Of a stretch of DNA of 64,000 bases, positions 1 to 64,000 are shown piece by piece; the first letter of the stretch is position 1; every line of letters starts with the position of its first letter. The notes under the pieces were generated by a model. That model did not search any database and had not been told where the DNA came from. It saw only the letters and a list, made by a program, of their open reading frames with translations. The position numbers and the translations under genes are program-made. The stretch is from Geoglobus acetivorans (lineage in GTDB: Archaea; Halobacteriota; Archaeoglobi; Archaeoglobales; Archaeoglobaceae), in NCBI RefSeq assembly GCF_000789255.1, contig NZ_CP009552.1, positions 248,001-312,000 on the forward strand. The letters run 5' to 3'.

Positions 1-8
1 AGGACTGG

Positions 9-458
9 ATGAGGCATGCAAATCCCCGGAGCGTGATTACGAGGTTCACAACATTGCCACTTTTGGTACTTGCGGTCTGGTCGAGGGTCTGGCTCGGCTG
101 GTATTCCCTGATTTTTGTTGGGGTGGTTGTCGCCTGGTCTATGATAAATCCAACCCTTTTCGCAAAACAGACGAAGATTGACAGCTGGTGGTCGAAGTGT
201 GTGGCTGGCGAGTATTTCTGGGCAAACAGGGATAAGTTCCCGGTCGCTGACTATCATTACGGGGTCATTAGGGTACTGACGTTTTTGCAGGCTGCCGGCG
301 GAGTCTTTCTCATAGTGGGGATGTACCTGCTCGACGTCTGGATGACCATCGCAGGAGTTGTCTGGGTGTATCTCAGCAAGATGTGGTTTCTTGACAGAAT
401 GGTCTGGATATATGAGGAGATGAAGGATCACGCTGGTGAGCTGGAAAGAGGCACATAA
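9..458 (+). CDS. DUF6653-like small membrane protein
   Basis: A 149-residue protein of unknown function. It opens with a HANP motif (residues 3-6) followed by two adjacent hydrophobic segments (about 12-45) and has two more near residues 88-125, so it is likely a membrane protein with three or four helices. The HANP start and the many conserved Trp residues recall the DUF6653 family, a recognition from memory and not a search. The stop lies about 50 bases from the 3' end of the converging methyltransferase gene, so it is not part of that operon. No function is assigned. Confidence 0.6.
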   Translation: MRHANPRSVITRFTTLPLLVLAVWSRVWLGWYSLIFVGVVVAWSMINPTLFAKQTKIDSWWSKCVAGEYFWANRDKFPVADYHYGVIRVLTFLQAAGGVFLIVGMYLLDVWMTIAGVVWVYLSKMWFLDRMVWIYEEMKDHAGELERGT

Positions 459-507
459 TCCAGGGGCGTCTTAAAAACTTAAAATGCGATCAATTTGGCC
501 GGAGTGG

Positions 508-1488
508 CTAAGTCTTCCTGCAAACGTATATCCTCCTCGTGAGACTCTTGTGCAGCCTCTGGTAAAGCTTGTATTCAACTTCGAACCTCTCCTTTACGAG
601 GTCGTCAACGTCAATGTTTGTGAGAAACACGGCCCTTTTGCCCATCCTCAGCACCCGGTGAAATTCATCAAGAGCACTGCTGTAAAGCTCGTGAATCTCA
701 CCGAGGCTCTTCGTGGACTGCAGATAGGGAAAGTCCGTGACGATACCGTCAACGCTCTCTTCTCTGAGACCCATGCTCTTCACGTCACCGATCATTACAT
801 TTCTTGGAAGTCCGTAGTACTGCAGGTTAACTCCGCAGCCCTCCGCTATGACCCTGTATGCCTCAATTCCGATGAAATCCAGCCCCATGAGGCCAGCCTC
901 AACCAGAATTGTGCCTGTGCCGCACATCGGGTCGAGTATTGTGCCGTCTTTAATGCCTGTAATGTTGACCAGGCTCCTCGCTATCCTTGGCAGAATCGCT
1001 CCCGGTCTGAAGAACGGTTTTAGGTCTGGCCTTCTCAGCAGGAACTGCTTCCTGTCAGTCTCGTGCATAAGAATTCCTGCATGAATTCTGTCAGAGAAGT
1101 AAACCTTAACCACGTGATCGGGCTTTGAAACGCTTATCTCTGCTCCTCTCCTCCAGAGAATCGCCCCGAGTTCCCTCTCGAGCCTGAGAGAGTCTGCCTT
1201 TTTCCCTCCGATGTTCCTGACCCTCACGCAGATCTTCCCTTCAGGAATTTCCATCTGTTTAAAGTGCTCCTTCAGCTTTTCAAGACTCGCGCATGAGAAT
1301 AGATGCTCGCTAACCTCGTGGATGAGCCCGAACCTGTGGAAGTATCCGGATATTTCCTCAGAGCATTCTCCAGCCACAATCTGGGCGTCTGTGCTTTCAG
1401 TGTGGCCATCAAAAACGTTCAGAAACGTCTCAGCTTCTATTCTGGCAAGCTCCTCGAACTCTCCGCTCAGATAAAATATCAGCCTCAT
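508..1488 (-). CDS. trmG10: tRNA (guanine10-N2)-methyltransferase, THUMP type
   Basis: Likely Trm-G10 enzyme, which methylates the exocyclic N2 of G10 in tRNA using S-adenosylmethionine. The N-terminal part (about 45-160) fits a THUMP RNA-binding domain and the C-terminal part is a Rossmann methyltransferase with motif I DPMCGTG at residues 186-192. The usual catalytic motif DPPY appears as DFPY at 252-255, a one-residue departure that may be lineage specific. The gene is last in a minus-strand run CBS-ParB, hisE, srp19, trmG10 in which each start touches or overlaps the previous stop, so co-transcription is likely. The 326-residue length is normal for the archaeal family. Confidence 0.8.
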   Translation of the reverse strand: MRLIFYLSGEFEELARIEAETFLNVFDGHTESTDAQIVAGECSEEISGYFHRFGLIHEVSEHLFSCASLEKLKEHFKQMEIPEGKICVRVRNIGGKKADSLRLERELGAILWRRGAEISVSKPDHVVKVYFSDRIHAGILMHETDRKQFLLRRPDLKPFFRPGAILPRIARSLVNITGIKDGTILDPMCGTGTILVEAGLMGLDFIGIEAYRVIAEGCGVNLQYYGLPRNVMIGDVKSMGLREESVDGIVTDFPYLQSTKSLGEIHELYSSALDEFHRVLRMGKRAVFLTNIDVDDLVKERFEVEYKLYQRLHKSLTRRIYVCRKT

Positions 1489-1775
1489 CCCCGCATTTCC
1501 TTTATTTTCTCCGCAAGTCTGATCATCAGTTCGGTTTTCTTCAATTTCTTCTCAACTCTGATCCGGCCTCCCTCCTCCCACCAGCACCGGGGGTACTTTT
1601 TCTGCTCCACATCATAGCTGAGACCGAGAGCCTCGCATGCTTTTGCAAGCTCGTCCAGCTTCACGTTAGGGACGGCAAACCTTCTGGGGATTTTCCTCCC
1701 CTCGCTCCTGCTCTTCTTTTTGTCAATGTTGACCGTCCAGATTACGTAACTACTTCCTCCTTCTTGCAAGCTCAT
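1485..1775 (-). CDS. srp19: Signal recognition particle subunit SRP19
   Basis: Small RNA-binding subunit that folds 7S RNA so that SRP54 can bind during co-translational targeting. The body starting VIWTVNIDKKKS is typical, with conserved GRKIPRRFAVPN and the YPRCWWEEGGR segment. The ATG at 1775 adds about ten residues relative to relatives and overlaps the end of hisE by 26 bases. No ATG, GTG or TTG lies closer to the conserved core, although the hisE tail contains a strong GAAGGAGG, so the true start is uncertain. Its partner SRP54 is encoded elsewhere in this window at 19205. Confidence 0.9.
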   Translation of the reverse strand: MSLQEGGSSYVIWTVNIDKKKSRSEGRKIPRRFAVPNVKLDELAKACEALGLSYDVEQKKYPRCWWEEGGRIRVEKKLKKTELMIRLAEKIKEMRG

Positions 1776-2037
1776 CGTAAACTTCCTCCAGACTTATTTC
1801 TAGTTTTGAAAGCAGAACGAGTAGGTGGTAGAGCAGATCCGCCACCTCGTAAACGATTTCCTCTTTTTTCCCGTCCTTCACGGCCAGGATCACTTCTGTC
1901 GTCTCCTCGCCGAGCTTCTCCAGTATGCCGTTTATCCCCTTCTCACCGTAGAGGAGTCCTGCAGTGTACGAGCCTTCGACCGGATTCTTCTTCCGCTCCT
2001 CAATGATCCCGTAAAGCTCCTCCAGCATGGCGATCAC
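1750..2037 (-). CDS. hisE: Phosphoribosyl-ATP pyrophosphatase
   Basis: Second enzyme of histidine biosynthesis; it hydrolyses phosphoribosyl-ATP to phosphoribosyl-AMP and pyrophosphate in the cytoplasm. The 95-residue length and the all-helical MazG-like fold are typical. The metal-binding residues lie in KLGEETTEVILA (about 41-52) and YEVADLLYHLL (about 63-73). The start overlaps the stop of the upstream CBS-ParB gene by four bases. Another histidine gene, hisH, lies about 10 kb away, so the pathway genes are scattered in this genome. Confidence 0.92.
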   Translation of the reverse strand: MIAMLEELYGIIEERKKNPVEGSYTAGLLYGEKGINGILEKLGEETTEVILAVKDGKKEEIVYEVADLLYHLLVLLSKLEISLEEVYDELARRRK

Positions 2038-2822
2038 TTTGAGTTCTTGAACGTTATCTCGACAAGGGGATGGGGAACGTCCTCTATGATCTCGATGTCC
2101 CTGATGGATTTAATCTTTTTCTTCCTGACGAGCTTCTCCATGCCGAGTTCAACGTTTTCGGGGACTTCGAGAATGTATGCATCGAGCTTCTCCATGCCGA
2201 TCTTTTTAGCCGCAACCGCTCTGTGGTGTCCATCCACCAGAAAGAGCTTGCCACCCTTTTTTATTACCACAACTGGCTCCGCAAGCCCCCTCCTCAGCTC
2301 GTATATTCTGCCTCTCAGCTCGTCTGCGTATATCTTGGTCTGGGTGGGGATCAGCCTGTCCACCTCAACATCTCCGTTGTAAACCCTCACTTTTGTGCCG
2401 TGGACTTTTTCGATGGTCTCCTTCAGTTTCGACACTTTTGTCGGATCGGCTCTTTCAATCTGACTTCTGATTATATCTGTGTTGGTGATTATGCCCTTAA
2501 TCCTGCCTTTATCGTCAACTACCGGCAATTTTGAGTGTCCGGTTCGGAACATAACTCTTGCAACGTCTTTCAGATCCATGTATTCTCTTGCAACGTAGAG
2601 TGATCTGGTCATCACATCTTTAATCCTGGCATTCAGGTCTTTTCTAAGCAGATCCATTGACGAAATGTACCCCACAAGCTTTCCGTTTTCGTCCACAACA
2701 GGAAAACCGTCATGACCTGTTTTCTCTATTATGTCTATTGCTTCTTCAACAGTATTGTCAGGCCTGAGCGTGATGACATTTCTTGTCATGTAGTCTGCAA
2801 CTTTCTGCTTCACAGGAAACAT
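2034..2822 (-). CDS. CBS-pair protein with ParB/SerK-like domain
   Basis: A 262-residue protein with two CBS domains (about 9-65 and 66-122), which usually sense adenine nucleotides, joined to a ParB-like domain (about 150-230) carrying the DGHHR motif at 197-201. The same DGHHR signature occurs in ParB-fold enzymes such as the ADP-dependent free serine kinase SerK of Thermococcus, so a small-molecule kinase or a nucleotide-regulated ParB-type role are both possible. Nothing around it points to chromosome partitioning. It is the first gene of the minus-strand run leading to hisE, srp19 and trmG10. Family recognition is solid; function is inference. Confidence 0.75.
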   Translation of the reverse strand: MFPVKQKVADYMTRNVITLRPDNTVEEAIDIIEKTGHDGFPVVDENGKLVGYISSMDLLRKDLNARIKDVMTRSLYVAREYMDLKDVARVMFRTGHSKLPVVDDKGRIKGIITNTDIIRSQIERADPTKVSKLKETIEKVHGTKVRVYNGDVEVDRLIPTQTKIYADELRGRIYELRRGLAEPVVVIKKGGKLFLVDGHHRAVAAKKIGMEKLDAYILEVPENVELGMEKLVRKKKIKSIRDIEIIEDVPHPLVEITFKNSK

Positions 2823-2853
2823 GAAAAAAGAGAGGTATATTTAGTTTCTCATG

Positions 2854-4449
2854 TCAGGGTATCGTGGTAATGTCTGATGCGATCACCGTTGCTGGACTCA
2901 TCTTGGAGAGACTGTCCAGAAATTCATTTACCTCAGGGGTATCTGCACCTCTCAGGTCTTTCAGGAAAAGATCTGATACTGACTGGTAGATCAGCTCCGC
3001 TCTGACCTCAAATGGGCCACTGTATCCGGCGACATTTATTATGTAACTGACCGTATCCTCTCCGCCTGTGAAGTCCGGGTCTTCCGATGCTTTACCCTTA
3101 ATGGCGATATCCGGGATGGCTTTAGCGACATCGAAGCCCTTAGGGGGTATGCGGTTGTCCTTGATGTAGTCTGCAGCCCTTAGCAATGTGGATGTTACCT
3201 CCCCGTTGACATCGACCATCACGGCTTCGTAAATCTGAACATCATCCTCGCTCGTTATTGTGTCGTGATGGGGTTCGTAGGGTTCACTCTCTCCGGCAAT
3301 CCTGCCGTTCTCCAGCTTACCTGACTCGAAAACGACATTGCCATCTCCATCGGTCACGACCAGGTGGATCCATGCCCTCCTTGATGGAAAACCGGTGGGG
3401 AACTTGTGGCCGGCACCGTTTTCCACCTTTACATCAACCTTGAGCTCGTCCCCATCTCTGCTGGCAGAAACTATTTTCAAGTTTATGTGTGACCTGAGCA
3501 TTTCCCTGGCTTTATCTGCGCCATTCTGTGCTCCGAGCATATCGAGCATCTGAACATTTGCTCCGGCAAATACGTGCCGGAAGAACGGGCTCCTTTCTGG
3601 AAGGTTTGGTGGCATCGTTGAGACTCTCACACCCTCTGCCTGGGGCATGTGGCAGCTCTGGCAGGGTTTTTCCAGACTGTATTTGCTGTTCAGCCATTCC
3701 AGGTATGGCGTCTGTTCGGGAAACTCTCCGGCAACGTTACCCCCATCATCAATGAATGGCGTGTACAGCGTGTGGCATGTGGCGCACAGCTCGGCTTTTC
3801 CAATGTGTTTGCCAAGCTGGGGTATGTATCCCACGTTGTTTACCATTGGTCTCACTCTTACAGGCTCAAAAGGACCAAAGATGATTCTGTCCGGCTTTTT
3901 GGTTTTCGTGTCTATCGTATACTTTCCGCTGAAGCTTTCCTTCTTGCCGAGATTATCCGGGAGTATCTGGTGACACAGTGTGCACGAAACACCTTCGATG
4001 GCGAGGGAGTGCATTTCGCTCTCTGCGTTCAGGAACGACCCCACATTCACCTCAACTCCGTCTGCATGTGCCTGAACGCTAGCCATCGGCATGTGGCATC
4101 TGGCACATTTCTCGTTTATCACGTCTGCAAGTTCCGGGAACTTTGCAATTTCAGCGCTGACCTTAGCTCTCCAGTAGGGGTCCTTTGACGCAAAGGACAT
4201 CATGCTCTGGCCCCATTCTTGCAGAATGGATACGTCTGTGCCGTTCCGGTCTCTCAGGCCATCGTGACAGAAACACGATGCTGACTGTGCAAAAAGTTCG
4301 ATTTTTTCCGCCTTCACCGCTTTTGTTGTGGTCTTTTCTGGAGCTGGTTCTGTCTTTTCCGGTTCTGCAGGCTTTTCCACCGGTTGCTGGCAGCCGGAAA
4401 CGAAAATTGCGAGAGCAATAAGAACCGTGAAGACCAGAAGTTTCTTCAT
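2854..4449 (-). CDS. Multiheme c-type cytochrome lipoprotein
   Basis: Exported heme protein, probably an electron-transfer component anchored outside the membrane. An N-terminal signal with lipobox FVSGC (Cys20) is followed by a Pro/Glu/Lys/Thr-rich linker. Four canonical heme sites are visible: CARCH (115-119), CTLCH (156-160), CATCH (222-226) and CQSCH (263-267). A shortened CFCH occurs at 59-62. The C-terminal half lacks cysteines and has a HKFPTGFP segment seen in cytochrome c554-like families. An upstream TTG at 4467 is possible, but a TATA-like stretch (4470-4482) sits about 27 bases from ATG 4449, favouring a leaderless start there. A role in Fe(III) or other extracellular respiration is inference. 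Confidence 0.85.
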   Translation of the reverse strand: MKKLLVFTVLIALAIFVSGCQQPVEKPAEPEKTEPAPEKTTTKAVKAEKIELFAQSASCFCHDGLRDRNGTDVSILQEWGQSMMSFASKDPYWRAKVSAEIAKFPELADVINEKCARCHMPMASVQAHADGVEVNVGSFLNAESEMHSLAIEGVSCTLCHQILPDNLGKKESFSGKYTIDTKTKKPDRIIFGPFEPVRVRPMVNNVGYIPQLGKHIGKAELCATCHTLYTPFIDDGGNVAGEFPEQTPYLEWLNSKYSLEKPCQSCHMPQAEGVRVSTMPPNLPERSPFFRHVFAGANVQMLDMLGAQNGADKAREMLRSHINLKIVSASRDGDELKVDVKVENGAGHKFPTGFPSRRAWIHLVVTDGDGNVVFESGKLENGRIAGESEPYEPHHDTITSEDDVQIYEAVMVDVNGEVTSTLLRAADYIKDNRIPPKGFDVAKAIPDIAIKGKASEDPDFTGGEDTVSYIINVAGYSGPFEVRAELIYQSVSDLFLKDLRGADTPEVNEFLDSLSKMSPATVIASDITTIP

Positions 4450-4529
4450 GTTAAATAATTTTCTCAAAACAGATATTTAAGATTTCTCGAATTATTTCTT
4501 CCCTCCAAAAACATCCGCCGGGTGCCCAT

Positions 4530-5321
4530 CTACTGCTGTTCGTGGACGTTTTTCAGGAATTCTGTCACGGCCCTGTTGAACTCATCGGGATTCTCCAGCA
4601 TTGCGAGATGAGCGGCGTTGCTTATCTCTTTTACAGTCGAGCCCGGTACAAGCCTCGATATCTCCAACCCGAATGCAGGTGGTGTTGTGACGTCATGTTC
4701 CGCCGTTATCACAAGCACCGGCACACGCATGTTCGGGAGAACATTTTCGTAATCTGCTTTTGCGAGTTCAGACGTAGCGGCGGTGTACACTTCCTTGCTG
4801 TTCTTTCTTATGATGGTCTCAACGAGTTCTTTCAACTCCTCTCTTTTCTGATAGAGTGATATTTCGGCTATGAATCTGGCAATCTGGGTCATGTCCGGGC
4901 TCGCTTCGAGAATTTTCAGCCTCTGCTCGAACTCCTTTCTCACCTGCTCGGGAAGTTTGTGGAACGTGTTTGCCAGGATGAGGGACTTCACCCTCTCAGG
5001 ATACTTTCTGTAGAACTCCATGCACACCAAGCCCCCCATGGAATGACCGAGAATGCTGGCTTTCTCAATCTCAAGGTGGTCCATAAGGTTGCGAACGTCA
5101 TCTGCAAATCCCTCAATTGAGACCTTCTCCGGAGCATCCGACATTCCGAAACCCCTGAGGTCGAGTGCGATGACCCTAAATTCTTCAGAGAAGTCTTCGA
5201 GCTGGGCAGTCCATGCTTCTATGCATCCACCGAGACCGTGGACGAGAATGAGTGGTTCGCCTTCTCCCATGTCAAGGTATCTCAGCTTCAGTCCCGCAGA
5301 GTCGAAAAACCCAAATATCAT
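4530..5321 (-). CDS. Alpha/beta-fold hydrolase
   Basis: Soluble alpha/beta hydrolase of about 263 residues. The oxyanion HG motif is at 28-29, the nucleophile elbow GHSMGG places the catalytic Ser at 94, and Asp210 (AEHD) and His238 (NAAH) complete the triad. The substrate cannot be told from sequence; esterases, C-C hydrolases and lactonases share this pattern. I chose ATG 5321 because the longer ORF adds about 23 unconserved residues, and because a TTTAAAT box at 5345-5351 lies about 26 bases upstream, giving a leaderless transcript. It is divergent from the phosphoribosyltransferase gene. Confidence 0.85.
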   Translation of the reverse strand: MIFGFFDSAGLKLRYLDMGEGEPLILVHGLGGCIEAWTAQLEDFSEEFRVIALDLRGFGMSDAPEKVSIEGFADDVRNLMDHLEIEKASILGHSMGGLVCMEFYRKYPERVKSLILANTFHKLPEQVRKEFEQRLKILEASPDMTQIARFIAEISLYQKREELKELVETIIRKNSKEVYTAATSELAKADYENVLPNMRVPVLVITAEHDVTTPPAFGLEISRLVPGSTVKEISNAAHLAMLENPDEFNRAVTEFLKNVHEQQ

Positions 5322-5343
5322 GATAATATGTTTCAATTTCCTG

Positions 5344-5353
5344 ACATTTAAAC
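5344..5353 (-). promoter_or_regulatory. TATA-like box for the alpha/beta hydrolase
   Basis: An AGTTTAAATG stretch on the minus strand centred about 26 bases before ATG 5321. This spacing matches archaeal leaderless promoters and decides the start of the hydrolase gene. Confidence 0.5.
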
Positions 5354-5426
5354 TTTCGGAGACCCGGTGGGCTGGGTGGACAAAAAACATTATATTTCAG
5401 ATGCATTAGATTGGGAGGGTGATAAG

Positions 5427-6128
5427 GTGGATGCTTTTCCTGATAAGTTCAAATGCGTTGTGACAAACTGGGAATACATGGACGGGCTCTGCAGGAGAGT
5501 GGCAGAGCAGATAAGGGAGGATGGTTTTGAGCCGGAAATCATTGTTGCGCTCGCGAGGGGCGGATGGTTTGCTGGCCGGGTTTTATGCGATTTGCTCGGC
5601 CTTGATGACCTGACGAGCCTGAAAATTGAGCATTATGTCGGCACTGCAAAGCAGAGCGGAGAGGTCAAAATAAAGTATCCCCTGCCCGAGGACAGCGTTA
5701 AGGGCAAAAGGGTGCTGATAGTTGACGACATAGCCGACACGGGAAAGAGCCTGATGAGGGCCAAGGAGCATGTCGAGGAGAACGGGGCGAGCGAGGTTAA
5801 AACTGCAACCCTTCAGCTCCTCTACACCTCCCGCTTCACCCCCGACTACTTCGGCGAGTACATGGAGGAGTGGGCGTGGGTTATCTTTCCATGGAACTTT
5901 GTCGAGGACATGATAGAACTGATATCGCGGCTGCTTGCCAAGGACAGGGAAAGGCTGTGGGGCGAGTGGGATATAAAGTGGGGCCTGCACGAGTACCACC
6001 AGATTGATCCGATTTATCTTGAAATCGCCCAGCCCAGAAGGTTTTTTGAGGTCATGGATGAGATGGAGAGAAGGGGAATTGTCGAGAGAGTGACTAAGGA
6101 CGAGAAGACCTTCTGGAGGCTGAAATGA
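5427..6128 (+). CDS. Purine-type phosphoribosyltransferase
   Basis: Type I phosphoribosyltransferase that would add ribose-5-phosphate from PRPP to a base, probably a purine. The PRPP-binding loop VLIVDDIADTGKS lies at residues 96-108 and a basic ALARGGWF segment near 41-48. The C-terminal 80 residues are an extra helical region. A GTG at 5367 is in frame, but it lies upstream of a TATA-like ATTATATTT (5390-5397). GTG 5427 has a GGGAGGGTGAT ribosome-binding site just before it, so it is preferred. The stop overlaps the start of mtnP, suggesting a salvage operon. Confidence 0.85.
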   Translation: MDAFPDKFKCVVTNWEYMDGLCRRVAEQIREDGFEPEIIVALARGGWFAGRVLCDLLGLDDLTSLKIEHYVGTAKQSGEVKIKYPLPEDSVKGKRVLIVDDIADTGKSLMRAKEHVEENGASEVKTATLQLLYTSRFTPDYFGEYMEEWAWVIFPWNFVEDMIELISRLLAKDRERLWGEWDIKWGLHEYHQIDPIYLEIAQPRRFFEVMDEMERRGIVERVTKDEKTFWRLK

Positions 6129-6976
6129 TGAAAGCTGAGATTGCCATAATAGGTGGTACCGGAGTGTATGATAGCGATGCGTTCGAAAACGTTCAGGAAG
6201 TCGAGATTGAAACTCCATTTGGGAGACCATCGGATAAGATTCTGATCGGAGATTTTGAAGGCAGGAAGGTTGCTTTTCTCCCAAGGCACGGGAGGGGGCA
6301 CGTTTACTCTCCCACAAACCTGCCATACAGGGCCAACATCTACGCTCTCAAAAAACTGGGCGTCAGCAGGATCATAAGCATTGCAGCAGTTGGTTCGCTG
6401 AAAGAGGAAGTAAGGCCACTCGACATCGTCATTCCCGACCAGATTTTCGACAGAACGAAGCACAGAAAGGACACCTTTTTCGAGGAGGTTGTAGTTCATG
6501 TTGGCATGGCCGAACCGTTCTGCGGGGAGATGAGGGGTGTGGCAATAAGGACTCTTGATGAACTTGGACTTTCGTATCATCCAGAGGGAACATACGTATG
6601 CATCGAAGGTCCCCAGTTTTCCACCAAGGCTGAATCGAACGTTTACAGGCAGCTCGGTTTCGACATCATCGGTATGACCGCTCTTCCTGAGGCTAAGCTC
6701 GCAAGGGAGGCTGAGATGTGCTATCTGACAATAGCGACGGTCACAGACTACGACGTCTGGAAGAATGAGCCCGTGGATGTAAAGACCGTCCTTGAAAACG
6801 CCGCAAAGAATGAGGAAAACGTGAAGAAAATCCTCAGAAAGCTCATTCCAGCTATCCCTGAGAAAAGAGAGTGCGAGTGTGGGGATGCTCTTAAATTCGC
6901 GATAACCACGAGTCCCGATAAAATCACGGACGAGGCGAAAGAAAAATTAGGCATTTTCCTGAACAAATACCTCTAA
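6125..6976 (+). CDS. mtnP: S-methyl-5'-thioadenosine phosphorylase
   Basis: Phosphorolytic enzyme that splits methylthioadenosine (or methylthioinosine) into the base and methylthioribose-1-phosphate, feeding purine and methionine salvage. Typical elements are the phosphate-binding IIGGTGVYD near the N-terminus, LPRHGRGH, EGPQFST and the substrate-recognition GMTALPEAKLA. Length 283 fits the archaeal family. Its ATG overlaps the previous phosphoribosyltransferase stop (ATGATG), so the two are likely translated together. The last 30 bases overlap the 3' end of the convergent cobD gene. Choice between MTA and MTI as substrate is not possible by eye. Confidence 0.92.
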   Translation: MMKAEIAIIGGTGVYDSDAFENVQEVEIETPFGRPSDKILIGDFEGRKVAFLPRHGRGHVYSPTNLPYRANIYALKKLGVSRIISIAAVGSLKEEVRPLDIVIPDQIFDRTKHRKDTFFEEVVVHVGMAEPFCGEMRGVAIRTLDELGLSYHPEGTYVCIEGPQFSTKAESNVYRQLGFDIIGMTALPEAKLAREAEMCYLTIATVTDYDVWKNEPVDVKTVLENAAKNEENVKKILRKLIPAIPEKRECECGDALKFAITTSPDKITDEAKEKLGIFLNKYL

Positions 6977-7945
6977 TTCTCTCAGCAAAATCCTGTTTTC
7001 ATCTCTTTTTTTGACAGCGATTCTGAAGTGGCTGTCGGTGAGCCACCTGAAGTCGCTGCATGTCCTTATCAGAATGTTTTTCCGCTCCAGGAACTTGAAG
7101 ATGTCTTCCGCATGAAATCCACCTTCGCACAGCAGGAAGTTGGCTTTACCCCGGCACTCAAAACCAAGTTTTCTAAGGCTCCGTACCAGATGTCTCCGTT
7201 CCGTTTTTATTCTTGCTCTGACATGCCTCGAGAATGTTCCCAGCCTTGGCAGATATTTTTCGGCCACGAATTTTGCAACCCCGTTAACGCTCCACGGCAT
7301 CCTTGTGTCATGAAACTTTCTTGCGTACTCTTCGGGAAAGCATCCGTATCCGAATCTCAATCCCGGAATACCGAGAATTTTCGTGAGAGATCTAATCTGG
7401 AACGCATCAACGTCATGGGGCTTTACAAAGTCTATGAATGCCTGATCGACCATCAGCTTCACGTTCCTTCTCTGACATGTCTCGGATATTTCCTCCATCA
7501 CGGCTTTTCTGAAAAACTCTCCGGTGGGGTTGTTGGGGTTGCAGATCACGATCCCTTCGGGGCTTCTGCCGTCTATGAACTCCAGAATTCTTTCGACGCT
7601 CCATGGGACATTGTAGACTCTGAGACCGTAGATTCTGGCGAACCTCTCGTATTCGGTGAATGTTGGCTGGACTATGGCCACATCTTTCCTCAACATTCTG
7701 AAGAAGAATTCGATAAGCTCGATTGAGCCGTTTCCGAAAACGACGTTTTCTGAATCCCATCCGGTGGAGCCGGAGATGACTTCAATCAGAGACCTGTAGC
7801 TGTTCTGGGGGTAGTAGTACGCACTTTCAATGGCTTCAATGAGATTTTCGTGCAGGTCTCTCGGCCTGAACGGGTTGATGTTTGAGGCAAAGTCCAGCGG
7901 TTTCAACCCCATCTTCAGGTATTTTTCATAGTAATCTCCGTGCAC
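6947..7945 (-). CDS. cobD: L-threonine-O-3-phosphate decarboxylase (CobD-type PLP enzyme)
   Basis: Class I/II PLP-dependent enzyme that makes aminopropanol phosphate for the cobamide nucleotide loop. The N-terminal HGDYYE and DFASNINPF are characteristic of CobD rather than HisC. Other conserved parts are CNPNNPTGEFF (135-145) and SLTKILGIPGLRFGYG, with the Schiff-base lysine at 189. The protein has 332 residues. Cobamide is needed by the corrinoid Fe-S protein CdhE encoded in this window. A HisC-type histidinol-phosphate aminotransferase is the main alternative, judged less likely from the N-terminus. Confidence 0.82.
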   Translation of the reverse strand: MHGDYYEKYLKMGLKPLDFASNINPFRPRDLHENLIEAIESAYYYPQNSYRSLIEVISGSTGWDSENVVFGNGSIELIEFFFRMLRKDVAIVQPTFTEYERFARIYGLRVYNVPWSVERILEFIDGRSPEGIVICNPNNPTGEFFRKAVMEEISETCQRRNVKLMVDQAFIDFVKPHDVDAFQIRSLTKILGIPGLRFGYGCFPEEYARKFHDTRMPWSVNGVAKFVAEKYLPRLGTFSRHVRARIKTERRHLVRSLRKLGFECRGKANFLLCEGGFHAEDIFKFLERKNILIRTCSDFRWLTDSHFRIAVKKRDENRILLRELEVFVQENA

Positions 7946-8038
7946 AGCTTTTCTTGGGCAGGGGTGTGATAAGCTTTTTCAAATGTGTGGACGCTGTCAA
8001 GCTGCAGTAACCGTGTAGTTTTTGCCGGCCACGGTATT

Positions 8039-8419
8039 TCATGGCGATTCAGACCGGAAAACAACCTCGACTTTGAACTCCTCATTGACCCATAATCCCA
8101 CCACTTCCGCACTCTTGAAATGCTTTTTCAGTTTTTCAACCGCAGTTTTTAGCTGTTCAATCTGCTGCTCCTTTTCCACCGGATTTCCGGCACAGTCATG
8201 ATGTGCCACAACCGCGATCGCACTTGCTCTGTGCCTTTCCACGGAAACTTTTATTTTTTCGATAAGTTTTTCAGGACTTTTTTCACACTCAAATAGCTTC
8301 ACGATTCCGGGCTCGGTAATCATGTCAACAAACTCGACTTCAAAGTTTTTCCTCATTCATTCTATAACTGGAATCTGCGTTCTTCCGTCAATGCAGTTCA
8401 CGGCACAGCCAAATTTCAT
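8039..8419 (-). pseudogene. Beta-carbonic-anhydrase-like gene interrupted by in-frame TGA
   Basis: From ATG 8419 the frame reads MKFGCAVNCIDGRTQIPVIE, then TGA (8357-8359), then continues at once with MRKNFEVEFVDMITEPG to the stop at 8039. The first part carries the zinc-ligand motif CxDxR (CIDGR) and the second the HxxC motif (HHDC), the two halves of a beta-carbonic-anhydrase metal site, as in the Pro_CA_2-type proteins. A TATA-like box 27 bases before ATG 8419 shows that the promoter serves the full-length gene. TGG to TGA is the simplest explanation. Translation restart at ATG 8356 would yield only 105 residues lacking the first ligand motif. Confidence 0.8.
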
Positions 8420-8440
8420 GGCCTGGCTCTGTTAAACGCT

Positions 8441-8450
8441 CATTTAAATT
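8441..8450 (-). promoter_or_regulatory. TATA-like box for the interrupted carbonic-anhydrase-like gene
   Basis: On the minus strand AATTTAAATG is centred about 27 bases before ATG 8419. It fixes the original start upstream of the in-frame TGA and shows that the downstream 105-codon ORF is not the native gene. Confidence 0.55.
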
Positions 8451-8517
8451 TTGCCTCATAACGGGTTCCAGCAAGCACCGCAATGCTTAAATTCAATTTA
8501 TTGGACAGTGGATTGCT

Positions 8518-8591
8518 GCCGCCGTAGCTCAGCTGGTCAGAGCGGGTGACTTGTAATCACCAGGCCGCGGGTTCGAATCCCGCCGGCGGCT
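8518..8591 (+). tRNA. tRNA-Thr (anticodon TGT)
   Basis: A full cloverleaf: acceptor GCCGCCG pairs with CGGCGGC, the anticodon stem GGTGA/TCACC encloses loop CTTGTAA with anticodon TGT, and the T arm reads GCGGG TTCGAAT CCCGC. The discriminator is T and CCA is not encoded. AT-rich promoter-like sequence lies at about 8485-8500. Confidence 0.95.
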
Positions 8592-8714
8592 CTCTGGATT
8601 TTTTCAGATGAGGTTGCTGGCACATCTCCATTTCTGATTGAATTAACTTAGAACCATTTAAATACCTGTGATGTGATTGAATCCGTAGGAGATGTCTGAC
8701 ATACAGGTGAAAGC

Positions 8715-9917
8715 ATGGAGAAATGGGTTTACGAGCTTATCATTGAAAAAATCCCGCCATTCTCTCTCATAAGTGATAGAAACGTGGTGCTTGTGCAGCT
8801 CCTCTTAATGCTTGCCGCAGGCATTCTCATAGCAATACTTGCAAAATTGCCGCTGGTCTCCCTGCTGATGGGCTCTCTGGCGATCCTGGTTGTTGTCGTG
8901 TGGAGCAGACTGACCCTCATAGTTGCACCGTCTATAAGATCCTTCAGACCATCAATGAGTGAGGCGGAGAATATTGTGATTGAGGGGTACAAACAGCTGC
9001 TCTTCAGCAAAAGGAGGCCTGAGCTTTTTACCGGCATACTGATTTTCATACCATTTCTCTATCGAATTTTTACCAATAAGACCTTATTTCAGTTCTATCA
9101 CCTTGAAAACTGGGTAGTGATTTTATTTGCCCTCATTCTTGCATGGGATGTTGTTTATCGGGCAGGTATTGGTATCTGGGTGTTCTCTCTGAGTCTTTTC
9201 AGATCATACAGGCTCTTCAAACTCTCAAAAAGGAGGAAGGAGCTTGAGCATGTTCTCCTTTATGATCTGAAGGCGATGGAGAGTATAGACAGGAGGGGAA
9301 TTGCTTACGCATTCACGTCTCTCATGCTCTATCCTGTCCTTTCTCCGGACAAACTTCTGGCTTCAGCCGTTCTTGCCTACTTTCTGGTGATATTCTTGCT
9401 CTCATCCGCTTCGGTCTGGCTTATCAGGATGGTTCCGTGGCTCCCTCCAGATATAATGAAGCTGCTGGAAGAGGCAAAATTTGCGTATGTTGGCCATAAT
9501 GGAGATTATTACCCGCATGTCACCCCTGTTGTACAGGTTTTCGATGGCAGAAGCATATACTTTTTCACCTCAAGGAAAAGCAAGAAACTTCGCCTGATTG
9601 AGAAGGACAATACCATCACGGTGGTTGTCGACGTCAGGGATTCGAGGGACTTTTTCAATAACCGGGCCGTGATGATTTCGGGAAAAGCGAAACCGTACTA
9701 TCTCTGGAGAGCTTTACTCAGCCTTCCAAAAATTTTAAAACTTTTCTATTTAACCAGGAGGAAGTACTCTGTGTATCTTTCGAGATACAGGGAAAACTAC
9801 AGCGAACTTCCTGAAGCCTGGAAGCTGACACCCTTCCTCACAAGAATCCCTATTGAGGTCGAGCCTGAGAGAGTTATTTACTGGAGAGGTGCCAGAAAGA
9901 TAAGGATAGGGTTGTGA
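8715..9917 (+). CDS. Membrane protein with C-terminal flavin split-barrel domain
   Basis: A 400-residue fusion. The N-terminal 240 residues hold several hydrophobic helices (about 25-75, 112-165, 205-240). The C-terminal 150 residues, from about LLEEAKFAYVGHNGDYYPHVTPV, resemble the pyridoxamine 5'-phosphate oxidase-like FMN or F420 split barrel. The next gene, four bases after the stop, encodes a stand-alone version of the same split barrel, including a matching VVDVRDSRDFFNNRAVMISG-like segment, so they may be a duplicated pair acting together. The membrane anchor may place a flavin or F420 enzyme at the membrane; substrate unknown. Confidence 0.7.
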   Translation: MEKWVYELIIEKIPPFSLISDRNVVLVQLLLMLAAGILIAILAKLPLVSLLMGSLAILVVVVWSRLTLIVAPSIRSFRPSMSEAENIVIEGYKQLLFSKRRPELFTGILIFIPFLYRIFTNKTLFQFYHLENWVVILFALILAWDVVYRAGIGIWVFSLSLFRSYRLFKLSKRRKELEHVLLYDLKAMESIDRRGIAYAFTSLMLYPVLSPDKLLASAVLAYFLVIFLLSSASVWLIRMVPWLPPDIMKLLEEAKFAYVGHNGDYYPHVTPVVQVFDGRSIYFFTSRKSKKLRLIEKDNTITVVVDVRDSRDFFNNRAVMISGKAKPYYLWRALLSLPKILKLFYLTRRKYSVYLSRYRENYSELPEAWKLTPFLTRIPIEVEPERVIYWRGARKIRIGL

Positions 9918-9921
9918 TATT

Positions 9922-10368
9922 ATGATCCCGTACGAAGTGCGGTCTCTGCTCAACACAACATATTTTGGATATCTCTGTACGAGAGCAACGTATCCCCACA
10001 TAACCCCCGTTTTCTTTGTGTACGATCAGAGGGACGGTGTGTACTTCATGTCGACTTTTGGCTCAAGAAAAATCAGAAATATTGCCAGTGACAGGCGTGT
10101 CTCTCTTGTGATTGATGTGAGGGATGAAAATGATCCCTTTAACAATGAGGGTGTCATGATCTCAGGCATCGCAAGACTCTATCTGCCGGAGCAGTTTAAG
10201 TCTCAGGATTATGGTTCCCTGATAACCGTCTACAATCTTTTTAGAGAGAAGTATGCTGAGTTTGTTGAACCGGTCCATGGAGATGATGACGTTCTGGTCA
10301 GAATAGAAATGAAGAGACTGAGCTACTGGAAGGGACCGCAGTTTATGAATGTCAGACTTCACGACTGA
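9922..10368 (+). CDS. Pyridoxamine 5'-phosphate oxidase-like split-barrel protein
   Basis: A 148-residue single-domain protein of the FMN/F420-binding split-barrel superfamily. It has the family's early strand pattern (YFGYLCTRATYPHITPVFFVY), the FMSTFGSRKIRNI segment in the cofactor region, and VIDVRDENDPFNNEGVMISG. It closely parallels the C-terminal domain of the preceding membrane fusion protein, from which it is separated by only four bases. Homologues include F420 reductases and heme-oxygenase-like members; the real activity cannot be read from sequence. No membrane segment or signal is present, so it should be cytoplasmic. Confidence 0.72.
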   Translation: MIPYEVRSLLNTTYFGYLCTRATYPHITPVFFVYDQRDGVYFMSTFGSRKIRNIASDRRVSLVIDVRDENDPFNNEGVMISGIARLYLPEQFKSQDYGSLITVYNLFREKYAEFVEPVHGDDDVLVRIEMKRLSYWKGPQFMNVRLHD

Positions 10369-10382
10369 TCTGAACCCCTGGA

Positions 10383-10856
10383 TCAGTAGGACCTCCAGAT
10401 TTCTCTGACGATTCCCATGTGGCGTTGTTTACCATTAAGTATTGTTTCAAGACAGGCGGACACTCTTTCTGCAACAGAACCATTTATTGTGCCTTCAGCC
10501 ACTGCGTGCCTGACATCTTCAAGGAGGTATGTGTGGAAGTCTCGGAGGACCAGCACAACTTTTCTTAAAATTGCGGCTTTTTCAGCGTAAAGCATGTCTT
10601 CAAACTCATACTGCTTGAATCTTACAGGTTCAGCCTCTTCGCCGCCTTTTATTGTTCTGAGACACTCCATAAGCCTGACTTTGTGGTACTCAGAATCTCT
10701 TAAAAGCTCATAGAGCTTTTTTCTCCCGCTTTCATCGTCTTCTGCCACGAACAGCTTTAACAGTATGTTTATGTTTGCCTCTTCCATGCTTATGGCTTTC
10801 TCAAGCAGGCGGATCAGCACCTCTTCATTTATGACGGTGCCACCTTCCTCGGACAT
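10383..10856 (-). CDS. Uncharacterised helical protein, possibly ferritin-like
   Basis: I do not recognise this 157-residue protein with certainty. It is predicted to be all helical, with acidic and His residues on helices (EEANINIL, SEYHKVRL, EKAAILRK, KQRHMGIV) spaced much like ferritin-like four-helix proteins. The exact ExxH iron-binding motif is not present, so metal binding is only a suggestion. A TATA-like AAATATTT at about 10880-10888 lies some 26 bases before the ATG, giving a leaderless start. It converges on the split-barrel gene and no operon partner is seen. Confidence 0.55.
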   Translation of the reverse strand: MSEEGGTVINEEVLIRLLEKAISMEEANINILLKLFVAEDDESGRKKLYELLRDSEYHKVRLMECLRTIKGGEEAEPVRFKQYEFEDMLYAEKAAILRKVVLVLRDFHTYLLEDVRHAVAEGTINGSVAERVSACLETILNGKQRHMGIVREIWRSY

Positions 10857-10870
10857 AACAAAATAACTGT

Positions 10871-11219
10871 CCTCACCAAAATATTTATCTTTTTCCTTGT
10901 TTTATTTTTTATTTCTTCACTGGGGTTATTATCGGAGCGTTTCTGGCATACTGCGCGGTGCTTCATAATGTGCGAGCACTCGCTTTCCTGCTCGCCCGGC
11001 TTGGAGGCATCGTACCTGCATGATCTGAAGCAGAAACTGCATGGCTGTCATTTGTTAAGGTCGAATGCTGTTTGCTGTGGCAGAATTCCTTTTCAGTGTC
11101 TATCCGGCTCTGACACACGGCTAACATAGTTTTTCGGTTGTTATACTGGCCTGGCTTAATGAAATTCAGAAACACAAATCATATAAACACATCTTTTTAA
11201 GCCATTATTCGTGTCTGCC
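10871..11219. other. Intergenic region with a possible membrane-gene remnant
   Basis: About 350 bases without an intact gene. On the plus strand a frame ending at a TGA near 11024 would encode a short hydrophobic stretch (TGVIIGAFLAYCAVLHN and onward) without an evident start, perhaps the tail of a decayed membrane-protein gene. The right part holds the TATA-like TTTTTAAG (11193-11200) of the lipoprotein gene. Nothing else is recognisable. Confidence 0.35.
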
Positions 11220-11945
11220 ATGATGTCGGGAAGAATTGTCTTGGTTTGCTTTATCCTTGTCATCTCATCTGTGCTCACGGGATGTGCTTCCTCTGACCTG
11301 CACAGTTCTGTGGGCGGTGGGAACGCTCTGATACCCATGCCTGCAGGGATAAAGGAACGATACGAATTTCCGACAGAGGTGAGTGAAATCGAGTCGCTTA
11401 CAGCCGAGCTGAATGCGGGGGTGAATTCGCAGGACCCTCGAGTAAGGTCTCTTGCACAGCGCATCGTTCAGGGTGATGGAGAAGGGAGCCATGATATTAT
11501 GGCCGTGCAGGCCATCTATTCTTACGTGCAGAGCAACTGGACGTATGTGGAGGAATCCGAGAAATTTGCTCAGATTTCGTCTGCACCGGAAATAATTGAA
11601 AGGGGGCTCAGAGGTGGATCGCTCGACTACTCCATCGTTATGGCATCACTGCTTGAGGCCGCAGGATTCAAAGCGAGAATTGTATTCGGGTGTGATCTGA
11701 ATGAAGGAATCTGCAGAGCCTGTCCGGAGGTGTTTGTTGGAACTGAGGAGGAGGCGAAGCAAATTCTTGTGGGTTTATCGGAAACCTTTCAGGACAGGAT
11801 ATACTATACGCATGATCCTGAAGGCGGTTACTGGCTCAGTCTGGATTTGGGAGGCGAACACATCGGAGGAAAGCCCTCAATCGACAGAGTGTACCTGATC
11901 GTTTATCCGGTGGAAAAGAGATGGGAGGTTGTGACAGGGGGCTGA
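11220..11945 (+). CDS. Transglutaminase-like lipoprotein lacking the catalytic Cys
   Basis: An exported lipoprotein of about 241 residues with signal peptide and lipobox LTGC (Cys22). The core resembles a transglutaminase/protease-like fold: IYSYVQSNWTYV, then RGGSLDYSIVMASLLEAAG (131-149). In active members this last segment reads GxCxD; here Leu135 stands where Cys is expected, so it is probably a non-catalytic binding protein. ATG 11220 is preferred over GTG 11211 because a TATA-like TTTTTAAG lies about 24 bases upstream. The 3' end overlaps a short ORF in another frame (11921-12082). Confidence 0.6.
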   Translation: MMSGRIVLVCFILVISSVLTGCASSDLHSSVGGGNALIPMPAGIKERYEFPTEVSEIESLTAELNAGVNSQDPRVRSLAQRIVQGDGEGSHDIMAVQAIYSYVQSNWTYVEESEKFAQISSAPEIIERGLRGGSLDYSIVMASLLEAAGFKARIVFGCDLNEGICRACPEVFVGTEEEAKQILVGLSETFQDRIYYTHDPEGGYWLSLDLGGEHIGGKPSIDRVYLIVYPVEKRWEVVTGG

Positions 11946-12082
11946 TTATCCTTTACATTTCAGTAAGGGATGAGGAAGTCAGGGATACGGACGAGATAGG
12001 CGAGGATGTGTTCATTGAGCTGAATTTGAGCAATGGAGCCTGTGGCTATGGATTTTTGGGGTATGGGTATGTAACAAACTGA
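11921..12082 (+). CDS. Short ORF of unknown status downstream of the lipoprotein
   Basis: A 53-codon frame that begins inside the 3' end of the transglutaminase-like gene, in a different frame. It encodes a hydrophobic strand (LIILYISVRD), an acidic middle and an aromatic, Gly-rich end. It could be a small protein, or a C-terminal extension of the lipoprotein lost by a frameshift. No ribosome-binding site decides the matter. It ends 15 bases before the tRNA gene. Confidence 0.25.
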   Translation: MGGCDRGLIILYISVRDEEVRDTDEIGEDVFIELNLSNGACGYGFLGYGYVTN

Positions 12083-12096
12083 ACCTGAAGAACAAC

Positions 12097-12169
12097 TGCC
12101 GAGGGGGGGATTTGAACCCCCGACCTCCTGATTATGAGTCAGGCGCCCCGCCAGCTAGGCTACCTCGGC
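12097..12169 (-). tRNA. tRNA with CAT anticodon (probably elongator Met)
   Basis: On the minus strand the acceptor GCCGAGG pairs with CCTCGGC, the anticodon stem CCTGA/TCAGG holds loop CTCATAA (anticodon CAT), and the T arm is GGGGG TTCAAAT CCCCC. It lacks the three G-C pairs of an initiator anticodon stem. CAT tRNAs can also be Ile2 after agmatidine modification; a second CAT tRNA lies at 24655. Confidence 0.9.
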
Positions 12170-12214
12170 CTGTGAATCTGCATTTGAGAAAGGATTATTA
12201 AAATTTTTGGCGGG

Positions 12215-12796
12215 CTAAATCATGGATATGAAGTTTTCGAGAACCTTTAGACCATTTTTACCGCTTTTTTCGGGATGGAACTGGAGACCCGTGTAATTCC
12301 CCTTTGCCACTGCAGAGGGAAATCTTATTCCGTATTCTGTCCAAGCTATTACGTTTTCCGCCTTTGTATTGAAATAGTATGAGTGGACGAAGTAGAAATA
12401 ACGGCTCTCTATCCCCTCAAAAATCGGATGGTCCTCATGTTCTATCTCATTCCACCCCATGTGAGGTATTTTTCCTGAATTCTTCGGGAATCTGACAACC
12501 CTGCCTTCGATCACATCAAGCCCCCTGTGCAGCCCGCCCTCTTCACTGTAGGTGGCAAAAAGCTGCATTCCGAGGCAGATTCCCAGGACAGGAACTCTGG
12601 AGTCCTTGATATGGCTGGAAATGTTCTGCAGATTGTTGATGGCAGTCTCAAAAGCCCCAACACCGGGAAGTACAATCGCATCAGCGGATTCGATTTCTTC
12701 AAGTTCGGATGTAATCTTCACAGCAGCACCTGCTTTTTCAAGAGCCTTACTGATACTTCTCAGATTGCCTGCACCGTAATTTATTACTGCAATCAC
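12215..12796 (-). CDS. hisH: Imidazole glycerol phosphate synthase, glutaminase subunit
   Basis: Glutamine amidotransferase subunit of IGP synthase; it supplies ammonia to HisF in histidine biosynthesis. Class I signatures are clear: INYGAGNLRS at the start, LPGVGAF oxyanion strand, the nucleophile in LGICLGMQLF, and the C-terminal GLQFHPEKS with catalytic His and Glu. Length 193 is normal. It stands alone with TATA-like AAATATTT just upstream of the ATG region, and no hisF is adjacent. hisE, another pathway gene, is at 1750. Confidence 0.94.
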   Translation of the reverse strand: MIAVINYGAGNLRSISKALEKAGAAVKITSELEEIESADAIVLPGVGAFETAINNLQNISSHIKDSRVPVLGICLGMQLFATYSEEGGLHRGLDVIEGRVVRFPKNSGKIPHMGWNEIEHEDHPIFEGIESRYFYFVHSYYFNTKAENVIAWTEYGIRFPSAVAKGNYTGLQFHPEKSGKNGLKVLENFISMI

Positions 12797-12882
12797 AATT
12801 TTAATGGGTTTTTTCAGGCTTTAAATATTTCTCAGTGAAAACTCGTAAGAGATAAATATCTGTATGCACAACAGGTGATGGA

Positions 12883-13206
12883 ATGATCTCTCTCGACGAT
12901 GAGATTTCAGGCAGTATTGAATCCGAGGTAAATAGAGTCTGCTGCAGAGTCTTTGAAAAGTACAGCATTGATCAGCTCATGGAGATGGTCAGGGGCAGTG
13001 AAAATGTCTATCTTCTGCTTCACAGAGATGATAGGGAGTTCGTAGACATTTATGTCAGCAACAATGGGGTAGATTCCTCAGAATTTATTGCCGTTCCGGT
13101 ACCAAAGAGATTCGCAGTCCTGGAGCCGGATAAAAATTATTTTGAAATAACTCTAAAGGCAAACATTGCCCTTGCACTGAGGGGAGAGAGGGACTTTCAC
13201 CTCTGA
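12883..13206 (+). CDS. Uncharacterised 107-residue protein
   Basis: I do not recognise this small acidic protein. It begins with a helical part (about 1-40) containing two adjacent Cys residues (CC at 20-21) and continues with alternating strands (VYLLLHRD, FVDIYVSN, FIAVPVPK), suggesting an alpha/beta soluble fold. A TATA-like ATAAATAT lies about 26 bases before the ATG and is followed by an AGGTGATGG stretch. Its 3' end overlaps the stop region of the convergent small membrane protein by ten bases. Function unknown. Confidence 0.55.
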   Translation: MISLDDEISGSIESEVNRVCCRVFEKYSIDQLMEMVRGSENVYLLLHRDDREFVDIYVSNNGVDSSEFIAVPVPKRFAVLEPDKNYFEITLKANIALALRGERDFHL

Positions 13207-13496
13207 TCTATTTTGAAGGCAGTTATGAGGCCTGAAACGCCTCCTATCACCACTGCGAAAAATATGCTCAGTGCGAACAGCTGACCTGTCTGCGCGGCTT
13301 TTTCGAAAATGCCTTCAGAGGACAGGTAGGCAACGAAAGCCAGCCATACAAGCAATCCGCCAAACGCTCCGAACATTACCTTGGACTTTATTGAGTTTCC
13401 GTAGAGTGACAGTCCTGCTCCGGCGATAATTATCCCGATCCAGTGGAATGCCGAGATCATAACACCTAAAATAAATATTGGAAATCCGAGGTTCAT
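13197..13496 (-). CDS. Small integral membrane protein
   Basis: About 99 residues with three or four predicted transmembrane helices (roughly 3-30, 38-58, 65-92) separated by short loops, no cysteines and no known motif. I chose the ATG at 13496 (MNLGFPIF), since the longer frame would add 13 polar residues inside the preceding gene. The start overlaps the stop of the large Ntn-hydrolase gene by four bases, so the two are co-transcribed and may share a task at the membrane. Function unknown. Confidence 0.6.
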   Translation of the reverse strand: MNLGFPIFILGVMISAFHWIGIIIAGAGLSLYGNSIKSKVMFGAFGGLLVWLAFVAYLSSEGIFEKAAQTGQLFALSIFFAVVIGGVSGLITAFKIDQR

Positions 13497-15823
13497 TCTC
13501 CCACCTCCATCTCTATGTATCTGCACTCCTTCCACATCTCAAGCAGGTCCTGGTAGTGCTTGGAGAAGTAGTTTCCAGAATTTCCACCGGGGATGATTCC
13601 GTACATTATGCCCTTAGCGTCGTCGAACGTTGTGATCATTCTCCAGCTGCTTCCGGCCTGATCTGGCCTGTAATCGTATCTGAAATTGTAAACTGTGTAT
13701 TTCGAGCCGTTCATTTCCATAACCTGGTAATTCATGAACGAAACCTTCGGATAGAATGGGTGAACGGCTATGAATCTGTTTATGTCGCCGTACTTTGTCC
13801 ACCCCTTCTCCTCAATTTTCTCGGCAACTCTGTCCATGGCTCTTGCAATAATGTCATATCTGTTCTCGGTCTTTTCAGTGTTTATGTCGTCAAACCATTT
13901 GCTGTTTTCAGGCAGGTTCTGCAGAACCCACAGTTTGGGGTAGTAGCTTTCGTCAAGCCCTGCTGAACTGAATTCATCATGGAAGGTCTCGTTCATGAAC
14001 TCGTCTATGAAAAGCGAGAATATCAGTGCCGCTTTAGAGTCATACGTCATCCTGTAATCCCAGTTTATCAATTCTTTTGCGTACTCCTTTGCTCTATCTG
14101 AGAACGGAATCCTGTCAAAGTTTTCCCTGATGTCGTTCACGAAGAACTCTGCGGGCTTGGAGTAAACGTCTTTCTGCATGTCGATGAAGTCCTGGACTGT
14201 GAGCTTCCTTCCGTCCTTTGTCTTCTCCTTAAGCATCTCGTAAATTCTCATCCCTCTGTACGGGTCTGCAAAATACCCGCTGTCTCCTATGTAATGTTTG
14301 AAGCTCAGGACGGGTCTCTGGTTTGCTGTGGCAACGTAATCCGGATTTATGAGGTGCGGGATCTCCTTGAATGGTATGAACCCCTCCCAGCTTGAGATTC
14401 CGTATGGTGTAAAGCCCACCCATTCGCCTTCACCCCTGCTTCCATTGAAAATGACATTTCCTGGAACTTCCTTTCCGTCTGTGTATCTGATTGGATACTT
14501 TCCTGCGGGATAGTATGCAGTATTGCCTTCTCTGTCGATTATAACAAAATTCTGGGCTGGAACGTAAAACCATTTCAGCGCATCTATTGCCTCCTGAACG
14601 TTTCTGGCTTTATCGAGGTTGAAGATTGCTCTGAGTTCTGTTGTTGCGCTCAGTCCTGTCCATGCCACCGCAACTCTGGTACCGTATTTTTCGATCAGTG
14701 GTCCGTGGACGGTTTTTTCAACCACAATCTTTTTCTCCTTGATGCCTTCGTCCGTTAGCATCTTCAGGGTTTTCACTTCCTTACTGACTTCCCTCCATTC
14801 TCCCTTGTAGAGGTATTTATCTCCATTGAACTTGTAGGTGTAGAAGTCTATAACATCGGCACCCACATTCGTAACACCCCATGATATGTATTTGTTCTGT
14901 CCAATGATTATTACCGGGATTCCGGGGAATGTAACGCCCTGAACTTCGAAGTCGCCGGCTTTCAGGTGCATCATGTACCACACAGGCGGAACACGCAGGG
15001 ACAGGTGTGGATCGTTGGAGAGCATGGGCTTTCCGTTCTCCGTGTACTTGCCGGAGACAAGCCAGTTGTTTGAACCTGCCGAATCGTCTTTTTCGAAGTT
15101 GCTGAGCCAGTCAACAAGACTTTTGTTTATGTTCGGTATTTCGCTGTTTATTATCTGGTATGTGTGGTTGAGGTAGTCTGGATAAAGTTCTCCAGCCTCG
15201 GGAAGGTTTTTGAGGATCACTGCTCTTTTCAGGTCCCAGAAATCGCCTGTTAAACCCCATGCTATCAGCTTGTTTACGAGGAATGTATCTACCGGAGTCC
15301 ATGGTTTTGGAGTATACCCGAGGAGCTTGAATTCCGGCTGTAGCTCACCATCTTCAATGTATTTGTTCACACCGTCGCAGTATGCCTGCAGAAGTGGAGC
15401 GTACTCGCTATTTTTGAAGTATTCCCAGGTTGCTTTGGCGGCACCCTCGAAGTCCATTTTGATGTAAAATTCGTCAGTTTCGTTTAGGGACTCTCCAAAA
15501 ACTTCTGAAAGCTGACCTTTCATCAGTCTACGCTGCAAATCCATCTGAAAGAGTCTATCCTTGGCCTGAGCATATCCTGTAGCATAAAAAAGGCTTTCAA
15601 GGTTGTCGGCGGTAATGTGAGGCACACCATACTCGTCATATTCTATTACTGCCTTGCCATAGGGGGTTGTGAGTTCGATTTTGTCGACTTCGTGGAACTT
15701 CCAGAACTGTCCAAATGGCGCAAAAAGATTCATGTAATCGTACATTGGTGAGATCAGTATCAACAAAATCGCTACTGACAGAAGGGAGAAAAATTCTCCT
15801 CTTCTGAGGGGTCTCAGTCTCAT
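13493..15823 (-). CDS. Penicillin-acylase-type Ntn hydrolase (S45 family)
   Basis: A large N-terminal-nucleophile amidase precursor of about 776 residues. It starts with an anchor or signal helix (about 11-28), followed by the alpha-chain region (DEYGVPHITADN, ATGYAQAKDRLFQMD). The autoprocessing site is AGSNNWLVSG, with the nucleophile Ser251 exposed after self-cleavage, then the beta chain with NDPHLSL and GVTNVGAD. Members hydrolyse acyl-amides, including acyl-homoserine lactones and antibiotics; the natural substrate here is unknown. ATG 15823 fits the upstream AAATATATTTA box at about 15850-15860 better than TTG 15844. A small membrane protein follows in the same operon. Confidence 0.85.
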   Translation of the reverse strand: MRLRPLRRGEFFSLLSVAILLILISPMYDYMNLFAPFGQFWKFHEVDKIELTTPYGKAVIEYDEYGVPHITADNLESLFYATGYAQAKDRLFQMDLQRRLMKGQLSEVFGESLNETDEFYIKMDFEGAAKATWEYFKNSEYAPLLQAYCDGVNKYIEDGELQPEFKLLGYTPKPWTPVDTFLVNKLIAWGLTGDFWDLKRAVILKNLPEAGELYPDYLNHTYQIINSEIPNINKSLVDWLSNFEKDDSAGSNNWLVSGKYTENGKPMLSNDPHLSLRVPPVWYMMHLKAGDFEVQGVTFPGIPVIIIGQNKYISWGVTNVGADVIDFYTYKFNGDKYLYKGEWREVSKEVKTLKMLTDEGIKEKKIVVEKTVHGPLIEKYGTRVAVAWTGLSATTELRAIFNLDKARNVQEAIDALKWFYVPAQNFVIIDREGNTAYYPAGKYPIRYTDGKEVPGNVIFNGSRGEGEWVGFTPYGISSWEGFIPFKEIPHLINPDYVATANQRPVLSFKHYIGDSGYFADPYRGMRIYEMLKEKTKDGRKLTVQDFIDMQKDVYSKPAEFFVNDIRENFDRIPFSDRAKEYAKELINWDYRMTYDSKAALIFSLFIDEFMNETFHDEFSSAGLDESYYPKLWVLQNLPENSKWFDDINTEKTENRYDIIARAMDRVAEKIEEKGWTKYGDINRFIAVHPFYPKVSFMNYQVMEMNGSKYTVYNFRYDYRPDQAGSSWRMITTFDDAKGIMYGIIPGGNSGNYFSKHYQDLLEMWKECRYIEMEVGE

Positions 15824-15920
15824 AGTATGTAATTTAAATGCCAAATAAATATATTTTTCGGATTAATAATGAAAATTAAAATGGCAACTGTTAAAAAACC
15901 ACGTTAACCCTTTCTGAAAC

Positions 15921-16532
15921 ATGGTTGACAGAGCGGAAAATCTGACGAAGGTGTCAATGGCCGTAATCATGGCAGCAATAATTGCGTTATCTGCTCAGTT
16001 GAGCTTTAAAATTGGCCCAGTGCCATATACCATGCAGAATTTCGCCATAATGCTTTCGGGATTCCTGCTCGGACCTTATTACGGAGCAATGGCCGTCATC
16101 ATCTACCTCGGTATGATTGCCGTTGGACTTCCTCTCGGAGCAGGTGGTGGGGGTCCCGGCGTTCTCATGGGATATACAGCAGGATATCTGTTCGGTTTCG
16201 TCTTCTCTGCGAGCCTGGCAGGCATATTCGGCAGAAAATTCGGGGACAGGCCGGTCATCCTGTGGATATCCACGTTTGTTGCAGCATTGCCAACCTATCT
16301 TCTCGGTTTCGCTGTTTTCTACAGGTTTGCTCTTGGAAGTGCTGGACTTTCAGACTGGGCACTGAGCGCTGTTGAACGATTTGGTATTCCCGCCATATCA
16401 TTCCCGTTTGTAATATTTGCCGCAACCGTCCTGATATATATCCCCCAGGACATGCTTATTGACCATCTGCTTGCAGTTGTCGTTTTCCGATATGTTAGGG
16501 ATCTAATGATTCAGAGAGGTGTTCGACTCTGA
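15921..16532 (+). CDS. bioY: Biotin ECF transporter substrate-binding subunit
   Basis: Six-helix S-component that binds biotin in the membrane. Typical BioY features are the early GPVPYTMQNFAIMLSGFLLGP segment, the Gly-rich LGAGGGGPGVLMGYTAGYLFGF loop and a PAISFPFVIFAATVLIYIPQD C-terminal helix. Length is 203 residues. It is followed directly by a double ABC ATPase and an EcfT-like membrane subunit, giving a complete dedicated biotin transporter. No biotin synthesis genes lie in the window, consistent with scavenging. Confidence 0.92.
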   Translation: MVDRAENLTKVSMAVIMAAIIALSAQLSFKIGPVPYTMQNFAIMLSGFLLGPYYGAMAVIIYLGMIAVGLPLGAGGGGPGVLMGYTAGYLFGFVFSASLAGIFGRKFGDRPVILWISTFVAALPTYLLGFAVFYRFALGSAGLSDWALSAVERFGIPAISFPFVIFAATVLIYIPQDMLIDHLLAVVVFRYVRDLMIQRGVRL

Positions 16533-17626
16533 TTGAATTCGAAATTCATGAATACGTGTATCCCAGCGGGCAGAAAGGGCTGGAGGGTGTTAGGGGCAGG
16601 ATAGAAGAAAGCTGCTTCATTTCCGGGGCTACGGGAAAGGGGAAAAGCACACTGCTGAGAACTTTCAACGGTCTGATTCCGGATTTTTATGCGGGTGTAT
16701 TCAGGGGGAAGGTAAGAGTTCTGGGAGAGAAACCAAGTGCTAAGATAGCATATCTGGTGATGCAGAATCCCTATGAGCAGATAACATCTCTGAGAGTGAT
16801 TGATGAGCTTGTATTTCCCTCAGTGCAGGGTGGTGCGAACTACCGGGATGCAAAAAAAGATGCTGAATCTCTTGCCGAGGAGATGGGAATCGGACATCTG
16901 CTCGAAAGAACCACGCATACTCTCTCGACAGGTGAACTGCAGATCGTGGAAATACTCTCCGCAATTCTTTCTAAAAAGAAAGTCCTTCTCATGGATGAGC
17001 CTTTTGCCCATTTGAGCACCAGAAATGTCAGGGGCCTCATAAAAATTATTGGAGACCTTTTTACCATAATTTCTGACCACAGGGTTGAGTTCAGGGAGCT
17101 ATTTCCCCAGCACATGGATCTTGGTGTTGACAGGGTGGATTATCCTGATGTTCAGGCAGAAATTGGTGATGTAATCTTTGACGGCCTGCTCACGTTGAAA
17201 AAAGGCGAAATTATTGCTGTAATCGGGGATAATGGTTCGGGAAAAACAACAATGCTGAAAAAACTGGCAGAAGAGATGAAAAAAGCGAAAGTGGATTTTG
17301 GAATCGTTCTCCAGAACCCAAATTATCATCTGACTGAAGGAACTGTCATTCAGGAGGTGGGTGATGAGTGGGTTCTCAGAGATTTTGGTCTTGAGGGGTT
17401 GAAAGACCGGCATCCACACGCTCTGAGCTATGGTCAGGCCAAGCGTGTCAGTATTGCGAGAGTATTCAGACGCGACATCCTGCTTCTCGACGAGCCAACA
17501 GCCGGGCAGGACACATCTTTCAGGCGCAAACTGATACATCTGCTGAGAGGCTATGGAAAGACTGCCGTAATAGCGACCCATGATGAACGTCTTGCAAAAT
17601 GCTGTGACAGGGTTGTCAGACTATGA
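16529..17626 (+). CDS. ECF transporter tandem ABC ATPase
   Basis: Energy-coupling ATPase for the biotin transporter, with two short ABC modules in one chain. Counting from CTG 16529, Walker A motifs are GATGKGKST (33-41) and GDNGSGKTT (233-241). Signatures are LSTGELQ and LSYGQAKRVS, and Walker B regions are LLMDEPFAHLS and LLLDEPTAGQD. The first strand IEFEIHEYVYPSG needs the codons before GTG 16556, and no ATG, GTG or TTG precedes it in frame. CTG 16529 overlaps the bioY stop (CTGA) and is the likely unusual start. At about 365 residues it is compact for a tandem ABC protein. Confidence 0.85.
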   Translation: MIEFEIHEYVYPSGQKGLEGVRGRIEESCFISGATGKGKSTLLRTFNGLIPDFYAGVFRGKVRVLGEKPSAKIAYLVMQNPYEQITSLRVIDELVFPSVQGGANYRDAKKDAESLAEEMGIGHLLERTTHTLSTGELQIVEILSAILSKKKVLLMDEPFAHLSTRNVRGLIKIIGDLFTIISDHRVEFRELFPQHMDLGVDRVDYPDVQAEIGDVIFDGLLTLKKGEIIAVIGDNGSGKTTMLKKLAEEMKKAKVDFGIVLQNPNYHLTEGTVIQEVGDEWVLRDFGLEGLKDRHPHALSYGQAKRVSIARVFRRDILLLDEPTAGQDTSFRRKLIHLLRGYGKTAVIATHDERLAKCCDRVVRL

Positions 17627-18267
17627 TTCTGCAGAACCTGAATCTTGCTCTGAATGAAGGAGATCTTGAGGGCAGAACAGCGCTGATGTCCTCGATAATG
17701 CTGTCAGCATCCATATATTTGTCCGGTTTCGACATTTATGTCTCTTTCGCCGTTATTGCAGTCTCCTCACTTTTTTCTGGAGGAAGGAACTTCAGGTTGA
17801 TCCTGTCTTTTTACCCGTTTATGGCTCTCATTCTTTTTTCCGGAGTCTTCTTCGATATGGGTTATGCTGTCAGGTCTTCACTCGCATTTGCCGGGATACT
17901 GTCAACCGGGGCAATGGTCTATTCTTCGAGGATCTCGGAAGTTACCGGAGCGCTTCTATGGATGAGGGTTCCGGAGAAATATGTTTCTCTCATGCAGCTT
18001 GCTCTTGCATCGTTACCTCTTCTGGCAAAGGACCTTGCTGAAATTTTCTGGGCGGTTGATGATTCCGGATTTGCAAAATACCGTAAGGTGTTGAAGGCTT
18101 TCGTATCCACCTCAGTTCTGCGCTCGATTTCACTATCTGAAGCGCTTTATTCGAAGAATTTCGCCTACATCCCTGCAGGAGTATTGAGGAAACCGACCAT
18201 GAAAGACGTCGCCCTTACTGCAGTATCTCTGCTTTTACTTCTTTCCACAGTTCTTCGAGTTCTCTGA
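17623..18267 (+). CDS. ECF transporter transmembrane subunit EcfT-like
   Basis: Membrane coupling subunit that joins BioY to the ATPase. Four to five hydrophobic helices are seen (about 20-50, 62-82, 85-110, 195-214). An amphipathic cytoplasmic part includes LLWMRVPEKYVSLMQLALASLP, comparable to the coupling region of EcfT/CbiQ proteins. The ATG overlaps the ATPase stop by four bases, so bioY, the ATPase and this gene form one operon. The last 53 bases overlap the 3' end of the convergent metallo-hydrolase gene. Confidence 0.8.
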   Translation: MILQNLNLALNEGDLEGRTALMSSIMLSASIYLSGFDIYVSFAVIAVSSLFSGGRNFRLILSFYPFMALILFSGVFFDMGYAVRSSLAFAGILSTGAMVYSSRISEVTGALLWMRVPEKYVSLMQLALASLPLLAKDLAEIFWAVDDSGFAKYRKVLKAFVSTSVLRSISLSEALYSKNFAYIPAGVLRKPTMKDVALTAVSLLLLLSTVLRVL

Positions 18268-19165
18268 CTTCGCCTCTTGCAGTGTACGCTCCATCTGTTT
18301 TTTCAACGAACCCGTTATCGTGCAGGAAGTCCAGATGGGCTATGACCTCCGACATTGCCAAAAAAAGCTGATCCTTCTCCCTGAAATGCTCCACTGCTAT
18401 TTCGTAAGCAGTTTTCCCTTTACAGAGTTTGAAGATTTCGATGCTCCTTCTCTCGAATCCGTCGAGATAGTCTGAGATGAGTTTTCGGTGGTTTTCTATG
18501 TGTTTTCTGTGACCTGGGAAAACTTTCTCTATTTCAAGCCCGTAAAGGTATCCGAGCGTCCGCAGATAATGCTGGAGAACGGGCTTTCTGTTATATCTGC
18601 CGTCGGGCTCTATCACCGGATTTGGGGTGATGCCGTTGAGAAGTGTATCTCCCGAGAACAGAACGCCATGCTCCTCATTATACAGCGCAATGTGGGAGAA
18701 CGAGTGACCCGGAATGTGTATAACCTCAAATTCATCGTCTCCAGCCCTGATCTTTTTCCCCACTTTGGAGCAATTTTTGCACGGGCGTATCAGTTTTGAG
18801 TACTCCTTGAGGGCGTTCTCCTTCATTTTCCTGGATACCTCCAACGGCATCCCTTCCTCTCCAAAGTGATGGTATATGAGTTCAAAATAGCTTTTTTCAG
18901 CATCGTGGACTCTCTCACAGGCGATTTCGTGAGCGTATACCTTTTTGAACATATATGCCGAACCAAAATGGTCAACATGGGGGTGCGTGAGTATGAGCGT
19001 GGAATTTTCAAAGTCCATATCCGATTTTTCAAGTTCATTTTTGAGATCATTGATGGACTCGGGGAGGTTAATTCCCGCATCAACAACGATTTCGTGGTTT
19101 ATTATGTACACGTTGGTATCTCCCACGGGATAGGGGCTGAAAATTTTTGCAAATCTGATTTCCAT
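18215..19165 (-). CDS. MBL-fold metallo-hydrolase with C-terminal winged-helix-like region
   Basis: Zinc-dependent hydrolase of the metallo-beta-lactamase superfamily, 316 residues. Metal ligands are HPHVDH (about 61-66), GHSFSHIA (His near 155), SGDTLL (Asp) and PGHRKH. A three-cysteine CKNCSKVGKK stretch lies mid-chain. The C-terminal 70 residues (SEVIAHLDFLHDNGFVEKTDGAYTA) look like a winged helix, a layout shared with LACTB2-like nucleases and various thioesterases. Substrate unknown. Its 3' end overlaps ecfT on the opposite strand, and its promoter region is shared with srp54. Confidence 0.82.
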   Translation of the reverse strand: MEIRFAKIFSPYPVGDTNVYIINHEIVVDAGINLPESINDLKNELEKSDMDFENSTLILTHPHVDHFGSAYMFKKVYAHEIACERVHDAEKSYFELIYHHFGEEGMPLEVSRKMKENALKEYSKLIRPCKNCSKVGKKIRAGDDEFEVIHIPGHSFSHIALYNEEHGVLFSGDTLLNGITPNPVIEPDGRYNRKPVLQHYLRTLGYLYGLEIEKVFPGHRKHIENHRKLISDYLDGFERRSIEIFKLCKGKTAYEIAVEHFREKDQLFLAMSEVIAHLDFLHDNGFVEKTDGAYTARGEVRELEELWKEVKAEILQ

Positions 19166-19204
19166 GAAAGGAAAGTTTATAATTTGACTTATTAAACTTA
19201 CTCC

Positions 19205-20503
19205 ATGGCTCTCGACACTCTGAAAGACGTTGTCAGAAAAATCGCAAGATCATCCTCAATTGATAAACATCTCGTTGATGAGGTCGTTAAGGACATTCAG
19301 AGGGCTTTGATCAGGGCTGATGTTAACGTAAGGCAGGTCAAGGAGATAACCGATGCGATCAGGAAAAGAGCCCTGAGCGATGAACCCCTGAAGAGTCTGA
19401 ACCCGAGGGAGCACATCATCAAGATCGTTTATGAAGAGCTGCTGAAGGGGGTCGGAGAGGGCCTTGAGATCCCCCTCGAAAAGGCCAGAATAATGCTCGT
19501 CGGTCTGCAGGGGAGCGGAAAGACAACAACGACCGCAAAGCTTGCCAAGTACTTCAAGGACAGGGGAATGAAGACCGCCGTTATAGCTGCAGATACCTGG
19601 AGGCCCGCTGCCTACGACCAGCTAAAACAGCTTGCAGAAACCATCGGCGTTGGATTTTATGGGGACAGGAATGAGAAGGATGCCGTCAAGATTGTCAGGA
19701 ACGGGCTTGAGGAGCTGAAGGACTACGACATGATAATAATCGACACCGCAGGAAGGCATGCGCTCGAGGACGAGCTGATTAGGGAGATGATCGAGATCGA
19801 GAAGGTTGCAAAGCCTGACTACAAGTTTCTGGTGCTCGACGCTGCAATAGGCCAGCTCGCCTCCAAGCAGGCGCAGGCGTTCCACGATGCGATAGGCATA
19901 GACGGGATAATTATAACGAAATTCGACGGAACCGCCAAGGGTGGAGGTGCCCTATCGGCAGCGAGGCAGATTCAGATACCCATAGCATTCATTGGCTCTG
20001 GAGAGAGGGTTGACGACCTCGATCGCTTCGATCCTGCCGGCTTTATCTCGAGACTGCTTGGAATGGGGGACATAAAGGCTCTGCTCGAGAAGATAGAGCG
20101 GATAACTCAGGAGGAGGAGCTCGACCCGGAGAAGTTCCTCAAGGGGGAGTTCACGCTGAAGGACGTTTACAAGCAGATTGAGGCGATGAACAAGATGGGT
20201 CCCATAAGGAAGATATTCGAGATGCTCCCCCTGGGCATGTCGGTGAAGGTTGACGATGACGCCCTGGAAATGACGCAGGAGAAGATGAAGAGGTTCAGGG
20301 TTATAATGGACTCTATGACGGAGGAGGAGCTTCTCAACCCCAGGGTAATAGACGGTTCGAGGATAAGGCGCATCGCCATCGGCAGCGGGACGTCCCCGCA
20401 GGAGGTCAAGGAGCTGCTGAAGTACTACAACACCATGAAGAGCCTGATGAAGAGGATGAAGAAGGGCAGGCTGCCGATAAAGGGGCTGAAGATGGGGTTC
20501 TGA
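19205..20503 (+). CDS. srp54: Signal recognition particle 54 kDa protein
   Basis: SRP GTPase that binds signal peptides and docks with the receptor FtsY. The N domain (about 1-90) is followed by the G domain with P-loop GLQGSGKTTT, the ADTWRPAAYDQL and DTAGRHALEDEL motifs, TKFDGTAKGGGALS and the linker. The Met-rich M domain (about 305-432) ends in basic MKRMKKGRLPIKGLKMGF. Length 432 is typical for archaea. A TATA-like AATTTGACTTATTAAAC region lies just upstream. It stands alone here; srp19 is at 1485. Confidence 0.96.
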   Translation: MALDTLKDVVRKIARSSSIDKHLVDEVVKDIQRALIRADVNVRQVKEITDAIRKRALSDEPLKSLNPREHIIKIVYEELLKGVGEGLEIPLEKARIMLVGLQGSGKTTTTAKLAKYFKDRGMKTAVIAADTWRPAAYDQLKQLAETIGVGFYGDRNEKDAVKIVRNGLEELKDYDMIIIDTAGRHALEDELIREMIEIEKVAKPDYKFLVLDAAIGQLASKQAQAFHDAIGIDGIIITKFDGTAKGGGALSAARQIQIPIAFIGSGERVDDLDRFDPAGFISRLLGMGDIKALLEKIERITQEEELDPEKFLKGEFTLKDVYKQIEAMNKMGPIRKIFEMLPLGMSVKVDDDALEMTQEKMKRFRVIMDSMTEEELLNPRVIDGSRIRRIAIGSGTSPQEVKELLKYYNTMKSLMKRMKKGRLPIKGLKMGF

Positions 20504-20537
20504 ATTTTTTAAATACTTCTAGCACTCTTTAAACAAG

Positions 20538-20654
20538 ATGGTTAAGTCAAAAATGGTTCTCGGGGCGGTTATGGGTTGTGTAATTGCAACTTGAGGTAGC
20601 AATTTAGACGATCTTGCCGAAATTCTGAAGGAGAATGAATTACATCTTGGATAA
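20538..20654 (+). pseudogene. Short leaderless ORF interrupted by in-frame TGA
   Basis: A 38-codon frame that starts with MVKSKMVLGAVMGCVIAT, hits TGA at 20592-20594, and continues GSNLDDLAEILKENELHLG to TAA. A TATA-like TTTTTTAAAT is centred 27 bases before the ATG, the normal leaderless spacing, so the ORF appears to have a real promoter. The N-terminal strand plus helix resembles the start of a Rossmann-type or corrinoid-binding domain. It may be a truncated gene remnant; no family is assigned. Confidence 0.3.
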
Positions 20655-20845
20655 GTTTTGTCCAATCGCCCAAGTCCGTTAAACCATTGATGAAGTGCGA
20701 GTCTCAAAGCTATCGTGGTTCGAGATTTATTACCTCCAGCAATTCTGGTTATTTATGTTCATATTGCTCAGAGACTGTATTGGCAATATCCAGCTGTTTT
20801 ACTCAAAAATTTTATAAATAATTGCTTCGTATTAAAGAAACAGAT
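20655..20845. other. Intergenic stretch before a membrane protein gene
   Basis: About 190 bases without a coding signal I can defend. At the right end TTTTATAAATAA (20810-20821) is a good TATA-like box about 28 bases before ATG 20846. Confidence 0.4.
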
Positions 20846-21592
20846 ATGCCGGCATTTAATTTGGTCATGGCGGCTATTGGAATCGCCGGTGTCATATCTT
20901 CAGCCATCCCGATATATATTATTGGAACAGAAAAGGATAACTTTAAGAATATTTACACCTCTTGGCTTAAGTTCAGCCGGTATTTTGCGATATTTACATT
21001 CATCGTTACTTTGATTAGTGTTATGGAAGGATTTGAACTATTCTTCGAACATTTTGATATACATCCTGTAAGCTTGGAAATCGTGCACAACATATTTGGT
21101 CTGAGTATAGGGGTGATAATAATCGCATTTTTGATTTCACTTTCCATCTCAATTTGGAAGGAAAGTGAAAGAACACAACTGCTGGATAGTTCCGTTTTTT
21201 ACGGAAAATTTGGAATTACGCTATTGTATGTTTCAGTTTTCGGGATTATAAGTCATATTCTGAGCAATAGTCCAGATATTGGTCATTTAATCGTAAAGAT
21301 TTCTGAAATCCTGTACATAGGGTTTTTCCCGACATTTGTGTATATTCTCCTGAGATTAATGAAGTACAATACCATGATCAAAGAGGGGAGGATAATCGTC
21401 CCTTCTCATACAATTAATGTGTTTATTGGTGTATCCACGTCATTTCTGATGTTCTTTATTGGTATTGTATTTGATGCGTTCGGGAATCATTTGATGTATA
21501 ATTTGATGGAAGTTGGGTCTCTTGCAGTATTCGTCCTTGTGGGTCTGTCGTACGGAGCAGAGATGGAAAAAGTGTTGAGTATTTCGGAATAA
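20846..21592 (+). CDS. Seven-helix membrane protein of unknown function
   Basis: A 248-residue integral membrane protein with about seven hydrophobic segments (roughly 5-27, 42-65, 82-105, 120-140, 155-175, 190-212, 220-238) and short charged loops. No catalytic or transport motif is recognised. The overall layout resembles seven-helix archaeal sensor-type membrane domains, but no signalling domain follows. ATG 20846 is preferred over the upstream in-frame start because the TATA-like box at 20810-20821 then gives a leaderless transcript. Codon use is more AT-rich than in neighbours such as srp54, a possible sign of transfer. Confidence 0.6.
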   Translation: MPAFNLVMAAIGIAGVISSAIPIYIIGTEKDNFKNIYTSWLKFSRYFAIFTFIVTLISVMEGFELFFEHFDIHPVSLEIVHNIFGLSIGVIIIAFLISLSISIWKESERTQLLDSSVFYGKFGITLLYVSVFGIISHILSNSPDIGHLIVKISEILYIGFFPTFVYILLRLMKYNTMIKEGRIIVPSHTINVFIGVSTSFLMFFIGIVFDAFGNHLMYNLMEVGSLAVFVLVGLSYGAEMEKVLSISE

Positions 21593-21686
21593 CCGCTGTG
21601 GAGATGTAAATTAATGGCACCTCTTCTACCATCGAACTGGAGGAATGAATAATCTTTATCAAACTTGATATTCTGGTGTCGTTTGA

Positions 21687-22322
21687 ATGATAATTGCGGG
21701 AATTGACGAGGCAGGAAAGGGTCCGGTTATTGGCCCGCTCGTGGTTTGCGGTGTTGCGTGTGATGAAAAGCTGTTGAAAAAGCTCGTTGATCTTGGAGTC
21801 CGGGACTCAAAGAAGCTAACGCCGAAAAGGAGAAAGGAGATCGCTGAGGAGCTGAAAAAACTTGTGAAATGGGAGGCAGTAGTTATTCAGCCAGCAGAAC
21901 TCGACAGGATGATGGAGGACAGGACAATAAATGAGATCCTGAAGGAAACATGTGCCAGAATCATATCCAGGCTCAATCCTGATGTGGCCTTCGTGGACAG
22001 CTTTGACGTCAGGCCTGAAAGGCTCTCTGCAGAGCTTGAAAGGCTGACCGGAAAGAAGGTTGTTGCGAAGCATTATGGTGAAGAAGAGCCTGTTGTTGCT
22101 GCTGCCTCGATAATTGCCAAATGCCTCAGAGATGAGATGGTTGAAAGGCTGAAGGAGAAATACGGAGATTTCGGGAGCGGATATGCTTCGGACGAAAGGA
22201 CAAGGAAGTGGCTGGAGGAGAGGCTGAAAAACGGTGAGGTTCCGGATATAGTTCGAAGGAAGTGGAAGACCGTTGACAGGATGATGAATGGTTTGAAGCA
22301 GAAGAGCCTGTATGAGTTCTGA
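21687..22322 (+). CDS. rnhB: Ribonuclease HII
   Basis: Cleaves RNA in RNA-DNA hybrids and at single ribonucleotides in DNA. Catalytic acids sit in IAGIDEAGKGPVIGPLVV (Asp and Glu near 6-7), VAFVDSFDV (Asp near 101) and further on near VVAAASIIAK. The RDSKKLTP segment is also typical. The 211-residue length is standard for archaeal type 2 RNase H. A TATA-like sequence (ATCTTTATCAAACTTGATA) is just upstream. The stop abuts the stop of the convergent PIN toxin gene. Confidence 0.95.
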   Translation: MIIAGIDEAGKGPVIGPLVVCGVACDEKLLKKLVDLGVRDSKKLTPKRRKEIAEELKKLVKWEAVVIQPAELDRMMEDRTINEILKETCARIISRLNPDVAFVDSFDVRPERLSAELERLTGKKVVAKHYGEEEPVVAAASIIAKCLRDEMVERLKEKYGDFGSGYASDERTRKWLEERLKNGEVPDIVRRKWKTVDRMMNGLKQKSLYEF

Positions 22323-22736
22323 TTACTGTTTGTCAAGCACCGTGACCTTTATTCCCACCTCTTTCAGTCTCTCAAAGTCTCTGTCGAATGTGAGAATCTC
22401 GCAGTCCGGATCGCTGCTTGCGATGAGGATGTCAATGTCGGGGACGTCTATGCCTTTAAGCATGAGTGACGACTTCACTTCAGAGGCTCGCTCTACAACC
22501 TCTTCGTCCACGGGAACTCTTGTAAGTGCTTTCAGCATCTCTCTGATTTTGATTAGCTCTTTTGCATCTCCGTGCTTCTTCCAGACGAACTTTGCACCAA
22601 CAGTGAGTTCGTAAATTGTTATTTCGCTCACCATCAGGTCCTCACACGCTTCTTTCCTCTCTTCAAGCGCTCTCAGTGCATTTTTGTTCTCTCTTTTCAG
22701 CTCTATCAGAAACGAAGTATCCAGCAGGAGCTTCAA
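22323..22736 (-). CDS. vapC: PIN-domain toxin (VapC type)
   Basis: Predicted Mg-dependent ribonuclease of a type II toxin-antitoxin pair. The PIN acids are visible: LLDTSFLIEL (Asp near 5), EITIYELTVG (Glu near 43), IDVPDIDILIAS (Asp near 98-100) and LTFDRDFERL (Asp near 116-118). Length 137 is usual. The antitoxin gene lies directly upstream with a four-base overlap, so the two are translated as a unit. It lies on the chromosome, outside the integrated element. Confidence 0.88.
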   Translation of the reverse strand: MKLLLDTSFLIELKRENKNALRALEERKEACEDLMVSEITIYELTVGAKFVWKKHGDAKELIKIREMLKALTRVPVDEEVVERASEVKSSLMLKGIDVPDIDILIASSDPDCEILTFDRDFERLKEVGIKVTVLDKQ

Positions 22737-22945
22737 AGTCTCACCCTGAATTTCTTTCTGATTTCCTTAGATATCTTTTCGAGCTCACTCTCGTATCCTG
22801 TGGCCTCAGCAGCCTCAATGAGCATATCTATTCTCTTTTCCACGCTTTTTGATATCAGTTCGTCTATGATGGCACTGAAGCTCTTTTTCCCCTTCAATCT
22901 GAGGAGCTTCTCGTAAACGTCATCGGATATTGTTATCGTTTTCAT
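22733..22945 (-). CDS. vapB: VapB-type antitoxin (DUF217 family)
   Basis: Small antitoxin of 70 residues beginning MKTITISDDVYEKLLRLKGK, a strand-helix start typical of the DUF217-type antitoxins, then a helical toxin-binding tail rich in Lys and Glu. ATG 22945 is chosen since the six-residue extension to 22963 is unconserved. A TATA-like AAATATTT at about 22965-22973 sits about 24-27 bases upstream of this ATG, where autoregulation would act. It is followed by the PIN toxin gene with a four-base overlap. Confidence 0.85.
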   Translation of the reverse strand: MKTITISDDVYEKLLRLKGKKSFSAIIDELISKSVEKRIDMLIEAAEATGYESELEKISKEIRKKFRVRL

Positions 22946-23035
22946 GTTTCGTGTGTTGTACATGAAAATATTTAAGCTGTTCTGCTGGCAAATTCGTTCG
23001 GCAATATTTATATCGCTCTTCTCAAAAAATCTCTC

Positions 23036-24487
23036 ATGGCCTACGAAGATCTCAGGGAGTTCATTGCCAGACTCGAGCAGGAGGGCGAGCTGGCGAGGAT
23101 AACGCGTGAGGTTAGCGTTGAGCTTGAAATCACCGAGATTGCTGACAGGGCAGTCAAGCAGGGTGGAAAGGCTCTGCTTTTCGAGAACCCGAAGGGCTAT
23201 AGCATTCCTGTTTTGATAAACGCATTTGCGAGCGATAAGCGCATCAGGCTCGCCCTTGAGACTGAAAGGCTCGAGAGCATCGGAGAAAAGCTTGTGGAGC
23301 TTGCGAGGATGAAGCCCGAGTCGGTCCTCGATGGCCTCAAAGCATTATCCTCGGCAAAGGACCTGGTGAGCTTCATCCCGAAGAAGGTGAGGAATGGACC
23401 TGTGAAGGAAGTCGTGGATCACAATCCCAACCTGCTGAAATTCCCGATTCTGAAGTGCTGGCCTCAGGATGGTGGGAGGTTCATAACATTTCCCGTCGTA
23501 ATCACCAGGGATCCTGAGACAGATGTGCTTAACGCGGGAATGTACAGGATGCAAGTTTTTGATGAAAAGACCACGGGCATGCACTGGCAGATTCACAAGC
23601 ATGGTGCGCTGCACTACAAAAAGCTGAAGGAGATGGGGGTGGACAAACTTGAGGTTGCCGTTGCAATTGGCGTTGACCCTGCAACGCTCTACTCTGCAAC
23701 CGCACCGCTGCCGGAGAACATGAGCGAGTTCATGCTCGCGGGCTTCATCAGGAAGAAAAGGCTGAAGATGGTTGATTGCGAGACTGTGGACCTGCAGGTC
23801 CCAGCAACGGCAGAAATCGTGCTCGAGGGCTACGTGAAGCTCGATGAATTCAGGACTGAGGGACCTTTCGGTGATCACACCGGCTACTACACGCCGGCAG
23901 AGCCGTATCCCGTGTTTCATGTTGAATGCGTAACTCACCGCGAGAACCCGATTTATCATGCTACAGTGGTCGGAAAGCCACCAATGGAGGACGCGTGGCT
24001 CGGGAAAGCCACGGAGAGAATATTCCTGCCCATGATAAAGATGATCCACCCTGACATCGTGGACATCAACCTTCCGATCTCGGCTACGTTCCACAATCTG
24101 GCCATAGTCTCGATAAAGAAGCGCTATCCGGGGCACGCGAGGAAGGTCATGTTCTCGATATGGGGCACGGGTATGCTCAGCCTGACGAAGGTTGTGATTG
24201 TTGTGGACGATGATGTGAATGTGCACGACATGAATGAGGTGATGTGGGCCGTTACGAGCAGGTTTGACCCTTCGAGAGATGTGGTCGTCATTCCAGACTC
24301 ACCCCTCGACAGCCTTGATCATGCCTCGTACAAACCAAACCTTGGAGGAAAGCTGGGTATTGATGCGACGAAGAAGTGGAAGGAGGAGGGCTACGAGAGG
24401 GAGTGGCCCGACGTGGTTGAGATGGATGAGGATACGAGGAGAAAGGTGGATGCCTACTGGGATGAGATAAAGAGAATGATTTTTTGA
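23036..24487 (+). CDS. UbiD-family prenyl-FMN decarboxylase
   Basis: Reversible (de)carboxylase of the UbiD family, which uses prenylated FMN made by UbiX. The order of motifs is typical: AYEDLREFIARLEQEGELARI at the start, CWPQDGGRFITFPVVITRDPE, GMYRMQVFD, WQIHKHGA, the EGPFGDHTGYY loop, and a C-terminal GGKLGIDATKKW. At 483 residues it could be the menaquinone-pathway decarboxylase of Archaeoglobales or an enzyme of aromatic-acid metabolism. No menaquinone gene is adjacent, so the substrate stays open. TATA-like AATATTTATA precedes the ATG. Confidence 0.85.
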   Translation: MAYEDLREFIARLEQEGELARITREVSVELEITEIADRAVKQGGKALLFENPKGYSIPVLINAFASDKRIRLALETERLESIGEKLVELARMKPESVLDGLKALSSAKDLVSFIPKKVRNGPVKEVVDHNPNLLKFPILKCWPQDGGRFITFPVVITRDPETDVLNAGMYRMQVFDEKTTGMHWQIHKHGALHYKKLKEMGVDKLEVAVAIGVDPATLYSATAPLPENMSEFMLAGFIRKKRLKMVDCETVDLQVPATAEIVLEGYVKLDEFRTEGPFGDHTGYYTPAEPYPVFHVECVTHRENPIYHATVVGKPPMEDAWLGKATERIFLPMIKMIHPDIVDINLPISATFHNLAIVSIKKRYPGHARKVMFSIWGTGMLSLTKVVIVVDDDVNVHDMNEVMWAVTSRFDPSRDVVVIPDSPLDSLDHASYKPNLGGKLGIDATKKWKEEGYEREWPDVVEMDEDTRRKVDAYWDEIKRMIF

Positions 24488-24591
24488 GCAGTGAGAGGCA
24501 AAGGATGTTTTTCACATTCTATTTTTCGGTATCTCAAACAATGCCTCGGAACACTCCAAGGTTCTGGTGCAGAAGGTTATGCATCAGCAAC

Positions 24592-24657
24592 TTTTTGAGG
24601 ATGCATCCTTAGGTTTCCATGTGGGCAAACCATCCCTTAGCTTATTCTAAGGGATGG
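24592..24657. repeat. Palindromes flanking the CAT tRNA 3' end
   Basis: AGGATGCATCCT is a perfect 12-base palindrome near 24598-24609. A second structure, CCATCCCTTAG (24630-24640) and CTAAGGGATGG (24647-24657), forms an 11-bp stem with a six-base loop. It touches the 3' end of the minus-strand tRNA and may act in 3' processing or termination. Confidence 0.5.
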
Positions 24658-24729
24658 GCCCGGAGGGATTTGAACCCTCGACCGCCCGGTTATGAGCCGG
24701 GCGCTCTGACCTGGCTAAGCTACGGGCCC
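24655..24729 (-). tRNA. tRNA with CAT anticodon (Met or agmatidine-type Ile2)
   Basis: On the minus strand the acceptor GGGCCCG pairs with CGGGCCC, the anticodon stem CCCGG/CCGGG holds CTCATAA (anticodon CAT), and the T arm is GAGGG TTCAAAT CCCTC. The discriminator is A. It differs in body from the other CAT tRNA at 12097, so the two probably serve Met and Ile(AUA); which is which cannot be settled by eye. Confidence 0.9.
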
Positions 24730-24975
24730 TTGGCTTAACGATACTGAGTAGATTTGTTTATAAGGGTTTTGGGTGCTTTGAATTTAGCAAGTGATTATTT
24801 GGGCCGATACCGCTGGAGACTATGATGGTGTACGCCCCTCAATGCAGAAGTCTGTTACAGCTGGATTAAATGGATGCATGACAGCAAAGGAAGGTCAAAA
24901 TTATGTTTGAGCAGCCATGGTGTTCCTGGTGGATTTTTGCAGGATTCTTCAAACTGTATGCAAATTAATCAAAAA

Positions 24976-24989
24976 GACTATATAGTATG
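24976..24989 (+). promoter_or_regulatory. TATA-like box before the candidate structured RNA
   Basis: GACTATATAGTATG is centred about 22-25 bases before the first base of the closing stem of the RNA candidate at 25002. No protein gene on this strand follows it. Confidence 0.45.
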
Positions 24990-25001
24990 AAAACTAAGAT
25001 A

Positions 25002-25140
25002 TAATGGGGACGAAGGTCAAACTTCTAAGACTAAAAGCCCAGGGGTTTAGAGCCTGAGGGTTTTTGAATCTCGAAGTTTGACTGAGAGTGGTAAGCATTC
25101 GTTGCTGGTGGTGAAAGCTACCAGCAATGTCCCCCCATTA
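25002..25140 (+). ncRNA. Candidate structured RNA of about 139 nt
   Basis: Three stems can be drawn by eye. P1: TAATGGGGAC (25002-25011) with GTCCCCCCATTA (25129-25140), a two-base bulge included. P2: GTCAAACTTC (25016-25025) with GAAGTTTGAC (25073-25082), capped by a smaller hairpin (AAAAGCCC with GGGTTTTT and AGG with CCT). P3: TTGCTGGTGG (25102-25111) with CTACCAGCAA (25118-25127). A TATA-like box lies at the right distance for a transcript starting at P1, and no ORF of note is inside. It may be a free-standing ncRNA, or a remnant of an IS200/IS605-type end, whose hairpins can look similar (GCCCAGGGGTTTAGAGCC). Confidence 0.5.
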
Positions 25141-25231
25141 CCTGTTATATGCTTGTGTGGCCTTAGTATATATGTCTGGCAGGCTGTTATTTTTACTGCG
25201 GTGCTGTGTTTGAGAAATCGACGCTTTACGG

Positions 25232-26401
25232 TCAAACTTCCTCTTCGTAAATTTTCTGCGCGATTCTCCTATTGAGTACAAGCTCTTTGTCCTTTACGAC
25301 CAGCCTTTCTAATTTGCTGAGGGCAGCATGGACTGCAAATTCTACGCCCCAGGATTCACTTGTAACAAAGAAGTCCCCCTGGTCACTTCTGAGCCTCATT
25401 CTCACGTAGATGAGGGGCAGATCTCTGTAATGTCGCTTGAGCTTTTTCACATATACAAATAGATGGGCCGTCCCGAGAGAATCCTTGAATTTCATTAAAA
25501 ATCTGTCCAGGTCCTCCAGAAGTCCTTCCACTTCAGAGCTTCTCAGAGTTATTCCCTTGGAGACAATCTGTACATTTTGTTCTTTTGACGTGGTCATCCT
25601 GAGATAGTATTCCAGAAAGTCCTTCTTAACAACGATCCCCTCCGCCACATCGTTTTCCATGACCACGAGGCTCGAAACATTCTTCTCTATCATCAGGTCG
25701 ATTGCTCTGACAACCCTGTCGTTTTTCTTGACTGTTACAACCGGTTGACTCATTATGCTCTCTACCGGTATTGAAAGCGTCTTCTCCTTTTCCTTCATAC
25801 TTAAATACCCAAGTCCATCGTCTTTTTTAAGAGATACAACTCGGTCTATTATGTCTTTGCCGGTGATGATTCCTGCAACCTTATTTTCGCTGTTGACTAC
25901 AACAACTCTGCTTATGCCGTGATTTCTCATGATTGCTAAGGCTTTTGATGCACCATCGCTCGTTTTAACAGTGATAACGTCTGGATTCATAACACTCTGG
26001 ATTTCAGTACCTTTGAATTCATCCTTTATCCTTTCCAGGAAATCATTAATACGTATTATCCCTGTTTCTCCGTCAAGTTTTACAGGAACAAATGGCGTGG
26101 AATCCTCTATAAATCTTCTTGCCACTTTTTCCGGGGTCAGTTCGTCAGGACGAATGATTCCAGTTTTTGCGGCAAATCTTCCGATTTTCGTCTCATCGGG
26201 GTTTGTCATCAGGCTGCCTCTGATCAGGTCTTTTTCTCTTATGGCTCCTATAATCTCACCACCCTTCTCGACGAGCATGGGCCTTTCGTGTTCATATTCG
26301 GCCAGCATTGAAATTACCTTTGAAATTGTCTCATCTGCATTGATGATGCTGTACTCGTCTGTGATAACCTCCAGAAGGCTTTCAGCATTCATGATGTTCA
26401 T
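25232..26401 (-). CDS. Multi-CBS protein with HPF/RaiA-like C-terminal domain
   Basis: A 389-residue protein with four CBS motifs in two pairs (about 6-60, 65-120, 130-190, 205-265), each with a typical HGISRVVVV or NVSSLVVME strand. After these comes a 110-residue domain (about 275-389) whose pattern resembles bacterial hibernation factor HPF/RaiA: NVQIVSKGITLRS, FLMKFKDSLGTAHLFVYVK, SESWGVEFAVHAALSKLER. CBS proteins bind adenine nucleotides, so a ribosome-hibernation factor responsive to energy state is a reasonable inference. The ATG is leaderless behind a TATATAAT-like box near 26425-26435. It borders the integrated element. Confidence 0.7.
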   Translation of the reverse strand: MNIMNAESLLEVITDEYSIINADETISKVISMLAEYEHERPMLVEKGGEIIGAIREKDLIRGSLMTNPDETKIGRFAAKTGIIRPDELTPEKVARRFIEDSTPFVPVKLDGETGIIRINDFLERIKDEFKGTEIQSVMNPDVITVKTSDGASKALAIMRNHGISRVVVVNSENKVAGIITGKDIIDRVVSLKKDDGLGYLSMKEKEKTLSIPVESIMSQPVVTVKKNDRVVRAIDLMIEKNVSSLVVMENDVAEGIVVKKDFLEYYLRMTTSKEQNVQIVSKGITLRSSEVEGLLEDLDRFLMKFKDSLGTAHLFVYVKKLKRHYRDLPLIYVRMRLRSDQGDFFVTSESWGVEFAVHAALSKLERLVVKDKELVLNRRIAQKIYEEEV

Positions 26402-26623
26402 CCCCGTATGATTCCTGTATGTATTATATAGTATAAAAATTTAACTGCTTATTATCTATTTTGAATTATTTTAATTTTTGATCCTTTATTTTGCTTAAGA
26501 GCTGCTGAAATCGCTTAAAAGCTGAATACCTCTCTGGAAGTTATCATGATGACATTCTGAACAGCATGAAAACTCTGAGCTTCAGCAAAATAGTGTTGCA
26601 GGGAACTGAACCGGAGGAGAAAG

Positions 26624-26673
26624 TGCCCGGAGCCGGATTTGAACCGGCGACTATGCGGTCTTCAGCCGCACGC
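26624..26673 (+). repeat. attL, 50-bp copy of the tRNA-Phe 3' part
   Basis: Identical over 50 bases to 35232-35281. It begins at the discriminator base of tRNA-Phe and ends just past the anticodon stem, where the left copy continues CAATTTAC and the right copy TCTCCCAAG. It is not a functional tRNA because the 5' part is missing. Confidence 0.93.
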
Positions 26674-27636
26674 CAATTTACAAGCTCTATTAGCGAAATA
26701 GAGTCGAATAATGGATTAATTAGGTATCCTGAGGAAGCAAAAGGAAGCAAATTGCACCAAAAATATAATGGCTACAATGAAAGAATAAAGTTTGAAGATA
26801 TTGATTACGAGGATTTTGAGCTTTTCTGGACGGCAGAGAGGAAAATGAAAACCAGCAAGGGGAGAGTTAAGAGATTATACAATGTTCTCAGGAAGGTTCT
26901 ATCTGGAAAGGTGATCAATGAGGAATCTCTGAGGGAAGGATTCCACAAAACAACAAACAAGAAGGATTACGTGAATGCTGTAAGGGTTCTGCTGGAGTAT
27001 CTGAAGGTTAGGAAGCTAATGCCAAGGGAAGTCGTTCAGGAGATCCTTGAACAACCATTCTTAACACCAATAAGATCAAAGAGGAGAGGAATCTATCTGA
27101 AGGATGAGGAGATCAGGCAGGCTTATGAGTGGTTAAAAGAGAAGTGGAAGGATAAAGATACCGAACTATTGTTCAAACTGCTTGTGTTCTCAGGGATAAG
27201 GCTTGATCATGCTCTGGATCTGCTCTATAACTTTGATCCAAGGAAGCTTGAGTTTAAGGGGAGAGTTGCAAGGTATCCATTAACCAATATTAGCAATGAG
27301 ATCAAATCTGGAGAGTATGCATTCATGCCGGCAGAGTTTGCAAGGAAGCTGAAGAAAATCAAAAAGAAGCTCAATTACCAAACGTGGGAGAACAGGATCA
27401 ACGTTAAGAGATGGAGGGGAGATGAGAAATACAAAAAGAGCAGAGTTGATGCGAATGCCATCAGGAAATGGTTTGGGAACTTCTGCTTAAGCCATGATGT
27501 TTCTGAATCTGCAACGGAATACTTCATGGGGCATGCAATAAAGGGAATGGGAGGAAAGGCTTACTTTGATCTCAGGGATAAGCTGAGCTGGAGGGAATAT
27601 GAGAAGATTGTTGATAAATTCCCAATTCCACCCTAA
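26624..27636 (+). CDS. Integrase, C-terminal piece of split SSV-type tyrosine recombinase
   Basis: Carries the catalytic domain of an archaeal tyrosine recombinase (Phage_integr_3-like). The reading frame enters through attL (PGAGFEPATMRSSAAR) and continues QFTSSISEIESNNG. Active-site candidates are the Arg of FSGIRLDH, the basic RKWFGNF box and the Tyr of KAYFD (codon 27562-27564). The ORF is open upstream to 26566 only by chance, in chromosomal DNA. The native start is in the other piece at 35003; joined through att the protein has 413 residues. In the integrated state this piece has no natural start, so integrase is presumably off until excision. Confidence 0.87.
26684..26696 (+). repeat. 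13-mer GCTCTATTAGCGA next to attL
   Basis: The same 13 bases recur exactly at 27675-27687 and 29675-29687 inside the long repeats. Here it lies 11 bases inside attL and is followed by AATAGA, forming a short inverted repeat TCTATT/AATAGA. It may be an arm-type integrase site or an element regulator site. Confidence 0.5.
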
Positions 27637-27652
27637 TTTTTTTGGCAAAATT

Positions 27653-27773
27653 GTTCTATTAATTTTAACAGGATGCTCTATTAGCGATTTAATGTTTCAT
27701 TTCTACTGAAGCACATGAGTATCTGTTTGAGTTTTCTAATATATTAGACGGCTCTAACAAAAATATTGTTAGA
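27653..27773. repeat. Long direct repeat copy 1 with terminal hairpin
   Basis: Bases 27653-27757 match 29653-29757 with a single mismatch (27693). The repeat includes the palindrome TCTAATATATTAGA (27735-27748). It ends in a hairpin TCTAACAA-AAATA-TTGTTAGA (27753-27773) whose arm sequence differs from copy 2 but still pairs. It lies between the integrase end and the convergent antitoxin gene. Confidence 0.85.
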
Positions 27774-27890
27774 AACTCTAATTGTAACAGAACTACAATG
27801 AAGTTTACTTTTGTGCAGAGTTGGAGAAAGGCAACGACCTTAACAAATGGCTCTACTAACTCTCACAGATGGGATGACTAAACAAAAATT

Positions 27891-28088
27891 CTACTCATTG
27901 GCTTTCCTAATCTTCCTCGCAATATCTTCTACGCTCTCATCGAGCCACTCACGCCTTTCTTTTGTGTAGTCTCCACTACCAGTATCGAAGCTCTGGAGGA
28001 ATCTGACCATTCCTATCGGCCCAAGAGCTTTCGCAAGGGCCTCAATACCTTCCTTCCTGATTTCATTGAGGGTTTTAGCGCTGCTCAT
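27891..28088 (-). CDS. Putative antitoxin partner of the PIN protein
   Basis: A 65-residue, charged, mostly helical protein encoded just downstream of the PIN gene with a 14-base overlap. The beginning (SSAKTLNEIRKEGIEALAKA) and the RREWLDESVEDIARKIRKANE end are the type of small partner often found next to PIN proteins of the CCLNRPFDD class. Antitoxin after toxin is the less common order but is known. It belongs to the integrated element cargo. The assignment rests on position and size, not on a recognised domain. Confidence 0.6.
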   Translation of the reverse strand: MSSAKTLNEIRKEGIEALAKALGPIGMVRFLQSFDTGSGDYTKERREWLDESVEDIARKIRKANE

Positions 28089-28524
28089 CTTCGAGCACCT
28101 CCATTAACCAAGTTACTGGATTTTCAACTTTAATCTTAATACGATCTTCATTTTCTTTAACTTTTCTCACGAAATCATCATCTGTTGTGAGCAGAATATC
28201 TGAAGATTTTTCTGCACAGGCCAAATGCAGAGCATCAATTCCTTTCAAACCCATTTTTTCAAACTCTGAAGCCATTTTAACAACCTCATCATCCACGAGA
28301 ACTTTTTCTTTTGAAATTGATGCCAGAACTTCAACCTTACTCCTTCTCTCATCGTCCGGAATTTTCGAAATTTCGTAATCTACAGCTTCACTCCCCACGA
28401 GAGTCCAGTCTCCCAGACATCTGGTAAGGATTACCAGCACAGCCTCAGATTCAATTCTGATCCTATCCTGATTTTGATCATCAAATGGCCTGTTAAGGCA
28501 GCAGACATCCATGTAAATTCGCAT
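28075..28524 (-). CDS. PIN-domain toxin-like ribonuclease
   Basis: A 149-residue PIN-fold protein of the class beginning MRIYMDVCCLNRPFDDQNQD. Acidic active-site candidates are Asp6, Glu in EAVDYEISK, Asp in LKGIDALHLACAEKSS and Asp in LLTTDDDFVRK. It would act as an endoribonuclease toxin, held in check by the small protein encoded downstream. It lies in the element between the first long repeat and a lipoprotein gene. Translation starts at ATG 28524 with AT-rich sequence upstream. Confidence 0.8.
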   Translation of the reverse strand: MRIYMDVCCLNRPFDDQNQDRIRIESEAVLVILTRCLGDWTLVGSEAVDYEISKIPDDERRSKVEVLASISKEKVLVDDEVVKMASEFEKMGLKGIDALHLACAEKSSDILLTTDDDFVRKVKENEDRIKIKVENPVTWLMEVLEDEQR

Positions 28525-28599
28525 ATGGTTGCTTATTTGATTTTCTCACTTTAAAATGTTTTTCTCCGCCCAAGAAGTTATTCGAGTAAAAGGTAAGAC

Positions 28600-29397
28600 T
28601 CAGACCAGAGATTCACTCCTGAGAGCCTCCAGCAAACCAGCCCAGCCCTCGTTTATCTCCCCTCTCAGCATCCAGTGGATTTCGCTCAGAAGCAATCCGT
28701 ATCCCTTAGGGCCGAGAACTGCCTGAGTTTTCGCCAAACCCAGTGTTGCCGCAATTTTGCCAGTTGTTGTAAATGCTGCTCTGTAGGCTACCTTTTCTTC
28801 CAAAAAATAGAAATCAGCCATGAACAGGAATAGGTTCTTGTAGAACTCCCAGTAATCTTCATCACTATCGCTTGGCAGTTTTTCAGCTGACTCGTACAGT
28901 TTGTTGTATGAATCGATGAGAGCTGAATAACCAAGTGCTTTCTTAACTTCCTGTATCCCTGCAAAATTCTCTCTGGATAGATCAATTTCAGGTATTTCAG
29001 TTCTAAACCGACCATTGAGTGTTTTTGCAATGTGATTGATCCTGTATGTTTGCCTGTTGAAAGTTTCGTAATCCTCAAAGAACGTTTCGTTAATTGGGCC
29101 TATGGCTTTCATTTCTTTGGCTAATGAATCTGCGAGCTTCTTGTGAGATTCATTGATGGATTTCTCCTGCATTAGGGCTTCAGCATGGAACGTGAGCAAT
29201 TTGATAATTTCCTGATTGGATGGATTCTCTTTCAATTCATCATAAAGAGCAGTAAGTATTTCCGTATCAAATCCGAGTTCTTTCGCTTTTTCGATCAACT
29301 CTTCTTGGTTTAATGTTTCTCCCAATTGAGAGCAGCCAGCAAGTAATAAGGTGAAGAATATCAGAGAGGCATAAATAACACCCCTCGTCTTCCACAT
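28600..29397 (-). CDS. Uncharacterised lipoprotein of the integrated element
   Basis: A 265-residue exported protein with a signal peptide and lipobox LLAGC (Cys22). The rest is helical and charged with no recognised domain; a segment near 210-235 (TTGKIAATLGLAKTQAVLG) is more hydrophobic. An AT-rich promoter region with TTTAAATATAAT lies about 25 bases before the ATG. Lipoproteins on archaeal elements may alter the cell surface, for example against superinfection, but nothing in the sequence shows this. It is the only exported cargo protein I see. Confidence 0.6.
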   Translation of the reverse strand: MWKTRGVIYASLIFFTLLLAGCSQLGETLNQEELIEKAKELGFDTEILTALYDELKENPSNQEIIKLLTFHAEALMQEKSINESHKKLADSLAKEMKAIGPINETFFEDYETFNRQTYRINHIAKTLNGRFRTEIPEIDLSRENFAGIQEVKKALGYSALIDSYNKLYESAEKLPSDSDEDYWEFYKNLFLFMADFYFLEEKVAYRAAFTTTGKIAATLGLAKTQAVLGPKGYGLLLSEIHWMLRGEINEGWAGLLEALRSESLV

Positions 29398-29501
29398 AAC
29401 CTTTATTCCTTTAAATATTATATTTAAAATTTTCCAATAGCAAAAATATGTTTATGGAAATGTAATTGGCTGGGTTTTTTTACAAAAGAGGGAAAATATG
29501 A

Positions 29502-29630
29502 ACCCAAAGGTATCCAAATGTTGATTGGGGCAACTACAAGCATTCGCTCCCAGAGTTTGTTTATCTGATTTACATGGAGAGCTGGAGGAATGTTCACCTG
29601 ATACCCAAGGAAGCCTATGAGTTGCTTTGA
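29502..29630 (+). pseudogene. Gene fragment (42 codons) before repeat copy 2
   Basis: A frame without a start, bounded on the left by TGA, reads TQRYPNVDWGNYKHSLPEFV and on to HLIPKEAYELL before a stop. Its composition looks protein-like and it ends just before the second long repeat, as the integrase gene does before the first. It may be the 3' end of a lost plus-strand gene. The rest of 29398-29652 shows nothing else I can name. Confidence 0.35.
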
Positions 29631-29652
29631 TTTCATCATTTTTGGTAGAATA

Positions 29653-29773
29653 GTTCTATTAATTTTAACAGGATGCTCTATTAGCGATTTAAGGTTTCAT
29701 TTCTACTGAAGCACATGAGTATCTGTTTGAGTTTTCTAATATATTAGACGGCTCTAATATTATTAATATTAGA
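29653..29773. repeat. Long direct repeat copy 2 with terminal hairpin
   Basis: Nearly identical to 27653-27757 over 105 bases, exactly 2000 bases apart. Its terminal hairpin is TCTAATATT-ATT-AATATTAGA (29753-29773). Relative to copy 1, two stem pairs changed on both sides, keeping the pairing. A further palindromic motif CTATTAG-TT-CTAATAG follows near 29850-29866. Confidence 0.85.
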
Positions 29774-29930
29774 ACCTCCATTAGCAACAGAGGGATGATA
29801 CAGATATTTTTGTGCAGAATGAGAAGAACAAACAATCTCTAACAGATCACCCTATTAGTTCTAATAGAGGTCAAACGAATCAAAAATTCCACACCTGTTC
29901 GTGTTTGACCTCTCCAGAATGCAGAAAATC

Positions 29931-30323
29931 TCACCTATCAGACTCAAGAACCTTCTTCAAAGCTTCTGATACCCTTCCTACAAACTCTTCTGCATCGTGT
30001 ATTATCTCCTCAGCCTCCTCCTTTCTGGCTTTATAGTATACATCGTAATCAACTCTCTCCCTCATCTACATACCTTTCGAAAGGATTTTTCCATAGATCT
30101 CATCTATGTATCCCTCACTGACGAATCTCAGCCCAAGCTCCGAAACAACTCCTTTGTGTGTTTTTGGATGTCTTCCCTTCACACTGAGAAGAGCTTTCGA
30201 GGCATAGAACATTGAGTAGTAGGCCTGACTCACTGCCGCATTGTATTTCCCGTTCTCAAACAAAATTCTTGCAGATTCGAGGGCCTCATAAGCCCTCTCC
30301 AGAAATTTCTCATACTCTGGCAT
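29931..30323 (-). pseudogene. HEPN-domain protein gene interrupted by in-frame TAG
   Basis: HEPN partner of the adjacent nucleotidyltransferase. The first 85 codons (YEKFLERAYEALESARILF, AYYSMFYASKALL) end at TAG 30066-30068. The same frame resumes immediately with MRERVDYDVYYKARKEEAEE and runs 44 more codons to a TGA at 29931. That tail is the expected C-terminal helix of HEPN proteins of about 130 residues, so a nonsense mutation has truncated the gene. The HEPN catalytic RxxxxH motif is not evident, which fits the MNT-associated non-nuclease or degenerate type. Confidence 0.75.
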
Positions 30324-30633
30324 AGACCGTTACTCCCTCGCTGAGAACGTTTTTTATGAACCCAGTTTCTTCAGCCCTCAGCATCTCGAAATGCTCTCTG
30401 CTCATCACAATCGGTGAGATGTAAATCCCGTATTTGAGTGAGAGAGGATAGGTTACATCGATAACCTCACTGAGCGTTACGTCTCCAACCACAAGAACAT
30501 CCATATCGCTTTCTTCATTCATCTCATCTCTCGCATACGAGCCGAAGAGGATAACCAGATCTATCCTACTTTCAAACTCTTCTTTAAGTTTCCTGGAGAG
30601 CTCTTCAACTACTCTTTCGGCTTCAACCCTCAT
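30310..30633 (-). CDS. MNT-type nucleotidyltransferase
   Basis: Minimal nucleotidyltransferase of about 107 residues with the signature LFGSYARDEMNEESDMDVLVV, whose GS and DxD residues bind the nucleotide and metal. In MNT/HEPN pairs this protein modifies and neutralises the HEPN partner by nucleotidylation. ATG 30633 is chosen because GGTGATCTG directly precedes it; the frame extends 12 codons further upstream. It overlaps the HEPN gene by 14 bases. Because the HEPN gene is interrupted, the pair is probably inactive or altered. Confidence 0.82.
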   Translation of the reverse strand: MRVEAERVVEELSRKLKEEFESRIDLVILFGSYARDEMNEESDMDVLVVGDVTLSEVIDVTYPLSLKYGIYISPIVMSREHFEMLRAEETGFIKNVLSEGVTVYARV

Positions 30634-30723
30634 CAGATCACCGCCGTGCAACCACTCAATCTCCACCAAATCTTGTATGAGCCACTATTTAAAGCCTGCT
30701 CAGCACAGATAAGTGCTAAGAGA

Positions 30724-31110
30724 TTATTTGGCTGAGCTCACGATCAGCCTGTAATCATCCTCAGGAATATCCCTCATCGCCTTGCCCATTAAGTGACCGC
30801 TCCACTTCTGCTTGTTGGTTATGAACTTCAGCTCTGGAATTAGAGGTTTGAACTCAACGGGCTTATCGAAGATTTTGATTGGTTTGAGCCTGATTCTGAG
30901 TGGAAAAGTTTCGTTTCCCATTCCTTTTGGTGTTTTGAAAATCCTGCTTGAATCTCTGAAGACTTCTGAAACTGCTTCATAAACTGCAACAATTCTCGGT
31001 TCTTTGATTTCGTCTTTATCCCTTTCCTGTTTGAGGTAGATGAGAAGTTTATCTCCGGGCTTTAATTTGTATTTTTCAAAATCGTTCTCTGTAATCTTGC
31101 AATAGGGCAT
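30724..31110 (-). CDS. EVE-domain protein fused to an HsdS-derived N-terminus
   Basis: The bulk is an EVE domain (PUA-like, expected to bind modified bases): [30 protein letters not shown] and [24 protein letters not shown] proteins normally begin with a short aromatic strand-helix region; here that part is replaced by [19 protein letters not shown], which is type I specificity-subunit sequence. The join is near KPGDKLLI, shared by both families. ATG 31110 has GGGAGGAT directly upstream. HsdS sequence continues upstream in frame without a start codon (31111-31317). So this is a chimera born from a deletion. Confidence 0.7.
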
Positions 31111-31317
31111 ACTATCCTCCCAATTAATTCCATAATCAGTAATGTCAGTTATTCGTAGTAGCTTAATACCTGTTTTTTCCTCTACTGCTGAAGTAGTTAT
31201 GCCATATTGAAAATTTCCGATCTCACCAAGCCTTACAACCTCCCAATCCTCTGGAATTCTGCCGATTGGTGTTTCTTTGTATCTGGATGTTATGTTTGCC
31301 CCTCCTCTTTCAACTTT
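31111..31317 (-). pseudogene. hsdS: HsdS 5' fragment in frame with the EVE gene
   Basis: Type I restriction specificity subunit remnant. The frame reads [20 protein letters not shown], then [19 protein letters not shown], directly into the EVE chimera. This is the standard start of the first target-recognition domain. No ATG, GTG or TTG precedes it, and its first codons overlap the 3' end of the PIN gene. Only about 70 codons remain of a gene normally above 400. Confidence 0.7.
31241..31278. repeat. 38-bp hsdS-derived direct repeat, copy 1
   Basis: Identical to 32308-32345. Both encode [11 protein letters not shown] on the minus strand, the start of HsdS. The VapBC pair lies between the copies, so recombination between them could delete or exchange that cassette. 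Confidence 0.85.
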
Positions 31318-31739
31318 CTAACCGCTTCCAAAGCTCCGTTCAATTCGTCGAGTAAGTAATATGCATCAACCCCATATTTCCGACCATTAGCAACCATCAA
31401 TCTGTCGGAAGATATCAGAATAGAGTTCGTTAATTTAGCAGTTGCAATGAAATATGAATCTGCAGCTCTGGGATGGACTTGCTCGGCAACATTAAAAGCC
31501 TCGTCAAACACAAAATCCTCAGAAAGAACTTCAAAGTCGGCAACGAGTTCTTCAACATCTTCTTTCGAAATATTAATTCCAAGCCTCTTTGCAACAGAAA
31601 TTAACTCAATGAGGAATATCTTGGGTATAAAAACAGTTAAACCACCAATTGAACCCAAAAACTCAGTTGCCTTTTTATTTCTATCATCATTTCTCTCAAA
31701 AAGATAATCCACGAAAACAAAGGTATCAATAACGAGCAT
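31290..31739 (-). CDS. vapC: PIN-domain toxin (VapC type) of the element
   Basis: A 149-residue PIN ribonuclease toxin. Acidic residues expected in the active site are in [14 protein letters not shown] (Asp5), [15 protein letters not shown] (Glu), [14 protein letters not shown] (Asp) and LISSDRLM (Asp). The antitoxin gene lies directly upstream with a 14-base overlap. The pair sits between two copies of a 38-bp hsdS-derived repeat, which suggests it moved in as a cassette into a former restriction operon. Confidence 0.85.
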
Positions 31740-31950
31740 TTCTTATCTCCTCTAACGTTCTGTAAGCTCCTTCAACTTTCTTAGATTTCCTCTCAAGTTC
31801 CTCAAGCTTACTGTAAAATCTCTTCGTTACTCTCTTCGTTTCTTTAATCTCTACTCTTACGATTTCTCCCTCCCTTAACTTAACTTTCCTGAGAGGCTTG
31901 AAAACACCATTTCGGTAAACCATTTCGATAGTTTCACTCACGTGAATCAC
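31726..31950 (-). CDS. AF2212/DUF104-type antitoxin
   Basis: A 74-residue antitoxin with the DUF104 hallmark [19 protein letters not shown], a small beta domain, followed by a basic helical tail that would wrap the PIN toxin. The family is named for an Archaeoglobus fulgidus protein, so it is at home in this lineage. The gene overlaps the PIN gene by 14 bases. It probably controls its own transcription, although no operator can be identified. Confidence 0.82.
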
Positions 31951-32060
31951 CTGTTTGAAACTCTGTATGTTTACTCATTACTCTAAAATACTTAAAAAAC
32001 TTTCAGGCTTGCTATTGTTAAAGCGGATCTATTCTAAACCCGGTGAAATATCATAGCCAT

Positions 32061-32354
32061 CTAAGAACGCTCATAGAGCTCTGTTTTCAGCTCCTCCCAG
32101 GATTTATCTACCTTCAGCGCTCCTCTTAGCTCGTTCATCAGTTCAAAGAATCTGTCTCTTTTGTTGAAGAACTTGGCAGTTTCCTCAACTGCTTTTTTGA
32201 ATGCTTTTTCAGCGTGATCGGGAACAGATACTTTGATTGTCATCTCACCCATGAGCTTAAGTTGTTCTGAGATATTGCATAACTTATTCCAGCTTTCCTT
32301 AAAACAATCCCAATCCTCTGGAATTCTGCCGATTGGTGTTTCTTTATATTCCAC
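32061..32354 (-). CDS. Orphan antitoxin-like protein fused to an HsdS start
   Basis: The 97-codon frame begins at GTG 32354 with [15 protein letters not shown], the HsdS start. It then switches to unrelated sequence and from Met38 (ATG 32243) reads MTIKVSVPDHAEKAFKKAVE through a helical Lys/Glu-rich tail, which looks like a complete VapB-like antitoxin of 60 residues. GGGTGAG precedes ATG 32243, so the antitoxin may be translated on its own. No toxin gene is adjacent. As with the EVE chimera, an hsdS 5' end has been joined to a toxin-antitoxin part. Confidence 0.6.
   Translation of the reverse strand: MEYKETPIGRIPEDWDCFKESWNKLCNISEQLKLMGEMTIKVSVPDHAEKAFKKAVEETAKFFNKRDRFFELMNELRGALKVDKSWEELKTELYERS
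32308..32345. repeat. 38-bp hsdS-derived direct repeat, copy 2
   Basis: Identical to 31241-31278 and encoding the same HsdS peptide. Here a GTG start with GGAGAG-like sequence precedes it, so this copy probably keeps the native hsdS start. Confidence 0.85.
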
Positions 32355-32376
32355 TCTCCAATTTTTCCCTCTTTAA

Positions 32377-33018
32377 CTAAAATTCTATTTTTGGAGTAAA
32401 TTCTTGAATGAACTTGGAGTGTTCTAAAACGTCCAATGTACCCCTAACTTTTTTGCACTCTGGTAAATCTTCCCTAAATAAACAAGTGTTTCTTTTAATA
32501 TTTCCAACTGTAGTGTTCGCAACTATTTTAACTAAGATGGGTAAGTCCCTCCATTCCCACTTTTTAGGATTTTTAGGATTTAGAGTTACATTACACCTAT
32601 CCAAAAAATCTGAATATACGTCCTTGAAAATTAGTTTTAATTCAATAACTTTTGATCCATATGGTCCAATTTCTATAGGAAAGACATCTAAATAATCGGC
32701 AGGTCTTTCTGAAACTACCAATTCACTGTTAATCATTCCAAGCACAAATGGGTACATCTTTATAGCCTTCTCTGAATATCTGACAAACACAACTAAATCA
32801 GTAATTGAGCCAGATGCGTTACCTTTGTTCTCAAATAAAACTTTCATTGTAAGAATTAAGTCGTCTTTACCGTTATCCTTCCTTTCAATTTTAAAACAAC
32901 CTTCCACCACTTTAAATTCAATTTTTGGCTCTTCTTTCTTTAATTTTTTCCAGTATAGGTATAATGATGCGATTCCTGGTGAAGCACTAATAACGTAACC
33001 TAAAACTTGGAAATCCAT
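32377..33018 (-). CDS. Uncharacterised membrane-anchored protein
   Basis: About 213 residues with one N-terminal hydrophobic helix (DFQVLGYVISASPGIASLYLYW) followed by a basic patch and a soluble region rich in strands (LTMKVLFENKGNASGSITDLVVFV), probably an immunoglobulin-like beta sandwich. I do not recognise a family. ATG 33018 is preferred over GTG 33027 because GAGGTG lies eight bases upstream of it. Codon use is very AT-rich even for this element. Similar helix-plus-beta-sandwich proteins occur in many genomes without known function. Confidence 0.5.
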   Translation of the reverse strand: MDFQVLGYVISASPGIASLYLYWKKLKKEEPKIEFKVVEGCFKIERKDNGKDDLILTMKVLFENKGNASGSITDLVVFVRYSEKAIKMYPFVLGMINSELVVSERPADYLDVFPIEIGPYGSKVIELKLIFKDVYSDFLDRCNVTLNPKNPKKWEWRDLPILVKIVANTTVGNIKRNTCLFREDLPECKKVRGTLDVLEHSKFIQEFTPKIEF

Positions 33019-33092
33019 TTCTACCACACCTCACAATTTAGTTTTAACTCATTTAATAAACTTTAATTTTGCTCTCACTTATACGCCCTCCC

Positions 33093-33350
33093 TCACCTTT
33101 CAAGCTTCAAAACCAGAATAACTCTCTCTTCTCTATCAATCTGGTAAATCAGCCTGAAATCCCCTAAACGAACTCTGTACCTGTCCTGATGCCCTTTGAG
33201 TTTCTTTATATCGAATTTCCTGAAAGGAACAGGATTATCTTTTAAGGCATCCAGAAATTCAGAAAATTTAACTCTGTGGGATTCTGGTAACTCCTTAACC
33301 GATTTTGCAACTTTCGGATGAACTATAATCTCGTAACTCGTAAACCAAGC
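33093..33350 (-). pseudogene. RelE-type toxin gene lacking a start codon
   Basis: The frame reads TSYEIIVHPKVAKSVKELPE, then FRKFDIKKLKGHQDRYRVRLGDFRLIYQI-type RelE/ParE core and ends in VILVLKLERR-like sequence before TGA. Between the preceding in-frame TGA (33351-33353) and the conserved core there is no ATG, GTG or TTG. The expected start region overlaps the 3' end of the HsdM-antitoxin chimera, where the bases that would supply the antitoxin stop and toxin start seem to be missing. It is probably not translated efficiently. Confidence 0.72.
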
Positions 33351-34108
33351 TCAGCTTTTAGTTTATCCCATGGAACCCCGTTCTTTTTCGTCTCCTCAGC
33401 AAGCCTGTCAAGTTCTCTTGCCTCTTCCTCACCATACTTCTGCTTAACATAATCATATGCCCTGATAAGCATCCTCGCATAGCCAGCAGCAGGATCATAA
33501 ACGCTGTCCATTGGCTTTGGATCAACAATCCTGACAATCAGATCAACAACCTCAGAGGGTGTGAAAACTTCACCTTCCTTAGCCTTTTGCGGAGCGAAAT
33601 AACCAATCAACCATTCGTAGGCATCACCGAGGATGCTATCACTCGCTCTTCCAAGATTTAATCCGCTGAAAAGCTCAAAAAGCTGAACAAGAATATCAAA
33701 ATTATCTCTGTGCCTCGTAAACTCAAGAAAATCGAGCCTGTCAACCACTCCCTGCAATTCAGGATTTTTCTCAGCAAGAAGTTTCAACGCCTCGGAAAGC
33801 CTTACAGGCAGCCCATTAATGTTCTTTCTCAACTCTTCCCATGTGTATCTCTCAGGATACTCAAACCTGTGGAAGGATCTATCCTTTGCAAGGTTTTCAG
33901 CCTCTTCTTTGCTCAACCCTTTCTCAAGCAGTGTTTTCAGAGCTTCGTTGTATTCTCTTTTCCATTCATCACTGAGCCGTTTCAGAAAGAGGAGAACGAG
34001 AATGTACTTGTAATCAACCCTCGTTCTTATCAGATCCGCAGCCTGCTTGCACGCTCTTATCAGCTCATCTCTTGTGGTCTCAATCTCGATGTAATCGGCA
34101 AGAGTCAT
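33323..34108 (-). CDS. Truncated HsdM methyltransferase fused to a RelB-like tail
   Basis: Residues 1-230 are the helical N-terminal part of a type I DNA adenine methyltransferase (RADLIRT-like start, FFAPQK/FTPSEVVDLIV, SVYDPAAGYARMLIRAY). The AdoMet motif DPAxGSGG has become DPAAGYARM (205-213) and everything after YGEEEAREL is gone, including the catalytic NPPY. From about 232 the chain reads LDRLAEETKKNGVPWDKLKA, a typical RelB antitoxin C-terminus, and the RelE remnant follows. ATG 34108 is favoured by a TATA-like box about 28 bases upstream. Not an active methyltransferase. Confidence 0.72.
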   Translation of the reverse strand: MTLADYIEIETTRDELIRACKQAADLIRTRVDYKYILVLLFLKRLSDEWKREYNEALKTLLEKGLSKEEAENLAKDRSFHRFEYPERYTWEELRKNINGLPVRLSEALKLLAEKNPELQGVVDRLDFLEFTRHRDNFDILVQLFELFSGLNLGRASDSILGDAYEWLIGYFAPQKAKEGEVFTPSEVVDLIVRIVDPKPMDSVYDPAAGYARMLIRAYDYVKQKYGEEEARELDRLAEETKKNGVPWDKLKAELGLRVTRL

Positions 34109-34155
34109 TACAACAAATGAGTTCATCCTGTATATTTTATTTTTCTGGAAAGTGT

Positions 34156-34400
34156 TTGATTGCTGCTGATCCCATGTTGATCTCAATCAACGTTGAATCA
34201 ACAGTTGATTGATTGCTGATTTATGCTGATCAGCATGTTGATTGATTGTTGATTGAGCGTTGATTGCTGTTGATTTGTCCGTTGATGCTGCTGATCTGAA
34301 TAAATCAACTCATGTTGATCCTGCTGATTTGAGAATCAACATGGTGTTGATATTGCTGATTGATTGTTGATCAACAGTTGATTTTGTGGTTGATTTTCTG
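34156..34400. repeat. Iteron-like array of TTGAT/CTGAT units
   Basis: About 245 bases hold roughly twenty copies of TTGAT (both strands) plus about seven CTGAT. Units are often GTTGATT or GCTGATT at irregular 6-20 base spacing. Perfect palindromes ATGCTGATCAGCAT (34223-34236), GTTGATCAAC (34366-34375) and TCAACGTTGA (34187-34196) are embedded. It lies between the ribbon-helix-helix gene and the HsdM chimera. It may be a replication origin, a partition site or an operator array of the element. Confidence 0.7.
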
Positions 34401-34418
34401 TTGAATTTCTGCTGATGA

Positions 34419-34634
34419 TCACTCCTCATTTTTAGTCAATACCAAACTCGAAATTATGTGTTCATTTTCTTGTGTGTGCGCATTCGCTACTTGTGAGAGG
34501 TAGAGCTTTATTGCCTTGGATAATTCCTCACCTAGATACTTCCAGTGATAGCTGTATTTGGTTAAAACGTAATTCTTGAAAGCCATCCATTCATCTTCAT
34601 TCACGTGAACGCTGATTTTTACTGGTTTATCCAT
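34419..34634 (-). CDS. Ribbon-helix-helix-like small protein
   Basis: A 71-residue protein starting KPVKISVHVNEDEWMAFKNY, a basic strand followed by helices (LGEELSKAIKLYLSQVA), as in CopG/Arc-type DNA-binding proteins. The start at ATG 34634 is supported by GGAGAGGTGATCTG directly before it. It sits between the iteron-like array and a set of TTCTTCC repeats, so it could bind either as a copy-number, partition or transcription regulator. The exact family is not certain. Confidence 0.6.
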   Translation of the reverse strand: MDKPVKISVHVNEDEWMAFKNYVLTKYSYHWKYLGEELSKAIKLYLSQVANAHTQENEHIISSLVLTKNEE

Positions 34635-34680
34635 CAGATCACCTCTCCAGAAATCGCATAGAACCGTGAAAAATGCTCAT

Positions 34681-34816
34681 TTCTTCCGATATGCATTACT
34701 ACTATGCATTTTTTGCACATTTCTTCCTGTCTTCCTTTATTTCTTCCTGTCTTCCAATGTGCATAAAATGAATGAATGTTGGTATGAAATTCATGTATCT
34801 TTCTTCCAATGTGCAT
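34681..34816. repeat. TTCTTCC-ATGTGCAT repeats upstream of the RHH gene
   Basis: Three copies of TTCTTCC(A/G)AT(G/A)TGCAT-like sequence occur at 34681-34696, 34750-34764 and 34801-34816. TTCTTCCTGTCTTCC is repeated at 34721-34735 and 34741-34755. A minus-strand 96-codon ORF (34634-34924) runs through them, with MHIGRK-type peptides repeating; it is more likely repeat translation than a gene. Confidence 0.55.
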
Positions 34817-34966
34817 GAAAAGAAGCTCTCTCCTGCCTTCATTTGCGATCACCTGATACTCTCTCGTGGAGTGTGCACACACATGAATTTGTGCATGCAA
34901 AAATTTCGTACATTGTGGTTGCAATCTTTCTTGTGTGCAATCTGAATAAATTTAGTTTTTGTTACA

Positions 34967-34981
34967 AAAAATTTATATATC
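34967..34981 (+). promoter_or_regulatory. TATA-like box of the integrase gene
   Basis: AAAATTTATATATC lies about 27 bases before ATG 35003, so the split integrase keeps its own leaderless promoter at the right end of the element. Confidence 0.55.
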
Positions 34982-35002
34982 TGTTATGCAATATTTATCA
35001 CT

Positions 35003-35281
35003 ATGACGTCCATGGACGTTCGTGAACGTCCAGATAGAATAAACTCTGAGAAAAATTCAGAATCTCAGAAAAAAGGCAGGAGAAAGCTCAGAATGACTTT
35101 GTGGTTTTCAAGGGAGAACTACGAATACCTGAAAGAAAACTACGATGGCAGGATTTCTGAGATAATGGATGCTTTTGCAACCTTCCTGAGAACTGGAAAC
35201 GTTGTAGAGGTTTCAGTTTTAAGAATTGGAATGCCCGGAGCCGGATTTGAACCGGCGACTATGCGGTCTTCAGCCGCACGC
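35003..35281 (+). CDS. Integrase, N-terminal piece of split SSV-type tyrosine recombinase
   Basis: First 93 codons of the integrase, ending in attR. Residues 28-75 (RRKLRMTLWFSRENYEYL, then GRISEIMDAFATFL) look like a small DNA-binding helix or ribbon-helix-helix region. The frame then enters the att core as GMPGAGFEPATMRSSAAR, exactly matching the frame that leaves attL at 26624. In the integrated state it runs on into chromosomal DNA to a stop at 35350. In the excised circle it would join the piece ending at 27636 to give 413 residues. Confidence 0.85.
35232..35281 (+). repeat. attR, 50 bp within tRNA-Phe
   Basis: Identical to 26624-26673. It covers the discriminator, acceptor 3' strand, T arm, variable region and anticodon arm of the intact tRNA-Phe, which is reconstituted at this end. 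Confidence 0.93.
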
Positions 35282-35305
35282 TCTCCCAAGCTGAGCTACC
35301 CGGGC
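35232..35305 (-). tRNA. tRNA-Phe (anticodon GAA)
   Basis: On the minus strand the acceptor GCCCGGG pairs with TCCGGGC (one G-T pair), the anticodon stem TGCGG/CCGCA holds CTGAAGA with anticodon GAA, and the T arm is GCCGG TTCAAAT CCGGC. It is the integration target; the 3' 50 bases are duplicated at 26624. A TATA-like TTAAAAATA lies upstream near 35330-35340. Confidence 0.95.
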
Positions 35306-35482
35306 GTGTGTTCTACCTTAAGCACGAAGGGTATTTTTAATTTTTGGTAGAATTGCTTTCGTTCAGAGAATGGTGATTGGACAGAACACCTACAACATGC
35401 CGGAGTTGAAGTTGTGAGGTAGAATTTGCTGAAAATCTTGGCTTACTCGGATTCTCAAAAGAAAAAATTTGAAATTGTGGCT

Positions 35483-36439
35483 TTATTCTGTGACTATTTG
35501 ATAGCTTTTCAAAAGGACTTCTGAGTTCAGCTTTCCGTGCACGTATGTTTTTCCGGTGGATTTGTCGTTGATGACGATCTGAGCTGGAGCGAAAAGGTGC
35601 GGATCTATCTTGTAGAAATCGTAATTTGCATCTTTGAATATTTCATAGAATGGCTTACCGTAATCCCTGCTCGTGTTGCTCGGGACATTTTTCAGTATCT
35701 CATCGTATTCTGTGACTGTCAGATAAACGCTTCCGTAATACAGCATGCTATCATTTGTGGCGCCCATCGCTTTCAGGTCGTTTTCCAGGATTGGTGCTAT
35801 GGGGCATTTCCCTGCTCCGTAGAGTATTTTCTTCGGATCATATCCAATTTCTGCCATCTTGTATATTCCTGTCTCGACGATTCTGCCTGAAATCTGAACG
35901 CTGCCGACGATGCTTGCTGTTGGTGCCACCACTGCATAAAGGTCTTCTGGGTCCACATCGCACTCCTTTGCTATGTGTTCCATGACCTTTTCATCGGGCA
36001 GTTTGTTTGCCTCAAGCGCTATGACTGCATAGCTTGCGTCATCCTTGTAGTCAATCAGCTCGTAAGTTTTCTTTGGCTTCAGTGCCAGAGCCCTTGCAGG
36101 ACCGCTTCCCATGGCAAAGTACTTGTCAACGCTTATTGCCCATCCTGCCTTCTGGCTTCCGAGGCATGCAACTGCGGGATGGTCTGTATACTCGGTAATG
36201 AACGCAAACGGTATGTCGTTCACGTAGTCCACAACTATGTCGATCTTGGCAAGACCTCCCATGCAGATTTCAGTGTACATTATTCCGGCTTCGTAGCTGC
36301 CGGATACGTTCACACCGCAGTCTATGACTGTGGCACCGTTTTCAAGCTTCTTTGACTCGATTCTAAGCTCCTCCTCAAAATCAAGCATGTCTTCAACTAT
36401 ATTCAGAGCCAGCTCATTTACACTTATCAATTCTACCAC
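35483..36439 (-). CDS. mch: Methenyltetrahydromethanopterin cyclohydrolase
   Basis: Reversibly hydrolyses the methenyl-H4MPT cation to formyl-H4MPT in the C1 branch between formylmethanofuran and the methyl level. The sequence is characteristic throughout: [59 protein letters not shown] and the long [14 protein letters not shown] tail. Length 318 is typical. It complements the fwd and cdh genes at 43.9-54.4 kb. It is the first chromosomal gene to the right of the integrated element; 35306-35482 holds no gene. Confidence 0.96.
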
Positions 36440-36467
36440 CTCTTTTCATCTCTCGCATTTTTAATGT

Positions 36468-37130
36468 TTAAACCTTGTGCTTTTTTTCGAGGTAGTTGAT
36501 GAGATTGTCCACCATAATTTCGCACAGCCTGTTGTGTTCTTCGATTCTTTCCCTGCTTTCTTCGATTATGCTCTCTGGCACACCTTCTGTTGTTTTAACC
36601 CACTTTTCAATCAATTCCAGCGTCATTTCGATGTGGAACTGTATTCCCACAGCTTCGCCAATTCTGAATCCCTGGTTTGGGACATCTTTTCCACTGAAAA
36701 GCATTGCTGCGTTGTCTGGCAGTTCGAACGTGTCCCCATGCCACTGGAATACTTCTGGCTTTTCTGGAAAACCTCTGAAAAGCTCGTCTTCATGGATTTT
36801 TTCAACCCGGAACCACCCTATTTCCTTCTTATAGGGATAGACTCTCTTTCCAAAAGAGCCGGCGATAAGCTGGGAGCCGAGACACACACCAAGAATTGGC
36901 TTTTTATCATAGTTCTTGGCTATCAGATCCATTTCCCATTTCAGGAATGGATACTTTTCAGCCTCGTAAACACCCATTGGGCCTCCGAGGATTATATATC
37001 CATCTCCGTCGACTTTCCTCTCTCCATTCCAGGCTTCGCAGTATTCGTATTCGATACCCTTCTCCCTGAAAAGTTCTTCGATGTATCCGAGGCCTTCGGC
37101 TCTGTGGTTTTTTATGGCGAGGATTTTCAT
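36468..37130 (-). CDS. Class I glutamine amidotransferase-like protein
   Basis: A 220-residue stand-alone amidotransferase domain. The nucleophile is in ILGVCLGSQLIAG, the oxyanion loop in LGGPMGVYE, and catalytic His and Glu in AVGIQFHIEMT. It resembles the GuaA-type family of free-standing class I amidotransferases that may act on glutamine or gamma-glutamyl compounds. No synthase partner is adjacent, so the acceptor is unknown. The gene lies upstream of mch on the same strand, 28 bases apart, and may share its transcript. Confidence 0.8.
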   Translation of the reverse strand: MKILAIKNHRAEGLGYIEELFREKGIEYEYCEAWNGERKVDGDGYIILGGPMGVYEAEKYPFLKWEMDLIAKNYDKKPILGVCLGSQLIAGSFGKRVYPYKKEIGWFRVEKIHEDELFRGFPEKPEVFQWHGDTFELPDNAAMLFSGKDVPNQGFRIGEAVGIQFHIEMTLELIEKWVKTTEGVPESIIEESRERIEEHNRLCEIMVDNLINYLEKKHKV

Positions 37131-37590
37131 GGTTTAATCAATCGGCAGCCCAAATATAAATGTACTCCCGAAAAGATTGGCACTCATGGAGTTTGATTGA
37201 ATGTGGATTATTTGTTTTCCCCACTGTGCAGCAAGGTGGGGCGATCACTTTCTTTGTTTCATTTTGCCAATCAAATCAAACAGATGTATGTTTGTTTTTT
37301 CCGGGTAAACCCTGTTCAGAGACCAGATTCTAATCAGTGTAAAACCGATTTGAATTCTGAAAATCCCCTTCAGCAATCCATAAATTCTGTTTCTGTCCAT
37401 TATGGTCTCACCCCTGGTTTCAGTTATATGTGCTGTCTCTAAATTTGTTGCCTACAAGGACATCAATTGAAATGTTGGATATAAGGTTTTTCAATATCTG
37501 TATGCTGCAGAGTCTGTATTGCGTTCAGGGTCTCTGCGGATTCTGTAATTTTTCGCATCACGTTTGGTCAAAATTCTCTTTTTTACCATA
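37131..37590. other. Long intergenic region before tgt
   Basis: About 460 bases between divergent genes. An 81-codon plus-strand ORF at 37197 has a composition that does not look like protein. A CCCCAC...GTGGGG inverted repeat lies near 37218-37240, and TGTAATTTTT at about 37545-37554 may be the tgt TATA box. No RNA gene is recognised. Confidence 0.4.
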
Positions 37591-38826
37591 ATGCCCGACA
37601 AAAACTTAATGACCACTTTTCCAGAAAGCACCTCTGTGAAATTCACCATAATCGCAGAGGATGGAATGGCAAGAAGGGCTGTTCTGAAGGTAAACGGAAA
37701 AAGGCTTGACACACCTGCATTCGTTCCGGTGGCAACTCTTGCAAGCGTCAGGGGGCTGGATGTGAGGGATCTCAGGGAGATGGATGTTCGGGCGGTGATA
37801 TCGAACACATACCATCTGCACATGAAACCCGGTGATGAACTCATCAGAGAGTACGGAGGGATTCACAGGTTTATGAACTATGATGGTATTGTCATGACTG
37901 ACTCCGGAGGTTTTCAGGCGTTTTCTCTTGGCTTCGGGATGGAACATGGAGTTGGAAAGATTGCCGACAATATCTTCCTTGAAGGTTTGAGATCAGCGGA
38001 ATACAGAGGAGAGAAGTGGGCGTTCGTGGATGATGATGGTGTTACGTTCAGGGATCCACTTTACAGCAGGAAGTCAAGATTTACGCCGGAAGTCAGCATG
38101 AGAATACAGTCCAATCTTGGCAGTGACATCATATTTGCCTTCGATGAATGCACGTCTCCTCTTTCTGACTATGGTTACACAAAAAAAGCTCTTGAGCGAA
38201 CCCATAAGTGGGCACTGAGATGTCTTGAGACTTATGACCGAAGGCAGAAAATATTTGGAATAGTTCAGGGCGGGGAGTACAGGGATTTGAGGGAAAAATC
38301 TGCCAGATTCATAAGCTCTCTGCCCTTTGACGGTTTCGGTATTGGTGGTTCGCTTGGGAAGAGCAAGAGAGACATGCTTAACATTCTCGAGTGGGTCATT
38401 CCCCTGCTTGACAGAGAAAAACCCGTCCATCTTCTCGGCATAGGAAGTGTAGAGGATATTTTCGAGGGCGTGGAGCGTGGAATCGATACATTTGACTGTG
38501 TAACTCCGACAAGGTGGGCAAGGAGGGGAGTTCTTTTCGTATCTCCCTTCAGCGGAGGGAGCATAAGAAACAAGTTCAGGGTGCACATCAAAAGGAGTGA
38601 GTTCAGGCTTGATGACAGACCTCTCGACGAGTGGTGTGACTGTTTTGTGTGTCAGAACCATTCGAGAGCGTATCTGCGACATCTTTTCAAGGCCAACGAA
38701 TTAACGTTTTTCAGACTGGCATCATACCACAATGTCTGTTTTATGATGAAGCTTATGCGAGAAATTAGAGAGAGCATAGAGGAAGGCAGGTTCTCTGAGC
38801 TTAAAAAAACATGGCTTTATGTCTGA
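37591..38826 (+). CDS. tgt: tRNA-guanine transglycosylase, bacterial-type single domain
   Basis: Base-exchange enzyme for guanine in tRNA. Catalytic and binding motifs are present: SNTYHLHMKPGDELI, MTDSGGFQAFSLGFGMEHG, FGIVQGGEYRDLRE, GFGIGGSLG, DTFDCVTPTRWARRG, and the zinc site CDCFVCQNH ... H. It lacks the PUA-bearing C-terminal domains of archaeal TGT, so it is of the bacterial position-34 type, and its SLGFGMEHG insert recalls forms in candidate-phylum bacteria. It may take part in queuosine-like modification or replace part of archaeosine synthesis. ATG 37591 is chosen over TTG 37564 and ATG 37609 on promoter spacing, with modest certainty. Confidence 0.82.
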   Translation: MPDKNLMTTFPESTSVKFTIIAEDGMARRAVLKVNGKRLDTPAFVPVATLASVRGLDVRDLREMDVRAVISNTYHLHMKPGDELIREYGGIHRFMNYDGIVMTDSGGFQAFSLGFGMEHGVGKIADNIFLEGLRSAEYRGEKWAFVDDDGVTFRDPLYSRKSRFTPEVSMRIQSNLGSDIIFAFDECTSPLSDYGYTKKALERTHKWALRCLETYDRRQKIFGIVQGGEYRDLREKSARFISSLPFDGFGIGGSLGKSKRDMLNILEWVIPLLDREKPVHLLGIGSVEDIFEGVERGIDTFDCVTPTRWARRGVLFVSPFSGGSIRNKFRVHIKRSEFRLDDRPLDEWCDCFVCQNHSRAYLRHLFKANELTFFRLASYHNVCFMMKLMREIRESIEEGRFSELKKTWLYV

Positions 38827-38829
38827 TCC

Positions 38830-39570
38830 CTATCTTTTTAAGGACCTGGCCAGCCTGCAGAGCTTCTCCACTTTTTCAACTTCTATCTCATCCCCAGCTT
38901 TAAAGTAGCTGCCAACAATGAATCCATCGGCATACTCCGCAAACCGGGCAATATTCGATGTATTGATGCCGCTTCCTGCAAAGACCGGAATCTCAACGGC
39001 CTCTTTGATCTTTTTCAGTTCAGCAAGATCGGGAGCCATGCCCGTCTTTTTTCCGGTTACGATGACCGCATCTGCAAACGTCCTTTCGATGTTTTCGAGA
39101 TAATCTTCAATGGCCGCAAAATGCACTGCATGTTTCACGTTCACGTCTGCGTAGACTCTTGCTTTAAGATCAATCATTCGCATGTACCTGGCGAGCGTGC
39201 CTGCTGCCGGCTCGAGGAAACCTTCTGGCGCTGCTGATGGAAATGCTGCCTGGTTCACCCTTATGAACTCTGCTCCGGCAGCTTTGGCAATCGCACAGGA
39301 GGCGATGGCATCATTTCTCAGAACATTCACTCCCACGGGTATGTGTATTTCTTTCTGGATTTCTTTTATCACGGCGGTCATGCATGCCACGGTCTCTTTT
39401 CCAACTTCTCTGAGATATGGAAAATCTCCGTAATTCTCAACGAGAATGGCTGAAACCCCTCCCTCTTCGAGCTTTCCTGCGTTTCTTACCGCGTGTTCGA
39501 TAACTTCGTTGAAGTCGCTGTAGCGCGGTGATCCGGGCAGTGGTTTCAAATGAAGAACTCCGATTATCAT
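38830..39570 (-). CDS. btpA: BtpA/SgcQ-family TIM-barrel protein
   Basis: A 246-residue TIM-barrel protein of the BtpA family, first linked to photosystem I stability in cyanobacteria but widespread in archaea with unknown reaction. Typical parts are VLHLKPLPGSPRY at the start, GGVSAILVENYGDFPY, GVNVLRNDAIAS, and the phosphate-binding style VFAGSGINTSN and GFIVGSYFK near the end. Its ATG overlaps the stop of the upstream winged-helix gene by four bases. The pairing hints that the helix-turn-helix protein regulates this operon. Function remains unknown. Confidence 0.82.
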   Translation of the reverse strand: MIIGVLHLKPLPGSPRYSDFNEVIEHAVRNAGKLEEGGVSAILVENYGDFPYLREVGKETVACMTAVIKEIQKEIHIPVGVNVLRNDAIASCAIAKAAGAEFIRVNQAAFPSAAPEGFLEPAAGTLARYMRMIDLKARVYADVNVKHAVHFAAIEDYLENIERTFADAVIVTGKKTGMAPDLAELKKIKEAVEIPVFAGSGINTSNIARFAEYADGFIVGSYFKAGDEIEVEKVEKLCRLARSLKR

Positions 39571-39773
39571 TTTATTAGCTTTTTTCCTTCTTCAGTTATC
39601 ACATAAACGCCTTTTTCAGGAGAATCAAGCAGACCCTTTTTTCTCAGCGGTGCAAGCCTGCAGGATACTTTTGAAGTAGGAACTCCAATCTTTTCTGCAA
39701 TTTCCTTGGCTTTTGCAGGTTTGCCGAGTTCGGCAAGGGCTTTCAAAATCGCCCTGGTCATGTCCTCTGCCAT
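39567..39773 (-). CDS. Small winged-helix DNA-binding protein
   Basis: A 68-residue winged-helix protein. LGKPAKAKEIAEKIGVPTSKVSCRLAPLRKKGL forms the helix-turn-helix and SPEKGVYVITEEGKKLIK the wing. ATG 39773 is preferred, since a TATA-like AAATTTATATCT lies about 30 bases upstream and the longer frame has no conserved residues. It is the first gene of a two-gene operon with btpA. It is probably a local transcription regulator; ligand and site are unknown. Confidence 0.75.
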   Translation of the reverse strand: MAEDMTRAILKALAELGKPAKAKEIAEKIGVPTSKVSCRLAPLRKKGLLDSPEKGVYVITEEGKKLIK

Positions 39774-39826
39774 ATTGCTAAATTGACATGCTGAGATATA
39801 AATTTTGTCAGAATGATAAGGAAACT

Positions 39827-39837
39827 GATTTAAATCT
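39827..39837 (+). promoter_or_regulatory. TATA-like box of argG
   Basis: CTGATTTAAAT is centred about 25 bases before ATG 39856 and sets the argG start there, 18 bases downstream of the first in-frame ATG. Confidence 0.5.
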
Positions 39838-39855
39838 ATGTGCCTTCTGCATAAC

Positions 39856-41034
39856 ATGAGCAGGGTTGTGCTGTGCTATTCAGGTGGCCTTGATACCACT
39901 GTTTGCATTCCTCTGCTTAAAGAGCGCTACGGTTTTGCTGAGGTAATCACGGTCACAGTTGATGTGGGTCAGCCAGAGAGTGAAATTAAGAGAGCTGAGG
40001 AGAGGGGTAAGAAATACGCTGACAGGCATTATACCGTGGATGCTAAGGAGGAGTTCGTAAACGCCGTTTTTCAGCTTGTGAAGGCCAACGGAGACTATGA
40101 AGGTTATGTGCTTGGAACTGCACTCGCAAGGCCGATAATTGCTGAAAAGGTTGCTGAGATTGCGAAAAAGGAGAATGCAGATGCAGTGGCTCACGGAGCT
40201 ACCGGAAAGGGCAATGATCAGCTCAGGTTTGATAACATATTCCTTCAGCACGGGTTTAAGGTTATAGCTCCGATGAGAGAGCTTAACCTTACACGAGAGT
40301 GGGAAATCGAGTATGCAAATGAGCATGGTATTGACATTCCCGTTACGAAGGACAAGCCCTGGAGCATTGATGAAAACATCTGGAGCAGGAGTATAGAGGG
40401 TGGAAAGCTTGAGGATCCGTCCTATGTCCCTCCTGACGAAATATACGAATGGACAAAAGGCGGCAAAACGGAAGAAGAGATAATAACCATCGAGTTTGAA
40501 AAGGGCATACCGGTGGCCCTTAACGGTAAGAAAATGAATGGGATAGAACTCATTATGGCACTCAATGAAATCGGAGGAGAGCACAGGATTGGCAGGACTG
40601 ACATGATGGAGGACAGGGTCCTCGGCCTAAAAGCGAGGGAAAATTACGAGCATCCTGCGGCTACAATTCTCATCACCGCTCACAGAGATCTCGAAAAACT
40701 GGTTTTGAGCAGAAGAGAGCTGAAATTCAAGAGATTCGTGGAGGAGGAGTGGGCGGAACTTGTTTACTATGGACTGGTAAACGATCCTCTCTTCCATGCC
40801 CTTAACGCCTTCATAGACAAAACCCAGGAAAGGGTTACCGGGTGGGTAAAGCTGAAGCTTGGAGATGGCTATGTTATGCCCGTGGCGAGAGATTCGAAGT
40901 ATTCGCTGTATGATGAAGAGCTAACGTCCTTCGACTCCATTGTTGTGGACCAATCTCTCGCAGAGGGTTTCTCGATGTTTCACGGACTTCAGGGAAGGGT
41001 GTTTTACAGGGTTGTGAAAAACAGGAGGAATTAG
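39856..41034 (+). CDS. argG: Argininosuccinate synthase
   Basis: ATP-dependent ligation of citrulline and aspartate in arginine biosynthesis. The PP-loop [18 protein letters not shown] is at the N-terminus, and [27 protein letters not shown] and the [19 protein letters not shown] segment are all typical. Length is 392 residues. ATG 39856 is supported by the TATA-like box at 39827-39837. argF, the preceding pathway step, lies at 55969. The stop overlaps the 3' end of the archease gene on the other strand. Confidence 0.96.
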
Positions 41035-41441
41035 ATATCAACAACGACGAAAGCATACCAGATATCTTTTCTTTTTTCAACAGTGAAATTGTGGAGTGTT
41101 ATTGCTTTTGGCTCCATTTTGACCTTCTCCGGGCTGAGAATGTCTCCTTTAAGAACGCCTCTTGCTGCAATTCCATCGCCTTCCACGACCTCCACCTCTG
41201 CAAATTTCCCCGCAAATTTCTCGGTGTCGAAAAGGTACAGCAGTTCATTGAGCCATGAGTACAGCAGGTAGTCTACCGAGTCCTCATTGACCTGGACCTC
41301 TCTGATGGTATCTGCTTTCAGCTCTTCGACATATACAAATGCATCGTAAAAAGCGAGAGATGCATCTCTTAAAAGCTCTGAGATCGTTTCTGCTTCGATC
41401 TCAAATGCGATATCTGCGGTGTGGTCGATGAACCGGTACAT
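41031..41441 (-). CDS. Archease
   Basis: Small cofactor protein that promotes guanylylation and turnover of the RNA ligase RtcB and may modulate tRNA methyltransferases. Metal-binding acidic residues lie in [12 protein letters not shown] (N-terminus) and the C-terminal [26 protein letters not shown] and [15 protein letters not shown] are hallmark segments. Length 136 is standard. No rtcB is adjacent. Its 3' end overlaps argG by four bases. Confidence 0.94.
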
Positions 41442-41515
41442 ACTGGTAGTGGCTGGAGACGTTTAAAAAATGTTGGCAGAAGTTTAATTAGCAATCGTGC
41501 CTGAGATTCTCTGCC

Positions 41516-42157
41516 ATGATTCGGAAACTCAACCTCAAGGGATGTAACTGCTACCTGATAGTGGACTCTGGAAAGACGTATCTGGTGGATACTGGAACTC
41601 CCGGGAACCTGAAGAGAGCTAAGAAAAGCATAAGAAATCTGGACGGAATTATCCTGACTCATGCCCATTACGATCATGCTGGCAGTGCTTTTGAGATCTC
41701 AGAGCATTTCTCGTGCGAGGTCTATTCGCACGTTGCAGAACACCCGTATCTTGAAGGCAGAGAGGAGTTTCGGTTCAGTGGATTTGTGGGTCGGATGATA
41801 AAAAGACTCGAGTCGCTGAGACCAATGAAGTGGATTCAGGCTGAGGACATTGAAAAGCTCAGGCTGAGAGAGTTTGACGTTGTCCACGTTCCCGGCCACA
41901 CCCCTGGCAGCATCATGCTTCTGAAAGGGAATGAGGCGATTGTGGGGGATCTCATCAGATTGAGAAAGAAACGCTTTATGGCAGGAGAGTATGTTGTGAG
42001 ACCATCCTCAAGAAACTTCAACTGGAACCAGAGTGAGTACGTCAAGAGCCTTGGGAGACTGGGGAACCTCGCACCTCTGAAAGTCCATCCCGGCCATGGT
42101 GTGAGCATCACACTGGAAAGGGACTTCATGGAGAGGCTGGGAGTCTGGAGAAAATGA
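41516..42157 (+). CDS. MBL-fold metallo-hydrolase
   Basis: A 213-residue zinc hydrolase of the metallo-beta-lactamase superfamily, with THAHYDHAGS (about 50-59), HVAEHPY, HVPGHTPGSI and VGDLIRL followed by VHPGHG. This is the glyoxalase II-like arrangement, but the substrate cannot be told. It overlaps the start of taw3 by four bases, so the two are co-transcribed. Whether that link has meaning for tRNA modification is unclear. Confidence 0.82.
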   Translation: MIRKLNLKGCNCYLIVDSGKTYLVDTGTPGNLKRAKKSIRNLDGIILTHAHYDHAGSAFEISEHFSCEVYSHVAEHPYLEGREEFRFSGFVGRMIKRLESLRPMKWIQAEDIEKLRLREFDVVHVPGHTPGSIMLLKGNEAIVGDLIRLRKKRFMAGEYVVRPSSRNFNWNQSEYVKSLGRLGNLAPLKVHPGHGVSITLERDFMERLGVWRK

Positions 42158-42711
42158 ACTGGAACAGGTTTCGGGAAGAAACTCTGGAAAAATACAGAAA
42201 GGCAGAAATTGACAGGTGGATCAAACCCATAACTGACGATATTAATTCGGCTGATTGCTTTGTCACTCTTTCGAGCTGTGCTGGACGGTTTGCGGTAATG
42301 GACATGCCCGAGTTTGGAGATAAGAGAAACTCAGTTTTCCTCGGAAAGTGGCATGATGTGCCGGCAGTTGAGGATGTACTGACTGCCATTCGAAAAGGTG
42401 TCATGGAGACGTGGTTTATGCTCCACCCACCAATACTTCATGTATCCTGCAAAGACCTGGAATCCGCCCGCATTTTGCTCGATATTCTCAGAAAGGCAGG
42501 ATTCAGGAGGGCTGGAATAATATCCCTGAAAAGGATGGTTGTTGAGATTGCCGGACAGGAAAGGATTGAATTCATAGCGGCGAGGAACGGTCAGGTTTTC
42601 ACGGATGCCGGTGTTCTCAGAGAGAATTACCTTGAGGCGGTGAAAAAGCTGGAGATGGGTAGAAAGAGGTTTGAAAAATTCCACAGCATTTTCAGAGAAG
42701 TTTTTCTATGA
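42154..42711 (+). CDS. taw3: tRNA wybutosine-type modification methyltransferase Taw3
   Basis: Methylates the N4 position of the wyosine precursor at G37 of tRNA-Phe. Family marks are FREETLEKYRKAEIDRWIKP, the LSSCAGRFAVMD segment, HPPILHVSC and the KAGFRRAGIISLKR stretch. Length 185 is as expected. Taw2, another enzyme of this pathway, is encoded at 58902, and the substrate tRNA-Phe at 35232. The 3' end overlaps thrC by 20 bases on the other strand. Confidence 0.9.
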   Translation: MNWNRFREETLEKYRKAEIDRWIKPITDDINSADCFVTLSSCAGRFAVMDMPEFGDKRNSVFLGKWHDVPAVEDVLTAIRKGVMETWFMLHPPILHVSCKDLESARILLDILRKAGFRRAGIISLKRMVVEIAGQERIEFIAARNGQVFTDAGVLRENYLEAVKKLEMGRKRFEKFHSIFREVFL

Positions 42712-43849
42712 CTTCCGGATTTGCTGAAACCTCCATCGGCTTTTCGCACACTCTTATTATCTCTTCCGGATCCTTCAGCAGGTTCCCCGTTGCTATGCAT
42801 ACAACAGTGTCGTAATCGAACTCTTCTTTCAGGAATCCTGCTAGACTCGAAGCACTGGCAGGCTCCACACCTACTCCCTGTTTTGCAAGGAATTTCTGTG
42901 CCTCGACTATCTCGCTATCACTTACTCTTAAAACTCTCCCACCTGAATCATAGATTGCTCGCAGCGCTTTTTTCGCATTCACGGGATTCCCTATCCTGAT
43001 TGCGGTTGCGATTGTTTCCGGATTGCTGACTGGATCAATTCTGTCCTTTTTCTGAATAAATGCTCTGTACACTGGATCTGCACCTTCTGCCTGAACACCA
43101 ACCATTTCGGGAACATCGTCAATGAATCCTGCTTCTTTTAGCTCTCTGAATCCTTTGTATATTGCCGAGATATTGCCCGCATTTCCTATGGGGACAAATA
43201 CTGCATCCGGAACGTATCCAAGCTGGTCTACTATTTCATAGGCTATGGTTTTCTGACCTTCAAGCCTGAATGGATTGATAGAGTTCAGGAGATATATCTC
43301 ATTTCTCTCTGTAAGCTTGCGAACGATTTTCAGTGCAGCGTCAAAATTGCCCTTTATAGCTATGACTCTGGCTCCGTGCATCATTGCCTGGGTCAGTTTT
43401 CCCAGCGCAACCTTGCCTGATGGAAGAATGACGTATGCTTTCAGTGAGGCTCTTGCAGCATACATTGCCATTGAGGCGGAGGTGTTTCCTGTTGAAGCAC
43501 ACATCACACTTCTTTTTTTCAGTTCTAAGGCTTTCGTTATTCCAACGGTCATTCCTCTGTCCTTGAACGATCCTGAGGGATTGAGGCCTTCGTGTTTGAT
43601 GTATACTCTTGAGCTTTTGCCTGTTTTCAGCGGATACAGAGGAGTACCACCTTCAAATAATGTTACGGGGTCAGTCTTAACGGGAATAAGGCTTCTGTAC
43701 TTCCATAACGTGATGTTGTTACCATCAAGCCTGAAGTCTGCATTGCTCAGGTCAACAACGACCTCTAACAGTCCTCCACACTTCGCGCAGGTGTACAGAG
43801 AATCAGTTTCGTATACCTCTCCACATTCAATGCACCTGAGTAGATACAT
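42692..43849 (-). CDS. thrC: Threonine synthase
   Basis: PLP enzyme that converts O-phosphohomoserine to threonine. A zinc-ribbon-like start (CIECGEVYETDSLYTCAKCG, Cys x4) is followed by the PLP lysine in LNPSGSFKDRGM, the phosphate-binding VFVPIGNAGN and EPASASSLAGF. Length 385 fits archaeal class enzymes. It is the next gene downstream of the cdh operon on the same strand, 30 bases after cdhE in reverse direction, but is unlikely to be functionally tied to it. Confidence 0.93.
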   Translation of the reverse strand: MYLLRCIECGEVYETDSLYTCAKCGGLLEVVVDLSNADFRLDGNNITLWKYRSLIPVKTDPVTLFEGGTPLYPLKTGKSSRVYIKHEGLNPSGSFKDRGMTVGITKALELKKRSVMCASTGNTSASMAMYAARASLKAYVILPSGKVALGKLTQAMMHGARVIAIKGNFDAALKIVRKLTERNEIYLLNSINPFRLEGQKTIAYEIVDQLGYVPDAVFVPIGNAGNISAIYKGFRELKEAGFIDDVPEMVGVQAEGADPVYRAFIQKKDRIDPVSNPETIATAIRIGNPVNAKKALRAIYDSGGRVLRVSDSEIVEAQKFLAKQGVGVEPASASSLAGFLKEEFDYDTVVCIATGNLLKDPEEIIRVCEKPMEVSANPEVIEKLL

Positions 43850-43879
43850 GAAAAAAGGAAAGGAGGGTTTTTTATAAAT

Positions 43880-45298
43880 TTACTCTTTTGACTCGGGTGG
43901 CCAGTTCTTTTCCAGCCAGCCCTTTATTCTTCCAGAATCCATTGGTCCAACGAAAACGCTCCAGCCAGTCTCGTCTTCAATGGCACCCTGTAGCCTCGCA
44001 GCAAGACCGGGGATCACCAAGTTCTTGTGGTTCACCTTCTGCTCTATGCCAGTCTGCTGAATCAAATCCTTGACTTTTGCAGCGGTGAACTGCCCTCCTG
44101 CAACACTGACCTCAACACCGAGACCTTCGGTGTCAAGCACGAGGAGCCACCCCTTTATGTTGTTGCTGGAAAGGTCGCTCTCCACGGTATAGTATGTCAG
44201 GGCGAAGTTTGTGGTTATGAATACCGGGTCTTCCGGTCCCGGGCTGTTGATCTCCCTGAGGCCAGGTTCGACCTGTACCGGCGTTCTTGGGTCGGTGTAT
44301 ATGTTGTATCTGAGGATGACTGAAGGCATGACTGTGTACTGCTCGAGGTTCCTGAATATCATGACATCTGCGTACTTGACTATGAATGTTCCTGCAATTA
44401 CAGCCTCCCAGTAACCCTTCGTAACCTCATCTCCCTCAACAAGCCATGCCGCTATTGGTGTGACCATTATCGGATATGCTATGTCCTTATCTTCTCCCAG
44501 AATTCCCGTCCTTCTGAGCTGCACAACCCTCTCGAATGTGCCCCTCAAACCATCTCCGAGAGGCTCGGTAACCGGATCGAGGACAATCTCCTTCACTCCC
44601 GCATCTTTGAAGGTTTTCGCCATGCTTTTCAGGGTGTCGAGGTTCCTGCTTCTCAGTGTAACCGGAACATTGAATTCAAGAGCAAGCTGGAGAAAATCCT
44701 TCCAGTTATCCTCTGTTGCGGCGTAGATCAGTGGTCTCTTATCCGCAACCTCTTCAAGTGCTGCTCTCATGCATTCTGGATTCAGGCTTATCAGGATCAT
44801 TGGTTTTCCATATTCTGAGACCTTTTTCGCAACACTTCTGAACTTCTCCGGATCGTTGGAGGTGCATCTCACTGCGATACCTTCAAGGGTTATGTAATCT
44901 CCAACATAGAATTTCCTGTATTCAACAACCTTCTTGCATCTCTCATCGATCTGGGCTTCATCCAGCGTGTCCCATACGTCAAAGAAGAACGGTGGTGGAT
45001 TGAAGAATGTGAGTTCATGCCTGTGAAGCACATCTTCTCCGCCTATCTTTACAGCAGACTCACCCGTTCCAATCACAACCTCTGCAATCTCGGGAGATGT
45101 TAATTCGACAAGTTCGTTAAGTTTTTTCTCAAATTTTTTGTCTGTTTTTGCCTTTTCGACGAGAGGTGGACAGTCCGTGGGTTTGACACTTCTGTCTATG
45201 ATCTGAGCAGCGAAGCTCATGCAGGTATCGTATCCGCACTCACCGCAGTTTGTCTGTGGGAGGAATTTGTAAACCTCAAGGGGACTTTTTACCTTCAT
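43880..45298 (-). CDS. cdhE: CODH/ACS complex gamma subunit (corrinoid Fe-S protein, large)
   Basis: Large subunit of the corrinoid iron-sulfur protein that passes methyl groups between tetrahydromethanopterin and acetyl-CoA synthase. The N-terminus carries the [4Fe-4S] motif QTNCGECGYDTCMSF used to reactivate the cobalt. A TIM barrel follows (DPVTEPLGDGLRG), then the corrinoid-binding C-terminal domain (VSVAGGQFTAAKVKDLIQQTG). Length 472 is typical. It is last in the cdh operon, four bases after cdhD. Confidence 0.96.
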   Translation of the reverse strand: MKVKSPLEVYKFLPQTNCGECGYDTCMSFAAQIIDRSVKPTDCPPLVEKAKTDKKFEKKLNELVELTSPEIAEVVIGTGESAVKIGGEDVLHRHELTFFNPPPFFFDVWDTLDEAQIDERCKKVVEYRKFYVGDYITLEGIAVRCTSNDPEKFRSVAKKVSEYGKPMILISLNPECMRAALEEVADKRPLIYAATEDNWKDFLQLALEFNVPVTLRSRNLDTLKSMAKTFKDAGVKEIVLDPVTEPLGDGLRGTFERVVQLRRTGILGEDKDIAYPIMVTPIAAWLVEGDEVTKGYWEAVIAGTFIVKYADVMIFRNLEQYTVMPSVILRYNIYTDPRTPVQVEPGLREINSPGPEDPVFITTNFALTYYTVESDLSSNNIKGWLLVLDTEGLGVEVSVAGGQFTAAKVKDLIQQTGIEQKVNHKNLVIPGLAARLQGAIEDETGWSVFVGPMDSGRIKGWLEKNWPPESKE

Positions 45299-45302
45299 CT
45301 GC

Positions 45303-46685
45303 CTACACCTCCATGGTTATCCAGGCATCGACATCCTTGATGGACTCTTTCACGGCACCCGAAAGCATGTCCATCCAGTCTTTTACCACTGCCACAGCAC
45401 CTGGATGCATCATCATGAAGAGGTCCACGCCTGCGAGAGCAAGGGTCATTCCGGTGACAATCTCCCAGATCGGCCCTCTGAGTTCCCTTGGACCCCACGG
45501 AGTGTCTCCTTCTATCGGGGAGTCTATCATCCATGACTCTCTTGCTCCCCATGCATTTGTGGTTCCACTTGAAATCGGGAAGTTAAGGTCCTGATCTCCT
45601 CTCAGTCCTGAGATCCTGATTCTTTCCATGTTGGTGAACGCGTAATCGAGACCGTATCCGAGAGCAGCGGTTGTTGGGTCCATGACCAGGCTGTTCCTCT
45701 CGATTCCGACTCTCTTCAGCAGGTATCTGTTGAGGGTCTTCTGGTTGTTGATGTCCATCTGGGTCCAGCTGAGAATAACGTGTCCGTGTTTCTTTGCTGC
45801 ATTGCCGATTCTCTCCCAGTCCATGTCGAGTGTTGCGCTTGCAAGCATAACTCTTTCTCCTTCAGCAACCTCTGCGGCTTTCTCAAGCACTTCGGGATCT
45901 TTTTCCTTGTTACCTGACCCACCTATGATGAGCGGGACCTTCACGGCCTGGAGAACTTCTTCAACAACCTTTACTGCCTCACTGGCCGGAGTATCTTCAA
46001 GGAGTGGGTCTGTGCTTATGAGGTGAAGCGTTACAAGGTCTGCGCCAAAATCTTTCACGGCCTTTCTTGCCCACTCTGCCGGATCGTCAAGCACGTCTTC
46101 GTAGTGTTCTCTCACGGCCTTTGCCAGCATTGGTCTCCTGTCAAAGATATCTATCGCAATCACCGGTGTGTGTGGATTCTGGGCATCGAAATTGTAGAAT
46201 GCAAGGCTTCTCTCACCGCCTATTGTTACCACGCTCTCTCGTGTACCACCATCTGCTCTTGTTGCACCGAGCGTTACCTCTTCAATGACTCCCGGATATT
46301 CCATCTTGTACGGTTCAAACCTGGCTGGAGCAAGGCTTTCTGGGATTTCAAACCTGGGCTTTTCGAGGATCTCTGCTGGCTGAATCTGCTGTGCAGGCAT
46401 TGCAGGCTGCGCCATACCGACTGGCAGCTGAATTCCAAGTGCATTTGAGAGCCTCTGCAGATAAGTGAAGGCCATGCTTGTGTGGTAGAGGAAGTTTCCA
46501 AATTCCTGTATCAGCTGTGTGTATCCTGCCAAAGCGGCTAAAGCTTGGATAACGTTTGCATCCAAACCACTACCCGGTTCGATTTCAATTTCGAGGTCAC
46601 CCTCAATTCTTACTCCTTCAAGCTCTTCGACATTATACTTTTTCAGCTTTTCAAAAAATTCTTCAAGGGTAAATTTATTTGCCAT
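45303..46685 (-). CDS. cdhD: CODH/ACS complex delta subunit (corrinoid Fe-S protein, small)
   Basis: Small subunit of the corrinoid iron-sulfur protein; a TIM barrel that presents the methyl group. Key segments are TLGATRADGGTRESVVTIGGE, IAIDIFDRRPM, IGGSGNKEKDPEVLEKAAEV, VMDPTTAALGYGLDYA and the ESWMIDSPIEGDTPWGPRELR end. A Met/Pro/Gln-rich linker (MAQPAMPAQQIQPAEIL) sits near residue 97-113. ATG 46685 is chosen as start, two codons inside the longest frame. It is flanked by cooC and cdhE in one operon. Confidence 0.95.
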   Translation of the reverse strand: MANKFTLEEFFEKLKKYNVEELEGVRIEGDLEIEIEPGSGLDANVIQALAALAGYTQLIQEFGNFLYHTSMAFTYLQRLSNALGIQLPVGMAQPAMPAQQIQPAEILEKPRFEIPESLAPARFEPYKMEYPGVIEEVTLGATRADGGTRESVVTIGGERSLAFYNFDAQNPHTPVIAIDIFDRRPMLAKAVREHYEDVLDDPAEWARKAVKDFGADLVTLHLISTDPLLEDTPASEAVKVVEEVLQAVKVPLIIGGSGNKEKDPEVLEKAAEVAEGERVMLASATLDMDWERIGNAAKKHGHVILSWTQMDINNQKTLNRYLLKRVGIERNSLVMDPTTAALGYGLDYAFTNMERIRISGLRGDQDLNFPISSGTTNAWGARESWMIDSPIEGDTPWGPRELRGPIWEIVTGMTLALAGVDLFMMMHPGAVAVVKDWMDMLSGAVKESIKDVDAWITMEV

Positions 46686-46702
46686 TCTCACACCTCCAGA
46701 GA

Positions 46703-47485
46703 TTATTTAGTGGTAGATTTAGCATGAAGTTCGATAAACATCTCGGCTATTTTCTTAGCTTTCTGGTAATATTCTGAACTTTCAGGGAGGTTCACCACAG
46801 GTTCTCCTTTCAGATCAAGTTCAGCAATTTTTTCGTCAAACGGTAGGAAGTCCAGCACTTTCATCCCTATTTCGTCTGCGAATTTTCTGATCGTTTCTTC
46901 TGCCTCTTTGCTGGTTATTCTGTTCCCCACGAGGAATATGTCTTTAAATTTGAGATCTAGTTCTTCACTGAGTTCCTTTATTCTCTTTGCCGTTGCAAGA
47001 CCTTTCTTGGACATGTCCGTTACTACAACAATGTAGTCTGCGCTGTCGATCGTCTTTCTGCTGAAATGCTCGAGTCCCGCTTCACTGTCGATGATGATGT
47101 ATTCGTAGTGTCTCATGAGCTTTCTCAAAACCCCTCTGAGGAGGCTGTTGGCATAACAGTAGCAGCCCTCTCCCTCAGGTCTGCCCATCACAATCAGGTC
47201 ATAATTGTCGCATTCACAAATAGCCTCGCCGTATATTCTTCCCTCGAGCCACTGCTCTTTGTTGGCCGTCCCCATTTCGTCTCTGCTTACCTGAAATGTC
47301 TCTCTCACTTCTCCAAGCGTTTTCTCTACAAGCTCAGCTACGCCCAGTGCGTCCGGAAGGTTGCTGTCGGGATCTGCGTCAACCGCCATCACTTTGCTCG
47401 TCGTCTGGGAAATAAAATGGGTGAGGAGCGCTGAAAGTATTGTTTTTCCTGTTCCCCCCTTCCCTGTAACCGCTATCACTGTCAT
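46703..47485 (-). CDS. cooC: CooC/AcsF-type nickel-insertion ATPase
   Basis: P-loop ATPase of the MinD/CooC group that helps insert nickel into CODH or acetyl-CoA synthase. It begins MTVIAVTGKGGTGKTILSAL (deviant Walker A), and has VDADPDSNLPDALG, IVMGRPEGEGCYCYANSLLR with the two Cys that bind nickel in CooC, and VVVTDMSKKGLATAKRI. Length 260. Its place inside the cdh operon supports the maturation role. GAGGAG in the preceding small ORF is its ribosome-binding site. Confidence 0.92.
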   Translation of the reverse strand: MTVIAVTGKGGTGKTILSALLTHFISQTTSKVMAVDADPDSNLPDALGVAELVEKTLGEVRETFQVSRDEMGTANKEQWLEGRIYGEAICECDNYDLIVMGRPEGEGCYCYANSLLRGVLRKLMRHYEYIIIDSEAGLEHFSRKTIDSADYIVVVTDMSKKGLATAKRIKELSEELDLKFKDIFLVGNRITSKEAEETIRKFADEIGMKVLDFLPFDEKIAELDLKGEPVVNLPESSEYYQKAKKIAEMFIELHAKSTTK

Positions 47486-47487
47486 GA

Positions 47488-47577
47488 CTACTCCTCTATG
47501 ATCATCTCACTGATCTTAATTTCTGCGCCTTTTAAGGTAATTTTAATAAATTTTGGTTCATCTTTTTTGTCGGTCAT
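47488..47577 (-). CDS. 29-residue peptide between cdhC and cooC
   Basis: The ATG overlaps the cdhC stop (ATGA) and the frame runs MTDKKDEPKFIKITLKG and on to MIIEE before TAG, three bases before cooC. From residue 10 its pattern FIKITLKGAEIKISEMII matches the very C-terminus of CdhC (GIKLIIKDAKIVIDKIIV) nearly position by position. This suggests a detached copy of that beta-hairpin tail. Coupled translation, intact frame and operon position make a real small protein plausible. Its role, perhaps binding where the CdhC tail binds, is inference. Confidence 0.55.
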   Translation of the reverse strand: MTDKKDEPKFIKITLKGAEIKISEMIIEE

Positions 47578-49139
47578 TTCCCTCCCTTCTTCTCCTCGCT
47601 TTTAACAATTATCTTGTCGATAACGATCTTCGCATCCTTGATTATCAGTTTTATTCCAGCGGTTGCAGGCTGTGCTGCCGGGAGCTGAATCTGCGGCATC
47701 TGGAATGCTGGCATCTGTGGCATCATGGGCATCTGTGCTGGCTGTACCACCTGCTGTGTGGGCTGTGCCTCGGCAACCTCAGCCTCTGCCGGGGCCTCCT
47801 CGACCTCTTCAACTTCCTCTTCTTCCTCTTTCCAGCCCTCTGTTATCTTTTTGCCGTCGACAGGTCTTGTAACTCCGGTAACGACGGGATGGTCAACATT
47901 CTTTAGGAACTCCTTGAGTTCATCAATCGTTCTCGCATCCTCTTCAGTTGCTATCTTGTCCCTTACATCTTCTGGAATGTATTTTTCGATTCTCTGTTTC
48001 AGTTCCTTGGGCATCCAGACGGTTCTGTACCATCCACCATCGGCCTGAATGAACTTCTTGCTCCTGAAGTAGCTTATACCAATTCCGAGGAAACCGATAA
48101 CCTGCTTTCCTCCACCGGTCTGACCTGCCATTGTTGAGAACGTGAGGCCATTGGGTGCAGGTTCAGGATATCCTCTGTGGACCCAGCCTATACCATCAAC
48201 TTCAGGCATGTAGAATCCTATGACCTCAAAGCATCCACATGAGGTGTGCGGATACTCGAAGAAGCTGTGAAGCTTGATCCTGTCATATTCTCCACCGCTC
48301 TCCTCCTTTGCGAATTCATTAACTCCGCTGTATTCTCCGCCCACCGGATCTACAACATCTCCTTTTGGTATGGCCTTGTTTGGCCCCTCTGGATCAACTC
48401 TTGCAGCAGCTCTGCCATCAAACCAGCTTATAGCACCACAGAGCGATGGTCTGTCAGGGCTGACGACACACACATTTGTTGGAGCAAAGCTCTGGCAGAG
48501 TGTGCATGAATAGAATTCGTCCACGTCCTCGTCATGGAGGGTCTCAACTCTCGCATCTCTCTCCTCATAAATTGGCATTGCAACCTCGTTCAGGATTTTC
48601 TCCACAAGATCCTTGTCCGTGATGTAAACTGCCTCGATCTTCTCTATGAATGGCAGCTCGTTTTTGAACAGGAACATGGTCGCATGAGCGATTTCGGTCA
48701 GGCTTTTGAGGCCTTTCTTCAGCGCACCTTTGCTCAGCCTGATCCAGATATCATATCTCTGGTTGAGGTGCATGTATCCCTCGATGTAGTTCTGGAAGTC
48801 ATGGTTTCTTCTTTCGATAACCGGTTCGAGGTCCTCCTCAACCTGGCTGCCTGCGATGTAATAGATCATGGCATAAGGATATGCTTTTCCTTCTTCCATC
48901 TCATCAAGGTCCGGGCCTATCAGTGTAACCTTCATGTCTTCAACCTGATCTTCAGGAAGGGCGAGCACAAGCTCGAATCCTGGCTGTGATGGACCTCCAA
49001 GCTCCACAAACATGTCTCCCTTCCTGACTCTCTCTCCTTCAAACATTGGGGATATATCAAACGGAAACTCCGCCTCAGTCCCCTGAACCTCCTTTATTTT
49101 CGCACCTTCAGGAATTTCCACCCTTTTTCTTTCTGCCAT
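47574..49139 (-). CDS. cdhC: CODH/ACS complex beta subunit (acetyl-CoA synthase)
   Basis: Forms or cleaves acetyl-CoA at the Ni-Fe-S A-cluster. The A-cluster cysteines are in YSCTLCQSFAPTNVCVVSPD and DRPSLCGAISWFDGRAA, and FFEYPHTSCGCFEVIGFY and GHRGYPEPAPNG-like segments are typical. Length 521. After about residue 425 comes an acidic then Pro/Met/Gln-rich linker (PAQMPMMPQMPAFQMPQIQ) and a short beta tail. The N-terminal domain of bacterial ACS is absent, as in all archaeal CdhC. It lies between cdhB and the small peptide gene. Confidence 0.96.
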   Translation of the reverse strand: MAERKRVEIPEGAKIKEVQGTEAEFPFDISPMFEGERVRKGDMFVELGGPSQPGFELVLALPEDQVEDMKVTLIGPDLDEMEEGKAYPYAMIYYIAGSQVEEDLEPVIERRNHDFQNYIEGYMHLNQRYDIWIRLSKGALKKGLKSLTEIAHATMFLFKNELPFIEKIEAVYITDKDLVEKILNEVAMPIYEERDARVETLHDEDVDEFYSCTLCQSFAPTNVCVVSPDRPSLCGAISWFDGRAAARVDPEGPNKAIPKGDVVDPVGGEYSGVNEFAKEESGGEYDRIKLHSFFEYPHTSCGCFEVIGFYMPEVDGIGWVHRGYPEPAPNGLTFSTMAGQTGGGKQVIGFLGIGISYFRSKKFIQADGGWYRTVWMPKELKQRIEKYIPEDVRDKIATEEDARTIDELKEFLKNVDHPVVTGVTRPVDGKKITEGWKEEEEEVEEVEEAPAEAEVAEAQPTQQVVQPAQMPMMPQMPAFQMPQIQLPAAQPATAGIKLIIKDAKIVIDKIIVKSEEKKGGK

Positions 49140-49156
49140 TTAAATCACCCCCATAC

Positions 49157-49705
49157 TTACAGATTATTCACAACCTCTTCAAGCATCTGATAATGCATTT
49201 CCTTATTTGCGGTCAGGTTTGTGAAACTGAATTTTGCGTGTGGCTGGTAGAACTCGTCTAAGCTTATCGTCGTTATCTTGGAGAAGTGCTTCAGTGCTGA
49301 AAGCATTCTTGAGAGATAATACGGCAGGAAACCCAGGAAGAGTACGACATCATAGGGTCCCTTGCCATCAAATCCCTGCCATTCCTCGTCGAGCATGAAC
49401 TGGGTTACGTAATGCAGAGGGAATACGGCTGACTGGGGTTTGACTCCTCGCTCTATCAGGGCTTTGCTTGATCCTCCGGTGGCTATGATTGGAACGCCCT
49501 TCTCGTGAAACTTGACTGCAAAGTCCACAAGCTTCGGATCCTTCAGGAGCTGACCTCCTGTAACGAGTACCGGATGTTTCGCCTTCTTTACGAGATTTAC
49601 CACCACATTCGGTTTTACTGCTGTGGCTTCTCTGCTCACCTGAATATCGGCAACCTGATATCTTCTCGCAGCCGGATATTTGTCTTCCTTCTTAACTGCC
49701 ATCAT
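49157..49705 (-). CDS. cdhB: CODH/ACS complex epsilon subunit
   Basis: Accessory subunit of the archaeal CO dehydrogenase component, a Rossmann-like protein that may bind FAD or stabilise the alpha subunit. The 182-residue chain has the typical VNLVKKAKHPVLVTGGQLLKD strand-turn, IIATGGSSKALIERG and YDVVLFLGFLPYYLSRMLS. GGAGGTG precedes two adjacent ATGs (49705 and 49702); either could start. It lies 19 bases after cdhA and 17 bases before cdhC. Confidence 0.93.
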   Translation of the reverse strand: MMAVKKEDKYPAARRYQVADIQVSREATAVKPNVVVNLVKKAKHPVLVTGGQLLKDPKLVDFAVKFHEKGVPIIATGGSSKALIERGVKPQSAVFPLHYVTQFMLDEEWQGFDGKGPYDVVLFLGFLPYYLSRMLSALKHFSKITTISLDEFYQPHAKFSFTNLTANKEMHYQMLEEVVNNL

Positions 49706-49724
49706 AACACCTCCAAAAAATTAG

Positions 49725-52136
49725 TTACTGTGGGGGCTTTTCCCCCGCGTATTTTTCATAAACCTCCTCAACGAGCGTTGGGTTAAATCCAGCATCAAAT
49801 GGTCTTATTGGCCCTTCGAGTATCTTCTTCTTATCCCAGTCGATCTTCCAGCCGTAATCGCTTTCGAGGATCTGCAGGAGCTGGTCTTTCAGCTTCAGCG
49901 GGAGGTCTGCCTCGCTTCTGACATACAGTGGCCAGTCATCCGGCAGTGTACCGAGGTATTTCTGGCTCAGTTCGAGGTAATGCGTGAGTTTGATCTGTCT
50001 TCCCTGGCTGGTGTCGTTGGGTCTCAGGGCAAGTCTTGCCAGCTGGACGATTGCTTCTTCTTTGGTCTCAACTGCAACAAGCAGTGAGTCTGGGGCAGGC
50101 TCGATGTTCATCTTCTTTCTGGATTTTATGTCATATACCCACCACTTCTCTGGCTTGTAGTATCTGCCTATGTATGCTCTTCTGTATTTTGCACCGTGCG
50201 GCCCGACAACGACCGGAACACCGAGTCTGTTGAAGCCTGTTGCGATACTTGCAGCCTTGTGGCTGTACGGTCCCCAGCTGAAACCAACAGCGCCGACTCT
50301 GTTCAGGATGTAGTCTGCAATCTCAGCATAGTTTCCTCTGAGCGGTCTCATTGCGAATATGCTCGCAACCTTCATTGCCACACCGCTTATGTGTGAGTTG
50401 GATACACAGCTCCCTGTGTTGACGAGACCACCTGCGTCGAATATGCCGGGATATTTCTCAAACAGGGTCTGCCCATCTTCATCCTTGAGCATACCTATGT
50501 CCATTGCGTGGCAACCGGAGGTTACCACAATGTATCTCCTCTTGAGGAATTCTTCAAGTATTTCTCTTATGGACTGCATTTCATCCGGAAAGTTTATGCA
50601 ACCAACAGCTGCAATAATTCCGGGAATCTGACCCATGACAATTGGCTGACCGACGTTTCTCACTTCCGTATCCTGTATCGGACCCCTGCCGACTCTGGTC
50701 TTACCGCTCTTGTTGTAGAGCTTTTCAAAGTTGCTCGCCATTATTACGTTAATGATTTTGATGTTCTTCGGGCATGCCTGCTCACACTTCCCGCATGCAA
50801 GGCACTGTTCTTCAAGGTACCCGAGCTTGCTCAGGTCCTTTGTCTTCTGGGCGTGGGCCATTCCCTGGTCTATTCTCAGGTTGTGTGGACAGGTGAACAC
50901 ACAGCTCATGCACTGTGTACACTTGTTTATCTCTCCCCAGAGGTCTTCGTCTGTCTCGAAGAATCTGTATTTTCTCTCACCGCCGTGCTTCTTGAACACT
51001 GCCTCAGCAACAAGTGGGGCAACCTGGCCAACCTTTTCAGGATCTGACAGGAAAACACCTGGAAGCTTTCCGCTTACGAGAGCATCAACAATCTTGTCAA
51101 CTGGCCAGTCACTTACGTCCGGCAGCCCTCTTATTGCTGCATCACTTGTGGCAATGAGTGGGATTCCCACAGCCTTACACGCCTCGAGCAGGTCAGCCCT
51201 TATGCACTGCTCGTCGCTTATCAGCACATCCGGCAATCCAGACCTTATAACCCTGAGCTGGTAGCTTATTGGCCCGAAAATCTTTGTTTTTGAACTGACT
51301 CTTGTCATGTCATGTGCCGTACAGCAGAGTCCGGCAATCTCGAAGTTATCGATTTTTCCCTGTTCTTCAAGATACTCCACAACCGGCCTTGAATACATCA
51401 CGTTATGGCCGACAACAACAATGACTGGTTTGCTCTTGTCGACAATTCCAAATCCGGTATCCACAAGCGGAGTATCCTGTTCGGCTTTTGGCAGGTTATA
51501 TGCCACGATCTGGGCAATGTCAGCTACCTCCATACCTATATGGTCTGCCATACCTACATGCATGGCCTTGCTTTCGTAATCTATGAAGCTCTCTTCATTT
51601 CCTATGTGGGTTGCGTGCAGCACTTTGACAATCTCCTTTTCAGCCCAGTCGAGGGCCTCTCTCAGATCCCCGAGAGTTCTTGGCTTTATGCCGATAATCG
51701 TCCTGATATTCGGAGCCTCCACGTTGATGTCTCCACCCAGGTCTATCGGAAGATCCTCTCCATAATCCTCAATCAGATGATCAAGAAGGTGTCTTGCATG
51801 GGCCGTGTGGGCGGCAGCACCAATACAACAGGCAATTGTGACGAGTCTTGCCTTGGCTGTTTTCAGGTCAATGCCGCATGCGCCTCTCTTGTTCATGGAC
51901 AGATCACATGGACCCATCGTACAGAGGTTGCAGTAGTCGGACATCGGAGCATAGAAAGGTTCAAACCTTTCGAGCAGTTTGTGATCCCACTTCCTCAGTT
52001 CGAGAATACCGGGCTTTGGCGTAGGTCCCATTGGCTCGGTCCATTCCTCTTCTTCCTCGACTACCTTTCCTATCTTTATACTTACGTTTCTCATCTCGTC
52101 TATTGCAAACAAACCTTTTTTAAGTTCGAAAGCCAT
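49725..52136 (-). CDS. cdhA: CODH/ACS complex alpha subunit (CO dehydrogenase)
   Basis: Catalytic Ni-Fe subunit that interconverts CO2 and CO. Cluster ligands are in YCNLCTMGPCDLSMNKRGACG (about 88-108). Two ferredoxin-type sites follow at CTQCMSCVFTCPHNL and CLACGKCEQACPKNI, the archaeal E and F clusters. Late C-cluster Cys and His lie in AAVGCINFPDE, VTSGCHAMDIG and NTGSCVSNSHISG. Start at ATG 52136 (MAFELKKG) is supported by GAGGTGG eight bases upstream. It is the first gene of the cdh operon. Confidence 0.97.
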   Translation of the reverse strand: MAFELKKGLFAIDEMRNVSIKIGKVVEEEEEWTEPMGPTPKPGILELRKWDHKLLERFEPFYAPMSDYCNLCTMGPCDLSMNKRGACGIDLKTAKARLVTIACCIGAAAHTAHARHLLDHLIEDYGEDLPIDLGGDINVEAPNIRTIIGIKPRTLGDLREALDWAEKEIVKVLHATHIGNEESFIDYESKAMHVGMADHIGMEVADIAQIVAYNLPKAEQDTPLVDTGFGIVDKSKPVIVVVGHNVMYSRPVVEYLEEQGKIDNFEIAGLCCTAHDMTRVSSKTKIFGPISYQLRVIRSGLPDVLISDEQCIRADLLEACKAVGIPLIATSDAAIRGLPDVSDWPVDKIVDALVSGKLPGVFLSDPEKVGQVAPLVAEAVFKKHGGERKYRFFETDEDLWGEINKCTQCMSCVFTCPHNLRIDQGMAHAQKTKDLSKLGYLEEQCLACGKCEQACPKNIKIINVIMASNFEKLYNKSGKTRVGRGPIQDTEVRNVGQPIVMGQIPGIIAAVGCINFPDEMQSIREILEEFLKRRYIVVTSGCHAMDIGMLKDEDGQTLFEKYPGIFDAGGLVNTGSCVSNSHISGVAMKVASIFAMRPLRGNYAEIADYILNRVGAVGFSWGPYSHKAASIATGFNRLGVPVVVGPHGAKYRRAYIGRYYKPEKWWVYDIKSRKKMNIEPAPDSLLVAVETKEEAIVQLARLALRPNDTSQGRQIKLTHYLELSQKYLGTLPDDWPLYVRSEADLPLKLKDQLLQILESDYGWKIDWDKKKILEGPIRPFDAGFNPTLVEEVYEKYAGEKPPQ

Positions 52137-52287
52137 ACCATACCACCTCACATATCGAATCCAATTATCAGATTTTCTGAATCTCAGATTTTGTGTTTTA
52201 TATGCTGCAATTTGCCTATTCCTGACATCTCAGTAATGCAGCAATATAAAACATTACCTATTTTTTCCATGTTAAAATAAAATAAAA
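52137..52287 (-). promoter_or_regulatory. Intergenic leader of the cdh operon
   Basis: About 150 AT-rich bases between fwdD and cdhA. They hold TATA-like stretches on the minus strand (for example TTTATATTGC near 52245 and AAAACACAAAATC nearer the gene) and the GAGGTGG ribosome-binding site of cdhA. A separate promoter for cdhA is likely, but the exact box cannot be chosen by eye. Confidence 0.4.
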
Positions 52288-52677
52288 TTACGTTAACACT
52301 TTTTGCATAATTTCTTCAGGTTTAGTAACACTGCCTTCCACAGGTTCAATCGTGGCCTGAAACCTCTTGAAATCGTCGAAATCTGTGAGATACGAGCTGT
52401 AAATGCTGTTTGGCATAAATGCACCATCTTCAGGAGCGGTATCAGATATCAGCACTTTGAGATTCACACTTCGCCCTTTAGCAGTAACCTTCACAATATC
52501 TCCCTCTCTGAAACCATTTTTCTTTGCAAAATCGTCTGTGAAGTATATCACCGCCGATTTTTCGACAAATTCTTCGCTGAACTTGCCTTTGTCCATCGCC
52601 TCAACTTGATAGCTGAGCCTCCCGACAACCACTTCCACACTCACTTTTTTCAGGAATTTTGAGAACTGAAGGGGCAT
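52288..52677 (-). CDS. fwdD: Formylmethanofuran dehydrogenase subunit D
   Basis: Molybdopterin-dinucleotide-binding subunit of formylmethanofuran dehydrogenase, a small double-psi barrel that corresponds to the C-terminal domain of formate dehydrogenases. The AVIYFTDDFAKKNGFREGDIVKV segment and the APEDGAFMPNSIYSSYL loop are typical. Length 129. It starts one base after the fwdB stop, so it is made with fwdB. Other subunits (A, C) are not in this window. Confidence 0.9.
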   Translation of the reverse strand: MPLQFSKFLKKVSVEVVVGRLSYQVEAMDKGKFSEEFVEKSAVIYFTDDFAKKNGFREGDIVKVTAKGRSVNLKVLISDTAPEDGAFMPNSIYSSYLTDFDDFKRFQATIEPVEGSVTKPEEIMQKVLT

Positions 52678-53895
52678 TCAGACCACCTCCAGCAATCTGC
52701 TGAGAATCGCCTCGTCATTGATTTCTTTCTCAAACAGGGGTTTCAGCTCAACTCTGACACCATCACTCCTGACCATTGTCCCACCCGTTTCAACCCCGGC
52801 TATTGCTGATGGGAGAACCACCCTGGCAAACCTGCCGGTGAATGTTTCTCTCGGGTCAATCACGATTGTGTTTATTTTTGCCAGTTTTTTCGCATATTCA
52901 AACGGCAGGGAATTTAGAGGGTCTGTACCAATTATCACAGCGGTATCTATGGCGTCGTTTTCGAGAAGTCTGTAAAAAGCAAACTCATCGGAGCTGCGCT
53001 GCTCATTGAAACTGTACCTGTTAATCTCACCTGTTTTATCAAACATCAGCTCGTTGAAACCCCTCATGTTTGGATGGCAGCCAGCCGGGATGAAATAGAC
53101 GCCTGTTCTCTCGTTCAGTCTTGCTATGAGGTTTTTGAACGCTTCATATTTGCCTTTCAGCCCGTATTTCAATCCAAGCCCTCCGAATATCACGTTGAAG
53201 TCTGCTTTTTCCATTTCTTTCAGGATTCTGGGGATATCGTTGACGAAAATTGACGGAGCCTTTCCGTCGAGAGCCTGATTGAACGCCTCGATCAGCTCCA
53301 GATCATCCCTTATCTGAAGGAATCTGGCATTTTTCTTGGCGAGCTTTGCTGTGTGGGTTTTTCTAACATCGATGACAACGAGAAATCTGTCTTCCTCGTA
53401 GCCACGCTGTCTTTTTCCACCTCTCGGGTAGTAGGTGTATCTGGACATGTGTCTCGAAAGGCTGTGGTATGCATCGCTTCCCCAGTATGCAATCACGTAT
53501 GCGTTGTCCTTGACCTCCTCGAGTGTGGTGCTGGGCAGTTCTCCTTTTAGAATCATTTCCACAAAGTCTCCGAGGCAGAACGTTGAGTTGTCGTCTATGT
53601 ATGCTTCTTTCTTTTCTGCAAGTTTTATCGCAAGTTCCTGCACTTCGAGGGTTGTTGTGTCCAGCCCGTAAATTGCGAGGTTTTCCGAATTCTGAATGAT
53701 ATCCTGTGCCTTCTCGATAGCCTGTTCGAAGTCGGCAATTTTCCCGTCAACCTTTGGTTCTGTCCTTGACAGCCTGTAGTTCAGAAATATTCCGGCACCT
53801 CTTCTGCAGGCGTTATAAACAGTTTTTACATCGTCTTTTTCTGTCACTATCTCAATGTCATCGCACAGACATGAGCATCCTGCGCATGTGTACAT
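52678..53895 (-). CDS. fwdB: Formylmethanofuran dehydrogenase subunit B
   Basis: Catalytic molybdo- or tungstopterin subunit that reduces CO2 to formate for formylmethanofuran, or runs in reverse. The N-terminal [4Fe-4S] motif is CAGCSCLCDDIEI (4-16). The likely metal-coordinating Cys107 lies in STFCLGDF, and the pterin regions include AYWGSDAYHSLSRHMSRY and VIIGTDPLNSLP. Cys, not selenocysteine, is encoded at the metal site. Length 405. It follows the Fe-S protein gene by four bases. Whether the enzyme uses W or Mo cannot be told. Confidence 0.93.
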   Translation of the reverse strand: MYTCAGCSCLCDDIEIVTEKDDVKTVYNACRRGAGIFLNYRLSRTEPKVDGKIADFEQAIEKAQDIIQNSENLAIYGLDTTTLEVQELAIKLAEKKEAYIDDNSTFCLGDFVEMILKGELPSTTLEEVKDNAYVIAYWGSDAYHSLSRHMSRYTYYPRGGKRQRGYEEDRFLVVIDVRKTHTAKLAKKNARFLQIRDDLELIEAFNQALDGKAPSIFVNDIPRILKEMEKADFNVIFGGLGLKYGLKGKYEAFKNLIARLNERTGVYFIPAGCHPNMRGFNELMFDKTGEINRYSFNEQRSSDEFAFYRLLENDAIDTAVIIGTDPLNSLPFEYAKKLAKINTIVIDPRETFTGRFARVVLPSAIAGVETGGTMVRSDGVRVELKPLFEKEINDEAILSRLLEVV

Positions 53896-53899
53896 TCCA

Positions 53900-54370
53900 T
53901 CACCCCTCCAGAAAACTTATTGCATCGCTCGGGCAGTTTTCTCTGCATGCAACACAGAGTATTCTGTTCTTACCGTATCTTCTGCACCTCTGGACGTTGA
54001 TTATTTTAAGCACCCCGTTTTCCAGTCTGTAAATGGGATCGTCGATTTTTGGTCCGAATCCACTTCCCGATCCGTAGGCATCCTCTGCTGCATGCACAGG
54101 ACACACAACAATGCAGTTTGCACATCCCGTGCATTTGCTTTCATCGACAATCAGCCCGGTTTCACTTGCCTCTTTCAGAGGTTCAAGCATTTCAAGGAGC
54201 TGTTCTTTTTGTTTTGCGTATTTTTCCTCTTCAAAAAGAGGTGTGCATTCCTCTATCTGTCTGTCTCTGTTGACAACCTTGAAGGCAAAGGCCATACATG
54301 TTTGTTCGCCGCATTTCTTGCAGTTGGTTTTCGGTAAAAGTTTGTAAATCTCCATCGGTGTGATCGGCAT
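53900..54370 (-). CDS. Polyferredoxin-type Fe-S protein of the fwd operon
   Basis: An electron carrier of about 156 residues. It begins with a CdhE-like [4Fe-4S] domain (KLLPKTNCKKCGEQTCMAFA), then has a ferredoxin site CTGCANCIVVCPVHAAED and a second cysteine set CRRY...CVACRENCP. It probably feeds electrons to FwdB, which starts four bases downstream. ATG 54370 is chosen because TTAAATTATTAAG (about 54388-54400) gives a leaderless start and the longer frame is unconserved. The pairing of a corrinoid-protein-type Fe-S domain with ferredoxin sites is a linking feature with cdhE. Confidence 0.85.
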   Translation of the reverse strand: MPITPMEIYKLLPKTNCKKCGEQTCMAFAFKVVNRDRQIEECTPLFEEEKYAKQKEQLLEMLEPLKEASETGLIVDESKCTGCANCIVVCPVHAAEDAYGSGSGFGPKIDDPIYRLENGVLKIINVQRCRRYGKNRILCVACRENCPSDAISFLEG

Positions 54371-54494
54371 TGAAAAGAGTAGGTTTCTTAATAATTTAAC
54401 GTTTCGCATTTTTGAATCTCCAATCAATAGTCATTATGGTGCAAGAAAAAAACAATGAAAACATTTATAAAAATGTAATTTAAAATATCCGACC

Positions 54495-55205
54495 ATGAAA
54501 CCGGTGGTTGATTTTGAAAGATTCAAGCCTGATATCAGATACGCTTACGATTTAAAACCGGTTTTGCATCAGCCTGATGCACTTAAGGACAATTTTCCAG
54601 CATATTTCATGTACAGGGATGCTTATCTAACCAGAGAGGACTGGGAGAAGATTAAAAAGGCGGGTTTGAGATACGACTACACAATAACTCCTCCTGCGGT
54701 CATAGGGGATGAATACATAAAAACCTATGGCCACTACCACCCCAGAGCTGGTAAACTGAGCTTTCCGGAAGTTTATCAGGTTATTGAGGGTAGGGCACTG
54801 TTCATCATTCAGAAGAGGGGCGATGATGACAACCACATTGAAGATGTCGTGGCTGTGGAGGTGGATGAAGGCGAAGTTATAGTTGTACCTCCAGAATATG
54901 GCCATGTTATGGTGAACAGGACTGATAAGAGGCTGGTGACTTCCAACTGGGTTTGCAGGAATTTCAGTTCGATTTACGAGCCATACACCAATCTCAGAGG
55001 TGCGTGCTATTATTTGACCAGATCAGGATGGGTGAGAAACGGGAATTATGCTTCGGCCCCTGAATTAAGGTTTGCCAAGCCCGATCAGGTTCTTGATGTG
55101 TCCGGGGACATGTATGACCTCGTAAACGAGATTGAAGCGCTGGAATTCCTCGTCAACCCTGATGAGTATGAAGATATGTTCAAAAAAGCTTTAGTGTTCG
55201 ATTAA
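54495..55205 (+). CDS. pgiA: Glucose-6-phosphate isomerase, cupin type
   Basis: Archaeal cupin phosphoglucose isomerase, unrelated in fold to bacterial PGI. Metal ligands are in KTYGHYHPRAGKLSFPEVYQV (two His and Glu) and a later VPPEYGHVMVN (His). The 236-residue length is slightly above the usual 190. TATA-like AAAACATTTATAAAAATG upstream gives the start at 54495. In an organism that does not grow on sugars it probably serves gluconeogenesis. The stop overlaps nadE on the other strand. Confidence 0.92.
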   Translation: MKPVVDFERFKPDIRYAYDLKPVLHQPDALKDNFPAYFMYRDAYLTREDWEKIKKAGLRYDYTITPPAVIGDEYIKTYGHYHPRAGKLSFPEVYQVIEGRALFIIQKRGDDDNHIEDVVAVEVDEGEVIVVPPEYGHVMVNRTDKRLVTSNWVCRNFSSIYEPYTNLRGACYYLTRSGWVRNGNYASAPELRFAKPDQVLDVSGDMYDLVNEIEALEFLVNPDEYEDMFKKALVFD

Positions 55206-55967
55206 GGCTCTCACAGGTGCTATTGGGGGAAGTTCCCGTTTATGCCTGCTTTTTTCAACCATTTCGATAACCTTTTCAACATCCTCTGCCGCCACACCGG
55301 CTTTTTCCACGATCTCCTCTTTTTTCAACCCGCTCTCGATTCCCTTCAGTATTCTGTCGAGCTTATCGTAGCTTATTCCCATTTCTCCCTCATCTGTCTG
55401 ACCCCGCCACAGTCTCGCTGAAGGCTTTTTCTTCACGATCCTTTCTGGAATTCCCAGATATTCTGCGAATTCGAAGATTTCTGTTTTGTACAGGTCTCCA
55501 ATGGGAAGAAAATCTACCCCACCATCGCCGTACTTCGTGAAGTAGCCGGTTTTCAGCTCGCTCTTGTTTCCCGTACCTGCAACGACCCTGTTCATTCTGT
55601 TGGCGTGGTAGTATATCAGGCTCATCCTCACCCTCGGCTTTATGTTGGCAAAAGCAAGACTATCGCTGTCTCCAAGAATTTCCGAATACTTGTCAACAAT
55701 GGGGTTTATTTCGATAATTCTGTGTTCAATGCCCAGTCTCTTACACACCTCCAGTGCATCTTCGATATCTTCGGCGGGAGTTACTCCCTTTTCCGGAAGA
55801 AGCAGCCCAAAAACTTTTTCAGGTCCCAGAGCTCTTACACTCAGATAGGCTACAACGGAGCTGTCAATACCTCCACTGAGGGCAACAACAACTCCATCTG
55901 CATTTGCCATCTCAACCCTCTTTTTTATGAACTGGCAGATTCTTTTTTCAACTTTCTCCCAGGTCAT
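55191..55967 (-). CDS. nadE: NH3-dependent NAD+ synthetase
   Basis: Amidates nicotinate adenine dinucleotide to NAD using ATP and ammonia. The PP-loop is VVVALSGGIDSSVVAYL (about 26-42), and AGTGNKSELKTGYFTKYGDGG and PSARLWRGQTDEGEMGISY are typical. There is no glutaminase domain. ATG 55967 (MTWEKV) is preferred; the longer frame to 56063 runs inside argF. GGAGGGATAAG in the argF end is its ribosome-binding site, so nadE is translated from the argF transcript. Length 258. Confidence 0.93.
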   Translation of the reverse strand: MTWEKVEKRICQFIKKRVEMANADGVVVALSGGIDSSVVAYLSVRALGPEKVFGLLLPEKGVTPAEDIEDALEVCKRLGIEHRIIEINPIVDKYSEILGDSDSLAFANIKPRVRMSLIYYHANRMNRVVAGTGNKSELKTGYFTKYGDGGVDFLPIGDLYKTEIFEFAEYLGIPERIVKKKPSARLWRGQTDEGEMGISYDKLDRILKGIESGLKKEEIVEKAGVAAEDVEKVIEMVEKSRHKRELPPIAPVRALIEH

Positions 55968-55968
55968 C

Positions 55969-56877
55969 TTATCCCTCCAGCAGTCTGAGAAGTATTGCTT
56001 TCTGTGCATGCAGTCTGTTTTCAGCCTGATCAAAAACGACCGAGTGTTGGCCATCAATAACATCGTCTGTAATTTCCTCCCCTCTGTGTGCCGGAAGGCA
56101 GTGCATGACTATGACATCCTTGTCTGCGAAACTTAAAAGTCTTTTGTTTACCTGATATGGCTGGAATATCCTGTTTCTCTCTTCTTTCTCTTTTTCCTGG
56201 CCCATCGAGGTCCACACGTCCGTATATATAACATCTGCGTTTCTCACGGCCTCCTCAGGTTTGTGTGTAAGCTCAACCTCGGCCCCCATTTTTTCAGCCC
56301 TTGAGAGTATCCTCTCGTCAGGTTCATAACCTTCTGGCGTTGCGATTTTCATTTCAAATCCGAGCAGAGCCGATGCAAGTATCATTGAATTGCAGACATT
56401 GTTTCCATCTCCAACCCATGCCAGTCTTATGTCGAAACTGCCCTTCTTCTCCCTGATGGTCTGCAGGTCAGCGACAATCTGACATGGATGCTCGAGATTG
56501 CTCAGGCCGTTGATAACAGGAACATCGCTAAATCTTGCAAGCTCGGTGATGGTTCCGTGGTCCCTTACCCTCGCCATTATTCCGGAGGCGTATCTTGAAA
56601 GAACTCTTGCAGTATCTGCTATTGTTTCTCCTCTGCCGAGCTGGAGGTCATTCCAGCTTAGGTAAATAGCATGGCCACCCATGTCGGTCATTGCAACTTC
56701 AAAACTGACTCTCGTTCTTGTCGATGGAAGTTCAAAAATCATTGCGAGCGTTTTGTTTTTCAGATAATCTCTGAAGATTCCCCTCTTTCTTTCATCTTTC
56801 AGGTTTTCTGCCAGTGTTATTATCTCGAGCAGTTCATTTTTTGTCAAATCTGATATGGATGTGAGATGTTTCACCAT
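55969..56877 (-). CDS. argF: Ornithine carbamoyltransferase
   Basis: Transfers carbamoyl from carbamoyl phosphate to ornithine, giving citrulline for argG. The carbamoyl phosphate loop is ELPSTRTRVSFE (about 50-61). Other signatures are HPCQIVADLQTI, the DVWTSMGQEKEKEER region and MHCLPAHRGEEITDDVI. Length 302 is normal. nadE starts one base after its stop. The gene diverges from nothing nearby and follows polB on the same strand after 39 bases. Confidence 0.95.
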   Translation of the reverse strand: MVKHLTSISDLTKNELLEIITLAENLKDERKRGIFRDYLKNKTLAMIFELPSTRTRVSFEVAMTDMGGHAIYLSWNDLQLGRGETIADTARVLSRYASGIMARVRDHGTITELARFSDVPVINGLSNLEHPCQIVADLQTIREKKGSFDIRLAWVGDGNNVCNSMILASALLGFEMKIATPEGYEPDERILSRAEKMGAEVELTHKPEEAVRNADVIYTDVWTSMGQEKEKEERNRIFQPYQVNKRLLSFADKDVIVMHCLPAHRGEEITDDVIDGQHSVVFDQAENRLHAQKAILLRLLEG

Positions 56878-56916
56878 GTCGAAAGGCAGAATTGAAATTT
56901 AAAAAATGTTTCTGAT

Positions 56917-58392
56917 TTAACCGCTGTAGAACTTGAGTCTGTAAACGTTTCCACCGGGCTGATATACGGCAACATTTCCTGGCACAGGGTTGAGGTTCAC
57001 CTTCTTCTGAAACTCCGTCTGGCTCTGCCAGGTTGATGAATTTATCACAAAAACTCCTCTGTAAAATCCCGTTCCATAGGTGTGAACGTGTCCGGAATGA
57101 ATGACATCGGGAATGTCATCGATTACAAGATAATCCTCCTTCTCCGGGGCTATTGGGCTTCTTTCCCCATACAGAGGAGCGAGGTGCCTCCGTTTTAGAA
57201 GTTCCATGACTGCCTCGTGTGGCCTTTCATAACTGAGCCTTGGAACCCTCGAGATTATGTCGTCAAGGCTCCTTCCGTGATACAGGAGTACCTTGATTCC
57301 CTCGACGTCAACGTAGGCGGGATTTCCAACATGTATGACGTTTTTCGGGAAAAGAGATGCAAATTCCTTGGGCAATGCTGGCTGAGGCTCTGCCTGTCTT
57401 ACGGCATCGTGGTTTCCGGGAGAGAGGATTATTTTGATGTCCTTTCGAATCAGATCGAACTGCTCTGCGGCAAACTCATACTGCTGGTAGATGTCGAGTA
57501 TCTCAAGCTCTTTTTCCTGGTCGGGGTAGATGCCAACACCGTCCGTTAAATCCCCAGCCACGAAAATGTATTTTACCGAGTGGGCAAGTTCGTTGAGCTT
57601 TTCGTTTTCACTTTCACCGTTTAGCCATTTTACGAACCTGCTCCATTCCTCGCTCAGGAAAGTATTGCTTCCGAAATGAACGTCTGAGATAAAAACCATC
57701 AGAAAATCTCTGCTTTTTCTGTTTCCATTGCTTATTGGAACATCCGGGAAAATGATTCTGTCTGCGATTATGCTTCTCCCTCTCAGCCTGCCTGCAACAC
57801 CAATGACTTCATCTCCGAAAAGCTCCATAACCTGCTCCTTTACTTTTCCCTCAGCGTAAACGCGAACTCTGCCCGTTTTATCTTCAAGCTCGAACATGGC
57901 CTTTGACGAATCGAGCTCTCTCACATTGTCCGCAAAACCTATGACCTCGACCTCTTCCATTTTAATCCTGCCGAGGGAACCTATCGGTATGGCCTTAACT
58001 CTCGGTTTCAGAATTGAATAAAGCTTCTCGTATCTGGAATTGAAATATGCAACGAAATCTTCCACTGTCCCTCTGCATGTTGATTTGCCTGTTACGTCTT
58101 TCAGAATTGAGACCTGCCCTCTGCTCTCGACTTCTCCTTTCGGAGTATCTTTCAACCCCGTGTCGAAAACCTTTTTTTCTTCTCTCCTTGATGCAAGCTC
58201 TTTCAAAACGTCTGAGATATCTTCAGGAGTTATTATGAATGAGCCGTTGCATTTCCTGCATGCGAAATCAACTATTCTGTCCACGTCAACTCCACTGTTT
58301 ATTATGAGTTTTACAGCTTCAGGATGGACATTTTTTCCGTTGAGGGCGAATTTTGCCACCACGGTTCTTGTATCGATACTTTTAATAACCAT
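56917..58392 (-). CDS. polB: DNA polymerase D small subunit (DP1)
   Basis: Exonuclease subunit of the archaeal replicative polymerase D. An N-terminal helical part precedes an OB fold (VEVIGFADNVRELDSSKAMF, GVAGRLRGRS). The calcineurin-like 3'-5' exonuclease domain follows, with VFISDVHFGSNTF, VAGDLTDGVG, LSPGNHDAVR and HSGHVHTYG. Length 491 from ATG 58392, which starts MVIKSIDTRT as in relatives. The start region is divergent from the signal peptidase gene, 19 bases away. The large subunit gene is not in the window. Confidence 0.95.
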   Translation of the reverse strand: MVIKSIDTRTVVAKFALNGKNVHPEAVKLIINSGVDVDRIVDFACRKCNGSFIITPEDISDVLKELASRREEKKVFDTGLKDTPKGEVESRGQVSILKDVTGKSTCRGTVEDFVAYFNSRYEKLYSILKPRVKAIPIGSLGRIKMEEVEVIGFADNVRELDSSKAMFELEDKTGRVRVYAEGKVKEQVMELFGDEVIGVAGRLRGRSIIADRIIFPDVPISNGNRKSRDFLMVFISDVHFGSNTFLSEEWSRFVKWLNGESENEKLNELAHSVKYIFVAGDLTDGVGIYPDQEKELEILDIYQQYEFAAEQFDLIRKDIKIILSPGNHDAVRQAEPQPALPKEFASLFPKNVIHVGNPAYVDVEGIKVLLYHGRSLDDIISRVPRLSYERPHEAVMELLKRRHLAPLYGERSPIAPEKEDYLVIDDIPDVIHSGHVHTYGTGFYRGVFVINSSTWQSQTEFQKKVNLNPVPGNVAVYQPGGNVYRLKFYSG

Positions 58393-58411
58393 TTTTAAAC
58401 CCCCAGTTATC

Positions 58412-58909
58412 ATGCAATCAAAGCTTGTGGGATTAATCAAGGATATTCTCACTACACTTATAATTGTTGGTGTGATTGCTGGTGGGGGTTATCTCCTTAC
58501 AGGGACCTGGCCCTTTATGGTTGCCGTTCAGAGCGGTTCGATGGAACCAAACCTCCATATTGGCGATGTTGTTTTTCTTGTAAGTCCTGAGAAGAAGGAG
58601 ATTGTAACCTATCTGGAGGGGAAGGAAAACGGATACAAAAAATTCGGAGACTATGGCGATGTCATAGTTTACAGACCGAATGGAGACTCGTCCAGAACTC
58701 CCATAATTCATAGGGCGATAACATTTGTGCACAAGGGTGAAAAAATAGGTAGCTATGTTGCTGAAAATGATGGCTATCTGACAAAGGGCGACAACAACCC
58801 TGTTATGGATCAACCACTCCTTTCAAAGCCCGTTAAAAAGGAATGGATTGTAGGGGTTGCTGTGTTCAAGATACCATATATTGGCTACTTCAGACTTCTG
58901 TTCAGTTAA
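58412..58909 (+). CDS. Signal peptidase I, archaeal type
   Basis: Membrane-bound serine protease that removes signal peptides. One N-terminal helix (TLIIVGVIAGGGYLLTG) is followed by the nucleophile in VAVQSGSMEPNLHIGDVVF. The general base region is RTPIIHRAI, with His in place of bacterial Lys as in other archaeal and eukaryotic forms, and the GDNNPVMDQ box follows. Length 165. The frame stays open upstream to 58040, inside polB, but ATG 58412 with the ACTTTTAATAACC box about 26 bases upstream is the real start. Confidence 0.92.
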   Translation: MQSKLVGLIKDILTTLIIVGVIAGGGYLLTGTWPFMVAVQSGSMEPNLHIGDVVFLVSPEKKEIVTYLEGKENGYKKFGDYGDVIVYRPNGDSSRTPIIHRAITFVHKGEKIGSYVAENDGYLTKGDNNPVMDQPLLSKPVKKEWIVGVAVFKIPYIGYFRLLFS

Positions 58910-59894
58910 TTTTTATTCTTGCATCAACGACCACATGCAGAACCCCGGGAGAATAGTTCTTTACTTTTCTCAGGTTAATCTCTTTGACTTCAGCCCCGAG
59001 TTTTCTGGCGTGTTTCTTTACCCTTTCAACAGGTCTGTTCAGTATCTTTTCCGGGGTGGATTCATGGTAGTGAATCCAGCCCTCCTCCCTCAACGCCCTG
59101 ATGGCCACGGGAATAAACGCCTCTGCATTTATGTGGCCCATGATCACCCTGTCAGCAAAGCCCTCTGGAACAGTGTACATGGAATCACCCAGAACTGGTA
59201 TGATTCCATTGACCCGGTTGATTTTTATGTTTTCGAGCAGAAAAGTGTATGAATCGGGGTTTATCTCAAATGCGTATATCTTTTTGGCTGGAGAGTGCTT
59301 TCCAACAGGTATTGTGAAGTAACCTATGCCGGCAAACATGTCTGCGACGACTTCTCCATCTTCCACAAGCCCTGCAATTCTCATCTTTTCGTACTTGTTC
59401 CCCTGGCTGAACATCACCTTTGTGACGTCAAACCTGAAAATGCAGCCATGCTCCTTCACCTCTGTTTCACTTCCCTGCCCCGCGAGCAGTTCCATCTCCG
59501 GCTTCCTGAGCATACCGTGTCTCCCCCTGTCGAGCCACACAGCCTGCAGCCTGTATATCCTCATAAGCTCATCTGCTATTTTCCTTGAGAATTGCGTTAG
59601 CTCTTCTGGAAGCTTTACAACACCTATTTTTCCAAATATCTTGAAATCTGTATATTTCGGGTAATATCCGGCCACGTTTTCCACAACACTTCTAAAGTTC
59701 TTCTTTTCTTTAAAAACAGGATTTCTGTCCTGGATTATCTCATAGTCTCCCGGTATATCGAAGCTTTCAGTGACTGGTATTATCACATACCCATCTTCAA
59801 GCCTGATTCTTCTATCTTTATCCTTGTAACAATTCTTTTCCAGCCACTTTCTGATCTTCTCTGCTTTCTCTCTGCGGACTTTTACGGCTTTCAT
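58902..59894 (-). CDS. taw2: tRNA(Phe) aminocarboxypropyltransferase Taw2
   Basis: Transfers the aminocarboxypropyl group of AdoMet to the wyosine base at position 37 of tRNA-Phe. It has the Trm5-like N-terminal parts and motif VADMFAGIGYFTIPVGKH. At motif IV it reads DRVIMGHINAEAF rather than the NLP/NPP motif of Trm5 methyltransferases, which points to Taw2. Length 330. ATG 59894 overlaps the nmd3 stop by four bases; the longer frame lies inside nmd3. Taw3 of the same pathway is at 42154. Confidence 0.87.
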   Translation of the reverse strand: MKAVKVRREKAEKIRKWLEKNCYKDKDRRIRLEDGYVIIPVTESFDIPGDYEIIQDRNPVFKEKKNFRSVVENVAGYYPKYTDFKIFGKIGVVKLPEELTQFSRKIADELMRIYRLQAVWLDRGRHGMLRKPEMELLAGQGSETEVKEHGCIFRFDVTKVMFSQGNKYEKMRIAGLVEDGEVVADMFAGIGYFTIPVGKHSPAKKIYAFEINPDSYTFLLENIKINRVNGIIPVLGDSMYTVPEGFADRVIMGHINAEAFIPVAIRALREEGWIHYHESTPEKILNRPVERVKKHARKLGAEVKEINLRKVKNYSPGVLHVVVDARIKIN

Positions 59895-60895
59895 GGCTTT
59901 ATCAGGCTTTTGTGTATCACAAACACCCGGTCTTCGCATCTCCCGACAAACACGCTGTCGCCAGCATTGAACTCAAATTCAGGTTTCCTCACACACACGT
60001 TCCTGTATGTTTCCGGATCAAGAACTTCTATTGCAGAATTATCTGCACTGACCACGTAGCTTTCCGTTATTTCTTCCTTTCTGACAAGGACCTTTGGGTT
60101 TTTCAGGTTTATAGTTCTGCCCGTGAAAATATCAACGCCCTTCCTCTTCTGGACACTCGCCACGATTGCCGTATGCCCTTCATCCTCAACAATGTCTCCC
60201 TCAAAATATTCCGGCAGTCTGACCGAATACGTGAACCTGTAGATATCCCTTCCGTCCTGCCTGCCCGCAATCTTGCTGCTCTCCGAAAGTTCACCACCAA
60301 GCTCCTTCAATATTGCTCTCGCTATTTTCTGGGCAAGTTTTTTGTCACCCATGTAGATGTCAATACCTTCCCTTCTTTCCTCGATTTTCGTGATGAATGC
60401 CTTGGGATGGGATTTCTGTTTGTCTATTCCGGCGCCTATTATCTCGCCAATCTTTTCAAGCTCTTCGTCTTTCAGCTCTCTTTTATCTGCTCTGATCTGG
60501 ATTATAGCCTCGTAGTATCCACCGGCCTGCCTGCTGCACTTTTCGCATGCTATCTTTTTCAATCTGACCTCAAAGAATGAAGTGTGTTCAAACTCGTGGT
60601 TTCTTATCCGGCCATAAAACGTGAACTGGTATTTTCCGGTCTCATCAAGCCCGAACGGCTGGAAGGAGAAGTCCAGCACCTCCACCTCTTCGTGAATTCT
60701 CGTCTCTTTCCTGAGTGTTTTTTCAACAGCCTCTTCCAGCGATATATCTCTCCATTTTTCGAGTCTTTTGGCATCGCATTTCGGACATACGGTAATTTCA
60801 ACTACAGGTGGGATTTTCACCGCATCTATCCTTTCCAGCAGGCATTTTCCACATACGGGATGTTCGCTCTCCTTTCCGCACACGGCACATTTCAT
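59891..60895 (-). CDS. NMD3-like ribosome-associated protein
   Basis: Archaeal homologue of the eukaryotic 60S export adaptor NMD3, probably a large-subunit assembly or anti-association factor. The N-terminal zinc ribbons are CAVCGKESEHPVCGKC (3-18) and CPKCDAKR, with a further CEKCSRQAGGYYEAIIQIR. The C-terminal half has OB/SH3-like strands (YRFTYSVRLPEYFEGDIV). Length 334 is typical. It is followed by taw2 in the same operon with a four-base overlap. The function in archaea is by analogy. Confidence 0.9.
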   Translation of the reverse strand: MKCAVCGKESEHPVCGKCLLERIDAVKIPPVVEITVCPKCDAKRLEKWRDISLEEAVEKTLRKETRIHEEVEVLDFSFQPFGLDETGKYQFTFYGRIRNHEFEHTSFFEVRLKKIACEKCSRQAGGYYEAIIQIRADKRELKDEELEKIGEIIGAGIDKQKSHPKAFITKIEERREGIDIYMGDKKLAQKIARAILKELGGELSESSKIAGRQDGRDIYRFTYSVRLPEYFEGDIVEDEGHTAIVASVQKRKGVDIFTGRTINLKNPKVLVRKEEITESYVVSADNSAIEVLDPETYRNVCVRKPEFEFNAGDSVFVGRCEDRVFVIHKSLIKP

Positions 60896-60976
60896 TGCAA
60901 AACGTGAATGGCGATGGATGGTATTTATCTCTTTTCGCCAATTATTTAAATACTCTTTACGGTATCTCTTAGTGAT

Positions 60977-61933
60977 ATGAAGATAATTGCTTTCGTTGGT
61001 CTCCCCTTAAGCGGAAAAACAACTGCATCCAGAATTGCCGAGGAAATGGGAATTCCTGTTGTGGTCATGGGCGACGTTGTTCGTGAGGAAGTGCTGAGGA
61101 GAGGTCTTGAACTCACGGATGAGAATGCAGGCAGGGTGGCCACTGAACTGAGAGAGAAAGAGGGTATGGATGCAATAGCGAAAAGATGCATTCCCAAGAT
61201 ACGGGAGAAGCTCGAAGAGAGGGGTGTTGTAGTTGTTGACGGGATACGGGGGATAGCAGAAGTAGAAACTTTCAGAAAGGAATTTGGCGATGATTTTATC
61301 CTCATAAACGTCGAAGCGCCGCTTGAGGTGAGGTTTGAGAGAGCATTGAAGAGGAAAAGAGAGGATGACGTGAAAACTCCCGAGGAGCTGAAAAGAAGGG
61401 ACGAAAGGGAACTCTCCTGGAGTATGAGAGAAGCTATAAAGATTGCTGACATAACCGTAGAAAATACTGACACGATTGATGAATTCGAGGACAAAATCCG
61501 GGCAATACTGTCCCATTTTTTGCCGAGAGTTGAGGTGGAAATCGAGACGGATGTATTTCCAACAGAAGACGAGGAAAAGGTAAAAAAAGCGGTGAGGAAT
61601 CTTTTTCCGGATGCAACAATTGAAATTGAGGATGGAAAGCTGTATGCAAGAACGTCCAGCCTTTCGAGATTCAGAGAACTTTTGAGAATGCAGAGAATAC
61701 TTGATACTGCAAGAAGTGAGTTCATCAGGGGCAGAAGTGGGAGCAGAGTTACGGTTTTCCTGAACAAACAGACTGCTTTTGTGTCGAGGATTAATTTTGC
61801 TGAAGAGGATGCGATTCTCTCGCCCCTCAGGGTAACCTTCCGGCTTTATGACATCGATTTCGAGAGGTTCCTTGATTACATGACGCCTGAAACGAGGGAC
61901 GGAAGACCAATCAGGGAACTGGAACGGCTATGA
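60977..61933 (+). CDS. UPF0200/UPF0201 fusion: P-loop kinase plus RNA-binding-like domain
   Basis: Residues 1-185 are an adenylate or dephospho-CoA kinase-like P-loop domain (IAFVGLPLSGKTTASRIAEE, MGDVVREEV, VVVDGIRGIAEVE). Residues 190-318 form a UPF0201 domain (VEVEIETDVFPTEDEEKVKKA, RSGSRVTVFLNKQTAF), an RRM-like fold found widely in archaea. Known archaeal fusions of these two families exist, but the substrate is unknown. A TATA-like box TTATTTAAATAC lies about 27 bases before the ATG. It overlaps the next gene by four bases. Confidence 0.85.
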   Translation: MKIIAFVGLPLSGKTTASRIAEEMGIPVVVMGDVVREEVLRRGLELTDENAGRVATELREKEGMDAIAKRCIPKIREKLEERGVVVVDGIRGIAEVETFRKEFGDDFILINVEAPLEVRFERALKRKREDDVKTPEELKRRDERELSWSMREAIKIADITVENTDTIDEFEDKIRAILSHFLPRVEVEIETDVFPTEDEEKVKKAVRNLFPDATIEIEDGKLYARTSSLSRFRELLRMQRILDTARSEFIRGRSGSRVTVFLNKQTAFVSRINFAEEDAILSPLRVTFRLYDIDFERFLDYMTPETRDGRPIRELERL

Positions 61934-62400
61934 ATCCGATTCTGAGAATCCTTGAGAGAACGGACGGAAGCGTTACATCCATAATCGAAGCCTTAACAGG
62001 AGAAAGGGCAGAGATTAAAACCATTGAACAGAAGGTAATTGGTGCAGGCCCGGAAATTGCACAGATGCTGAATATAAGTGAGGGTGATGAGGTCAATTTC
62101 CGGGTGGTGGATATTCTCTCAGCCGGGATCAGGTTTGCGAGGGCGGTGTCATACACCCCTCTTAAAAGACTGGACGAGAGCTTTAAGAGGGATTTGATGA
62201 GTGCCGACATTCCTGTCGGTAAGATTATAAGCAAATATAAACTGGAGGTCAGAAGGGAGATTAACTGGAGTTGTATAAAAGAAAATGATCTCGGCAAGTG
62301 TCTTGTCAGGAATTACAGCATAATCCACAGGAGAGAGGTGCTGATAAACATAACTGAATCGTTCCCGTTCAGCGCCTTTGACAGTTTGAGGTGGGAGTAG
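61930..62400 (+). CDS. Chorismate pyruvate-lyase-like protein (DUF98)
   Basis: A 156-residue protein of the UbiC-like/DUF98 family. It has the typical RILERTDGSVTSIIEALTG start and the later TPLKRL, DIPVGKIISKYKLEVRREI and LVRNYSIIHR segments. In archaea with tetrahydromethanopterin such proteins are proposed to make 4-hydroxybenzoate from chorismate for the pterin cofactor, which would suit the mch, fwd and cdh genes here. That role is by family inference only. It overlaps the preceding gene by four bases and abuts the next. Confidence 0.75.
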   Translation: MNPILRILERTDGSVTSIIEALTGERAEIKTIEQKVIGAGPEIAQMLNISEGDEVNFRVVDILSAGIRFARAVSYTPLKRLDESFKRDLMSADIPVGKIISKYKLEVRREINWSCIKENDLGKCLVRNYSIIHRREVLINITESFPFSAFDSLRWE

Positions 62401-62880
62401 ATGAATTTTAAGGAAATGGTAAAGGACTGGCTTGTTGAAGAGGGATTTTTCAGAGAGGAGGTCAGTGACGAAAATGCTGATTTTCATTACGTAATCGAGG
62501 TCCCTCCCGGTTCGAATCAGGTAATTGACATCATCGCTCCAAGAGACAGGGATGTGGTCCTCATTGCCAGCGGAATCAGGCTGAGCGATGAGCACTATTC
62601 GATGGTCATGTCGATGGATGAGAAAGAAAGGAGAAGATTCATGTGGACGGTAAGATTTGACCTGCTCTTTTTGCAGACAGAATTCCAGATAATTCCTGAT
62701 GCGATGAACCCTCAGCTATTCCAGTTTACGAGGAAGCTCTATGCTGAAAACCTAACACGCCAGCTCCTCATGGATTCGATTTCTGAAGTGCACAAATGCA
62801 AGCTCTACATTATATGGAGAATGAAGGAGAGATTTGAACGCTCGGAGAGAAAGGGGGACAGTGAAGTCATGTACCTCTGA
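62401..62880 (+). CDS. DUF2299-family protein
   Basis: A 159-residue protein of the archaeal DUF2299 family, structurally similar to type III secretion chaperone folds but of unknown role. It starts right after the previous stop. Characteristic parts are VKDWLVEEGFFREEVSDENA, the EVPPGSNQVIDIIAP strand and RRRFMWTVRFDLLFLQTEF. It is the third gene of a plus-strand operon with the kinase fusion and the DUF98 protein. No catalytic residues stand out. Confidence 0.78.
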   Translation: MNFKEMVKDWLVEEGFFREEVSDENADFHYVIEVPPGSNQVIDIIAPRDRDVVLIASGIRLSDEHYSMVMSMDEKERRRFMWTVRFDLLFLQTEFQIIPDAMNPQLFQFTRKLYAENLTRQLLMDSISEVHKCKLYIIWRMKERFERSERKGDSEVMYL

Positions 62881-62918
62881 AAGTTAATTTTTTATTGATT
62901 GCAGCTTACGGAAGAACC

Positions 62919-64000
62919 ATGAAGGTGCTGATGGTCATTGTTGATGGCATGTCTGACAGGGGGAATGGAAATACAACTCCCTTAAAGTCTGCACACTCAC
63001 CAAATCTCGATTTTCTTGCTGAAAGAGGGATTACTGGAATAATGGACACGATAAGGCCGGGAATAAGACCGGGAAGCGATACTGCCCATTTTTCAATTCT
63101 CGGTTATGATCCGTTTGAGTACTATACTGGAAGAGGTCCAATAGAAGCTGCGGGTGCTGGAATTGATGTCAAACCTGGAGACATAGCCTTCAGGGTTAAC
63201 TTCGGGACGGTCGAGGGAGAAGGCAGTATTTTTGACAAAATCGTTGTGGACAGAAGAGCGGGAAGGATTCAGGACAAGGAAGAGCTTGTCAGGGCGATAA
63301 ATGAGAATGTGAAGCTTGATGGTGTGGAATTCATACTTGCAAACGCATCCGGCCACAGAGCAGCACTGGTTTTCAGGGGTGAGGGTCTTTCGGACAGAAT
63401 TACTGACAGCGATCCGAAGAAGGAGGGCAGGGCTGTTAAGAGGGTTGAGCCTCTCGACAGCTCAGCAGAGTTCACAGCAGAAATAGTAAACGAGTTCATT
63501 GAGAAAAGTCACGAGGTTCTTGAAAATCATCCGCTGAATGCGGAAAGAGCCGAAGCAGGACTGCCGAAGGCAAATGTCCTTCTTCTGAGAGGTGTCGGTA
63601 AGGCGGTCCACGTTCCAGAGTTTGAGGAGAGGTATGGCTTAAAGGCGGCGTTTGTTGCAGGGACAACGCTTATTAAGGGAATTGGCAGACTCATAGGGGC
63701 TGATGTTATTGAAAATTCGAAGTTCACCGGGAGCAGGGATACTGATCTCAATCTGAAGGTAGAAACTGCCTTAAAGGCTCTTGAAACGCATGACTTCGTT
63801 CTGCTTCACATCAAGGCTCCGGATGAGTTCGGCCATGATGGCGATTTTGATGGTAAAAAGGAATTCATAGAGAGGGTTGATCAGGCAATTACACCTCTCA
63901 GAGAACTTGATTTCTCCAGAGTGTGCCTGACGGTGCTTTCAGATCACAGCACGCCTGTGAGTGTGAGAGACCACTCTGCTGACCCCGTCCCGGTGATGAT
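62919..64000 (+). CDS. apgM: 2,3-bisphosphoglycerate-independent phosphoglycerate mutase (partial)
   Basis: Alkaline-phosphatase-superfamily mutase of archaeal type, interconverting 3- and 2-phosphoglycerate. Metal and nucleophile residues lie in VLMVIVDGMSDRG (Asp), GSDTAHFSILGYDPF (Ser), HIKAPDEFGHDGDFDGKKEF and the VLSDHSTPVSVRDHSADPVP end. The first 360 codons are present and the gene runs off the window. The usual length is about 400. A TTTTTTATTG TATA-like box lies 25-30 bases before the ATG. Confidence 0.94.
   Translation, partial: MKVLMVIVDGMSDRGNGNTTPLKSAHSPNLDFLAERGITGIMDTIRPGIRPGSDTAHFSILGYDPFEYYTGRGPIEAAGAGIDVKPGDIAFRVNFGTVEGEGSIFDKIVVDRRAGRIQDKEELVRAINENVKLDGVEFILANASGHRAALVFRGEGLSDRITDSDPKKEGRAVKRVEPLDSSAEFTAEIVNEFIEKSHEVLENHPLNAERAEAGLPKANVLLLRGVGKAVHVPEFEERYGLKAAFVAGTTLIKGIGRLIGADVIENSKFTGSRDTDLNLKVETALKALETHDFVLLHIKAPDEFGHDGDFDGKKEFIERVDQAITPLRELDFSRVCLTVLSDHSTPVSVRDHSADPVPVM

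Follow-up and report, generated by a model that had tools for sequence, protein, structure and literature searches.

In-frame joints at hsdS sequences in an archaeal SSV-type integrative element are probably deletion scars of a dead type I restriction operon

The odd joints between hsdS sequences and other genes in the window analysed here (the whole stretch of 64,000 nucleotides, G000:C1:248001-312000, in a closed 1.86-Mb genome that we take to be that of Geoglobus acetivorans) are most probably deletion scars, accompanied by an old leader remnant, in a dead type I restriction-modification (RM) operon that is carried by an SSV-type integrative element. We assign this reading a probability of roughly 0.85. 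It differs from the original prediction for this locus, in which in-frame joining at one hsdS end was taken to suggest a recombination platform.

The joints lie within a single integrated element, which is delimited as follows:

26624..35281, no strand assigned: integrated mobile element of 8.6 kb, flanked by 50-bp duplicates of the 3' end of tRNA-Phe, with a split integrase

The two 50-bp copies are located at 26624-26673 and 35232-35281, the tRNA-Phe gene itself spans 35232-35305, and the integrase, which contains a Phage_integr_3 domain, is split between the element ends (35003-35278 and 26674-27636). The split integrase and the duplicated tRNA 3' end identify an SSV-type integrative element, and the same layout is found in genome G026, presumably that of Geoglobus ahangari. 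The sister element of G026 occupies the same tRNA-Phe gene (50-bp att copies at L108:2054 and L066:14823) and has the same split integrase, but measures about 15.3 kb versus 8.6 kb here. All of its genes but one are encoded on a single strand, in the order hsdM, 211-aa ORF, relB remnant, membrane ORF, leader, antitoxin, PIN toxin and hsdS, followed by a 351-aa ORF, an AbrB/PIN pair, hsdR, the YgjP metallopeptidase, an opposite-strand ORF and EVE. Comparison shows that the sister element and two other genera keep the ancestral operon order, which would have been hsdM, accessory slot, hsdS, accessory genes, hsdR, YgjP metallopeptidase and EVE; a position of EVE 3' of hsdR and YgjP is also found in G014 and G032. 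Among the relatives considered below, we assume that G001 is Archaeoglobus fulgidus, G014 A. sulfaticallidus and G020 A. veneficus. The element of the window contains no recombinase gene other than the tRNA integrase. A 153-bp direct repeat (90% identical, 27639-27791 and 29639-29791) is also present inside it, with its copies exactly 2000 bp apart, one after the integrase end and the other after the region of a 265-aa ORF.

In the whole genome, neither a match to HSDR_N nor a complete hsdS (Methylase_S) was detected, while the controls of both searches were positive, and hsdM is truncated. The genome does not hold the complete hsdR, hsdM and hsdS of a type I RM system, and the view that the RM operon of the element is broken is well supported by these sequence searches. 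Indeed, decay had already been raised as an alternative to the platform, and it is borne out by the absence of HsdR and a complete HsdS from the genome, by the hsdM::antitoxin deletion and by the loss of the RelE-like toxin start, both of which are described below.

The repeat that first drew attention to the locus, a 38-bp piece at 31241-31278 and 32308-32345, is real and extends further than was reported, to a direct repeat of 42 bp on the minus strand with 41 of 42 positions identical (98%):

31241..31282, minus strand: HsdS leader copy 1, the start of an hsdS remnant (from the 42-bp repeat, its translation and the starts of family hsdS genes)
32308..32349, minus strand: HsdS leader copy 2, an orphan remnant 5' of an antitoxin (from the repeat; also in the Geoglobus sister element, and in decayed form in G022 and A. 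fulgidus)

The 38-bp core is identical in both copies, these two sites are its only matches genome-wide, and a chance origin is negligible, as reversed-pattern controls gave 0 matches in 55 genomes. Both copies translate to one 13-residue HsdS leader peptide. A leader block of this kind starts the first half of hsdS genes throughout the Archaeoglobaceae, while the second half of these genes starts with a related but distinct block, FKDTEIGRIPKEW. Since the leader block opens hsdS genes family-wide, the repeat is, as judged from these alignments, the conserved 5' leader of hsdS.

Downstream of copy 1, two remnants are joined:

31063..31304, minus strand: hsdS 5' remnant, comprising the leader and the first part of TRD1 (from its translation)
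30724..31068, minus strand: EVE domain without its first 35 residues, in frame with the hsdS remnant at LKPGDKL (the profile is entered at position 33)

The statement that copy 1 runs in frame into EVE thus holds for the frame but not for a joining at the repeat, because about 70 codons of genuine HsdS follow copy 1 before EVE begins. The joint is located near 31062-31075, about 215 bp from the repeat, and the switch occurs at a KPGDKL motif, a short stretch coded by both genes. The hsdS remnant is 50% identical to the TRD of the intact L125 HsdS, which runs on as KFKLKKGDILIARIG at the point where the frame of the remnant turns into EVE, and the hsdS-side endpoint of the deletion is defined by proteins at this 50% identity; a search of the family for the same TRD1 in an intact hsdS revealed no relative. 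The remnant consists of the leader and a partial TRD1 of about 75 aa, as compared with the two recognition domains and about 400 aa of an hsdS product, and its Pfam Methylase_S score of 14.1 bits is below the cut-off. Likewise, the EVE part matches profile positions 33-144 only. Complete EVE relatives (n=7) start 35 residues earlier, beginning MAYWLCITNEENW, and the N-terminal strand and helix needed for a complete PUA-like barrel are missing from the window copy. Next to the EVE remnant lies an MNT-HEPN toxin-antitoxin pair (30066-30669). Its HEPN (30066-30323) looks truncated, with 85 aa versus 133 aa in G023, and is 79% identical to the G023 HEPN.

The surroundings of copy 2 contain the following features:

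32377..33027, minus strand: 216-aa ORF of unknown kind (a 27%-identical protein is encoded directly 5' of the intact hsdS in G004)
32253..32300, minus strand: conserved, promoter-like antitoxin spacer (the sister element reads AAGTTATATAATATC, the window a degraded AAGTTATGCAATATC; the promoter role is putative)
32061..32252, minus strand: orphan antitoxin (MGEMTIKVSV...), with a PIN toxin partner in two other genomes that is missing here
31726..31950, minus strand: VapB antitoxin, AF2212-like (profile match)
31290..31739, minus strand: VapC-type PIN toxin (profile match; 77% identical to the A. fulgidus copy)

The frame of copy 2 continues into the antitoxin MGEMTIKVSVPDHAEKAF, as had been proposed, but this frame is open in the window genome only. 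In G026, leader 2 encodes 16 residues followed by a stop (TGA) and is out of frame with the antitoxin, and decayed versions of leader 2 occupy the corresponding site in G022 and, in A. fulgidus, a site immediately 3' of the hsdM stop. Leader 2 and the antitoxin ATG are separated by a conserved spacer, with a TATA-like box about 25 bp 5' of the ATG that is degraded in the window. Since the sister element keeps the TATA-like spacer and the ATG but not the open frame, it is very likely that the antitoxin uses its own ATG and that the fusion frame is incidental; leader 2 was rejected as the true antitoxin start on the same grounds. As far as sequence comparison can tell, the block of leader 2 and antitoxin predates the divergence of the two Geoglobus elements. 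In G026 and G022, relatives of this antitoxin pair with a PIN toxin that overlaps the antitoxin end. In the window, only a few bases of the PIN partner are left and the next genes are a VapBC pair of the A. fulgidus type, so the VapBC pair reported between the repeat copies was found as described. The two genes are intact, adjacent and overlapping (60.6 bits for AF2212-like VapB and 60.7 bits for the PIN domain), the A. fulgidus counterpart of VapC likewise lies directly upstream of hsdS, and dN/dS between the window and A. fulgidus pairs is about 0.1. VapBC and the MNT-HEPN pair may still be working as independent toxin-antitoxin modules.

It is most improbable that the HsdS-EVE chimera functions as a two-part recognition protein and that the leader-antitoxin frame yields a functional fusion. 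Both frames are open in the window genome, EVE and HsdS are both nucleic-acid recognition modules, and the EVE part has no stops and shows a dN/dS of about 0.12 versus its G. ahangari relative, a pattern from which recent function of the EVE part may be suspected. However, the HsdS::EVE frame has no ATG, GTG or TTG start at leader 1, the first such codon being located at 31110, downstream of the leader. Moreover, the first strand and helix of EVE are missing, HsdS breaks off within TRD1, neither HsdR nor a complete HsdM is available as a partner, and in the sister element leader 2 does not share a frame with the antitoxin. The chimeras occur in no other genome: no second HsdS::EVE chimera was detected in 55 family genomes or in a collection of 84,980 species, and no relative of it in the viral contigs scanned. 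In the scan of the genome collection the matches were EVE-only or HsdS-only with one exception that crossed the joint (L125), which was rejected as a relative of the chimera because it is an ordinary HsdS. We rejected a functional fusion because there is no start codon, the EVE N-terminus is missing and the arrangement is not conserved.

A second in-frame joint, which was absent from the original prediction, connects HsdM to the C-terminus of a RelB-like antitoxin (KYGEEEARELDRLAEETKKNG):

33413..34186, minus strand: 5' part of hsdM, with HsdM_N and the start of N6_Mtase (domain match), joined to relB within 33413-33430
33323..33430, minus strand: C-terminus of a RelB-like antitoxin, in frame with HsdM (alignment to G026 and A. 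fulgidus)
33096..33341, minus strand: ParE/RelE-type toxin frame without a start codon

The segments aligned to G026 overlap by 18 bp at this joint (33413-33430), where hsdM GGCGAGGAAGAGGCAAAGAAGCT is similar to A. fulgidus relB AGCGAGGAAGAGGCCAAGGAGCT. The overlapping ATGA of A. fulgidus and other relatives reads ACGA at the RelE/ParE start in the window, and the antitoxin stop and the toxin start are therefore both lost. Upstream of hsdM, at 34190-34410, there is a cluster of short GTTGATT/GCTGATT repeats that is partly conserved in G026, G007, G004 and G014 and could represent operator or iteron-like sites.

The deletion-scar reading would order these changes as follows. Before the divergence of the two Geoglobus elements, a toxin-antitoxin block between hsdM and hsdS would have left a leader remnant 5' of the antitoxin. 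Later, a deletion of ~7.8 kb would have joined hsdS codon ~75 to EVE codon ~36 at similar KPGD-coding sequence. This would have taken out hsdR entirely, the larger part of hsdS and the N-terminus of EVE, with an in-frame scar left behind. On the G026 map, a single deletion of this size accounts for the absence of the rest of hsdS, of hsdR, of YgjP and of the EVE N-terminus. A further deletion of 1.3-1.8 kb at similar GAGGAAGAGGC sequence would have fused hsdM to the RelB-like antitoxin, and the orphan antitoxin would have lost its PIN partner; as in A. fulgidus, VapBC now separates the antitoxin from hsdS. The in-frame joints would then be by-products of deletions at similar coding sequence rather than selected fusions. 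It should be noted that three in-frame joints of three have a chance of about 1 in 27, which counts against scars; joining at similar coding sequence favours an in-frame outcome of deletions. The suggestion that hsdS had been cut and reused at one start point is not sustained, and a common hsdS point for both joints was rejected, because the joints are about 200 bp apart in hsdS coordinates. Nor does a platform at this gene end find support, as the EVE joint would be an operon deletion at short coding homology, the frame that links leader and antitoxin is not conserved, the antitoxin possesses a start region of its own, and the only recombinase is the tRNA integrase.

The leader itself shows unusual conservation. 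Its synonymous sites have a mean pS of 0.36 across genera versus a median of 0.645 for equally long hsdM windows (12 codons from the same five genomes in both cases), and only 6 of 250 hsdM windows have a pS as low. Furthermore, the two Geoglobus genomes share 36 identical bp in leader 2, whereas the adjoining spacer differs by roughly 17%. Plain decay does not explain this identity beside a diverged flank, and gene conversion from leader 1 would be its likely cause. Synonymous conservation and leader 2 identity would fit a leader that undergoes gene conversion or homologous exchange. They would be traced most simply to HsdS recognition domains, which are known to recombine at the conserved repeats that flank them (PMC3077401); the leader might also be used for swapping accessory modules.

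Accessory genes embedded in the type I RM locus do vary among relatives. Between the two leader copies, the G026 sister element has a PIN toxin versus VapBC in the window. Across the family, the hsdM-hsdS gap is occupied by an antitoxin, a RelB/RelE remnant and VapBC in A. fulgidus, an antitoxin and PIN in G026 and G022, ORFs of 95, 216 and 227 aa in G004, VapB and a broken VapC in G007, a 556-aa protein in G014, a PIN protein of 201 aa in G020, a membrane ORF in G032, DUF3800 in G010, RelBE in G019 and SLFN_AlbA_2 in G025. In G012 (L083:407-3309) it contains a TIR-type (APAZ-like) protein with a short prokaryotic Argonaute, and in G023 (L076:5911-8974) a long-type Argonaute-like Piwi protein, whose best PADLOC matches are pAgo and PprPIWI, with an MNT-HEPN pair; in G053 it is empty. 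The expectation of varying content in relatives is thus upheld in a weaker form, for the leader interval and for the family gap, without extending to a platform, and relatives show half of the opposite pattern, a stable duplication without varying downstream content.

These observations could tentatively be taken to mean that the hsdM-hsdS gap in the type I operon of Archaeoglobaceae integrative elements is an exchange slot for defence modules, with homologous recombination using the nearly invariant leader as one arm and duplicated leaders as footprints. We consider it rather doubtful that the hsdS leader acts as a homology arm, such that accessory cassettes are swapped via hsdM and the leader and a duplicated leader marks the event. 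The neighbours of the leader indeed differ, being VapBC in the window and A. fulgidus, PIN in G026 and G022, the 227-aa ORF in G004, the 201-aa PIN protein in G020, pAgo with MNT-HEPN in G023, the TIR-type protein with short pAgo in G012, SLFN_AlbA_2 in G025 and DUF3800 in G010. In addition, the 216-aa ORF before leader 2 resembles the protein before the intact G004 hsdS, and both the synonymous conservation and the identity of leader 2 between species would agree with such a role. However, the hsdS-hsdR gap is likewise variable, and the leader is therefore not special as a boundary. Furthermore, the synonymous conservation is based on 12 codons and may reflect the swapping of HsdS recognition domains that is known from other species, and no dedicated recombinase is present.

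Variable defence genes in the hsdM-hsdS gap follow a pattern that is already known for type I loci. DarTG2 is located between hsdS and hsdR in EPEC, at a site called a potential recombination hotspot (PMC12255303), TgvAB is found in the type I RM locus of Vibrio cholerae (PMC11411939), and rlo/mlo genes in the type I loci of Campylobacter jejuni (PMC5183652). As in these loci, accessory or defence genes lie among hsdM, hsdS and hsdR and differ between relatives; unlike them, the present locus is on an archaeal SSV-type element, its main slot is the hsdM-hsdS gap, and its RM genes are broken. The leader is a conserved block of the kind that flanks recognition domains and acts as a recombination site in DOMO, the movement of HsdS domains via recombination at conserved repeats (PMC3077401), but the window has one truncated hsdS and its repeat flanks toxin-antitoxin genes rather than recognition domains. 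Direct hsdS repeats and toxin-antitoxin genes in one type I locus are also superficially reminiscent of the pneumococcal SpnIV tvr locus, where hsdS repeats and toxin-antitoxin homologues accompany real shuffling, a recombinase and spare recognition domains (PMC6265443). A phase-variable specificity locus, in which the repeats at hsdS starts switch the expressed content, is nevertheless extremely unlikely here, since the element has no second TRD set, no TvrR-like or other shuffling recombinase, no repeats flanking alternative recognition domains and no intact system, with both hsdM and hsdS truncated. Standalone EVE genes are known to adjoin archaeal type I RM systems (PMC7641849), and EVE likewise closes the RM operon in relatives of the element; the window copy differs in that its N-terminus is gone and the remainder would have been fused to HsdS by deletion.

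Altogether, apparent in-frame fusions in one genome (HsdS-EVE and HsdM-antitoxin) probably dissolve into deletion scars when they are placed beside a sister element. Our findings bring archaeal cases to the known set of type I restriction loci with embedded defence genes, and the small, well-conserved hsdS leader represents a testable recombination arm. If the exchange slot is real, the modules that it carries in the Archaeoglobaceae would be toxin-antitoxin pairs, prokaryotic Argonautes, HEPN-MNT and Schlafen-like ATPases.

Follow-up and report, generated by a model that had tools for sequence, protein, structure and literature searches.

To our knowledge, little is known about how small plasmids and integrative elements are kept and copied in hyperthermophilic archaea. 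The StbA/stbDR system of R388 reportedly works without a motor. In that plasmid, a DNA-binding protein and direct repeats give stability (PMC3098194), and the ParR protein of R1 requires at least two 11-bp repeats (PMC9426499). Among archaeal elements, SSV1 has a lysogeny repressor, F55, whose DNA targets are tandem repeats (PMC5569661), and SSV-type integrases carry the recombination site within their own gene (PMC8371274). The proviruses ArcVen-P3 and AvPV1 of Archaeoglobus are integrated at tRNAs in Archaeoglobales, and ArcVen-P3 encodes ribbon-helix-helix (RHH) proteins (PMC4158269, PMC10919331). The origins proposed for the G. ahangari genome lie beside Orc1/Cdc6 genes, at loci other than the one described below, and the available part of that report names no such array (PMC4600277). 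A literature search confined mostly to papers outside subscription recognised no description of the array; because most subscription papers fell outside its range, this absence is weak evidence of novelty.

The array in question is real, non-random, borne by an element, and recurrent. It belongs to a 64-kb window of Geoglobus acetivorans (the window being the whole stretch of DNA analysed, 64,000 nucleotides), and the features around it are collected in Table 1. About 25 short motifs, roughly one helical turn apart, are strung over ∼260 bp. The best 245-bp stretch holds 28 YTGAT/ATCAR motifs, and outside the array the window nowhere exceeds 7; 40 order-1 simulations of 64 kb reached a maximum of 9 per 245 bp. 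When the array itself was dinucleotide-shuffled 1000 times, 8.1 ± 2.3 motifs resulted (maximum 16), compared with the 29 present at 34146−34420. An earlier note on this DNA had reported some twenty TTGAT units over both strands and three perfect palindromes. The units are indeed there (16 TTGAT and 6 CTGAT on the + strand of 34156−34400, together with 5 ATCAA and 1 ATCAG), and all three palindromes are exact. The density that it assigned to 34156−34400 is borne out, whereas the actual extent reaches ∼34416. The helical phase is a feature absent from that note: the motif starts on the + strand recur with a period of 10.7 bp, i.e., one helical turn, and an equally strong period arose in 2 of 2000 random placements and in none of 1000 dinucleotide shuffles of the array.

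Table 1. Features of the integrated element and of the array, in window coordinates
Feature	Position	Strand	Basis or remark
SSV-type integrase, C-terminal part, att inside gene	26566..27636	+	PF16795 8.9e-29; phrog_5127 integrase 1e-24
att copy; 50-bp direct repeat matching the 3' part of tRNA-Phe	26624..26673		repeat comparison
Truncated cargo gene hsdM of type I RM system, reduced to its N-terminal half	33323..34108	-	PF12161, PF02384
TATA-like sequence of hsdM	34131..34144	-	placed by eye
Phased YTGAT/ATCAR array	34156..34416		23 motifs +, 6 motifs -; ∼10.7-bp period on + strand
Perfect palindrome TCAACGTTGA	34187..34196		exact match
Perfect palindrome ATGCTGATCAGCAT	34223..34236		exact match
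Perfect palindrome TGTTGATCAACA	34365..34376		exact match
71-aa RHH-like protein, candidate array binder	34419..34634	-	shortened relative of 205-225-aa RHH + winged-helix-like proteins
Conserved region upstream of RHH gene, other repeats (TTTCTTCCAATGTGCAT-type)	34635..34930		possible RHH promoter/operator
SSV-type integrase, N-terminal part	35003..35231	+	joins 26624-27636 in frame
att copy within tRNA-Phe (35232-35305 -)	35232..35281		repeat comparison

The array had been described as neither coding nor CRISPR, and both statements stand. The sole long ORF that overlaps its edge (33323−34186, − strand) begins with TTG, and HsdM has its conserved start, MTLADY, at the ATG of position 34108, short of the array; the array is therefore non-coding. 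A CRISPR array consists of identical repeats of ∼24−37 nt with unique spacers. The units found here are irregular and 5−6 nt long, so that this candidate was discarded. Simple low-complexity DNA dispersed over the chromosome, an explanation that the earlier note had itself raised, was rejected as well: the genome (1,860,815 bp, single contig) contains one copy of the array, and no other such cluster.

As had been suggested, the array is on a mobile element. This integrated element is 8,608 bp long and is bounded by the two 50-bp att repeats, which lie inside both integrase ORFs, the gene being split by integration. When its two parts are joined (35003−35231 + 26624−27636), they read through 413 aa with no internal stop, and the catalytic domain is that of archaeal phage integrases, as found in SSV-type elements. 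The element encodes a truncated HsdM, which shares 91% identity with the corresponding first half of a complete HsdM of 508 aa. Its other products include an EVE protein and proteins of the PIN, AF2212-like, HEPN, and nucleotidyltransferase kinds. The array sits between hsdM and the gene of the 71-aa RHH-like protein, both on the − strand. Within the element, a HEPN/nucleotidyltransferase pair (30066−30669), a PIN/AF2212-like pair (31290−31950), and a further PIN gene (28075−28524) are likely toxin-antitoxin modules.

Does the array occur in other genomes? A pattern search through 57 genomes of the order, requiring at least three matches within ∼300 bp, found related dense arrays in seven of them (G000, G002, G004 with two loci, G007, G013, G014, and G026), and a control pattern read backward gave at most one match per strand per genome. 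L021 and L023 were found to be free of any array; where the pattern matched singly and in scattered fashion, the places in G001, G005, G006, G011, and G038 were examined. A phase of 10.6−10.8 bp is present at 6 of the 11 loci tested (window, L012, L013, L017, L018, and L019), and the remaining five (L014, L015, L016, L051, and L022) are unphased. The phased arrays form two homologous groups, mutually related but with one inverted against the other when the flanking genes are taken as reference, and for this reason the six cannot be counted as independent events. All of them have a tRNA nearby and type I RM or Hma-like genes next to them, adjoining hsdM at five loci and an HmaA-like helicase gene at L017; the motif phase is constant, and the cargo, the orientation, and the neighbors vary. 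In L017 and L018, the array is followed by a common block with 118 of 155 columns identical; this C-rich non-coding block (L017 8570−8707, L018 6263−6415) is conserved better than the array itself.

Other loci depart from this picture. The array of L022, next to an HmaC-like gene, is weaker, and at L051 the array is placed between the 3' ends of hsdR and of an RHH gene, where there is no promoter. L057, with the same gene order, uses a different motif, TCCGA/TCGGA, present 12 times in 300 bp versus at most 3 elsewhere in the locus; its array (8501−8800) has two RHH-winged-helix genes on one side and a type III RM operon on the other, and its phase is not significant (129/1000). At L058 (8405−11447), two tandem hsdM-type genes come right after an RHH-winged-helix gene, leaving no room for an array. 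L014, L015, L016, L052, and L054 are virus-like elements with capsid-like and packaging-ATPase-like genes and an RHH-winged-helix gene; the motifs are partly or largely coding in L014−L016, where they are unphased, and also in L054. Outside the order, the clustered matches among those listed are exact 12−13-bp tandem repeats, found in two f5-family genomes; a third member of that family, G158, has 16 pattern matches outside the matches listed. A looser pattern gave mostly single hits in viral contigs, among the matches listed, and was set aside; similarity to the array in phage and plasmid records amounts to short chance matches.

Another question is which protein could occupy the array. The RHH gene pointed out in the earlier note does abut it, but the assignment to that fold fared less well: the 71-aa protein has no Pfam family at E 0.001 and none in NCBIfam or PHROGs at 0.01, so that neither an RHH family in the first two nor any PHROG supports it, and no fold match is convincing. 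Its monomer model (pLDDT 68) has helices at 13−27 and 31−55 and no strand; Foldseek returned a best E of 4.9, with ParD2 at rank 10 (E 7.4), and a search of the PDB by sequence gave nothing meaningful. The longer relatives carry an additional winged-helix-like part, for which a fold search with one homologue found weak CodY/MarR/RosR-like matches (best E 0.027); one relative is located in a tailed-virus-like contig without an array. Phage and plasmid records contain no match to the RHH-winged-helix protein, and 99 candidate stretches from a search of genome contigs with the RHH-like protein include no relative.

A second set of repeats precedes the RHH genes (window 34680−34930, L012 8280−8500, L014 5360−5510, and L018 6760−6910). 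These repeats vary by locus, being of CTTCCAATGTGCAT-type or GGTTACCAAG inverted repeats, and on their placement they are a candidate operator of the RHH gene. Since they differ from the array, the RHH-like protein may recognize them instead. Short repeats (ACTCCA, TGTACA) are also found directly upstream of RHH-type genes at L221 (97−215) and L055 (850−970).

The RHH-like gene accompanies the array usually, not always. A profile built from 7 sequences gave 27 rows in 17 of the 57 genomes; two weak rows (G010:C13:20553 and G013:C12) were left out of the locus counts. Strong matches (E < 1e-20) occur at 11 loci, and nine of these have at least 11 motifs per 245 bp, four of the nine being virus-like (L014, L015, L016, and L054) with motifs partly or largely coding; L052 and L053 fall below that density. 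No array was present at the 10 fetched loci with weak rows only (maximum 8 motifs per 245 bp), nor in 6 control stretches of 20 kb (maximum 7). Exceptions exist on both sides. G014 has a phased array (L013), yet no relative of the 71-aa protein was found in its genome, the neighbor of the array (L013:8510−8968) being RHH-like by eye only and without a match to the profile. At L017 the array is dense and phased, and the RHH gene is absent from the locus, with two copies on other contigs of the genome; at L019 the gene contains a stop. Conversely, L052, L058, and L221 have an RHH-winged-helix gene and no array. With the exception of G014, the arrays in genomes without a profile match are weak (13 motifs per 245 bp at L022 and 11 at L020).

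What is the array for? From its phase, its position in the element, and its recurrence, we tentatively infer, at somewhat less than even confidence, that the array acts in cis as a nucleoprotein-assembly site for an SSV-type integrative element of Archaeoglobales, with upkeep as its likeliest use. The array of another motif in the same gene order at L057 also counts in favor of this reading. A small DNA-binding protein would load side by side on the ∼25 TTGAT/CTGAT motifs, displayed on one helix face, and would then wrap or bundle the DNA. The adjacent RHH-like protein is the likeliest binder, and the excised element would probably be maintained in this way, through centromere-like partition or iteron-like copy control. 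Neither a partition NTPase nor, as already stated in the earlier note, a Rep protein was recognized among the window proteins scanned.

The same coated DNA could have a different purpose, i.e., to silence or activate the adjacent defense operon in the manner of a controller protein, preventing restriction before methylation. This possibility, which we regard as a serious though less likely rival, draws on the position of the array upstream of the first defense gene at all six phased loci (hsdM at the window, L012, L013, L018, and L019; the HmaA-like helicase gene at L017), on the ∼10 bp that separate, by eye, the start of the window array from a TATA-like box, and on the precedent of F55, an RHH protein that represses promoters via tandem repeats (PMC5569661). 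Upkeep is favored over control of the cargo because of four observations. Close hsdM homologues (87% identical in G020, 86−91% in G001) stand by tRNA-Val with no array and no RHH-profile match, and the DNA upstream of them never exceeds 4 motifs per 245 bp. The orientation flips, the array of L018 and L019 being inverted relative to hsdM and RHH, and this counts for maintenance because a centromere tolerates inversion. The L051 array lies at 3' ends, and the arrays remain dense where the RM cargo has decayed: the window has a truncated hsdM and L012 a split one. In addition, 260 bp would be long for an operator.

It is unlikely that the array serves some other factor of the element or the host, such as a replication initiator, a recombination accessory, or a chromatin protein, and that the RHH gene just happens to lie next to it. 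The arrays of G014 and L017 that lack a 71-aa relative at hand would fit such a factor, as would the different repeats upstream of the RHH genes, and a 10.7-bp period is also compatible with DNA wrapping. Yet a specific pentamer with strand bias exceeds a mere wrapping signal, and a host-chromatin signal is ranked low because of this specificity; one dense array in the entire genome would be odd for a host factor, and the weakness of L022 and L020, G014 excepted, points back to the RHH-like protein. Less probable still is a relic or selfish repeat that no longer has a function, having expanded by slippage and traveled with the element. Units were gained and lost between the window and L012, the window cargo is broken, and the excess of motif over spacer identity is small and not significant in the two close pairs (0.92/0.84 for window versus L012, 21/229 mask shifts; 1.00/0.97 for L018 versus L019, 38/278). 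Against this, the units are not identical tandem copies, and the phase is kept in diverged arrays, in which motifs agree better than spacers: 0.73/0.49 for window versus L013 (2/213 mask shifts) and 0.79/0.52 for L017 versus L018 (0/240; motif agreement up to 0.87), values biased upward because aligners match repeats to repeats.

A broader idea, improbable as a whole, starts from an archaeal centromere or copy-control array that needs no motor and keeps its phase through ∼25 helical turns. It might serve as the shared backbone module in a family of integrative elements that carry defense genes, with RM, Hma-like, and type III cargo swapped beside it; as these elements would have their RHH regulator in common with viruses infecting the same hosts, they may act as satellites of those viruses. 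Irrespective of that idea, the loci show a family of elements in which a single conserved junction is passed by various antiviral systems, and the recurrent phased site with its candidate 71-aa partner makes binding directly testable.

Set beside the systems mentioned at the outset, the locus resembles several and matches none exactly. ArcVen-P3 and AvPV1 are viral, and the accessible text of their reports mentions no such array (PMC4158269, PMC10919331). Iteron plasmid origins likewise concentrate dense repeats in a mobile element, whereas no Rep domain was seen among the window proteins scanned. StbA/stbDR has another protein and other repeats, and R388 is a conjugative bacterial plasmid. 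F55 is a small RHH protein that binds tandem repeats and is encoded by an archaeal integrating element of the SSV type, but its sites have two tandem repeats over promoters, with consensus ATAGATAGAGT, instead of ∼25 phased units. Compared with ParR/parC of R1, the array is downstream of the RHH gene and not at its promoter, has ∼25 units on both strands, and belongs to an archaeal integrative element; an actin-like ParM motor was not recognized with Pfam among the window proteins scanned, a search that covered part of the ORFs of the element. What the two have in common is the feature that typifies type II (ParMRC) systems: short direct repeats about one helical turn apart, at 10.7 bp in the array, combined in R1 with an RHH adaptor.
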